Shown here: positions 1-40,500 of the stretch, piece by piece | Layout: each line of letters starts with the position of its first letter | Numbering within the stretch: the first letter of the stretch is position 1 | NCBI GenBank assembly: GCA_016930795.1 | Contig: JAFGFY010000113.1 | Coordinates: forward strand, 1-40,500 | DNA: 40,500 bases | DNA from: Deltaproteobacteria bacterium | GTDB taxonomy: Bacteria > Desulfobacterota > DSM-4660 > Desulfatiglandales > HGW-15 | Direction of reading: 5' to 3' | Notes under the pieces: generated by a model | What the model saw: only the letters and a program-made list of their open reading frames with translations | Databases searched by the model: none | What the model was told of the DNA's origin: nothing | Position numbers and translations under genes: made by a program

Positions 1-158
1 CTAAAACGAGTTAAGGGAATAGTCCATGCCGCATTTCACATCAGATCAATCAAGAATTCCATAAAAAAGTCATAAGTATGAGTCTCAGAGAGTATGTTAC
101 GAGACCCTGGAGTTTCTAGATTCAATATCTCTGGTTCTTCTCCCAATGAATCAACCGA
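1..158. other. left edge, no gene seen
   Basis: This short AT-rich stretch lies downstream of the minus-strand kinase gene. I see no convincing reading frame, T-run terminator or repeat in it. A gene ending here would have to enter from outside the window. Confidence 0.4.
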
Positions 159-1754
159 TCAACGATGTCTAACATGCTCATTCAAAACAGTTTCGATATC
201 ACTCAACACCCTGTTCATATCCAGAGGTTTTGTGATGATCAGTTCGAACCCTGACCTCTCCTCAGGCCTGGGGGGCTCTTCAGCCATCCTGTCGGTAATG
301 AGTGCCATGGGTTGATCTCCATTCATTCTCCTTATCTTCTGGATCACAGCATCTCTCTTCACCTTCACAATGTCTAAGCCCACAAGAATCAGATCAAATT
401 TTTTCTTCTTCAGTATATGCAGCCCTTGCCGGACGCTGCCGGTTGGCACAACCCTGTATCCTTTACTTACGAATACCTCCAGCAAAATTCTGTTCAGAAT
501 CACTTCAGATTCAATAATAAGAATGCGGGCATATTTTGCTCTTTTTTTAGAAACCCGACTCTTTGATTTCTGATCTACCCTCGCAGTAGGAAATCTAACG
601 GCAAATGTAGTCCCCAGGCCTTTTTCCGAGGTAAACTCCATTTCTCCCCTATGCTTTTCGACGATGGCATAGGATAGGCTAAGCCCCAGACCAAGCCGAT
701 CTTTCCCTTTGGTAGTAAAAAAGGGATCCAATACCCTGTCTTGGATGGTTTCGGAAATCCCGACCCCGCTATCCTGGACATAGATATGGGCATACCCGGC
801 ATTCTCTTCTATCGTGACATAGAGATCTCCTCCCCGGGGCATCGCCTCCACAGCGTTGACGATTAAACAGGTCATGAGATCCTGAATTTCACCTGAATCT
901 CCTTGAACAGGAGGGACAGACCTGAGATAAGTCTTCAGATTGATTTCTTGCTTGTGTGTCTCAATAAACTCCTTTATTGTCGGATTAACAACCGAAACGG
1001 CTGCCTTGACGGCTTTTCTCAAATCAACAAGGTCATCACGCGAAGGGTTATCCTTTGGCACTGAAAAACCTTCCAATTTACTTATGGTATACAGTGTCTC
1101 CTTTGACACAGATTCTATATGTTCCAGTATTTTTGTCAGGGTCACCGGTTCAGAGTTCACCATTTCCTTGATCTGCTGAATATCTCTACTCACAACCAGG
1201 GCATCTTGACTCAGCTTCTTGGTTATTCCCGAAACCATAGTCATAAGGGCTTCCCTTTTTTTGGATTCAATCTTTTGCCTTTCCTCTCTTTTCCTCTCTT
1301 CAAGCAATGTCAGGTTTGTAACAAAGGCCCTTCGCCCATTATGTCTGATCTTTCTGACCCTTGCCTCAAAACATCTCCTTTCCCCGACCTTTGTGAGTAG
1401 ATCCAATTCGTATTGTGACAGAACCTTTTTTCCTGAAAGCCGTTTATCGTGCAGGTCTCTCACCTTCTTCTTCAAATCCGGGGGGACGAAATCCAGTAGT
1501 CTATGACCCACGACCTCCTCCGAGGCATAAGCCAAGTCTTCCAGGAACTCTCTGTTGGCAGCAACGATTCTCCCTTCTTGTTCGAGAAGAATTCCAGCGG
1601 GAAGAGAATCAAACAACCTGTCTCTACCTCTCAACTCCTTCTGGAGATCGTTATACCCTCTTTTTGAGGAGATAAGTTTCTCCTTAAGTCCCTCATTCTC
1701 CCTTTTGAGTTCCTCAAACCTCTCTCGCCAGTAATTGTTCCGTGCCTTCTGCAT
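159..1754 (-). CDS. PAS hybrid sensor kinase with degenerate phosphotransfer sites
   Basis: A 531-residue cytoplasmic signalling protein with no signal peptide or membrane segment. Order of parts: a coiled coil (about 5-45), a PAS domain (about 46-150), a dimerisation helix region (about 165-230), a HATPase_c domain (about 285-390) and a C-terminal receiver domain (about 410-528). The ATP-binding boxes look intact: N300 in the N box, DSGVGI at 328-333, FFTT at 345-348 and GLGL at 355-358. The H box, however, reads GITKKLSQ, with K179 where the phospho-accepting His is expected. The receiver has E415/S416 in place of the acidic pair and G459 in place of the phospho-accepting Asp, while K509 is kept. 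It may therefore bind ATP or partners without classical phosphorelay. An AAAGGAGA Shine-Dalgarno sits about 12 nt before the ATG. No partner regulator is adjacent. Confidence 0.85.
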   Translation of the reverse strand: MQKARNNYWRERFEELKRENEGLKEKLISSKRGYNDLQKELRGRDRLFDSLPAGILLEQEGRIVAANREFLEDLAYASEEVVGHRLLDFVPPDLKKKVRDLHDKRLSGKKVLSQYELDLLTKVGERRCFEARVRKIRHNGRRAFVTNLTLLEERKREERQKIESKKREALMTMVSGITKKLSQDALVVSRDIQQIKEMVNSEPVTLTKILEHIESVSKETLYTISKLEGFSVPKDNPSRDDLVDLRKAVKAAVSVVNPTIKEFIETHKQEINLKTYLRSVPPVQGDSGEIQDLMTCLIVNAVEAMPRGGDLYVTIEENAGYAHIYVQDSGVGISETIQDRVLDPFFTTKGKDRLGLGLSLSYAIVEKHRGEMEFTSEKGLGTTFAVRFPTARVDQKSKSRVSKKRAKYARILIIESEVILNRILLEVFVSKGYRVVPTGSVRQGLHILKKKKFDLILVGLDIVKVKRDAVIQKIRRMNGDQPMALITDRMAEEPPRPEERSGFELIITKPLDMNRVLSDIETVLNEHVRHR

Positions 1755-2056
1755 AAAGACTCATCTCTCCTTTCCTGCTCATACGGGAGACTTTTATTAG
1801 AATAGAGGGCTCATCATTGCTGTCCAAGAATAGTCCAAAATGGGCTTGATGCCCATAGATATATGCCGTATCATACCCCCGACATTAAAGACAACCTGCC
1901 CATATCCGTTGCCCTTTGTCAATAGGGTCTTATACTTTTTTTTCTCTCCTGAATGAGGGATTTATGGTGGTATAAAACGCATGAAATATGACCATAACAA
2001 TTACTTGACAAACCTGTCAGACGCAATCGGTTTTAGAAACGGAGATCGGAGTTAAC
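1755..2056. other. divergent intergenic region, kinase / dnaE
   Basis: Three hundred bases separate two divergent genes, so promoters for both should lie here. A TTGACA hexamer at 2005-2010 points toward dnaE, but no good -10 box follows at normal spacing. A reverse-strand TTGACA at 1917-1922 points toward the kinase, also without a clear -10. No RNA gene or strong hairpin was seen. Confidence 0.4.
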
Positions 2057-5000
2057 ATGACTGACGATTCACCTTTTGTTCAACTGCACGTGCATACAGA
2101 ATACAGCCTGTTAGACGGCGCAATCAGGATCGGACAGCTACTGGAAAAAGCCAAGAGTTACGGGATGGACGCAGTAGCTATTACCGATCACGGGAATATG
2201 TTCGGTGCGGTTCAGCTCTTTGATCAGGCCTCAAAGGTCGGGATTCAACCTATTTTGGGCTGCGAGGTCTATGTCGCTCCAGGTCATCGCAAGGACCGGG
2301 GCCCTTCACCGGATGGCGGTCCCAACGCTCATCACCTCGTCCTTTTGGTGATGAATCAGCTGGGATACAAAAATCTAAGCCGACTCGTGACCCTTGGTCA
2401 TTTGGAGGGATTTTATTACCATCCCCGGATTGATAAAGAACTTTTGATAGAGTACAATGGAGGCCTGATCGCCCTGTCTGCCTGCCTAAAAGGGATCGTT
2501 CCCTACCTCATTAACTCCGGTCGCATCGAAGAGGCCAAGCAAAAGGCCATGGAGTTGGCCTCCATTTTTGACAACAACCGCTTCTACCTCGAAATTCAGG
2601 CCAACACCATGCCCGAACAGACCAGAGTGAACAGCGTTCTCCAGGAACTCTCCCGTGAACTCTCCATCCCCTCGGTAGCCACAAACGATTGTCACTACCT
2701 CAACAGAGAGGATTCGGAGGCCCATGACGTCCTCCTCTGCATTCAGACAGGTAAAATGGTGGATGATCCTAATCGTATGAGGTTTTCCACCGATGAACTT
2801 TTCTTCAAAACCCGGGAAGAGATGGTCGATTCCCTTGGCGCAGGGGACTTTAGCGAAGCCCTTGACAACACCATGGATATCGCTCGTCGTTGCGAATACA
2901 TGATGGAATTCGGCCAGTACAAGTACCCTGTATTCACTGCCTCCAAGGGAAAAAGCCTGGATGATATGCTTTCTGAAGAAGCCCGAAAGGGTCTCAAAGA
3001 ACGGCTCGCTCATTTGCAAGTGGAAGTAGGAGCCGGTCTTTCACCGGAATTAAGGAAGGAATACGAGGAAAGACTCGCCTTTGAGCTAAATGTCATTACA
3101 GATATGGGGTTTTCAGGCTACTTTCTTATCGTGGCGGACTTTATTGATTACGCTCAACGCTCAAATATTCCGGTGGGCCCGGGGCGAGGATCAGCGGCCG
3201 GCTCCCTGGTGGCTTATGCTCTCCGCATTACCAATATCGATCCGATCAAATATGGACTCCTCTTTGAAAGGTTCCTCAATCCAGGGCGTATCAGCATGCC
3301 TGACATTGATATTGATTTCTGTATAAACGGCAGAGATGACGTCATCAGATATGTCACCGAAAAATACGGCAGAGAGAACGTGAGCCAAATCATCACCTTC
3401 GGTACGATGAAGGCAAAGGCCGCCATAAGAGATGTGGGACGCACCCTGGGGATCCCTTACGCCGAGGTGGACAAGATTGCCAAACTGGTCCCCGAAGGGC
3501 CGAAAGTAAGCCTGGAAAAGGCTATTGAGGAAGAGCCCGCTCTAAAAAAAATGGAAAAGGGCCGGGAAAATGAAAGAAAACTCATTAAGATCTCCCGATT
3601 CCTTGAAGGTCTCTCCAGGCACGCCTCCACCCATGCCTCCGGCGTGGTCATTTCAGATAGGCCCCTTGTGGAGTATCTCCCCCTTTTTAAAGGGCCGAAC
3701 GACGAGGTCATGACCCAGTATACCATGTCTCAAATCGAGCTCCTGGGTCTGATCAAATTCGACTTTCTGGGTCTAAAGACACTGACGGTCATAAGACAGG
3801 CATTAAACCTCATTCAGGCCTCTTCCGGCCGGCAGATCGACATCGACAAAATACCCCTAGACGATGATGCCACATATCGCCTCTGCCAGGAAGGAAAGAC
3901 CACCGGTGTCTTCCAATTGGAAAGCTCAGGCATGAAGGAACTCCTCAGAAGACTGAAACCAGGGATCTTTGAGGACTTGATCGCCCTGGTCGCCTTGTAC
4001 AGACCCGGACCTCTGGGAAGCAATATGGTGGATGACTTCATACAGGGTAAACATGGCTTCACCAAGATCAAGTATTCGTTCCCGGAACTTGAGCCGATCC
4101 TGAAAGAGACCTACGGTGTGATCCTTTACCAAGAACAGGTAATGAAAATCGCCCAGGTCTTAGCCAGCTATTCGCTGGCCGAGGCCGATGAACTGAGAAA
4201 GGCCATTGGGAAAAAGAAGCTGAGAGTGATGGCCGATCATAAGGCCCGATTTTTGAAGGGTGCCGTTCAGAAAGGGCTGGATCGTAAAAAGGCCGAGCGG
4301 ATCTTTGATCTCATAGAAAAATTCGGAGGGTATGGTTTTAATAAATCCCATTCCGTGGCCTATGCCATGATTGCCTACCAAACCGCCTATCTTAAGGCCC
4401 ATTTCCCCGTCCAGTTCATGGCTGCTCTCTTGACCCAAGATATGGGAAACCAAGACAAAACCATAAAGAACATTGCTGAATGCCGTGACATGGGCATTGA
4501 GATCTTGCCTCCGGATCTCAATGAGAGCCAGGCGGATTTTGCCGTTAAAGAGGGAGCCATCCGATTTGGGCTGGCCGCAGTAAAGAATGTGGGTCTAAAA
4601 GCTGTTGAGTCCATCATCGAGGAGCGATCAAAGGGTGGGGCATTTGAGGATTTGCCGAACTTTTGTCAGAGAGTGGACGGATCAAAAGTCAATCGCAGAG
4701 TACTCGAAGGCCTCATCCAATGCGGGGCCCTTGATTTTACAGGCATTCATAGGGCCAGACTCTATGGGGCCCTCGATGAGGTCATTAGATTTTGTGGAGC
4801 TTATCAGGATCCAAACCAATTGAATATGTTCGCTTCGCTCAATGGAAATGTGGGGGATCGCGACCTTCTTGTGCTTCAGGAAATAGAGGAGTGGGATGAA
4901 AAGGAAAAACTGAGAAAAGAAAAGGAAGCATTGGGGTTCTACATCACCGGGCATCCCCTGGAACGGTTTGCGACAGAGGTAAAAGAATATGCTACCTGCA

Positions 5001-5542
5001 CCATTGAGGGGCTTACGAATATGAGAGACAAGTCTGAGGTGAAAGTCGCCGGTGTCATAGAGAACCTTAGGATCAAAAGGACCAAGCGAGGGGATAAGAT
5101 GGCTATCTTGATTCTGGAAGATCCCACAGGTTCCTCGGAAGTTGTTGTATTTCCAAGCACATTTGAGAGTTATGCGCATCTTCTTAAGGGTGACGAGCCA
5201 TTACTCGTCAGCGGAAATGCCGAAGTGGAGGGTGGCTCTGCCAAAATTATCGCCAAGGAAATCAACTCGATGGAATCAGTCCGTCAAAGGGCGGTGAAAG
5301 CGATTGAACTTCACCTTCAAGCACAGAACATATCAAGAAAGCTACTGGAAAATATTCGGGATGTCTTATTCAGATATCCGGGGGAATGTGCCGTAATTTT
5401 CAGAGTGGATACGGGGGAAGAGAAGGAGTTTATCATCCAGGCGCACAAGCACTTTAGGATCTCGCCCTGCGATGAAGTCAGAAGAGAAATCGAAGCCCTC
5501 ACAAGTGAAAAAGTCATTTGCAGATATGGAAGGAAAAATTGA
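2057..5542 (+). CDS. dnaE: DNA polymerase III subunit alpha
   Basis: The replicative polymerase of the chromosome, copying DNA within the holoenzyme at the fork. At 1161 residues it matches the usual DnaE1 length. An N-terminal PHP domain opens with H11 and H13 in LHVHTEYSLLDG and continues with ITDHGNMFG. The polymerase core has GRGSAAGSLVAY, then PDIDIDF with catalytic D416 and D418, and the third Asp, D569, in KFDFLGLKT. Fingers, helix-hairpin-helix and OB-fold (about residues 985-1080) regions follow, with a C-terminal tail. Start chosen at ATG 2057 because a GGAG ribosome site ends 5 nt upstream and the PHP motif follows at once. The gene stands alone and converges on the rhodanese gene, 13 bases separating their stop codons. 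Confidence 0.98.
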   Translation: MTDDSPFVQLHVHTEYSLLDGAIRIGQLLEKAKSYGMDAVAITDHGNMFGAVQLFDQASKVGIQPILGCEVYVAPGHRKDRGPSPDGGPNAHHLVLLVMNQLGYKNLSRLVTLGHLEGFYYHPRIDKELLIEYNGGLIALSACLKGIVPYLINSGRIEEAKQKAMELASIFDNNRFYLEIQANTMPEQTRVNSVLQELSRELSIPSVATNDCHYLNREDSEAHDVLLCIQTGKMVDDPNRMRFSTDELFFKTREEMVDSLGAGDFSEALDNTMDIARRCEYMMEFGQYKYPVFTASKGKSLDDMLSEEARKGLKERLAHLQVEVGAGLSPELRKEYEERLAFELNVITDMGFSGYFLIVADFIDYAQRSNIPVGPGRGSAAGSLVAYALRITNIDPIKYGLLFERFLNPGRISMPDIDIDFCINGRDDVIRYVTEKYGRENVSQIITFGTMKAKAAIRDVGRTLGIPYAEVDKIAKLVPEGPKVSLEKAIEEEPALKKMEKGRENERKLIKISRFLEGLSRHASTHASGVVISDRPLVEYLPLFKGPNDEVMTQYTMSQIELLGLIKFDFLGLKTLTVIRQALNLIQASSGRQIDIDKIPLDDDATYRLCQEGKTTGVFQLESSGMKELLRRLKPGIFEDLIALVALYRPGPLGSNMVDDFIQGKHGFTKIKYSFPELEPILKETYGVILYQEQVMKIAQVLASYSLAEADELRKAIGKKKLRVMADHKARFLKGAVQKGLDRKKAERIFDLIEKFGGYGFNKSHSVAYAMIAYQTAYLKAHFPVQFMAALLTQDMGNQDKTIKNIAECRDMGIEILPPDLNESQADFAVKEGAIRFGLAAVKNVGLKAVESIIEERSKGGAFEDLPNFCQRVDGSKVNRRVLEGLIQCGALDFTGIHRARLYGALDEVIRFCGAYQDPNQLNMFASLNGNVGDRDLLVLQEIEEWDEKEKLRKEKEALGFYITGHPLERFATEVKEYATCTIEGLTNMRDKSEVKVAGVIENLRIKRTKRGDKMAILILEDPTGSSEVVVFPSTFESYAHLLKGDEPLLVSGNAEVEGGSAKIIAKEINSMESVRQRAVKAIELHLQAQNISRKLLENIRDVLFRYPGECAVIFRVDTGEEKEFIIQAHKHFRISPCDEVRREIEALTSEKVICRYGRKN

Positions 5543-5555
5543 GTGAAGCCCCGCA

Positions 5556-6182
5556 TCATTTCGGGGTAATCGCATCGGGTGGATAGACGTATTTGGGGTC
5601 TATCTGGTAGGTCCAGGGGAGCCCCCACCACTGCCACCCGTCATGACGACGGTGTTCGAAGCCGTAAACCTTATGCCTGTTTGCCAGCTGGCGGTAGAAA
5701 TTGTGCTGGTTCTTATCCTCAAATGAAGGAAACAGTGCTCCTTCAAAACCATCCTTCACATCAAAGACACTTTTATAACCCGCCTCCACCAAAGCCTTGG
5801 CTGCAAGGCGGCTTCTTGTCCCGTCCCGTCCCATAATAAGGAGGTTATCCGTCTTCTTAAATGCCTTTCCTATTTCCTCCACAAAGGACTCGTTTACAGG
5901 TCCCAGCTGATAGGTGAGGGCGTCATCCTCTTTCACAAGATCGGTGCTGAAAAACATATAAGGAAAGAGATAGGCATTAAAGGGATGCCCCACAAACTGA
6001 TATTCTGCTCTGGTTCTCACATCGATCAAATAAGTATCAGGAACCGTATTGACCATGTCATAGGCTTCAATACTCAATATCCTCTTTGCCTCCTGAGCAT
6101 AGCCATGTCCATAAACCGTCGCCAGCATCACACACACCAAGCATATCATCACGAAAAAATAAAGAGCACTTCCTTTTCGCAT
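5556..6182 (-). CDS. exported rhodanese-like protein lacking the active-site Cys
   Basis: A predicted periplasmic protein with one rhodanese domain. I chose the ATG at 6182 rather than 6209: it gives a compact signal peptide (MRKGS, a hydrophobic stretch, then a likely cut near GYA/QEA) and has GGTGGGGG about 8 nt upstream. Counted from 6209 the residues are: the early rhodanese motif YLIDVRTRAEY at 60-70 and the active loop at 126-132 reading MGRDGTR. Ordinary sulfurtransferases have Cys at the position of G127, so thiol-based sulfur transfer is unlikely. The tail is rich in Trp and Tyr (GWQWWGLPWTYQIDP at 191-205), a region I recall from exported rhodanese-like proteins of sulfate reducers. 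The role may be structural or binding. It converges on dnaE. Confidence 0.8.
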   Translation of the reverse strand: MRKGSALYFFVMICLVCVMLATVYGHGYAQEAKRILSIEAYDMVNTVPDTYLIDVRTRAEYQFVGHPFNAYLFPYMFFSTDLVKEDDALTYQLGPVNESFVEEIGKAFKKTDNLLIMGRDGTRSRLAAKALVEAGYKSVFDVKDGFEGALFPSFEDKNQHNFYRQLANRHKVYGFEHRRHDGWQWWGLPWTYQIDPKYVYPPDAITPK

Positions 6183-6837
6183 AAGACACACCCCCACCGT
6201 GAAAGACATCTGATTGACAAAGAGTAATCCCCAATCCCTTCAACCGGCCCTTGGAATGTAGAAGACGGCTTTCGTTGAAAAGCCAAAGCCCGTCCGCAGT
6301 AGCTTGCTACGGATGGATAAGCTCCAATAAATTGACCCCGAACGGACTAAAGGATCACTGCCCATGTGGCTTTTAACGAGCACATATTACTATGTCATGA
6401 AGTGTAAAGGATCGATCGGCCCGAAAACCATGGCGATCAGCAATGGTAATAATCCAATATGAATCGATTTGTCAATCGAAATAGTCACTATATATCTCCC
6501 CGTATTGACAGGGAAAAACGAAGAGAAAGCCCCCATGACTCCGCGAGATTGCGTGTTCCGTCCAAGCTGTGCCTTGATACCATTCCCTGTATGGGCCGAT
6601 TCGGTATTCCGGATTCTGTATTCTAGTCTCGTGACGCAGAAGGAACTCGAACAATAAAATATCATCTATTGCAGAATTGAAGCGCCCATAGCCCTGCGCC
6701 CACCGGACTGGACTACGGAGCGCTTCATTTCTGGCATCGATACATCCTATTCTGAGTGATTAATCCTTTATGACCTTCCTTTGGATATCATAGAATACCA
6801 TCTCATTACAGACAAATCCTCAGGGTTTTCAAAGTTA

Positions 6838-6860
6838 AAAATCAGGGTTTTCCCGATTGC
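6838..6860. promoter_or_regulatory. dyad motif, copy A
   Basis: The string AATCAGGGTTTTCCCGATTG has imperfect two-fold symmetry (AATC-GGG against CCC-GATT around TTTT). A close relative lies at 8551-8572 ahead of the small helix-hairpin-helix gene; the two agree at about 19 of 22 positions. A partial copy, TCAGGGTTTTC, starts 12 bases upstream at 6830. This looks like a transcription-factor site, but no factor is assigned. Confidence 0.4.
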
Positions 6861-6896
6861 CTTTCTATTAGGGACTGTATTATTATTGGATACGTA

Positions 6897-6914
6897 CATA
6901 TGTCCGGACATATG
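6897..6914. promoter_or_regulatory. perfect 18-bp palindrome
   Basis: CATATGTCCGGACATATG is identical to its own reverse complement and is preceded by a second small palindrome, TACGTA (6891-6896). It has no loop, so it fits a dimeric protein-binding site better than an RNA hairpin. No gene starts within 400 bases, so the target is unknown. Confidence 0.35.
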
Positions 6915-7290
6915 AGACATGCCGGAAGGTGCTTTTTTCAGCCCTTTCCGACAGCAAATTGATACTCTCGCATAGAATCCATCAAATTAACCCAATCTCT
7001 ATATTCTCGCTAAAGAGGGTGAAGAATGGACCAATCGGGAGAGGGGTCTTTTTTGTTCGTACTGTGAAGGACTTATTCCTGTAACCACAAGATATTTGGC
7101 TATATCTTCCCCTGTAACCAAAGAAGCGGAGCTGTGTCTTCACTTTCACAGACTACCCCCCTCACCCAGAGACCCTTGAGCCCCCTTTTGCCCAAGGTTC
7201 TAGTATTCCATGAATCCACAACTCGAGGTATCCAACTTAATCTTTCAATCCTATTGCGCTTTGGTCTCTTTTGACCCTATAATCCCTTAA

Positions 7291-7852
<562 letters not shown>

Positions 7853-7869
<17 letters not shown>

Positions 7870-8374
7870 CACAAAGATTTGGCACTTCTCCCATGTTCTT
7901 CCCCGTTCAAAGATTGGCGCACGATGTAATATTGGACAAAATGTTGTCATCGGCCCGGACGTTTCTATCGGGACGAACTGCAATATCCAGAACAATGTCT
8001 CCGTTTATAAGGGTGTAACTCTGGAGGACGGTGTTTTTTGTGGTCCATCAATGGTCTTCACCAATGTCTACAATCCTCGAGCTGGACTCCGAAAGATGGA
8101 TCAGGCAAGACCTACACTGGTGAAAGAAGGGGCAACCCTAGGCGCCAACTCCACAATCATATGCGGGGTCACTATAGGTAAATATGCCTTTGTTGGTGCG
8201 GGTGCCCTAGTCCACAGAGATATCCCTGACTATGCCCTCGTTGTGGGAAATCCCGCTAAAAAAATCGGTTATGTCTGCCAATGTGGGGAACGCCTGCTCC
8301 ATGATCACAAATGTCCCGAATGTGGAAAAACCTATAACAAAACCCAGGAAGGCCTCGAACCAAGTCCAGATTAA
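7853..8374 (+). CDS. sugar N-acetyltransferase (WbpD type), N-terminally shortened
   Basis: A left-handed beta-helix acyltransferase of 173 residues. Hexapeptide repeats run from about residue 10 to 145 ([45 protein letters not shown]) with the family phrases [14 protein letters not shown] and [16 protein letters not shown] (as [16 protein letters not shown]). A C-terminal zinc-ribbon-like tail has CQCGE followed by CPECGK (four Cys). Known relatives acetylate the 3-amino group of UDP-amino-uronic acids. Relatives begin some 15-20 residues before the VGEGTKIW motif; here that motif comes at residue 3, and the only nearby start is TTG at 7853, inside the end of the broken dehydrogenase. No good ribosome site precedes it. 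It may be a remnant, although the catalytic body is intact. Confidence 0.75.
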
Positions 8375-8550
8375 GCCTTATTTCTAATCCCCTTTATCCT
8401 TTGATCCTCCTCATCCTTTGTCATAAAAAGAAGGAACAGATTTTTTGACATAACGCTTCTCCCAATATCTTGTGCCTAATGAGTCTATAACACTAAATAT
8501 AGGCATATAGGGTTTTTCCTTATCCAAAAAACAGGAATCTCGACATGATA

Positions 8551-8572
8551 AATGAGGGTTTCCCCGATTGAG
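8551..8572. promoter_or_regulatory. dyad motif, copy B
   Basis: AATGAGGGTTTCCCCGATTG resembles the copy at 6838-6860 and lies about 60 bases ahead of the helix-hairpin-helix gene at 8631. A looser AGGGTTTTTCCT occurs upstream at 8509-8520. The position fits control of the downstream gene. The NarL-type regulator encoded at 10158 is one possible binder, but that link is only proximity. Confidence 0.4.
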
Positions 8573-8630
8573 TCTCTCTAACGGAACAAGGTATGAGCAG
8601 AGTGGGGGGCTTGATGAAAGGAGGCGCGTT

Positions 8631-8927
8631 ATGAAAAGATCTAAAAAAATCCTGACTCTTTCTTTGGTTGTAATCGTTATTGCCGCTTTCGCTCCGGTCC
8701 TTTGGTCTCAGCAGACGCAGGAGCAGGGCTCAGAGAAAGTCAATATTAACACGGCGACTGTGGAAGAAATCGCTCAACTCAAAAATATCGGTTCAGCTTA
8801 TGCGATGCGCATTGTTGAGTACCGGCAGCAGAACGGCCCTTTTGAGAAGCCTGAGGACATATTAAAAGTAAAGGGCATTGGAGAAAAAACCTACGAGTTG
8901 AACAAAGACAAAATTACTGTAGAATAA
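8631..8927 (+). CDS. small exported helix-hairpin-helix protein (ComEA-like)
   Basis: A 98-residue protein with a signal peptide or N-terminal anchor (MKRSKKILTLSLVVIVIAAF, likely cut after the PVLWSQ region) and one ComEA-type double helix-hairpin-helix domain: VNINTATVEEIAQLKNIG, then MRIVEYRQQNGPF and ILKVKGIGEKTYEL. This fold binds double-stranded DNA without sequence specificity; in transformable bacteria ComEA pulls DNA into the periplasm. No other competence gene is in the window, so DNA uptake is unproven. Start at 8631 was chosen over the upstream in-frame start at 8568 because AAAGGAGG sits 6 nt before the ATG and the signal peptide begins there. Dyad motif copy B lies just upstream. 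Confidence 0.88.
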   Translation: MKRSKKILTLSLVVIVIAAFAPVLWSQQTQEQGSEKVNINTATVEEIAQLKNIGSAYAMRIVEYRQQNGPFEKPEDILKVKGIGEKTYELNKDKITVE

Positions 8928-9251
8928 TCTTTTTCCAAGCCCCCCTTTTTTAAAAGATACGATGCCCCAATCCAATTGACCGGAAAACAAGACCATTTCG
9001 GCCTTCAGGGCTCAACCCGGAAGTTTCCTTTGCCCTAGGTGGGACTGAAGAAAGAAGGATAATCTCCGAATTAATCGGCCATTGGAGAAACTAAGAAGCT
9101 ATACGGATAAAATGAAACCTTAAGCTAAGGGTTCGAGCTCGACAAAAAAAATTGTAAAAACCACTTTATAATAACCCCTTGGTCCCTTGAATCCTCGGCC
9201 CCTTTCTCCCAACCAATTGGGAGAAGAACTATTAAAAGGCATCCTCCCACT
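8928..9251. other. intergenic region before the kinase/regulator pair
   Basis: No gene is visible. A perfect TATAAT occurs at 9167-9172 but lacks a -35 box at normal spacing, so it is not called as a promoter. Several short pyrimidine-rich runs are present. No strong hairpin with a T-run follows the helix-hairpin-helix gene. Confidence 0.35.
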
Positions 9252-10136
9252 ATGAAAAGAAAACCTCAAAGAAAAGATACTCATTCCAACATAGGCATCC
9301 TATATCGTGGACAGACCGGATTAAAGGCCTCAGAATCCGGTGAGCAAGAGGACCCGAATCATTCTTCTATTGAGGCACGGGTTGCGAAACTCCTTGAAGA
9401 GAACAAGGCGCTGCAAGAGGAAATAGCCAAGCGCCGTATGGCGGAAGAAGCCCTTCTAAAGGCCGTCAATGAAAAAGAAAGGCGGATACGGTCTATGGCC
9501 TTCCACCATACGGTTTCAGAAGAGCGATCACGGCGAAAGCTCTCATCCTATCTCCATAGCAACATCTGTCAGTCCTTGGGGATTGTCAAGATGAAGTTAA
9601 ACAGCCTTATGAAATCCATCTCTTCCTCGAATTCTAGGTCCTATTTGGAGGAAGTGACACAGATCATCCAATCAACGATCGCGGACGTTCGATCAGTGAT
9701 CGCGGATCTCAGCCCGGCGGTGCTTCATGAACTCGGATTGGAGGCAGGCCTGGAATGGCTGTCCGGGCGATTCCATGAGCAAAATGACATTCCTTGTACC
9801 TTTGAAAATGACCATTTTTTAAAGCCCATGAAGGAAGAGGCGGGTGTTTTGCTCTTCTACTCGATCCGTGACTTACTCATGAATATAGCCAACCACGCGC
9901 GAGCCGGCAGCGTCAAGATATGCGCCTCGCGAAAGAACGACAAGCTGTATATTGTCGTAGAAGATGACGGGGTGGGGTTCACACCCTCAGACAACGGCCT
10001 GCCGTACCGGGAAGAGGGCAAGTTCGGATTGCTCGGCATTCAAGAGCGAATGAGTTCCATAGGAGGATCAATGGAAATCGTTTCAGCCAAAGGCAAGGGA
10101 ACCCGTGTCACCCTTCTAGCACCACTTCAAACATAA
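9252..10136 (+). CDS. NarL-type histidine kinase, cytoplasmic
   Basis: A 294-residue kinase of the HisKA_3 class that pairs with NarL/FixJ regulators. After a charged N-terminus (1-40) comes a coiled coil (about 40-80), then the HisKA_3 segment: EERSRRKLSSYLHSNICQSL with H102 as the likely phospho-accepting His (the usual following Asp is Ser here). The HATPase_c domain follows, with DLLMNIANHARAGSV (N box), EDDGVGF and GKFGLLGIQERM. There is no membrane segment, PAS or other sensor domain, so the signal must come from the short N-terminus or a partner. It ends 21 bases before its partner regulator, and the two are almost certainly one operon. Confidence 0.9.
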   Translation: MKRKPQRKDTHSNIGILYRGQTGLKASESGEQEDPNHSSIEARVAKLLEENKALQEEIAKRRMAEEALLKAVNEKERRIRSMAFHHTVSEERSRRKLSSYLHSNICQSLGIVKMKLNSLMKSISSSNSRSYLEEVTQIIQSTIADVRSVIADLSPAVLHELGLEAGLEWLSGRFHEQNDIPCTFENDHFLKPMKEEAGVLLFYSIRDLLMNIANHARAGSVKICASRKNDKLYIVVEDDGVGFTPSDNGLPYREEGKFGLLGIQERMSSIGGSMEIVSAKGKGTRVTLLAPLQT

Positions 10137-10157
10137 AGAAAAAAGAGGAGAAAATCG

Positions 10158-10811
10158 ATGAACATTCGAATCATCCTGGCAGAGGACCATAAAATCACAC
10201 GTGAAGGACTCGTTAATATGATAAATGACCAACCGGGCATGGAAGTCGCGGGTGAAGCCGGAAATGGGAGAGAGGCGATCCATTTGGCCCGGGAGCTTGC
10301 CCCGGACCTGGTGATTATGGATGTCACTATGCCCGGCTTAAATGGGATAGACGCGACACGCATTATCACTTCAAGCTCCAAAAATATCAGGGTGATTGCC
10401 CTCTCCATGTATTCAGATAAACAATTCGTGCAAGGGATGATGCAGGCGGGGGCTTCAGGGTATTTGCTGAAAGACTGTGCCTTTGACGAATTAGTCCAGG
10501 CCGTTCGAGCCGTATTCAAAGGCGACACCTACCTTAGTCCTGGAATAGCAGGCATTGTGGTCGAGGACTATGTCAGCAGACTGTCAAAATCCGCTTCTTC
10601 CGTTTCCAGTATCTTGACCATAAGAGAACGGGAGGTCCTTCAGTTGATTTCAGAAGGCGAGAGTACGAGACATATTGCTGCCAAGCTGGCCATCAGTGTC
10701 AAGACCGTGGAAACTCATCGGCGACAGATGATGGGAAAAATTGGGATTCGTACGGTCGCCGGTCTCACAAAATATGCCATTCGAGAAGGGCTGACCTCCC
10801 AGCACCTTTGA
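10158..10811 (+). CDS. NarL/FixJ family response regulator
   Basis: A 217-residue transcription factor. The receiver domain (1-120) has the acidic pair in LAEDH (E9, D10), phospho-accepting D55 in VIMDVTMPG and the conserved Lys in GYLLKD. The LuxR-type helix-turn-helix follows: LTIREREVLQLISEGESTR, then IAAKLAISVKTVETHRRQM. It should bind short DNA dyads when phosphorylated by the kinase encoded just upstream. GAGGAG lies 7 nt before the ATG. Targets are unknown; the dyad motif copies at 6838-6860 and 8551-8572 are nearby candidates. The gene converges on the unknown gene at 10869. Confidence 0.95.
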   Translation: MNIRIILAEDHKITREGLVNMINDQPGMEVAGEAGNGREAIHLARELAPDLVIMDVTMPGLNGIDATRIITSSSKNIRVIALSMYSDKQFVQGMMQAGASGYLLKDCAFDELVQAVRAVFKGDTYLSPGIAGIVVEDYVSRLSKSASSVSSILTIREREVLQLISEGESTRHIAAKLAISVKTVETHRRQMMGKIGIRTVAGLTKYAIREGLTSQHL

Positions 10812-10868
10812 TCCATCCTATTATACTCTCTCCTTCCGTAGATGATGAGCACATCATCTCCAACTGCC

Positions 10869-11324
10869 TCACCCTTCGCTTGGGTTGTCGGCATCCTTCT
10901 TCAGTTTTCGAATCACAATCTTCTGCACTTTCTCCCTCAACATACTGTAGTACCTATCCTTTTCATTCCAGATAATAGCGCTTGTGCTCCAGCCGTCAGC
11001 CTCTCCCAGAATCATGCTCCCCTGTTGATCGGTCTTGTAGTCTTCACAGATAAACAAGTTTGTTCCCTCGATGTCATCCAACAAGAGCGTAAACAAGGCC
11101 GCGTAACTGGGACGGGTGTGATCTGCAAAACTCACCAATATATCTTTCTTCTTACTCAGGACCACGAGCGCGTAGTCTGTTCGCAAATAGAACTCATTTT
11201 TGTAGAATTGGCCCTTTGAATAGGCCTTTTTCCCCTTATAGAATCTCTCGAAAACCGCCTCAATGTCCTTCATGATACGTTTCTCTTCTTCAGTCGCCTC
11301 CACTGTTTTGACATTCTCTTCCAT
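10869..11324 (-). CDS. uncharacterised protein, 151 residues
   Basis: I do not recognise this protein. It is soluble by appearance, with no signal peptide or membrane segment. The N-terminus is charged and helical (EATEEEKRIMKDIEAVFERF), the middle is alternating hydrophobic and polar (DYALVVLSKKKDILVSF; AALFTLLLDDIEGTNLFICED) and looks like beta strands, and the end is Lys-rich (KVQKIVIRKLKKD). A GGGAGAG ribosome site lies about 6 nt before the ATG, and codon use resembles neighbouring genes, which supports a real gene. It converges on the response-regulator gene and is followed upstream by the MITE-like element. Confidence 0.65.
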   Translation of the reverse strand: MEENVKTVEATEEEKRIMKDIEAVFERFYKGKKAYSKGQFYKNEFYLRTDYALVVLSKKKDILVSFADHTRPSYAALFTLLLDDIEGTNLFICEDYKTDQQGSMILGEADGWSTSAIIWNEKDRYYSMLREKVQKIVIRKLKKDADNPSEG

Positions 11325-11408
11325 TGGTTCTCTCCCTCTATCATGAGTATCGACCCGCCTTTGTGCAGGACTCTGATGTTGCGCAATCCTTCAGCGATCC
11401 GACATCCC

Positions 11409-11628
11409 GAGACCTTTGAAAAACACCCTCTTTGTCCCAATCTTCCGCCGTCGCCGTAGGCTCCCCGAAATACGTGCGGGATAAAATGGCGGGACAAGCG
11501 GCGTCCGACTCCATTTTTGATCCTCGAAATACCAAAGGTATTCCTCGCTGTCCCGATGAAAATCGGGAGGGTTAAAATTCTCGTCTTTTTTCACTTTGAA
11601 TAAAATAAAGCACTTTTCAAAGGTCTCA
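11409..11628. mobile_element. MITE-like non-autonomous element, 220 bp
   Basis: The ends are perfect 14-bp inverted repeats: GAGACCTTTGAAAA at 11409-11422 and its reverse complement TTTTCAAAGGTCTC at 11615-11628. Immediately outside both ends is the same 5-bp word, ATCCC (11404-11408 and 11629-11633), as expected for a target-site duplication. The interior codes for no transposase. The terminal GAGACCTTTG resembles, from memory, ends of some IS5-type insertion sequences; that is not verified. It would need a transposase from elsewhere in the genome. Confidence 0.7.
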
Positions 11629-12192
11629 TCCCTTCAACGACATCCGCTTCAATAATGATTTCATGTTGTGATCAAAACATCAAACCTTTTTTCGTCTACA
11701 CAGATCTTCTTGTGCCCGTATCGTGTACCATATATTCGTGGATCAAGTAAAAGTTGAGACATCCTCTTGAGAGAACAACCCGGGCCTTATTGCCCATTAA
11801 AATAACAGGAAATTCTGTCAAGAATCGTGACAATTATTCTCTGAAAATATAACATGAGGCAGTGTCGTGTCCCAGAAATAGCGTTCATCATTCTGAATAG
11901 ATCCAGAGCGAATAGAAGAGAAACAAGGGGGTCTCTTTTTAGTTCCGTCGCCCAAAAGACGACCAAGCCTGTTATCCCCCAAAGCGGACAACCCGCAGTG
12001 GACAGGCACAAAGAATTCACATCATTATGGTAATATGGCTTTGTGAGGCTTCTCCAAAGCATGTATAGGCCTGGTGCCGTTCCACTACCTCCGGACAGAT
12101 GGTGACGAACTAAAAAGAGACCGCCTTGTTTCTCACGGATCTATGGCGTAGATATAATTATGTGATTTACTTCTGAGACTTTACACTAGTTA

Positions 12193-12221
12193 TTGACATC
12201 ACCTCTCCCAATTGCTACTAA
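12193..12221 (+). promoter_or_regulatory. promoter candidate for the RNB ribonuclease
   Basis: A perfect TTGACA (12193-12198) is followed after 17 bases by TACTAA (12216-12221), a modest -10 match. Transcription would start near 12228, leaving a leader of about 15 bases before the ATG at 12243. Confidence 0.4.
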
Positions 12222-12242
12222 ACCCTCGAGGTTTTCATAGAA

Positions 12243-14222
12243 ATGTATCAAGGAAAAATCATAGAATTTATTGATCAAGGCAGATTTATATGCACCCTAT
12301 GCCTACAGGATAAAGGAACCAGGCTCCACCTGTTAACCCCACTCAACCGTGAGATCAATATCTCGCCCAAAAGGGCTCTTCTCTTCTCAAATGCGTCCCT
12401 AGACACCGGGATGCCCAGGGGAGAACTCTTGAACCAATTAAAAGAGATCGAGATACGGAGAAGGGATTTCCAGGAAGATGTCCAAGTCAAGGAACTGTGG
12501 GAATTGGTGCGGGATGGAGAGGAGCATTTTGACTATGTGGACCTTGCCCAACTCTGTTTTGGAAAAGAGATCACAGATGATCACATCTCCGCGCTGGTCA
12601 GGGCACTATTCGACGACAGACTCTATTTCAAGTTGAAGGAGGGTCGTTTTCTCCCCCATTCTGAAGAAATGGTGAATCAAATCATCAAGCAGAAGGAGGA
12701 GGAGGCTCGAAGGGAAACAAGGCTGAAAGAGGGGGGCGCTTGGCTGAGGAATCACGTACAGAATAAACCGACCCAACCCCCTTCTTGTAAGGATGAGATT
12801 ATTGACCTCCTTATCGAATTGGCCCTTTATGGAAAAGAGGCTTCAGACTTTAGGCATGGAAAGGACCTTCTCCTCAGGGCGGGGATAACGGACATTCAAA
12901 GGGTCAGGAGCCTCCTTGTCGATCTTGGTGTCTGGGGTGAGGATGAAAACCTCGAACTTCATCGTCTGAATATCAGCACCTCCTTTAGTGAAGACTTGCT
13001 GAATGAGTCAAAACAACTCATCGAAGTCGGCATCGAAGAGGCTCGGCGTGAGGACCTTCGAGATCTGTACACGTTCACCATTGACGGCCCTGACACCAAA
13101 GACTTTGATGACGCTCTGAGCATCCAAATTTCACCTGATTCTGTCCTCCTGGGTATTCATATAGCCGATGTCGCGGGAGTCATTCCTCCTGACAGTCTTC
13201 TCGACAAGGAGGCCTCACAACGGGGATCTTCCCTTTATCTTCCTCGTAACAGCTTTCACATGTTCCCGCAGAACCTTTCCGAGGATACCTTGAGTCTGAA
13301 GAAGGGCTATGATCGCCCCGCCATATCTCTCATGTGCCGCTTTGATAAAGAAGGCGATCTTTTAGACTACAGATTTGTACTGAGCGTTGTGAGGATCAGG
13401 CGTCAACTCACCTATGACGAGGTCAACGACCTATACAAAGAAGATGCTTTATTGAAACAGGCCTATGAATTGAGTCAAGAGTTGAGGAAGAAACGAATCG
13501 ACCAAGGAGCCCTTATCCTTTCCCTTCCCGATGTCTGGTTCACCATCCATCCCGATTCATCTATCTCTTTAGAAATGTCGGACCAGGAAACTCCCTCTCG
13601 AATGATGGTGGCTGAATTCATGATCCTATACAATTGGCTGGCAGCCAAACTCTGCCAGGAGCATGACATTCCGATCCTCTATAGAAGCCAGGATAAACCC
13701 AGCGAAGAGCTGACCGTTGGCGATGAAGGTTACCACTATTACGTCTTCAAACAGCGCCGCAAGCTCAGTCCTCTCATGATCGATACAGACGCCCGCTCCC
13801 ACGCGGGGCTAGGCCTGGATATGTATACCAATGTCACCTCGCCTATTAGGAGATACTTGGACCTGGTGGTTCAACGGCAGATGAGGCGTTATCTCTCAGG
13901 GGAATCTTATGTGTACAACAAAGAACAACTGCAAGAGATAAGGATGTCGGTTCAACCCTTATTGCGGACCCTTGAGACCATGAAAAGAGACCGTATTCGT
14001 TACTGGACACAAAAGTATCTCCTTTCTCATCTCGGAGAGAAGTTTCCCGCCCTGGTCCTGGATATCCTAAGAAACAGGTATCGAATGCTTTTGACGGACT
14101 TTCTGCTGGTGACGGAAGTGAAGAAAGAAAATGGCCAGGAATTTCTTCAGGGTCAGCAGATCACGGTAAAGATAAAAAAGAGCGATCCCTGGAATGACCT
14201 GTTGAGTTTAGAGTGTGAATAA
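12243..14222 (+). CDS. RNB-family exoribonuclease (RNase II/R-like)
   Basis: A 659-residue 3'-5' exoribonuclease. The catalytic RNB domain (about 270-570) begins with YTFTIDGPDTKDFDDALS, giving metal-binding D281, D287, D289 and D290, and ends with YTNVTSPIRRYLDLVVQRQM, which holds the conserved Arg cluster. The N-terminal 240 residues do not look like two cold-shock domains; they resemble the winged-helix arrangement recalled from cyanobacterial and Deinococcus RNase II proteins (for example FDYVDLAQLCFG). A short S1-like segment ends the protein. It would degrade or trim mRNA in the cytoplasm. The GAGG at 12228-12231 is about 11 nt before the ATG. The gene stands alone and converges on the M99 peptidase gene. 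Confidence 0.9.
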   Translation: MYQGKIIEFIDQGRFICTLCLQDKGTRLHLLTPLNREINISPKRALLFSNASLDTGMPRGELLNQLKEIEIRRRDFQEDVQVKELWELVRDGEEHFDYVDLAQLCFGKEITDDHISALVRALFDDRLYFKLKEGRFLPHSEEMVNQIIKQKEEEARRETRLKEGGAWLRNHVQNKPTQPPSCKDEIIDLLIELALYGKEASDFRHGKDLLLRAGITDIQRVRSLLVDLGVWGEDENLELHRLNISTSFSEDLLNESKQLIEVGIEEARREDLRDLYTFTIDGPDTKDFDDALSIQISPDSVLLGIHIADVAGVIPPDSLLDKEASQRGSSLYLPRNSFHMFPQNLSEDTLSLKKGYDRPAISLMCRFDKEGDLLDYRFVLSVVRIRRQLTYDEVNDLYKEDALLKQAYELSQELRKKRIDQGALILSLPDVWFTIHPDSSISLEMSDQETPSRMMVAEFMILYNWLAAKLCQEHDIPILYRSQDKPSEELTVGDEGYHYYVFKQRRKLSPLMIDTDARSHAGLGLDMYTNVTSPIRRYLDLVVQRQMRRYLSGESYVYNKEQLQEIRMSVQPLLRTLETMKRDRIRYWTQKYLLSHLGEKFPALVLDILRNRYRMLLTDFLLVTEVKKENGQEFLQGQQITVKIKKSDPWNDLLSLECE

Positions 14223-14225
14223 GGG

Positions 14226-14324
14226 CAAGGCGCACGGCACAAGGCACAAGGTGTAGGGTGTGAGGCATAGCGCATGGAGGTTGAGAAAAAGGTGGTTCTT
14301 CCTCGCCTTGCGCCGTGCGTCTTG
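14226..14324. repeat. inverted CTTGCGCC-type repeat between convergent genes
   Basis: The arm 14226-14244 pairs with 14306-14324 (17 of 19 identical to the reverse complement, one further G-T wobble), with 61 bases between. Both arms and the loop are built of variants of CCTTGYGCC, the same word that forms the tandem array at 17500-17548. It may serve as a two-way terminator between the ribonuclease and the M99 peptidase genes. Confidence 0.5.
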
Positions 14325-14337
14325 AGCCTTGCAGCTT

Positions 14338-16098
14338 TCAATCAGTTTGAATAAACACCTGGCCTAATACCAATGAACCCTTCTTCACCTGGACGGGATA
14401 ACGGCTATCTCCTTCCAAGTCACACAATGCCCTTAGTTCTCTCACTTCACCGGGCTTTAAAAGATGCTCATTGATTTTCAGGCAGATGTCATTCTCACTA
14501 TATAAATTCGTCTCTATCTCCTCCAGGCATATTCGATTGTCCATGGATAGGGACACCATATCCTCCGACCTCAGGCAGACATGACGGTGATCGTCTATCT
14601 TAAGAACCATATAATCCATTTTGGGAGGGACAAGCCTAACGATCATTCGGCCCAAAACACGATCACCCTCTGATGCGATGATTTCGTAGAGTTCCCCTTT
14701 TTTGCCCAAAGAGTATCGCGTGAGGAGACCTGCCTCCGTGTGAATGAGATACCCCCGGTCTTCGCCTGTGTTGTTCTTGAGATTGCCGACAAACCCCTTG
14801 AAATTGACCGTGATACATGATGGGTCCGCCGGGGAAGGCAGAATATACATGATCTTTAGATCTTCCCCCCTGACCAGATCAAGGGTCTCTCCATCAGCCA
14901 CGAGAACACGATATCCCTTTGTTTCAATCACAAAATACTCCACCCTTCTGGTCCGGATTGGTTGTCTATCTTGCCCCAGTCTGTTCTCTGAAACCTGAAC
15001 AGGAATTTCAGCAAAAACATCATTGTCCTTTCTCACAATGATACTCGTGTCTTCGAAAATGACAAACTCTCGGCGATAATCGTTCAGGTCGCCGTGTCCG
15101 AGAATATCGAGGCTTAATCCCCTTTCGTAGTTCGATTCGATATGGGAGATGTGAATGGCGTCACCAGCCTTCACTCGCAGGGTTTGATTTTGTTTGACCA
15201 CGATGGGAATTTGCCCGTTGAGGGAAACCACCAGATAGTCCAGGACAGGGGCCTCCAGTTCAAGCCCTGGGGATTCAGGGATAATCCCGAAGATTTCCTT
15301 GAACGCGTTGATAATGAGGTTATGATATCTCACCTTGAGGTCAATGGAGGGAAGGAACTTTGATGTTTCAACCCCAAAGGCGGGGATATGGTGGGTAGTG
15401 AGGGCGTAATATGTGGCCGAATTCCGCTGTTCACGGTGTGGGCTGTCCACGTCCTCTGTTCTTGTATTCATGAAATGGAATTTGTGAAGATCGTTTTGAA
15501 TATGGGGATTGACCTGACTGATGACCTTTTTGGCCGTCTCCTCCAGTTTGATGACTCTATCGGTCCCCGGAATCCTGTATTCCGCGCAATCTGCAATGAT
15601 GGACTGGCCAAAGCGGGTCGGATTTCGCCATTTGTCAATGTATTCGGGGTAATAATACCCTGATCCGTCATGGAGGTTCAGGAGATAATCACTTTCACTG
15701 ATCAACTCTTTCAGCTTGGTCACAATCTTGTCTTCCATGCTGCTGGAGGTATCCTCAGGGCTGAATTTCCTGTTCATGTCGCCGTTAGGGCCCCTTTGAT
15801 TAAGGATAATGGAGTAGAAATTGGCCCTCGGAACCACGATGAGGTTCCCTTTTTGAAGACTCATGTCGGCATAGAGGTCGGCGGAGAGGAACCCTCCCGG
15901 CTCGTTTCCTTGTATCCCGCCTATGAGCATCAAGGTCTTTCCAGGTTCTTTTCCGAAAATTTTGTATATGTTCAACTCATAGGCCGTGTTGGGAAAATAG
16001 ACGAGGCGCTCTCTCTTGGAGAAGGCCTGAGAAGGAAAAACGCATTGGAATAACAGGCTCATCCAGAGGCACAGAAAAAAGACTCTTCTGTCAGGCAT
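14338..16098 (-). CDS. M99-family D,L-carboxypeptidase, Csd4/Pgp1-like
   Basis: A predicted exported zinc peptidase of 586 residues. From ATG 16098 there is a signal peptide (MPDRRVFFLCLWMS..., likely cut after SQA at 23-25), and GGGGCGAGG precedes the start; the longer reading from 16170 overlaps the upstream gene. The catalytic domain (about 30-270) shows GGIQGNEPGGF with Q63 and E66, NLHDGSGYY with H143, and HIPAFGVETSK with E244. In Helicobacter Csd4 the zinc ligands are Gln, Glu and His, so Gln in place of His is normal for M99. About 330 C-terminal residues look beta-rich, as in Csd4. Csd4 and Campylobacter Pgp1 trim muramyl tripeptides and set helical shape. It follows the Csd6-like gene by 26 bases, so both probably share one message. 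Confidence 0.85.
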   Translation of the reverse strand: MPDRRVFFLCLWMSLLFQCVFPSQAFSKRERLVYFPNTAYELNIYKIFGKEPGKTLMLIGGIQGNEPGGFLSADLYADMSLQKGNLIVVPRANFYSIILNQRGPNGDMNRKFSPEDTSSSMEDKIVTKLKELISESDYLLNLHDGSGYYYPEYIDKWRNPTRFGQSIIADCAEYRIPGTDRVIKLEETAKKVISQVNPHIQNDLHKFHFMNTRTEDVDSPHREQRNSATYYALTTHHIPAFGVETSKFLPSIDLKVRYHNLIINAFKEIFGIIPESPGLELEAPVLDYLVVSLNGQIPIVVKQNQTLRVKAGDAIHISHIESNYERGLSLDILGHGDLNDYRREFVIFEDTSIIVRKDNDVFAEIPVQVSENRLGQDRQPIRTRRVEYFVIETKGYRVLVADGETLDLVRGEDLKIMYILPSPADPSCITVNFKGFVGNLKNNTGEDRGYLIHTEAGLLTRYSLGKKGELYEIIASEGDRVLGRMIVRLVPPKMDYMVLKIDDHRHVCLRSEDMVSLSMDNRICLEEIETNLYSENDICLKINEHLLKPGEVRELRALCDLEGDSRYPVQVKKGSLVLGQVFIQTD

Positions 16099-16124
16099 GG
16101 AACCTCGCCCCTTTAAGCCCGTCA

Positions 16125-17459
16125 CTAATCCCCTTGCATCGGCTGCCATTCCTCTTCCTTGATCCTCCAATCCTGCCCTTTTTTGACGACAACCAGATTT
16201 TTAATACCGTAGTCCTGATACGCATCGGCCTTATATATCTGTTTAAACCTGACCTTTGCCTCTCGATCGGAGGCAGGCAAGATCTCCAGGTCCGTGATAA
16301 CGATGTTTAAAGAACTGTATTTACGATTCAGCCTGTCTCTGTGGGTCTTCCATGCGCGCAAGTCCATTCCGCGAGAGGTGAATTCCGTGTCGTAGCACGA
16401 GATATACTCCACGAGATCCTTCTCTTCCCAGGCATCTTGCCATGCCAAAATAAATTGTCTTATTTCTTCCTGGATAGAGAAGTATGGGTCCTTGGGTGGC
16501 CCCCGCCTGAGCGCCTTCCTTTCGAAAAACTCTCCTACGATTTTCCACTCCTTACTGTTCTGTTGGAGATAAAGGCGCTTTTCACCCTCGCTCTGAAGCC
16601 TTTCGGTCTGATAGCGTTGGTCAAACTTGGCCAGAATGGTACTCCCGTTCTTGAGCAGCCAAAGATTCTCAATGTCCACCATAATCTGCTCATAACTCCT
16701 GGCAAGTCGTGCCTTGTATTCTTTATACTGGTTCCAGTCTCTTCCTCCCAAGGTAAAGCGCGGACTGTAAAACGACATGTATTGATCAACCATCTTGCCT
16801 TGCCAGGCCCTTCTCCAGTTTTCGACGATCTCCAACATCTCTCTTTTTTCCTTTTCCAGTTGGCTCCGTTCCACCATTTCGATCCGGGAGCATATGACGG
16901 CAGGCGTATCATACAATGTGATGAAAGAAGCAAGGTCTTCAATATGATGGTTTTCCAGGACGATACACCCATTTGAATCATAGGGCTTTAGAGGCTTGTC
17001 CGTGCCGTGAAACCAGATCCCGTACCCTCCGTTTCCTATTTTCTTGTCCATGGGATTGGGGTAATCAATGGGGAATGCCCTGACTCCATATATGGGGGCG
17101 AGATCCTTTTCGAGATAGGAGTGGGTGAAAAAATAGATTCCTTCAGGGGTTTTCTTGTCGTTTTGCCTCCCCTTCGGGCCGTCATTCTCTCCGGTGGAAC
17201 ACTGGTAGGTCCTGAGGGGGCTTAAGAGGTCCTTCCATTGATACACAAAGGTCTTTTGAACAGATTTGTCTACCAGGATCACATACTCAGAGCCTTGCGC
17301 CGGCCGATACAATAGCGGCGATGGGACCAGCCCTGACTCGAATGTCGATTGTCCCGAGGAATCAGCAGCGTAAGGATTAGTCCGCAACAGGCAAACCGAG
17401 ACGATCCAGACGAACAATAGCAGCCCAAATTCGGATGAGGTTATAAACCGCATTTTCAT
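16125..17459 (-). CDS. L,D-transpeptidase-fold protein with two NTF2-like domains, Csd6/Pgp2-like
   Basis: A predicted exported cell-wall enzyme of 444 residues. I chose ATG 17459 over GTG 17471 because GAGG lies about 11 nt before it; a signal peptide or anchor follows (FGLLLFVWIVSVCLL, then a likely cut at PYAA). The YkuD domain (about 55-195) has the catalytic motif HG...SNGCI, with H151 and C165. Two related NTF2-like segments follow, about 207-312 and 330-440: compare NWRRAWQGKMVDQYMSFY with AWQDAWEEKDLVEYISCY. Helicobacter Csd6, an L,D-carboxypeptidase, and Campylobacter Pgp2 have a YkuD-type domain plus one NTF2-like domain. The function here is either peptide trimming or cross-linking. 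It leads the Csd4-like gene in an operon. Confidence 0.87.
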   Translation of the reverse strand: MKMRFITSSEFGLLLFVWIVSVCLLRTNPYAADSSGQSTFESGLVPSPLLYRPAQGSEYVILVDKSVQKTFVYQWKDLLSPLRTYQCSTGENDGPKGRQNDKKTPEGIYFFTHSYLEKDLAPIYGVRAFPIDYPNPMDKKIGNGGYGIWFHGTDKPLKPYDSNGCIVLENHHIEDLASFITLYDTPAVICSRIEMVERSQLEKEKREMLEIVENWRRAWQGKMVDQYMSFYSPRFTLGGRDWNQYKEYKARLARSYEQIMVDIENLWLLKNGSTILAKFDQRYQTERLQSEGEKRLYLQQNSKEWKIVGEFFERKALRRGPPKDPYFSIQEEIRQFILAWQDAWEEKDLVEYISCYDTEFTSRGMDLRAWKTHRDRLNRKYSSLNIVITDLEILPASDREAKVRFKQIYKADAYQDYGIKNLVVVKKGQDWRIKEEEWQPMQGD

Positions 17460-17499
17460 GACTTGTCGCACCTCTTGCTTCTCTATTCTTTCTTCATCC

Positions 17500-17548
17500 T
17501 TACGCCTTACACCTTGCGTCTTGTACCTTGCGTCTTGTACCTTGCGCC
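17500..17548. repeat. tandem 14-mer repeat TTGCGTCTTGTACC
   Basis: Two exact copies of TTGCGTCTTGTACC are flanked by degenerate copies (TTACGCCTTACACC before, TTGCGCC after). The array lies between the Csd6-like gene and purB, both on the minus strand. The same words occur at 14226-14324. Confidence 0.7.
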
Positions 17549-17554
17549 TTTCTC

Positions 17555-18847
17555 TTAACCAAACACCCTCTTGAAAATATCATCCACATGTTTGAGATGG
17601 TAATCCAAGTCAAAAACGTCCTCCACCTCTTGCGCGGACACATGTTGCATAAGTTCCTTATCCTCCAGGAGAAGGGTCTTGAAATCTTTTCCCGTATCCC
17701 ACACCTTTAGGGCATTCCGTTGAACCATCTCATAGGCTGTATCCCGTTTTAGCCCGAGATCGGTCAACCGAATGAGGACCCTCTGAGAAAAGATCAGCCC
17801 CTTGAGTTTGTTCAGGTTCTCAAGCATCCGTTTGGGATGAACCCCAAGATTTTGGATGATCCCTGTGAGGCGCCGCAGCATGTAATCTGCGAGGATGGTA
17901 CTGTCAGGGCCGATGACCCTCTCCACCGAGGAATGGCTGATATCCCTTTCATGCCAGAGTGCCATGTTTTCCATGGCAGCGAGAGAATTGGTTCTGACCA
18001 GACGGGCAAGTCCTGAAATGTTTTCCGACCCAATGGGATTCTTCTTGTGGGGCATGGCCGAAGAACCTTTCTGTCCTTTTGCAAAGGCTTCCTCCGCCTC
18101 AAGGACCTCCGTCCGCTGAAGATGGCGAATCTCAATTGCGATCTTCTCCATAGTCCCGGCCAGGATGGCCAGGGCAGAGAAATACTCAGCGTGGCGATCA
18201 CGTTGTGTAATTTGAGTGGATACTTCTGCGGGCTTCAGACCCAGCTTCTCACATACATAGGCCTCAATCTTCGGAGAGATATTGGCAAAGGTCCCCACGG
18301 CCCCGGAAAGCTTTCCATAACTGATCACCTCAAGGGCATTTTCCAGCCTCTTGAGATTGCGTTTCATCTCCATATACCAGACGGCCAGCTTGAGTCCGAA
18401 TGTAATGGGCTCTGCATGAATGCCATGGGACCGCCCGATCATGACGGTATATTTGTGTTCAAGGGCCCTCTCTTTGATGATTTCCATAAACGTCTTTACA
18501 TCATCAATGATGACGGCCATGGCCTCCTTGAGCAAAAGTGCGAAGCTGGTGTCCAGGATGTCCGAAGAGGTCAATCCCTGGTGGATAAACCGCGAATCCG
18601 GTCCCACGTATTCCGCCACATTGTTGAGAAAGGCGATCACGTCATGCTTGGTCTCTTCCTCGATTTCCAGGATCCGCTCAACAGAAAAATTCGCTTTTTC
18701 CTTGATGGTGGCAAGGGCCTCCTTGGGGATTAGGCCTTCCTCGGCCATGGCCTCGCAGGCCAGGACCTCCACTTGAAGCCACTTGGCGAATCGATTCTCG
18801 TCTTCCCAGATTCGTCCCATCGCAGGGTGAGTGTATCGGCTAATCAT
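17555..18847 (-). CDS. purB: adenylosuccinate lyase
   Basis: This cytoplasmic enzyme cleaves fumarate from SAICAR and from adenylosuccinate in purine synthesis. It has 430 residues, the usual length for the short bacterial and archaeal-like form. Visible are the first conserved region with H68 in EEETKHDVIAF, the catalytic H141 in IGRSHGIHAEP, and the fumarase/aspartase signature GSSAMPHKKNP at 261-271, which carries the catalytic Ser. The C-terminal domain continues to KRVFG. The start is supported by GAGGGA about 6 nt before the ATG. It is transcribed away from the HAD gene; an AT-rich region at 18890-18950 probably holds its promoter. The tandem 14-mer array separates it from the Csd6-like gene. 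Confidence 0.97.
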   Translation of the reverse strand: MISRYTHPAMGRIWEDENRFAKWLQVEVLACEAMAEEGLIPKEALATIKEKANFSVERILEIEEETKHDVIAFLNNVAEYVGPDSRFIHQGLTSSDILDTSFALLLKEAMAVIIDDVKTFMEIIKERALEHKYTVMIGRSHGIHAEPITFGLKLAVWYMEMKRNLKRLENALEVISYGKLSGAVGTFANISPKIEAYVCEKLGLKPAEVSTQITQRDRHAEYFSALAILAGTMEKIAIEIRHLQRTEVLEAEEAFAKGQKGSSAMPHKKNPIGSENISGLARLVRTNSLAAMENMALWHERDISHSSVERVIGPDSTILADYMLRRLTGIIQNLGVHPKRMLENLNKLKGLIFSQRVLIRLTDLGLKRDTAYEMVQRNALKVWDTGKDFKTLLLEDKELMQHVSAQEVEDVFDLDYHLKHVDDIFKRVFG

Positions 18848-19135
18848 AATAGATCCCTCTTTTTCTGTAATTTGTTATGTCTCCTAATAATGAAAGGGTT
18901 TTTGCATAAAACGATATAAAATTATATATAATTGACAATAAATTATGCACATAAACAAGCCTAATATCAAGAAAAATGAGTGCTGAAACGAGACCATAAT
19001 GGGGCGAGCTTTCAATAGCCTCTTTTGAGTCACGAAAATGATATACAGACTAGCGGCGGTAATGTAAATAAGGTTCTTCTCCCGAAATCCATTCTCTCGG
19101 AAAAGGTTAGCCGCGTACAAAAGAGGACATATCTG
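18848..19135. other. divergent AT-rich intergenic region, purB / HAD
   Basis: This stretch is strongly AT-rich around 18890-18960, with several TATAAT-like words on the minus strand, as expected for the purB promoter, but no single pair of boxes stands out. A TTGACA occurs at 18932-18937 on the plus strand without a matching -10. No RNA gene is recognised. Confidence 0.4.
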
Positions 19136-19801
19136 ATGCCGGAAATACCTGAAGTGAAGGCCGTGTTACTCGATTTTGGGGGCGTTGTTGCAGAAGAAGG
19201 ATTCAAAAATGGTCTTCATAGTATCGCCTTAGACCATGGACTGGATCCGGATATCGTCATATCTACTGCTTTCAAAATCACCTACGAAATCGGGTTTGTC
19301 CTAGGTAAGGTAAGGGAAGACGCGTTCTGGAGGGCGATGAGAAATCGCTTTCCTTTTCGAGGAGAAGATCGGGATTTGACCGAACAGATCCTTTCACGAT
19401 TTATCCTTCGTCTCTGGATGCTACATATAGCCTCGGACCTGAAGGCCATCGGTATGGTGGTGGGGATCTTGAGCGATCAGTGCCACTGGTTGGAAGAACT
19501 GGATCAAAGGCATGGCTTCTTCAGATATTTTGATCATATTTTCAACTCCTATCATCTGCACATTTCAAAAAAGGACCCTGAGATTTTCGACATGATCTCT
19601 CAAAGGCTTCACATCGATCCCGCAAACATCCTGTTTGTTGACGATCATGAAGCCCATATTCTCAGGGCAAGACAAAAAGGCCTTCAGACCATCCTCTATG
19701 AAAACAAGGCCTCCTTTATTCGACAATTGACCGGAATTATCTGCGGCACTCTGGAAATCGAGATCTGCCTACCGTCATTGGCTAGTAGTGTATCTGAATA
19801 A
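19136..19801 (+). CDS. HAD-superfamily hydrolase (subfamily IA)
   Basis: A soluble phosphatase-like protein of 222 residues. Motif I is VLLDFGGVVAEEG with the nucleophile D13; the second acidic position is Gly, as in many IA members of the DFGGV type. Motif II is VGILSD, motif III includes the Lys of SKKDPEIF, and motif IV is ILFVDDHEAHILRARQKG. A helical cap lies between motifs I and II. The substrate is not predictable from sequence; small phosphorylated metabolites are usual. ATG 19136 was chosen over an upstream TTG at 19025 because GAGGA lies 8 nt ahead and motif I follows at the normal distance. It ends against the convergent tRNA terminator. Confidence 0.85.
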   Translation: MPEIPEVKAVLLDFGGVVAEEGFKNGLHSIALDHGLDPDIVISTAFKITYEIGFVLGKVREDAFWRAMRNRFPFRGEDRDLTEQILSRFILRLWMLHIASDLKAIGMVVGILSDQCHWLEELDQRHGFFRYFDHIFNSYHLHISKKDPEIFDMISQRLHIDPANILFVDDHEAHILRARQKGLQTILYENKASFIRQLTGIICGTLEIEICLPSLASSVSE

Positions 19802-19845
19802 AAAATCTGAAGGGGTTACATGTAATCATGTAACCCCTTCAGATT
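19797..19845 (-). terminator. intrinsic terminator of the tRNA transcript
   Basis: The arms 19804-19822 and 19827-19845 are perfect 19-bp complements around the loop TAAT. On the minus strand the stem is followed by TTTTTATT, a proper T-run, and it starts 5 bases after the CCA end of tRNA-Glu. The plus-strand HAD gene ends just beside it, so the stem may also stop or protect that transcript, although no T-run exists in that direction. Confidence 0.85.
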
Positions 19846-19849
19846 ACTA

Positions 19850-19927
19850 TGGCGTCCCCAAGGGGATTTGAACCCCTGTCGCAGGCGTGAAAGGCCTGTG
19901 TCCTGGACCGGACTAGACGATGGGGAC
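19850..19927 (-). tRNA. tRNA-Glu (anticodon UUC)
   Basis: The minus strand folds as a cloverleaf. The acceptor arms GTCCCCA and TGGGGAC pair over 7 bp, the anticodon loop reads CTTTCAC with anticodon TTC, and the T arm is ACAGGGGTTCAAATCCCC-like. The discriminator is G, and the CCA end is encoded. It follows tRNA-Lys on the same strand and is closed by the 19-bp terminator. Confidence 0.95.
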
Positions 19928-20048
19928 GTTATATACCTAGATAACGTTCAGAAGGTCACCAAGGATGTGTTCCCCGGTGAAATCCACTGCTCTCTTGTTG
20001 CTACAATTTCACGGGGCAGGCACCTCAGAGAGGGCACGGCAAATAGAG

Positions 20049-20125
20049 TGGTGGGCCGTGCAGGAATCGAACCTGCGACCAACGGATTAAAAGTCCGCTG
20101 CTCTACCTGACTGAGCTAACGGCCC
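20049..20125 (-). tRNA. tRNA-Lys (anticodon UUU)
   Basis: The minus strand gives a 77-base tRNA. The acceptor stem GGGCCGT pairs with ACGGCCC, the D arm contains AGCTCAGTCAGGTAGAGC, the anticodon loop is CTTTTAA (TTT) and the T arm contains GGTTCGATTCC. The discriminator is A and CCA is encoded. It is first in a two-tRNA transcript, 121 bases ahead of tRNA-Glu. Confidence 0.96.
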
Positions 20126-20139
20126 GATCCCAGGCCTCA

Positions 20140-20168
20140 AAAGTAATATCTTTCATCCTTCTTGTCAA
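20140..20168 (-). promoter_or_regulatory. promoter of the tRNA-Lys/tRNA-Glu unit
   Basis: On the minus strand a perfect TTGACA (20163-20168) and TACTTT (20140-20145) are separated by 17 bases. Transcription would begin near 20133, about 8 bases before the tRNA-Lys 5' end. A plain housekeeping-type promoter fits stable RNA genes. Confidence 0.6.
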
Positions 20169-20328
20169 AAGTTTTTTTGGGTAGACTCGAAATCAGAGAA
20201 AAGACGCTATGACCCGTAGGACTTGAGCATGATTTTTGAACAGATACTCCTTTCAATCGTACTCATTAACCGCAAGAACCCAGTCAATTCCCTTGACGAC
20301 CCTCATGGCCTTCACATAACCTTAAGAC

Positions 20329-22158
20329 GTGCAAGTCTTGACCCCACATCATTTGGATCCTGAATCCCTTCGGCTCAATCTGCCGGAGGGACCGGGGGTC
20401 TATGTCTTTAAAGATAAAACAGATAAAATGATCTATGTGGGAAAGGCCAAAAACCTGAAAAAGAGGGTCTTGTCCTATTTCCCTCCTTCCGGGGACCTAG
20501 CCCCCAAGACCGCTCTGATGATGGATAGGGCCAAAGGTCTTGAAATATTCCTTACGACAACGGAAAAAGAGGCGTTCATACTCGAGGATACCCTCATAAA
20601 ACGCCATTTGCCTCGCTACAATATCCTCCTCAGAGATGACAAGAGGTACCCATGTCTTCGCTTTGACATTCAAGCCCCTTTTCCTCGCCTGAGCATCGTC
20701 CGAAGAATAAAAAAGGACGGGGCTCTCTACTATGGGCCCTTCACTTCTGCCATTGCCGTTCGAGGCACCCTCAGATTGATCGACCGTGTCTTTCAGCTCA
20801 GAAAGTGCAAGACTCGTGATTTGCCCAAAAGAACGAGACCCTGTCTCAACCATCAACTGGGCAGGTGTCTGGGGCCATGTGTTCACCAGGTCTCCAGCTC
20901 CGATTACAGGGAAACCGTCCATCAAGTCAGACTCCTCTTGGAAGGGCGTAATCGTGAGTTGTTGAGGCAATTGAAAAAGAGGATGCAATCGGCTTCGGAG
21001 CAACTCGACTATGAAAAGGCCGCCCTGATCAGGGATCAGATCAGGGCTGTGGAAGCCACCGTAGAACGACAAAATGTGGTCTCCACTAAAATGGAAGACC
21101 TGGACATCATCGGCCTTGCGCAGGCAGATGGAAAAATTCACCTGGTCATCATTTTTGTGCGAAAGGGTGTCCTTTTGGGCAGCCGGGACTACATTTTCAG
21201 GAACAGAGATGTCTCTTCATCAGAAATTCTAGAGGCCTTTTTAAAACAGTTCTATTCCCAACAGTCATTCATCCCAAAACGCATCCTCATCTCTGAGCCG
21301 TTGCAGGATCTACCTCCTTTAGCCGACTGGATTTCCGATCTGGCCGGAAAGGGGGTATCTATTCATTGTCCTGTAAGAGGCGAAAAGCGACGTCTTGTTC
21401 AAATGGCCGTAACCAATGCCCGGGATCTCCTCACAACCCGCACAGACGCCCATGATGAGGACCTCATATCCTTGACCAAGTCAGCCTTGGGACTGAAGAA
21501 TGCCCCAAGGAATGTGGAAGGCCTGGATATCTCCACCTTTCACGGGGCCTTCGCCGTGGGAACCGTCGTCTCTTTTGTAGAGGGCCGTTCCCACAAACCA
21601 GGATATAGAAATTACAGGATCAAAGGGGTCGAGGGCATTAATGACTATGGAATGATGTCTGAAGTGGTCTCCAAGCGGCTCTCCCATGGCCAGGCCCCGG
21701 ATCTCTTTGTGGTGGATGGAGGGAAAGGTCACCTTTTGGCGGTCAAGAAGACCATAGATGAGTTCAACGGACAGAGAAAACCCGAAGTGGTGGCTATTGC
21801 CAAGGCAGACGAAAGAAAGAAAAGCGGCATGGATAAGATTTTCATCATCGGTCGAAAGAACCCCCTTTCTCTCAAAGAGGATGATCCCGTGCGCCTGCTC
21901 CTGATGCGGATTCGCGATGAAGCCCACCGGCGCGCCGTCAGTTATCACCGAAAACTGCGATCAAGGGGTTACAAATCCTCTGAATTGGATCAGATCTTTG
22001 GAATGGGACCTAAGAAAAAATTCCTCTTACTCAGACATTTTGGAGATATAGACACTATATGCAGTGTAAAGAAGCAAGATCTTGTGGCCGTACCCGGAAT
22101 CAGCCCTCTCTTGGCAAAAAACATTTTGACATTTTGTTCACAAAGAAATAGGAAGTAA
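20329..22158 (+). CDS. uvrC: UvrABC system protein C
   Basis: This excision nuclease subunit makes both cuts around damaged DNA after UvrA and UvrB have marked it. The 609-residue protein has the GIY-YIG domain (GPGVYVFKDK with G23-Y25, and YVGKAKNLKKRV with Y36-G38) for the 3' cut, a UVR motif (about 210-245, QLDYEKAALIRDQIRAVE) for UvrB contact, and an RNase H-like domain with D400 (GLDIST), D463 (VVDGGKGH) and H533 (DEAHRRAVSYH) for the 5' cut. Tandem helix-hairpin-helix motifs end it (GMGPKKKFLLLRHFG, VPGISPLLAKNIL). The start is GTG 20329 with no clear ribosome site. A TTGACG-16-CATAAC pair at 20293-20320 would start transcription only a few bases upstream, so the message may be nearly leaderless. 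Confidence 0.96.
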   Translation: MQVLTPHHLDPESLRLNLPEGPGVYVFKDKTDKMIYVGKAKNLKKRVLSYFPPSGDLAPKTALMMDRAKGLEIFLTTTEKEAFILEDTLIKRHLPRYNILLRDDKRYPCLRFDIQAPFPRLSIVRRIKKDGALYYGPFTSAIAVRGTLRLIDRVFQLRKCKTRDLPKRTRPCLNHQLGRCLGPCVHQVSSSDYRETVHQVRLLLEGRNRELLRQLKKRMQSASEQLDYEKAALIRDQIRAVEATVERQNVVSTKMEDLDIIGLAQADGKIHLVIIFVRKGVLLGSRDYIFRNRDVSSSEILEAFLKQFYSQQSFIPKRILISEPLQDLPPLADWISDLAGKGVSIHCPVRGEKRRLVQMAVTNARDLLTTRTDAHDEDLISLTKSALGLKNAPRNVEGLDISTFHGAFAVGTVVSFVEGRSHKPGYRNYRIKGVEGINDYGMMSEVVSKRLSHGQAPDLFVVDGGKGHLLAVKKTIDEFNGQRKPEVVAIAKADERKKSGMDKIFIIGRKNPLSLKEDDPVRLLLMRIRDEAHRRAVSYHRKLRSRGYKSSELDQIFGMGPKKKFLLLRHFGDIDTICSVKKQDLVAVPGISPLLAKNILTFCSQRNRK

Positions 22159-22175
22159 AATAAAGCGCCAGCTGG

Positions 22176-22205
22176 TTGACAAAATTGACCTTTTTGTGTT
22201 ATTCT
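22176..22205 (+). promoter_or_regulatory. promoter candidate for the M23 peptidase
   Basis: TTGACA (22176-22181) and TATTCT (22200-22205) lie 18 bases apart, between the uvrC stop and the peptidase ATG at 22256. The -35 is perfect and the -10 matches four of six positions. Confidence 0.45.
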
Positions 22206-22255
22206 TACTAAATCAAAATCATTTTTTCACGCTAGAATTGAGCTAAAGGGCTTTT

Positions 22256-23164
22256 ATGCTTCGCAAGAAGATCACCATTATCTTTCTTCCAGATGCTTCC
22301 AGCCGGGTGAAGCAAATCAGAATTCCTCAGACGCTTCTCCTGGGTTTCCTCCTTGCTATCCTTCTACTTGCATTTGTTCTCACCTGGGGTCTCATGGACT
22401 ATCGGGCCGTAAAAGCAAAGGTCCCCAAACTTGCGCGGCTTGAGGAGGAAAATTCCCAGCAAAAGGTCCAGATTGCCTCCCTGACAGATAGGATTGATCG
22501 AATCAACGGAAGACTGATCGAATTGAATGAGTTTGATCAGAAACTTAAGATTATGGTCAACCTGGAAACCGAGGAAGAGAACAGCCAATTTCTGGGTATT
22601 GGGGGTTCGGACTCCACCTTGCTCGACCCGGGTTACACCATTGAAAAGGCACATGAAAGACTGGTCACTCTAATGCATCAGTCCCTTGACAATCTCGATA
22701 CCGCCATATCGATTCAGATGAACGAAAAGGAAGAGCTCTACAAGTTTCTTGAAAATCAAAAGAACTTGCTTGCCCATACACCCTCCATATGGCCCACCAG
22801 GGGGTGGCTCAGTTCAGATTTTGGAAAACGGATTTCTCCTTTCACAAACGAAGAGGAATTTCACAAAGGGATTGATATCAGCACACGCATGAATACGCCT
22901 ATCGTTGCGCCGGCAGATGGTCTTGTTTCCTTAACCGGAAAGGACTATTTCATGGGAAATATGGTGATGATCAATCATGGCTATGATCTGAAGACGAGAT
23001 ATGGGCATATGGCAAAGATCCTGGTCAAAAAAGGCGAATATGTAAAACGGGGCCAAGAGATCGGTCTGGTGGGAAATACCGGCCGCAGCACAGGGCCCCA
23101 TTTGCACTACGAAGTCTATTTAAACAGCCTTCCCGTAAACCCCCGTCGTTACATCCTCAACTAG
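22256..23164 (+). CDS. membrane-anchored M23 (LytM) family peptidase
   Basis: A 302-residue cell-envelope protein that should act in the periplasm. A basic start is followed by one membrane segment (about 26-46, LLLGFLLAILLLAFVLTWGL), then a coiled coil (about 55-110), a linker and the LytM domain (about 180-300). Zinc and catalytic residues are present: H203 and D207 in FHKGIDIS, H251 in RYGHMAK, and H282 and H284 in GPHLHYEV. An active endopeptidase cutting peptidoglycan cross-links is therefore plausible, unlike the degenerate EnvC/NlpD activators. AAAGGG lies about 6 nt before the ATG. A hairpin with a weak T-rich tail follows at 23391-23419, so it probably has its own transcript. Confidence 0.93.
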   Translation: MLRKKITIIFLPDASSRVKQIRIPQTLLLGFLLAILLLAFVLTWGLMDYRAVKAKVPKLARLEEENSQQKVQIASLTDRIDRINGRLIELNEFDQKLKIMVNLETEEENSQFLGIGGSDSTLLDPGYTIEKAHERLVTLMHQSLDNLDTAISIQMNEKEELYKFLENQKNLLAHTPSIWPTRGWLSSDFGKRISPFTNEEEFHKGIDISTRMNTPIVAPADGLVSLTGKDYFMGNMVMINHGYDLKTRYGHMAKILVKKGEYVKRGQEIGLVGNTGRSTGPHLHYEVYLNSLPVNPRRYILN

Positions 23165-23508
23165 GATCATGTTCCAAGGACAACTTCAAACCAGTGAAAA
23201 AGGGTCGTATCCGAATGGATGTCCATCCGGTTTGAGATTCCTTTCTGTCTTCTTATGGTGTATACTGCCACATTGAAAATGCACAGCGAGCGCATTCCCC
23301 GCGGGCTTATTGGAGCGAAGCGGAAATCCCGCTGATCGGGGCCGCGGGGTTAGCGAGAGAATTACAATAGTCGACTTCCTTACATTTGGGAGATCCCCTG
23401 CAGCTTTCTGAGGGGATCTTCAATTTCTTTCGAGCCGAAGTCGTTGTCACATCACAACCTATTAATACGCGTGCTCTGTTATTCTTTTTGAGTTAGGTCT
23501 GGAAATCC
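23165..23508. other. structured intergenic region before secA
   Basis: There is no gene. CCCCGCGG (23297-23304) pairs with CCGCGGGG (23342-23349) and encloses a smaller hairpin, AGCGG/CCGCT at 23319-23333. Downstream lies the terminator-like hairpin at 23391-23419. Promoter boxes for secA are not obvious. The GC-rich block contrasts with its AT-rich surroundings and may be a dispersed repeat or an RNA element. Confidence 0.4.
23391..23419 (+). terminator. hairpin, possible terminator upstream of secA
   Basis: AGATCCCCT (23391-23399) pairs perfectly with AGGGGATCT (23411-23419) around an 11-base loop, and the next bases, TCAATTTCTTTC, are T-rich but interrupted. It fits termination of the M23 transcript; a role in the secA leader is also possible. 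Confidence 0.5.
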
Positions 23509-26373
23509 ATGATCGGTAAATTTTTAAAAGGGGTATTTGGCAGCAAAAACGAGAGGGAGCTGAAAAGAATGGCACCTCTTGTTGATGCCATCAATCAATT
23601 GGAGCCTCAATACCAGGCCCTTTCCGATGCAGACCTTCAGGCAAAAACCCTGGAGTTCAAGGAAAGACATTCAAAGGGTGAGACTTTGGACGAGTTGCTT
23701 CCTGAGGCCTTTGCTGCGGTTCGGGAGGCCTCGGTCAGGGTCCTCGGCATGCGCCACTTTGATGTCCAAATCATCGGCGGGATTGTCCTGCATGAAGGGA
23801 AGATCGCCGAAATGAAAACCGGTGAAGGCAAGACTCTAGCCGCGACCCTTCCTCTCTATCTCAACGCGCTAACAGAAAGGGGCGCCTATCTGGTCACCGT
23901 CAATGATTATCTTGCAAAACGAGATGCAAAATGGATGGGAGGGATCTATAACTTTTTAGGGCTCTCTGTGGGTGTCATCGTTCACGACATGAACGATGAA
24001 GAACGGAAAAAAAGCTACGGTTGTGATATCACATATGGCACAAACAATGAATTCGGCTTTGATTATCTCAGAGACAACATGAAGTTTTCTCTCGAGGACT
24101 ATGTCCAGAGAGACTTTCAATATGCCATTGTGGATGAGGTGGACAGCATCCTTATCGATGAATCCAGGACCCCTTTGATAATAAGCGGTCCGGTGGAGCA
24201 CAGCGAAAACAAGATATACACCGAAGTCAAGCCGCTGGTCATCAACCTGAAAAAAAACCAAGGGACCATCATACGCTCCATCCTCAAAGACATCCGCAGC
24301 AGAATCCAGGAAGAAGACTATGGGGATAAGACCATTGAAATGCTTCTCCAGGTCAAGCGCGGAGACCCGAAGAATCCTGTGTATCTGGATATCATAGCCA
24401 ACAACCAGTCCTTTAAGAAGGAAATCGACCGAACAGAGAGTCTGCTTGGGGCCCAGAAGGTCCTATCTGATTTAGATCAGGATCTTTACTGTGTGATTGA
24501 CGAGCGTAATAACTCAGTGGAATTGACTGAAAAAGGGATCAAACTCCTTTCTGCAACGGGGCTGGGAGATTTCATGCTCCTCGATCTGGATGATGAGAGT
24601 CATAACATTCGAATCGACGAAAGTCTAAGTGAAACAGAAAAAGCGGATCGTCTCAAGGATCTGGAAGACCGCTACATGCGATCTTCTGACCTCCTCCATA
24701 CCACCCACCAACTGATTAAGGCGTACTGGTTGTTTGAAAAAGATGTGCATTATGTGGTCAAGGACGGACAGGTCGTCATTGTGGATGAATTCACCGGTCG
24801 CATGATGCCGGGTCGCCGCTGGAGTGACGGATTGCATCAGGCCGTGGAGGCCAAAGAAGGGGTCGGCGTTGCAGGAGAAAACCAGACCTTGGCCACTGTG
24901 ACGTTTCAGAATTTCTTTCGCATGTACGAAAAACTCGCGGGAATGACGGGAACGGCGGACACAGAGGCCGCTGAATTCGCCAGCACCTATAAACTGGACG
25001 TGACCGTAGTGCCGACCAACAAGGAGATGATACGCAAAGACTTTCCCGACGCTATCTACAAGACGGAAAGGGAGAAGTTCAAGGCCGTCGTAAAAGAGAT
25101 TTCAGAGCTCTACGAAAGGGGGCAGCCCGTCCTGGTAGGAACTATTTCCGTTGAAAAATCGGAGATGTTGAGCAAGATGCTTAAGAGGTCTGGAATTCCC
25201 CATTCTGTACTCAACGCCAAGCATCACGAAAAAGAGGCTGAAATCATTGCACAAGCTGGTCAGGCAAAGACCGTGACGATCTCCACCAATATGGCCGGAA
25301 GGGGAACAGACATCATTCTTGGCGAGGGAGTAACGGCTTTGGGCGGGCTCCACATCCTGGGCACGGAGAGACATGAGAGCCGACGAATCGATAACCAGCT
25401 CAGGGGTCGATCGGGCCGCCAGGGGGACCCCGGGACCTCTCGTTTCTACCTTTCCCTCGAAGATGATCTCCTCCGAATATTCGGCTCCGAGAGGATTGCC
25501 TCCATCATGGACCGCCTGGGCATGGAAGAGGGACAACCCATTGAGCACAATTTGATCTCTAGGGCCATAGAAAATGCCCAAAAGAAGGTGGAGGCCCATC
25601 ACTTTGATATCAGAAAACACCTGCTTGAATACGATGATGTCATGAATAAGCACAGAGAGATCGTCTATTCTTTGAGGAAGGATTTACTCAGTGGTGACGG
25701 GGTCCGAGAAGTGATCCAAAGCATGGCGGATGAGAAGATGCAGATGCTGGTTGATACTTTCACCCATCCGAAAGGCTACTCCGAAGATTGGGATATTCAG
25801 GGGTTGAAGGAGAATGTCGCCAGATTATTCGGCTTTTTGCCAAAGATCGGGCCGGAAGACCTGGGAGAAGAGAGGTTTGATCAACTGAAAACAGAAGATT
25901 TGGTCCTCCTACTAAATGAACAAGTCCAAGAATCCTTTGAGGCACGGGAAAAAAAACTGGGAAAAGAAGACCTTCGAACTTTAGAGAAGATTATCATCCT
26001 TCAGATTATTGACAAACAATGGGTGGCTCATCTTCAGGACATGCAAAGCATGAAAGAAGGAATCGGGCTTCGGGGTTATGGCCAATTAGACCCATTGAGA
26101 GAATATCAAAAAGAGGGATTCTCCCTCTTTGAAGAGCTGATGGATCGAATCAGGGAAGAGACCCTCAGCACTCTTTCCCGGATCCAGCTTATTCGAAAAA
26201 GATCGGAAGAAGAAATGCCTCTAAGACAGAAAAGGGCCATGCAGCTCAGCCATGGGGATGAAGTACGTACGCCTACCACGGTTAGAAGGGAGGGTCAAAA
26301 GATCGGAAGGAACGCCCCTTGCCCCTGCGGCAGCGGTAAGAAATACAAGAAATGCTGTGGCGCCGCGAAGTAG
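23509..26373 (+). CDS. secA: preprotein translocase ATPase SecA
   Basis: This motor pushes unfolded preproteins through SecYEG at the inner membrane. The 954-residue protein shows Walker A ([15 protein letters not shown], about 102-116), the DEAD-like box [17 protein letters not shown], the motifs [10 protein letters not shown] and [15 protein letters not shown], and a C-terminal zinc and SecB-binding tail, [17 protein letters not shown], with four Cys. Between residues 230 and 350 there is an extended segment (after [15 protein letters not shown]) longer than in E. coli; similar insertions are known in several SecA lineages. The start ATG 23509 is followed by the conserved [11 protein letters not shown]. 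It is preceded by the structured region and separated by 87 bases from manC. Confidence 0.98.
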
Positions 26374-26460
26374 GATTTCTTCAAAAAAACTCGCCCGAAA
26401 ACAATGAATCTTCATAACACGATTTCGAGGTCTTTAATCACTACATAAAAGGAGCATCCC

Positions 26461-27537
26461 ATGTATGTGGTCATTATGGCAGGAGGGTCTGGAACCCGGT
26501 TCTGGCCGGTCAGCCGCAGAGATACCCCCAAACAGTTCCTGAATATCAGCGGCAAAGAACCCATGGTGGTGGAGACTTGCAATCGGCTGAGACCGCTGGC
26601 ATCCGAGAAGGAGATGATCCTGGTACTTGGACGAGAACACCTCGAAAAGGCCAATAACCTCTTTGAAAATCAAGATGTCCACCTCGTTGCAGAACCGGTG
26701 GGACGAAATACTGCCCCATGTATAGGTCTTGGAGCGATCTATGCCCGGCACTTGGGTTGCTCCGAAGCCGTAGCATTCCTCCCCGCAGACCATTTTATAG
26801 GGAACCCTTCGGCCTTCGTACGGGACTTGGGTCATGCGGGGGAAATAGCCCAATCAGGAGGTATCGTCACCCTGGGTATCATACCCACGCGACCTGAAAT
26901 AGGGTATGGCTACATCCAATGCTCCAAGGACCATCCTGCTTTCACGGAACCAACGGCCTACAAGGTCTCCGCCTTTGTGGAAAAACCTGATCTGAAGCGG
27001 GCGCAAGCGTATCTCTCAAGTGGTGAACACTTCTGGAACGCGGGCATCTTTGTGGCCACACCGGATACCATCATGAAGGAAATCCATCATGGTCTCCCTG
27101 ATCTGTATGAGGCACTGAAGCACCTTGAACAGGTCTTGGGAACAGATGCCTTTGAGGCAGAAATCAAGGACATTTATCCCACCCTGGAGTCTATCTCATT
27201 CGACTACGGCATCATGGAGAAAACGACCTGTCCCGTCTTCGTCCTTCCGTGCGAGTGTGGATGGAGCGACGTCGGATCATGGGCGTCCCTGTATGAAGTC
27301 AAGGAGCAGGCACGTGATTCGCGCCAAAACCTCATAGAAGGAGAACCGCTTCTCATCGACTGTGAAAAGAGCTTTGTTGCGAGCCGCGGTGACCGCCTGG
27401 TGGCCTGTCTGGGTCTCAACAATTGCCTTGTAGTGGATACCCCTGATGCACTTCTGATTGCAGACCTAGAGAAATCAGAAGAGATACGAAAAATCGTCGC
27501 ACAGTTGAAGAAAACCCAAAAAGAGGAGTATCTATGA
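26461..27537 (+). CDS. manC: mannose-1-phosphate guanylyltransferase
   Basis: This enzyme makes GDP-mannose from GTP and mannose-1-phosphate for surface polysaccharide. The nucleotidyltransferase signature MAGGSGTRFWPVSRRDTPKQF starts at residue 7 (shown here at 20-odd residues in the form GGSGTRFWPVSR and KQF), followed by EPVGRNTAPC, FLPADHFI and FVEKPD. At 358 residues it holds only the transferase domain and its beta-helix tail; the C-terminal type II phosphomannose isomerase cupin of long ManC/AlgA proteins is absent, so isomerisation must come from another gene. AAAGGAG lies 7 nt before the ATG. The stop overlaps the next start by 4 bases (ATGA), so it is coupled to manB. Confidence 0.94.
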   Translation: MYVVIMAGGSGTRFWPVSRRDTPKQFLNISGKEPMVVETCNRLRPLASEKEMILVLGREHLEKANNLFENQDVHLVAEPVGRNTAPCIGLGAIYARHLGCSEAVAFLPADHFIGNPSAFVRDLGHAGEIAQSGGIVTLGIIPTRPEIGYGYIQCSKDHPAFTEPTAYKVSAFVEKPDLKRAQAYLSSGEHFWNAGIFVATPDTIMKEIHHGLPDLYEALKHLEQVLGTDAFEAEIKDIYPTLESISFDYGIMEKTTCPVFVLPCECGWSDVGSWASLYEVKEQARDSRQNLIEGEPLLIDCEKSFVASRGDRLVACLGLNNCLVVDTPDALLIADLEKSEEIRKIVAQLKKTQKEEYL

Positions 27538-28889
27538 ATCCGCACATCTTTAGAGAGTATGATATTCGAGGGAGAGTCCCTGATGAACTGAATCAAGAAA
27601 CAGTCTATGAGTTGGGATTGGCATTCGGGACATACTACTACAACAACGGAGCAAAGAGGATCGCCCTTGGCAGAGATTGCCGGCTCAGTTCTTCCGACCT
27701 GCGGGATTCATTATGGGCCGGTCTTGCAAACTCAGGCATGCATGTCTTGGATGTGGGGATGGTCCCGACACCCCTTCTCTATTTCTCCTTGTATTACCTT
27801 GAAGTCGATGGAGGTATTCAAATCACGGGTAGTCACAATCCCCCCGAATATAATGGGTTTAAAGTCGGGATAGGAAAGACCACGATCTATGGAAAGGAAA
27901 TTCAGAAGATCAGGGAAATCGGAGACTCACAGACATTCCATAAAGGAACGGGGAGCGTGGAGGACGTTGATGTCACGGCTCCCTATCTCGAATACCTGCA
28001 AAACCATATCCACCCTGGAGATCTCCCCGTCAAAGTCGTGGTTGACGCAGGTAACGGGATGGGAGGGATCGTGGGGCCAAAGGCATTTTCCGCAATGGGC
28101 GTGGAGGTTGAAGAACTCTTTTGTGAGCCCGACGGTCGATTTCCCAACCATCACCCCGACCCGACTATTCCTGAAAACCTGAAGGACCTGACCCATCGTG
28201 TCACTGAAGGCGCCTTTGATTTGGGGATTGCTTTTGATGGCGATGCCGACAGAATCGGTGTCGTAGATCATGAAGGAAGTATCGTGTGGGGCGACCATTT
28301 GATGATCATATTCGGGCGAGATTTGTTAGAGCGCAATCCCGGGGCCAAAATCATTGGTGAGGTAAAGTGCTCTCAAGTCCTCTTTGATGATATTAAAAGA
28401 CACGGCGGCATACCGATTATGTGGAAGGTGGGACATTCCTTAATAAAGGGAAAAATGAAAGAGGAAGGAGCCCTTCTTGCCGGAGAGATGAGTGGGCACC
28501 TCTTCTTTGCAGAGCGCTATTTCGGTTACGATGACGCCATCTATGCCGGAGCCCGGCTCCTGGAAATCCTCACGAAGACAGGGAAAAGTGTCAAAGAACT
28601 CCTATCCGGTATCCCAAAAATGGTGAGTACTCCGGAGATTCGACTGGAATGCCCTGATGAAAAGAAATTTCAGATCGTGGCGGAACTCGCGGCAGATTTT
28701 AAGGAAGGTCATCAAGTCATTGACGTTGATGGGGCCCGGGTTCTTTTTGATGGTGGATGGGGTTTGGTCAGGGCGTCCAATACACAACCTGTCCTGGTAT
28801 TTCGTTTTGAGGCTCAGGATAAAGAGCGTCTTGAAAAGATAAAAGAGATCTTTATGGAGAAATTTGAGAAAAAGATGGCGGAGGCTTAA
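27534..28889 (+). CDS. manB: phosphomannomutase / phosphoglucomutase
   Basis: This cytoplasmic mutase converts mannose-6-phosphate to mannose-1-phosphate, and often the glucose equivalents, feeding the ManC step. The 451-residue protein has the four-domain alpha-D-phosphohexomutase plan: IFREYDIRGRVPDEL at the N-terminus, the phospho-serine loop TGSHNPPEYNG with S100, the metal loop DGDADRIG, the sugar loop GEMSGHLFF, and the phosphate-binding tail RASNTQPVLVFRFEA. Its ATG overlaps the manC stop in an ATGA, so the two are translated together. The gene could equally be named algC if it is bifunctional; sequence alone does not decide. Confidence 0.94.
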   Translation: MNPHIFREYDIRGRVPDELNQETVYELGLAFGTYYYNNGAKRIALGRDCRLSSSDLRDSLWAGLANSGMHVLDVGMVPTPLLYFSLYYLEVDGGIQITGSHNPPEYNGFKVGIGKTTIYGKEIQKIREIGDSQTFHKGTGSVEDVDVTAPYLEYLQNHIHPGDLPVKVVVDAGNGMGGIVGPKAFSAMGVEVEELFCEPDGRFPNHHPDPTIPENLKDLTHRVTEGAFDLGIAFDGDADRIGVVDHEGSIVWGDHLMIIFGRDLLERNPGAKIIGEVKCSQVLFDDIKRHGGIPIMWKVGHSLIKGKMKEEGALLAGEMSGHLFFAERYFGYDDAIYAGARLLEILTKTGKSVKELLSGIPKMVSTPEIRLECPDEKKFQIVAELAADFKEGHQVIDVDGARVLFDGGWGLVRASNTQPVLVFRFEAQDKERLEKIKEIFMEKFEKKMAEA

Positions 28890-28909
28890 CCAAATAGAGG
28901 AACAGATGT

Positions 28910-29536
28910 ATGCCTAAGAGAATACTGGTCCTGGCAACCCGAAATCCGGGGAAGATCTCAGAATTCAAGGAACTCCTTTCCTCTTTTTCAGTTGAGATAA
29001 AGAGTCTTCAAGATTTCGGCCCCATCCCTCCTGTAAAGGAAGATGGAGACACCTTTGAAGAAAATGCCTATAAAAAGGCCCATACTACAGCAAAAATCCT
29101 CGGCTTTCCCGTCCTGGCAGATGATTCCGGCCTGGAGGTTCAAGCCCTGGGTGGTCTGCCTGGGGTCCGGTCCGCCCGTTACGCCGGAGAAAAGGCCACG
29201 GATAGAGATAATAACCTGAAGTTACTGGAGGCCATGAAAGGGGTTGTCGACAGAAGAGCCTCATTTAGATGTGTCATCTGCATTGCTGTTCCAAGAGGTC
29301 CAGCCCTCACGTATGAGGAGGCATGTCATGGAGAAATTATCCATGAAATGGAAGGCGACCGTGGTTTTGGATACGATCCGATCTTCTACTATCCTCCTTT
29401 GAAAAAGACCTTCGCGCAGATGACAGTTGAGGAAAAAAATCGGGTCAGCCACCGGGGAAAGGCTGCGGCCCAACTCCGGGACGAATTTGACAAGGTTCTC
29501 CTATGGCTGGAGCAGAGGCTCTCTGAAGAGGTTTAA
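28910..29536 (+). CDS. rdgB: XTP/dITP diphosphatase (RdgB/HAM1 family)
   Basis: A house-cleaning enzyme that hydrolyses dITP, XTP and ITP to monophosphates, keeping deaminated purines out of DNA and RNA. The 208-residue protein has the family motifs LATRNPGKISEFKELL (substrate binding at the N-terminus), ADDSGLEVQALGG (metal and catalytic Asp pair), GVRSARYAGE, the phrase GDRGFGYDPIFYYP, and VSHRGKAAAQL near the end. It starts 20 bases after the manB stop and ends 24 bases before cutA, so it probably belongs to the same transcript, although the functions are unrelated. Confidence 0.95.
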   Translation: MPKRILVLATRNPGKISEFKELLSSFSVEIKSLQDFGPIPPVKEDGDTFEENAYKKAHTTAKILGFPVLADDSGLEVQALGGLPGVRSARYAGEKATDRDNNLKLLEAMKGVVDRRASFRCVICIAVPRGPALTYEEACHGEIIHEMEGDRGFGYDPIFYYPPLKKTFAQMTVEEKNRVSHRGKAAAQLRDEFDKVLLWLEQRLSEEV

Positions 29537-29560
29537 AGACAAGGAGGCAAACAGGATACC

Positions 29561-29887
29561 ATGACTGAATTCATCCAAATTTATACCACCACAGAGAACA
29601 AAGATGATGCCAGGATGATTGCCCAGAGGGTCGTCGGAAAAAGACTGGCAGCCTGCGCGCAGGTCGTGGGACCGATCTTCAGCACTTATTGGTGGGAGGG
29701 GGCGATTGAAGAGGCGGAAGAGTGGTTATGTATCATAAAAAGCAGAAAAGATTTGTTTGATAAACTGGAAGAGGCGATCCTGGGCATCCACCCTTATGAT
29801 GTGCCGGAGATTATCGCGGTCTCCATTATTACAGGGAGCCAGAAATATCTCCAGTGGCTAAACAAGGAGGTCGGCACAAATCAATGA
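29561..29887 (+). CDS. cutA: divalent-cation tolerance protein CutA
   Basis: A small trimeric ferredoxin-like protein of 108 residues, widespread but poorly understood; it has been linked to copper tolerance in E. coli. Family phrases are IYTTTENKDDARMIAQRVV, LAACAQVVGPIFSTYWWEG, EEWLCIIKSR and HPYDVPEIIAVSI. The length matches the short form without a signal peptide. An AAGGAGG-like site (ACAAGGAGGC) lies about 12 nt before the ATG. It is the last gene of the secA-to-cutA direction and converges on mog with about 300 bases between. Confidence 0.95.
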   Translation: MTEFIQIYTTTENKDDARMIAQRVVGKRLAACAQVVGPIFSTYWWEGAIEEAEEWLCIIKSRKDLFDKLEEAILGIHPYDVPEIIAVSIITGSQKYLQWLNKEVGTNQ

Positions 29888-30186
29888 TAGGTAATCCGTA
29901 ACCGTCTTGATTTCTCAAAGTCTGATCCAATGGGGGCTCGGGGATCTCTTGGAGGAGGCGAACTTGATTCAGTGGGTCTTTGATCTGCATATCGCCTAAG
30001 CCTGGCGGGCGGGTTACTATCAATGGAATACACCAGATCTACAAACTCTCGGACTGCCAAAAAACGACCCCCCGCCCGTCTTGTTGGCACCGAATACCGC
30101 ACTAGCTGAAAATGCTTTCGCCTCCTAAAAGAGATTGCTGCGGCCCCATTGAAGTCCACGCTCAGAATGTTGAATGGCTACAATGT
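29888..30186. other. intergenic stretch between convergent cutA and mog
   Basis: There is no recognised gene. A minus-strand frame runs from an in-frame stop near 30178 to 29885 and contains protein-like text (REFVDLVYSIDSNPP), but I cannot match it to any family. GGGCGGG and CCCGCCC words near 30005 and 30070 could pair. No T-run terminator was seen. Confidence 0.35.
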
Positions 30187-30687
30187 TCAATGCCTTCCAC
30201 AATCAGATGTATCCCCCCCCAGCTTTGAGAGGGCGTGTCTCAAGGCAGGCAAGACCACGGAGAGGTTTTCCTTAACCCCTGCGGGACTCCCGGGAAGATT
30301 GATGATCAGGCAAGATCCCCGCACCCCTACCATGGCCCGGGATATCATACCATGAGGGGTGATCTTCAGACTCTCAGCCCTCATGGCCTCGGCCATGCCC
30401 GGGACTTGATAGTCAATGACCTGTTCCATGGCCTGAGGCGTCACATCATTCGGACTAAGCCCGGTCCCCCCCGAGGTCAGGATAAGGGTAAGCCCTGAAT
30501 GGTCCGCCCATTCCATTAGCGTGTCAGCGATCCTTGCACGATCATCAGGGACGACTTCTCTTTTGAGGACCGAGAACCCTTCCCCTTCCAGCATACGGGT
30601 GGCAATATCCCCACTCTCATCGCTTCTCTTGCCCTGGGAGCCCATGGTGCTGATAGTCAAAACACCCGCGCGTGTTTCGTTTTCCAT
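30187..30687 (-). CDS. mog: molybdopterin adenylyltransferase (MogA/MoaB family)
   Basis: This enzyme activates molybdopterin with ATP before molybdate or tungstate is inserted, in cofactor synthesis. The 166-residue protein carries the family signatures GVLTISTMGSQG, LILTSGGTGLSPNDVTPQA, and IINLPGSPAGVKENL. MoaB-like proteins of some bacteria share these, so the exact paralogue is not certain. Its ATG lies 10 bases after the stop of the EF-G-2 gene on the same strand, so it is probably expressed with that gene. An unusual partner, since translation and molybdenum cofactor are unrelated. The C-terminal 40 residues follow the family normally. Confidence 0.92.
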   Translation of the reverse strand: MENETRAGVLTISTMGSQGKRSDESGDIATRMLEGEGFSVLKREVVPDDRARIADTLMEWADHSGLTLILTSGGTGLSPNDVTPQAMEQVIDYQVPGMAEAMRAESLKITPHGMISRAMVGVRGSCLIINLPGSPAGVKENLSVVLPALRHALSKLGGDTSDCGRH

Positions 30688-30697
30688 TCAATCCCTG

Positions 30698-32776
30698 CTA
30701 TTCCGTTTTTTTGGCCTGAGCAACAATCTTTTCCGTCAACTGGGCCGGCACCTCTTCATAATGGGAACGTTCCATTCGAAAAGTCCCGCGGCCTCCTGAG
30801 ATAGCGTTCAGATCAATCGCGTACTGAAGGACCTCTGACATGGGAACCTGCGCTTTGATCACCTGAGACCTCCCTTGGCTATCCATGCCCAATACTCTGC
30901 CCCGTCGACTGTTCAGGTCACCCATCACGTCTCCCATGGATTCCTCAGGAACCGTAATCTCCATCTTCATCACCGGTTCAAGGAGGACGGAAGTCGTCTC
31001 TTGCATGGCCTTCTTGAGGCACATGATAGCCGCTATCTTGAAAGCCATTTCCGAAGAATCCACATCGTGTGATTTGCCGTCATAGAAACGGACCTTTAAA
31101 TCCACCACAGGGTAACCCGCCAGAACACCGCTCTGGATGGCCTCGTTCAGCCCCTTTTCCACGGCCGGAACAAAGTTACGAGGAACGTTCATGCCGACAA
31201 GGGCCTCTTCAAACTCAAAGCCCGCACCCCTCTCCAGAGGCGATAAGTCAAAATGGACTTCGGCAAACTGCCCGCGTCCTCCTGACTGTTTCTTATGGCG
31301 GTAAACGACGCCGTTTACGGGTTTCTTGATCGTTTCCTGATAGGGGACCTTCACGGGCTTCAGATTAACCTCAACCCCGAATTTTCGTTTTAGTTTTTCA
31401 CAGGTGGCCTCCAGATGAATCTGCCCGGTCCCGGAAAGAATGATTTCGGATGTGGTCTGATCCCGCTCCAGCCTCAAAGTGAGGTCTTCTTCAAGCAACT
31501 TGGCGAGAGAACTGAAGACCTTATCCTCGCTCCCCTTGACTTTGGCCTCAGCCGCATAGGAGAGAACCGGGGGAAGGGGTACAGCAGACTTGTAAATGAT
31601 CGGGGCACTTTCCAGACATAACGTATCCCCTGTCTTGGTCTCCTTTAACTTGGGGATGGCAAGGATATCCCCTGGAATTCCTATCTCCACATTCTCCTGT
31701 TTCTTGCCTTCCAGGATATAGATTTGCCCAAATTTTTCCTTGATCTTTTGATTGGCATTATAGACCGTTGAATCGGCTTTCAGGGTTCCGGACAGGACCC
31801 TTAGTAGGCTCAGTTTGCCGGCAAAGGGGTCTGCCACTGTCTTGAAAACAAGGGAAGAAAAGGGAGAATCTTCCGTCGGCATCCTTTTGATGGATCCTTC
31901 CCCAGCCGCGCCAATGACCTCGAAGGCCCCGCGCTCAACAGGGGAAGGAAACGCCTGAGCAATGAGGTCCATCAACTGAGGGACACCCACATTTAGCGTG
32001 GCTGAGCCGCAGAGGATGGGAACCAGATGTCCGGACTTGACGGCATGGGTAAATGTCTCCTCTATCTGCTGAGCCGAGAGTTCCTCACCTTCCAGATACT
32101 TTTCCATCAATTCGTCATTGGCTTCCACAATATTCTCTATCATCTTTTCTCGCCACTCATCCGCCGAGGCCTTCATATCTTCCGGGATCTCCGAGTTTTG
32201 GAATTTCCCACTGCCATCCTTGGTATAGACATAGGCCTTCATCTTGATGAGATCCACCAAGCCCTCGAACTTGTCCTCAGATCCAATGGGGAGGAATACC
32301 GGCGAAGCCTTTGCTTCAAGGGTCTTGTCAATTCCTTCCATCACCCCAAAAAAATCGGCCCTCTCCCTATCCATCTTATTAATAAAGATTGCTCTTGGAA
32401 GGCCTTGTTCATCTGCAAAGTTCCATACCTTTTCTGTCCCGACTTTGACTCCTGCCGTGGCATCAATCACAACGACCAGACCATCCGCAGCCTGGAGAGA
32501 GAGCCGTGTATCTGAGAGAAAATTGTCATCCCCAGGAGTATCAATCAGATTAAAATAGCATTTCTTCCACTCGCAATGATGGATAGACGTGCTGATGGTA
32601 ATCCTTCTCTTTATTTCCTCCGGTTCAAAATCCAGGTGAGACGTTCCTTCATCCACACTGCCAAGCCTGGTTGTCCCTTTTCCGTTTAGAAGGATGGCCT
32701 CACCGAGGGACGTTTTGCCGGAACCCACATGGGCCACTAAAGCTACATTTCTTATTTGTTCACTCTTTCTGTTCAT
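30698..32776 (-). CDS. fusA: elongation factor G-like GTPase, EF-G-2 type
   Basis: A 692-residue translational GTPase with the five-domain EF-G plan. The P-loop reads AHVGSGKT (15-22) rather than the AHIDAGKT of canonical EF-G, DTPG is at 79-82 and NKMD at 133-136. Domain III-IV text includes GTGQIHLEATCEKLKRKFG, VPYQETIKKPVNG, KKQSGGRGQFAEVHFDL and FVPAVEKGLNEA; domain V has DVMGDLNSRRGRVLGMDSQG. These features match, from memory, Thermus EF-G-2 (TTHA1498-like) proteins, so it is probably a second EF-G, with the main copy elsewhere. Its exact job is uncertain; relatives may act in translocation or ribosome recycling. AAAGGAA lies upstream of the ATG. It leads mog by 10 bases. Confidence 0.9.
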   Translation of the reverse strand: MNRKSEQIRNVALVAHVGSGKTSLGEAILLNGKGTTRLGSVDEGTSHLDFEPEEIKRRITISTSIHHCEWKKCYFNLIDTPGDDNFLSDTRLSLQAADGLVVVIDATAGVKVGTEKVWNFADEQGLPRAIFINKMDRERADFFGVMEGIDKTLEAKASPVFLPIGSEDKFEGLVDLIKMKAYVYTKDGSGKFQNSEIPEDMKASADEWREKMIENIVEANDELMEKYLEGEELSAQQIEETFTHAVKSGHLVPILCGSATLNVGVPQLMDLIAQAFPSPVERGAFEVIGAAGEGSIKRMPTEDSPFSSLVFKTVADPFAGKLSLLRVLSGTLKADSTVYNANQKIKEKFGQIYILEGKKQENVEIGIPGDILAIPKLKETKTGDTLCLESAPIIYKSAVPLPPVLSYAAEAKVKGSEDKVFSSLAKLLEEDLTLRLERDQTTSEIILSGTGQIHLEATCEKLKRKFGVEVNLKPVKVPYQETIKKPVNGVVYRHKKQSGGRGQFAEVHFDLSPLERGAGFEFEEALVGMNVPRNFVPAVEKGLNEAIQSGVLAGYPVVDLKVRFYDGKSHDVDSSEMAFKIAAIMCLKKAMQETTSVLLEPVMKMEITVPEESMGDVMGDLNSRRGRVLGMDSQGRSQVIKAQVPMSEVLQYAIDLNAISGGRGTFRMERSHYEEVPAQLTEKIVAQAKKTE

Positions 32777-33097
32777 ATCAAATTCCTTTCAGGAGTCATT
32801 TGCCCACATCTGAATCCAACATGGCCAAAAAGGATTTCATGAGAAATCCCATGATAAAGCAGTAAGTGGTTGGCATCCGAGTTGAATGAGATCAATTATA
32901 AGCATTGGATCTGGTTTCAGGTAAAAGGATGCGCCCAAAAATAGCCTATGGGGGTAAAAAGGAGAGAATCCCCAAGCCGTTAGAAATACATCAACAATGA
33001 AAACAAAGTCAAGCCCTGAAGGCAAATCTCCTTTTTTTGATTGCCAAATATTCGAAATATGTTATTGTATTTGTTTTTTTATAGTAAGCTTGTTCTT
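32777..33097. other. divergent intergenic region, fusA / xerC
   Basis: No gene or RNA is recognised. The right end is AT-rich (33030-33090) and carries TATAGT at 33080-33085, a good -10, but no -35 at proper spacing; TTGATT with TGTTAT further left is an alternative. The region should hold both promoters. Confidence 0.4.
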
Positions 33098-34030
33098 ATG
33101 AAGAAAGTCCGGTTTTTCGATTTCATAGACTCCTTTATTGATGATCTGATATCTCTGAAAGGCTACTCTGATCATACCGCCAAGAGTTATCGGATCGACC
33201 TGGAACAATTCTCGAGTTTTTTGTTTGAAAAACAGGATTTATCCGGAAAAGGGGAGAGCGCTCCAGAGTTGGAGTCCATTGATTTCCTCGTCATTAGGGA
33301 ATACTTGGGCAGGCTGTATGGCCGCTATAGTCGAACGTCCATAGCCCGCAAACTCTCGACGATTCGATCCTTTTTCTATTTCCTTGAACGAAAAGGTCTG
33401 TTCAAGGGCAATCCTGCGGCCGACATCTCCACGCCGAAACAGGAAAAGTATATTCCCAACCATCTTCCCGTGGACGAGATGTTTAGACTCCTGGACGGAC
33501 CGGACAAGGAAAAACCCCTTGGACTAAGGGATTTGGCGATATTGGAGACGCTCTATTCCTGTGGCATCCGCGTCAGCGAACTCTCAGGTCTCAATGTGTC
33601 AAGTATTGATTTTGAGCAACGCCTGGTCAGGGTGGTGGGAAAAGGGAACAAGGAAAGGATTGTTCCCATTGGAAAAAAGGCCTTGCAAGCCGTTAATGAA
33701 TACATTGAGAAGACCGGCTCTTTGAGAAAAAAGAGCGGAAAGCATTTTGAAAACACACCCCTTTTTTTGAACTCGAGAGGGGGGCGTCTCACTGCTCGTA
33801 GTATTGAAAGGATGGTCTCGAAGTATGCAAAGAGGAGCAGTCTTATGACAGAGGTCACTCCCCATTCCTTGAGGCATACTTTTGCCACCCATCTCCTAGA
33901 TGGCGGAGCAGACTTGAGATCGGTTCAGGAACTCTTGGGGCACGCAAGCCTCTCCACCACCCAGAAATACACTCATGTCAGCCTTGAACGGCTCATGCAG
34001 GTCTATGACAAGGCCCATCCCAGGAGCTGA
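33098..34030 (+). CDS. xerC: tyrosine recombinase XerC-like
   Basis: A site-specific recombinase resolving chromosome dimers at a dif site. The 310-residue protein has an N-terminal SAM-like domain (about 1-95; YSDHTAKSYRIDLEQF, TSIARKLSTIRSFFYFLE) and a catalytic domain with R158 in GIRVSEL, H256 and R259 in HSLRHTFATH, H282 in LGHASLSTT and the nucleophile Y291 in QKYTHV. ATG 33098 was chosen over the upstream TTG 33041 because family homology begins there, although no strong ribosome site is seen. The order xerC-hslV-hslU matches the codV-codW-codX arrangement known in Firmicutes and many other bacteria, which supports this assignment over a phage integrase. Confidence 0.93.
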   Translation: MKKVRFFDFIDSFIDDLISLKGYSDHTAKSYRIDLEQFSSFLFEKQDLSGKGESAPELESIDFLVIREYLGRLYGRYSRTSIARKLSTIRSFFYFLERKGLFKGNPAADISTPKQEKYIPNHLPVDEMFRLLDGPDKEKPLGLRDLAILETLYSCGIRVSELSGLNVSSIDFEQRLVRVVGKGNKERIVPIGKKALQAVNEYIEKTGSLRKKSGKHFENTPLFLNSRGGRLTARSIERMVSKYAKRSSLMTEVTPHSLRHTFATHLLDGGADLRSVQELLGHASLSTTQKYTHVSLERLMQVYDKAHPRS

Positions 34031-34203
34031 CGGGATTCAGTACTTGATGACTAACACCCGATTCCCCTGACTTAGCAAATCCATTTGCTCTTTCAGGCTG
34101 TTTCAGGTTCATGTACGGAAGACAAATGTTTTCTAGTAACTTCTTGGCCATCAACAACACGAGGAGTAAGGTGTAGCCCTTAAAAAAAGAAAGAGATTAT
34201 CGC

Positions 34204-34770
34204 ATGCATTCACATCAGAACATTAAGGCCACAACCATTCTTGCGGTCCGAAAAGGCGGAAGGACTGTCATGGCCGCAGACGGCCAGGTGAGTCTGGGCG
34301 AAACAATCATGAAACACAAGGCCAACAAGTTGAGATTTATGTACCAGGATCGGGTCCTGATCGGATTTGCCGGAGCCGCGGCAGACGCCTTTAACCTGTT
34401 CGAAAAACTGGAATCAAAACTGGAGAAATTCAATGGGAACTTGACCCGTGCGGCCGTAGAGCTTGCCAAGGACTGGCGAACGGACAAAATCTTGAGGAAA
34501 TTGGAGGCCCTGCTCCTTGCCTCGGACGCTGAGCATACATTTATCATTTCAGGCACCGGGGATGTCATCGGGCCTGACGAACCCGTGGCCGCCATCGGCT
34601 CAGGTGGACCCTATGCCCTTTCAGCCGCTCGCGCCTTGGTGGAGCATTCTGATCTTGATGCCCCCACAATAGCGCTGGAAGCCATGAAGATTGCCGCCTC
34701 AATCTGTCTCTACACCAATGAGCAAATCATGATCCAAGAGATCGAAAAACAGCATGACCCAGAAGAATAG
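34204..34770 (+). CDS. hslV: ATP-dependent protease subunit HslV
   Basis: The proteolytic core of the HslUV protease, a double hexamer with an N-terminal Thr nucleophile. The 188-residue protein has [19 protein letters not shown] starting at T10, so the mature chain should begin after a nine-residue leader (MHSHQNIKA); E. coli HslV has only the initiator Met there. Other family text includes [28 protein letters not shown] and [15 protein letters not shown]. The weak ribosome site GAAAGAGAT lies about 8 nt before the ATG. It is followed 24 bases later by hslU, its ATPase partner, and preceded by xerC. Confidence 0.97.
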
Positions 34771-34794
34771 GGACTTATAACGAGGTGATCAAGG

Positions 34795-36204
34795 ATGACA
34801 TCACGCCGAAAAGGGAATAATCATTTTATGAAGATCCTGACGCCCAGAGAGATTGTGTCTGAGCTTGACAAGTATATCATCGGGCAAGCACATGCGAAGC
34901 GTTCCGTAGCCATTGCTTTAAGAAACAGGTGGCGCAGACAACAAGTCCCCCCGGATCTCCGAGACGAAATCGCCCCTAAAAACATCATCATGATGGGGCC
35001 CACCGGTGTTGGAAAAACTGAAATAGCCCGACGCCTGGCCCGGCTTGCGGAATCGCCTTTTCTCAAAGTGGAGGCCACAAAGTTCACGGAGGTGGGGTAT
35101 GTGGGCCGAGACGTAGAGTCTATGATTCGAGATCTCACAGAACTCGCTGTGAGTATGGCAAAAAAGAAAGAACAAGAGAATGTGAAAGTGAAGGCCCATG
35201 AACTAGCCGAGGAAAGACTCCTGGACATCCTTCTCCCTAAAAGAAGAGAGGATTCTCGCGAAGAAGAAGGGGGAAGTGAAAAAGAAAAGGTACTCGAAGT
35301 GGTGAAGGCGGAAAAACCTGAAAGTAAGTCAACCCGTGAAAAATTGAGACGGTTATTGAGGGACGGAAAACTGAATGCCCGCAACGTGGAAATAGAGACC
35401 ACCAATCAAAACATACCTATGGTGGAGGTCTTTTCTAACACAGGAATGGAGGAAATCGAATTCAACATCAGAGAGGTTTTCGGGAATGTCTTCCCTTCGA
35501 AGAAAAAAAGGAGGCTGGTTAAGATCCCGGAAGCATTGGAAATCCTTTTTCAAGAGGAATCCCAGCGTCTTATTGACATGGATAGCGTGATCGACGAGGC
35601 CGTCCGAATGACAGAACAAAATGGCATCATATTTCTTGATGAGCTGGATAAGATCGCCGGCAACGAATCCAGACATGGTCCGGATGTATCTCGAGAGGGC
35701 GTACAAAGAGATCTTCTCCCCATTGTGGAGGGCTCCACGGTTACAACCAAATACGGCATGGTGAAGACAGATCATATTCTTTTTATTGCAGCCGGGGCCT
35801 TTAATGCCAGCAAGCCTTCGGACCTCTTACCGGAGCTCCAGGGAAGATTTCCTATCAGGGTGGAGCTCGATTCTCTGACTCAAGAGGATTTTCTTCGTAT
35901 CCTGTCAGAACCCAAAAATGCCCTGATCACCCAATATAAGGCGCTCCTTGAAACAGAGGGTATTGATCTGCAATTCGAAAAATCAGCCATCGAAGAGATT
36001 GCTTCCATGGCCAGCAAGGTCAATGAACGCATGGAAAACATAGGCGCACGCCGTCTGCACACGGTAATGGAGAAACTCTTGGATGAGATATCCTTTGACG
36101 CTCCGGATATGTCGACAGAAAAAGTGATTATTGACAAGAAGTATGTACTGAAAAAATTGACAGATATTCTTGAAGATGAAAATCTGAGTAGATATATCCT
36201 GTAA
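34795..36204 (+). CDS. hslU: ATP-dependent protease ATPase subunit HslU
   Basis: An AAA+ unfoldase that feeds proteins to HslV. The 469-residue protein has the N-terminal phrase [17 protein letters not shown], Walker A GPTGVGKT at 68-75, the pore loop [19 protein letters not shown], Walker [12 protein letters not shown], and [16 protein letters not shown]. The I domain (about 115-230) is highly charged (Glu/Lys-rich). It ends with ENLSRYIL, the conserved tail that docks into HslV. Start ATG 34795 was preferred over ATG 34828 because GAGGTGA lies about 7 nt before it; the extra 11 residues are not conserved, so the shorter start remains possible. It is followed by argB after 36 bases. Confidence 0.97.
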
Positions 36205-36234
36205 ATTGTTGCCCCAAATGAGCAAAGGTTCTAG

Positions 36235-37125
<891 letters not shown>

Positions 37126-37209
37126 AGGTGTCAATACATGATTCTAAGAACCTTCCATTCTCATTGACATAAAATGTTATTGTTGTCTTTAGTTTTTGAG
37201 GATCAGAAT

Positions 37210-38421
37210 ATGGATGATAAAGTGAATGATATAAGAAAGTTGGCAGACACATACATGTTTCAGACGTATGCGAGAATCCCTCTAACCCTTGTTCGGGGAG
37301 AAGGGTGTCGCCTCTGGGACGACCAAGGCAAAGAGTACCTCGATTTTGTCAGCGGCATTGCTGTCTGTGCCTTGGGACATAGCTCCCCCGTCGTCAGGGA
37401 GGCCCTTGAGAGACAATCTCAAACCCTAGTGCATGTTTCAAACCTGTACTACACTAAACCGCAAACCGAGCTGGCCAAGCTCCTGGTGGAAAATTCCTTC
37501 GCCGACCGCGTGTTCTTCTGTAACAGCGGCGCTGAAGCCAATGAGGCAGCCATCAAACTGGTTCGCCGTTTTTCAAAAGAGAAATATGGTTCCGGTAGAC
37601 ATGTTATCATCAGTATGACGGGTTCATTTCACGGCCGAACCATGGCGGCCCTATCGGCCACGGGGCAGGAAAAGATTCAAAAGGGTTATGACCCTTTGGT
37701 GCAGACTTTCAAGTTCGTCCCCTTTGGCGATCTATCAAGTCTGGAGAAGGCCATAGATGATACCGTGTGTGCGGTGATGTTGGAACCTATTCAGGGAGAA
37801 GGAGGTATAGTCTGCCCGAGTCCTGATTACCTGAAGGGCGTCAAGGAGATTTGCGACGCGAGAAATCTCGTACTCATCTTTGATGAGGTCCAGGTGGGGA
37901 TGGGACGGACCGGCAAACTGTTTGCCTATGAGCATTACGGTGTCACTCCTCACGTCATGACCCTAGCTAAGGCTTTGGGAAACGGACTTCCCATTGGCGC
38001 CATGCTCTCCACCGAAGAATTGAGCAGCGCGTTCGGGCCCGGAAGTCATGCCTCCACTTTCGGGGGGACACCCCTCGTGACGGCCGTGGCAAAAGCCGTC
38101 CTCAAGAGTCTCCTGGAAGATGGATGGATCGAGAACTGCCGGCAGATGGGCGAATACTTCAGGGAAAAACTGGAGGACTTGAATAAGAAGCACTCCATGA
38201 TCAAAGGCGTTAGGGGACTTGGTCTTATTCTTGGGATTGAGCTTGATCGGCCTGGAACCCCGATCATGGACGCCTGCAGGAAAAAGGGGATTCTCATCAA
38301 CTGTATTCAGGAGAATATCCTGCGATTTGTCCCTCCCCTCATTGTCGGCAAAAAAGAAATCGATCTCATGGTCGCAGCGTTAGATGAGACTTTGAGTGAA
38401 ATGAAAGGACGTTTGGAATGA
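37210..38421 (+). CDS. argD: acetylornithine aminotransferase
   Basis: This PLP enzyme converts N-acetylglutamate semialdehyde to N-acetylornithine. The 403-residue protein shows the class III aminotransferase plan: [13 protein letters not shown] near the N-terminus, [52 protein letters not shown] and the PLP lysine K254 in [15 protein letters not shown], followed by [18 protein letters not shown] 37210 was chosen over ATG 37174 because GAGGA lies 7 nt before it. Its TGA overlaps the argG ATG (ATGA), so the two are translationally coupled. It lies 84 bases after argB. Confidence 0.95.
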
Positions 38422-39617
38422 AGATAGTGCTCGCTTATTCCGGAGGGTTGGATACCTCCGTTATTCTCTCATGGTTGATGGAAACATATCAGTGCCCTGT
38501 TATCGCCTATTCTGCTGATTTAGGGCAGGGGGATGATATGGATGAAGTGAAGAAGAAGGCAATAAAGACAGGCGCGGAAGAGGTCATCGTCGAGGACCTC
38601 AAAGAGCCCTTTGTGCAAGATTTTGTCTGGCCTGCCCTGAGGGCCAACGCGGTTTATGAGTCAGGATACCTCCTCGGGACTTCTCTGGCAAGGCCTCTCA
38701 TCGCCATGAGGCAGGTAGATGCAGCAAGAAGACTGGGTGCGGATGCCGTTAGTCACGGTGCCACGGGAAAAGGGAATGATCAGGTCCGTTTTGAAATGGC
38801 CTATCTTGCCCTTGAGCCGGGTTTGAAGATCATCGCGCCTTGGAGAATCTGGGACTTCAAGGGTAGAGAAGATCTGGTGAAATACGCCCGCTTAAAAGGC
38901 GTTCCTGTGCCGGTGACCAGAGAAAAACCCTATTCGAGTGACGGAAACCTTCTCCACGTCAGTTTTGAAGGGGGTATTCTGGAGGATACCTGGAAAGAGC
39001 CCCCTGAGGATATGTTTGTGATGTCGGTCTCTCCTGAGGAAGCACCTGATAAATCCACTTATGTTGAGATCGAATTCAAACAAGGCAACCCCGTGGCTGT
39101 TGATGGAAAGTCCATGTCTCCTGCAAGTCTTTTGGCCCACCTCAACAGACTGGGCGGTCAAAACGGCATAGGCAGGGTGAATTTGGTTGAAAATCGATAT
39201 GTGGGGATGAAATCCAGGGGGGTCTATGAAACACCCGGCGGCACCATCTTGAGAGTTGCCCACCAAGGCATGGAGTCCATTACCATGGATCGAGAGGTCA
39301 TGCACATCAGAGACGGCCTTGTCCCCCGTTTTGCAGAAATGATCTACAATGGTTACTGGTTTTCTCCTGAGAAAGAGATGCTCCAGGCCCTTGTTGATGA
39401 AACACAAAAGAACGTCACCGGCCTCGTGAGGCTCAAACTCTATAAAGGAAACTGTACCACGGCGGGCATTAAATCTGAGTATTCCTTATATCACTCGGAT
39501 TTTGCGACCTTTGAGAAAGATGACGTATATGATCAGAAAGATGCCGAAGGCTTTATCAGGCTCAATGCACTGCGGCTCAAGATAGCCCATCTCTTGAAAA
39601 AGAAACAAGCGAAATGA
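38418..39617 (+). CDS. argG: argininosuccinate synthase
   Basis: This enzyme joins citrulline and aspartate with ATP to form argininosuccinate. The 399-residue protein begins [16 protein letters not shown], the ATP pyrophosphatase P-loop at 6-14, followed by [15 protein letters not shown] and ATPase family text such as [16 protein letters not shown] and [19 protein letters not shown]. The length matches the short bacterial family. It overlaps argD by four bases and ends 35 bases before argH. The argF gene, commonly placed between argD and argG in related genomes, is missing here, so the ornithine carbamoyltransferase must be encoded elsewhere. Confidence 0.97.
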
Positions 39618-39652
39618 GCATGATGCAACCAGAGGGATAAAAGGGACAATCG

Positions 39653-40500
39653 ATGGCGCACAAGCTTTGGGGAGGTCGGTTTCAAAAAGACATGGATAAG
39701 GCGGCGGACACGTTCAATGCCTCCATCAGTTTCGACGCACGTCTCTACGCCCAGGACATTGAGGGGAGCATGGCCCACTGTCGTATGCTGGCCAAGCAAG
39801 GGATTATAAACAATGAAGAGGCTACCCAGATCCTTGACGGCCTTCTGGAAATCAAAAGGGAAATGGACAGGAGCGAACTCCTGATTAATGAAGACCACGA
39901 AGACATCCATTCTCTGGTGGAGAAGACCCTCGTGGAAAAAATCGGTCCCGTTGGGGAGAAGCTTCATACGGGACGAAGTCGGAACGACCAGGTCTCCCTA
40001 GATGTTCGTTTGTATACAAGGGAGGCCATCCATAGAGTGACGGACCTTGTCAAAGAGATGCAAAGGGTCTTGGTCGATCTTGCCGAAAGGAATATCGATT
40101 TGATATTCCCTGCCTATACACACTTGCAGCGCGCGCAGCCCGTACTTCTGGCCCATCATCTGCTGGCTTATTATGAAATGCTGAAAAGAGACCGGCAAAG
40201 GTTCCTGGAGGGTCTTCAACGGGTAAATATCCTTCCCCTCGGAAGTGCTGCGGTGGCCGGCTCTACCTTTGACCTTGACCGAAACATGGTGGCCAAGGAA
40301 CTGGGTTTTGATGCCATCTCTGAGAATAGTATGGACGCCGTAAGCGATCGGGACTTTGTCATTGAGTTCATTTCTGCATCCTCTATCCTGATGATGCATC
40401 TGAGCCGTCTGTGTGAGGAGCTCATTATTTGGTCAACTCAAGAGTTCGGATTTGTGATCCTTCCGGAGGCTTTTTGCACAGGGAGCAGCATCATGCCCCA
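39653..40500 (+). CDS. argH: argininosuccinate lyase, cut by the window end
   Basis: This enzyme splits argininosuccinate into arginine and fumarate, the last step. Only the first 282 residues are in the window; the full protein is normally about 460. Visible parts are KLWGGRFQKDMD at the start, HEDIHSLVEKTLVEKIG, LHTGRSRNDQVSLD, AYTHLQRAQPVLLAHHLLAY and LPLGSAAVAGSTFDLDR, and the window ends in the signature GSSIMP (PQK expected next). The start ATG 39653 has AGGG about 7 nt upstream. It belongs to the argB-argD-argG-argH string. The enzyme shares its fold with PurB, also in this window. Confidence 0.96.
   Translation, partial: MAHKLWGGRFQKDMDKAADTFNASISFDARLYAQDIEGSMAHCRMLAKQGIINNEEATQILDGLLEIKREMDRSELLINEDHEDIHSLVEKTLVEKIGPVGEKLHTGRSRNDQVSLDVRLYTREAIHRVTDLVKEMQRVLVDLAERNIDLIFPAYTHLQRAQPVLLAHHLLAYYEMLKRDRQRFLEGLQRVNILPLGSAAVAGSTFDLDRNMVAKELGFDAISENSMDAVSDRDFVIEFISASSILMMHLSRLCEELIIWSTQEFGFVILPEAFCTGSSIMP

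Follow-up and report, generated by a model that had tools for sequence, protein, structure and literature searches.

A putative muropeptide-trimming gene pair in a desulfobacterial genome, probably reduced from a widespread cluster with a transmembrane protein

What restricts peptidoglycan-trimming enzymes to one side of a curved or helical bacterium is an open question. Bdellovibrio is bent by the L,D-carboxypeptidase Bd1075, whose NTF2 domain directs the enzyme to the convex face; according to the authors of that work, the mechanism behind targeting to a single lateral wall is not known (PMC8938487). We describe a locus at which genes for two putative trimming enzymes stand side by side. It lies in the window, by which we mean the whole stretch of 40,500 nucleotides that was analysed, and which belongs to a 4.2-Mb draft genome (G000). 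A first-pass annotation had read the two genes as a linked, compact cell-shape module of Csd4-like and Csd6-like enzymes, in a host with possibly curved or helical cells. Judged from sequence comparisons, the pair is most likely a shape-related muropeptide-trimming pair, and a reduced form of a widespread and apparently undescribed cluster.

The two enzyme genes of the window

Both open reading frames are intact, each with an ATG start, and their coordinates confirm that they lie on one strand with a gap of 26 bases (16099-16124). The order on the minus strand is purB, the csd6-like gene, the 26 bases and the M99 gene, with an RNase II-type gene convergent to them. The features are as follows:

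12243..14222, plus strand: RNase II-type (RNB) gene, convergent downstream neighbour, conserved (profile, relatives' loci)
14338..16098, minus strand: M99 (Csd4/Pgp1-type) gene for a putative, predicted exported D,L-carboxypeptidase of 586 amino acids (profile, alignment)
14341..14622, minus strand: C-terminal beta-repeat 3, missing from some relatives, e.g. L033, L042 and L044 (repeat 2 against 3, E 6e-8)
14623..14949, minus strand: C-terminal beta-repeat 2, with the nearly invariant VNFKGFVGN..NNTGEDRGY (alignment, hhalign)
14983..15258, minus strand: C-terminal beta-repeat 1 (repeat 1 against 3, hhalign E 1e-9)
15289..15942, minus strand: M99 catalytic domain with Q63, E66, H143 and E244 (alignments)
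16125..17459, minus strand: csd6-like gene, 444 amino acids, candidate exported YkuD-type L,D-carboxypeptidase with two NTF2 domains (profile and PDB matches)
16152..16463, minus strand: NTF2-like domain 2, Cds6_C (profile search)
16530..16838, minus strand: NTF2-like domain 1, Cds6_C (Pfam)
16893..17285, minus strand: YkuD catalytic domain, residues 59-189, with H151, G152 and C165 (Pfam)
17555..18847, minus strand: purB (adenylosuccinate lyase), upstream neighbour conserved in the order (profile, relatives' loci)
22256..23164, plus strand: LmdC-type M23 peptidase (hairpin, transmembrane segment, coiled coil, M23), outside the operon, its N-terminal module being common with c3, the third gene of relatives described below (profile, hhalign)

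The family assignments made from the letters are confirmed by profile matches. Over its 444 residues, the csd6-like protein matches YkuD in Pfam (PF03734, E 4.8e-18) and, in two stretches, the Cds6_C NTF2 domain (PF24125, E 3.1e-39). It shares with Csd6, Pgp2 and Bd1075 the architecture of a YkuD domain followed by Cds6_C NTF2, with two NTF2 copies in the window protein. H151 and C165, the proposed catalytic residues, align with the GIW.H and GC motifs of Csd6 and Bd1075, and HG...C is retained in 34 of the 36 csd6-like proteins compared, the exceptions being HS in L080 and a degenerate copy in L068. The M99 protein scores 134 bits against Peptidase_M99 (PF17033; curated cut-off 27) and matches the Csd4 structure 4q6m with E 8e-32. 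In the alignment with Csd4, its four claimed residues (Q63, E66, H143 and E244) fall in the motifs GIQGDEPGG, LHLHDGGGYY and NEASKELP, which hold the Gln/Glu/His metal ligands and the general base Glu, and these residues are invariant across a 16-sequence alignment. C-terminal to the catalytic domain lie three beta-repeats that are homologous to one another (hhalign E 1e-9 to 6e-5); a structure model of the protein, built from a two-row alignment, was poor (mean pLDDT 40). The N-termini of the csd6-like and M99 proteins are hydrophobic and signal-like, as had been noted, with Kyte-Doolittle maxima of 1.95 and 1.61, respectively.

The likeness to Csd4 and Csd6 holds at the level of families and needs qualification beyond it. 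The best PDB match of the csd6-like protein is Bd1075 (7O21, E 7e-46), followed by Helicobacter Csd6 (4XZZ, E 7e-20) and Pgp2 (6XJ6, E 5e-17). Since the closest solved homologue is Bd1075, an exported enzyme of L,D-carboxypeptidase type with YkuD and NTF2 domains, a shape role outside the Campylobacterota has already been published for one member of the family (PMC8938487). Bd1075 differs in having one NTF2 domain and a monocistronic gene, whereas the window protein has two and is encoded beside M99. The window M99 scores far lower against PF17033 than the canonical M99 proteins of the same phylum (205-305 bits) and, in a tree with several long branches and no Campylobacterota sequence, it clusters with M99 proteins of the paired type and is separated from the canonical ones of L049, L078, L079 and L081. 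Canonical M99 genes (17 loci, above 200 bits) were never found beside a Cds6_C gene in the 395 genomes surveyed.

In Helicobacter, Csd6 makes the tripeptide that is trimmed by Csd4, upstream of it in one pathway (PMC3844677), which bears out the functional link drawn between the two enzyme types, and in Campylobacter Pgp2 makes the substrate of Pgp1 (PMC3961634). The window pair belongs to the same two enzyme families, has the same catalytic residues and may catalyse the same consecutive steps. It differs from Csd4/Csd6 and Pgp1/Pgp2 in that its M99 belongs to a separate branch, ends in three beta-repeats and has a far lower profile score than the canonical M99 of its phylum, in the two NTF2 domains against one each in Csd6 and Pgp2, and in the operon-like row of its genes.

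Distribution of the pair and a third gene in relatives

We surveyed a sample of 395 genomes drawn from the host's phylum, Desulfobacterota, of which 73 carry M99, 97 Cds6_C and 67 c3, the last figure including cross-matches to M23 peptidases. At 48 of the 57 non-canonical M99 loci, in 19 families, a Cds6_C gene of the same orientation lies no more than 1.5 kb upstream. The adjacency in the window is real, and the pair is widespread and not peculiar to this host. Chance as the source of the pair is excluded by the same gene order being kept in many relatives, and the linkage is far beyond chance for genes present in one or two copies each among thousands. A single-sequence scan of genome contigs matched the sister MAG only.

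The usual arrangement contains a third gene, c3: purB is followed in relatives by the csd6-like gene, c3, M99 and the convergent RNB gene, with overlaps of 10-80 bases between csd6 and c3 and usually between c3 and M99. A c3 match lies between Cds6_C and M99 at 33 of the 48 loci (14 families). Among the remaining 15, 11 have a gap of 0.8-1.5 kb, and one of these 11 (L070) carries a recognised c3; the gaps of L069, L071 and L072, the three that were inspected and that lack a profile match, each hold a c3-like open reading frame with hairpin, transmembrane segment and coiled coil. Directly adjacent csd6 and M99 genes occur at only four of the 48 loci, the window included, and L067 and L068 belong to another two-gene type, in which each csd6-like protein has a single NTF2 domain and M99 is shorter.

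The c3 proteins of relatives are about 250-280 amino acids long. They begin with M1-E2, and a short segment, predicted to be cytoplasmic, contains LTIMI..VGKVRSFKIS; one transmembrane helix, a coiled coil and a predicted periplasmic beta-domain follow, the last having G, P, F, R and Y residues that are conserved. No match above cut-off was found for c3 in Pfam, NCBIfam or PHROGs, nor an SH3 match in Pfam at E up to 1; against PDB sequences the c3 profile gave coiled-coil, transmembrane and antibody noise only, and the c3 beta-domain has no similarity to the M99 beta-repeats. A single-sequence model was poor (mean pLDDT 39) and placed, at low confidence, a hairpin (30-35/41-46) ahead of a long helix. 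No description of c3 or of the cluster was found in the openly accessible journal literature that we searched.

The N-terminus of c3 is nevertheless recognisable. Weak matches to the c3 profile outside true c3, in the 395 genomes, were mostly M23 peptidases with hairpin, transmembrane segment and coiled coil, that is, of LmdC type. A first comparison of the hairpin with such M23 proteins gave E 4e-6 against a best value of 0.007 in 20 column shuffles, with a set that was biased, having been partly chosen through c3. The comparison was therefore repeated with 26 M23 N-termini from relatives, gathered through the window M23 and independently of c3; hhalign then gave 96% and E 3.9e-9 over hairpin and transmembrane segment, and the hairpin columns alone aligned in register with a modest E of 5e-4. 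These alignments indicate that the c3 N-terminus is homologous to the LmdC-type M23 module. The LmdC hairpin binds bactofilin and recruits the peptidase to it (PMC10945521), and the c3 hairpin may likewise bind bactofilin.

Gene neighbourhoods point in the same direction. At 16 loci of eight families (L048, L071, L074, L076, L083, L084, L091 and L153-L161) a csd6, c3 or M99 gene has a bactofilin gene as its same-strand neighbour, and L066 (f67), where bactofilin is next to c3 and the enzymes are absent, brings the total to 17 loci in nine families. In f44 genomes the order is csd6-c3-M99-M23-bactofilin, or a version of it that lacks M99 (L154-L156). Loci L153-L156 were fetched on a bactofilin match; among 18 distant module loci not picked for it, bactofilin is present in 10. 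The purB-linked loci L031-L047 have no adjoining bactofilin, and in the window's order the bactofilin genes lie elsewhere, being beside the module only in L048. Bactofilin occurs in 32 of 33 genomes with the triad, compared with 245 among all 395 (Fisher p 2e-6, a value that ignores shared descent).

A link to the enzymes is provided by gene fusions. In three genomes the C-terminus of the csd6-like protein continues into a c3 beta-domain (L158, E 5e-22; L159, E 1e-20; L153, E 2e-18). One of these genomes (L158) has a separate c3 besides, and such fusion is a sign that the periplasmic part of c3 works with the csd6-like enzyme. Yet c3 is not tied solely to these enzymes, since it persists without them in many genomes, which counts against a role dedicated to them: among 61 relatives it is kept without a Cds6_C gene in 12 and without paired M99 in 21. 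At the purB-RNB locus M99 has been lost in L064, and both enzymes, leaving c3 alone, in L052, L054, L058 and L060-L062; one genome (G029) carries the enzyme pair without c3 at another site (L048) and c3 alone at purB (L052).

Absence of c3 from the window

The site that c3 occupies in relatives is reduced in the window to the following:

16099..16170, minus strand: site of c3 in relatives, where the window has only the 26-base gap, with a ribosome-binding-like AAAGGGGCGAGG, and a start-like TTG (16170) that overlaps the 3' end of csd6 (comparison with relatives)

The long open reading frame of the M99 gene opens at this TTG and begins MEDQGRGM..., and its place and frame are those of the c3 start in relatives. 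We considered whether this extension is a true remnant of c3; the letters conserved in it fall within the 3' end of csd6, in another frame, and conservation of csd6 alone could explain them, so that it was counted as evidence of position only.

A profile search found c3 absent from the whole assembly, with no fragment elsewhere. Among the genomes of the order with paired-type M99 (n = 20 including the window), Cds6_C is present in 20 and c3 in 19, the window being the sole exception. Its M99 is placed inside a c3-bearing clade of its own family (tree support 98/89) and, because of this nesting, the absence of c3 is taken as a loss. The best reading of these comparisons is that the window pair is a form reduced to the enzymes by loss of c3, with assembly error possible in principle in a draft genome; the compactness proposed earlier would then be a derived state of two genes that are indeed adjacent.

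Function of the cluster and competing explanations

We favour the view, with a probability of roughly 0.62, that the genes specify a bactofilin-guided module for muropeptide trimming and cell shape, in which c3 would be a Csd5-like adaptor and which is reduced to its enzymes in the window. In the periplasm, the Csd6/Bd1075-like enzyme would remove D-Ala from tetrapeptides to yield tripeptides and the M99 enzyme would remove meso-DAP from these to yield dipeptides. In c3, the LmdC-like beta-hairpin would attach to a bactofilin filament in the cytoplasm, the membrane helix and coiled coil would span the inner membrane, and the beta-domain would hold both enzymes on the periplasmic side. Trimming would thereby be limited to chosen zones of the wall, as has been proposed for Csd5 in Helicobacter.

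The parallel with Csd5 is one of layout and context rather than homology. Loss of Csd5 straightens Helicobacter with muropeptides unchanged, and the protein was proposed to localise Csd4 and Csd6 (PMC3844677); it spans the membrane, binds the bactofilin CcmA and peptidoglycan (PMC9507126), and binds Csd4 with a Kd of about 4.5 uM (PMC4220969). The c3 proteins resemble it in their short cytoplasmic N-terminus, one transmembrane segment and periplasmic beta-domain, and differ from it in lacking an SH3 match and in having a coiled coil and an LmdC-type N-terminus. With the LmdC-BacA system they share the hairpin, transmembrane and coiled-coil start and, in many families, a nearby bactofilin gene, whereas the peptidase domain is replaced by the beta-domain that is elsewhere fused to Csd6-type enzymes. 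More tentatively, and at somewhat less than even odds, c3 could be the founder of an undescribed family of adaptors that couple bactofilin to Csd6/Csd4-type carboxypeptidases across the inner membrane, the window being a natural c3 deletion.

A general pair for wall turnover or recycling, trimming the whole sacculus with no role in curvature and with c3 merely a co-transcribed envelope protein, would accommodate the occurrence of c3 without enzymes and of enzymes without c3, and a shape phenotype is known for distant relatives only. We consider it unlikely in view of the repeated clustering with bactofilin, the fusion of the c3 beta-domain to csd6, the LmdC-like N-terminus of c3 and the closest solved relative, an enzyme of cell curvature that owes its targeting to an NTF2 domain. 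It is distinctly improbable that the YkuD protein is instead an L,D-transpeptidase, forming 3,3 cross-links or attaching lipoproteins, or a DpaA-like amidase: the domain is of YkuD type, the LdtF/DpaA model of NCBIfam matches weakly, with 27 bits where the cut-off is 365, and the 12-residue spacer of HG-X12-C is shorter than that of the active-site motif H(S/G/D)X14-19C quoted for Csd6 (PMC4599014), but the spacer of Bd1075 (H141, C156) is, at 13 residues, likewise below 14, and the proteins with the same YkuD and Cds6_C architecture that match best, Bd1075, Csd6 and Pgp2, are all carboxypeptidases.

The missing c3 could also reflect mis-assembly or a mixture of strains, the true locus being an ordinary csd6-c3-M99 triad. 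The 285 contigs and 94% completeness of the draft allow for this, as does the retention of c3 in all 19 other relatives with paired M99; we nonetheless hold it to be quite unlikely, since the junction is clean, with complete open reading frames on either side and, for M99, an ATG and a ribosome-binding-like site of its own, and since c3 fragments are absent elsewhere in the assembly.

If the bactofilin-guided module with secondary loss of c3 is the correct reading, the cluster of bactofilin, transmembrane adaptor and both enzymes makes the confinement of trimming testable outside pathogens, and the window would be a natural experiment in which the adaptor alone is gone, the most valuable part of the system being c3, the one that the window is without. 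In the window lineage c3 would have been deleted between two intact enzyme genes. The genome retains two bactofilins and the LmdC-type M23 peptidase while lacking c3, and for this reason the enzymes may be untethered, probably acting through their NTF2 and beta-repeat domains, or may borrow another partner as a tether.

Contexts of c3 in related genomes

In relatives c3, a protein of about 270 aa whose gene is lost in the window, is usually encoded between csd6 and M99. At L052, L054, L058 and L060-L062, however, its gene is the only one flanked by purB and the RNB gene, with neither csd6 nor M99 present, and c3 must therefore play another role or have another partner at these loci. At L066 and L083, where the locus also carries neither csd6 nor M99, a bactofilin gene adjoins c3, and in one GTDB family (f44) five genes occur in a row, csd6-c3-M99-M23-bactofilin. 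The periplasmic beta-domain of c3 also occurs fused C-terminally to csd6-like proteins.

L066:6928-7818 and 8161-8616, c3 and adjoining bactofilin gene
L083:5621-6760, c3 and adjoining bactofilin gene
L154:2799-8137, five-gene row
L155:2789-8116, five-gene row
L153:4271-5812, csd6-like/c3 beta-domain fusion
L158:5621-7354, same fusion
L159:3678-5306, same fusion

A csd6-like ORF close to purB (L080:6089-8494; 801 aa) carries HS instead of HG and about 350 extra aa; in its family M99 is canonical and located away from this ORF.

Other features of the window

Degenerate heptamer repeats, CCTTGCG/CCTTGYGYCYTG, are confined within the 40.5-kb window to the two intergenic stretches bordering the csd6-M99 pair (8 matches vs 1.3 expected), and possibly constitute an intergenic element or terminator.

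14226-14324 and 17498-17551, heptamer repeats
33041-34030, phage-integrase-type recombinase
34204-36204, proteasome-type peptidase (HslV-like) and AAA (HslU-like) genes

The recombinase adjoins the HslV-like and HslU-like genes, an ordinary arrangement.
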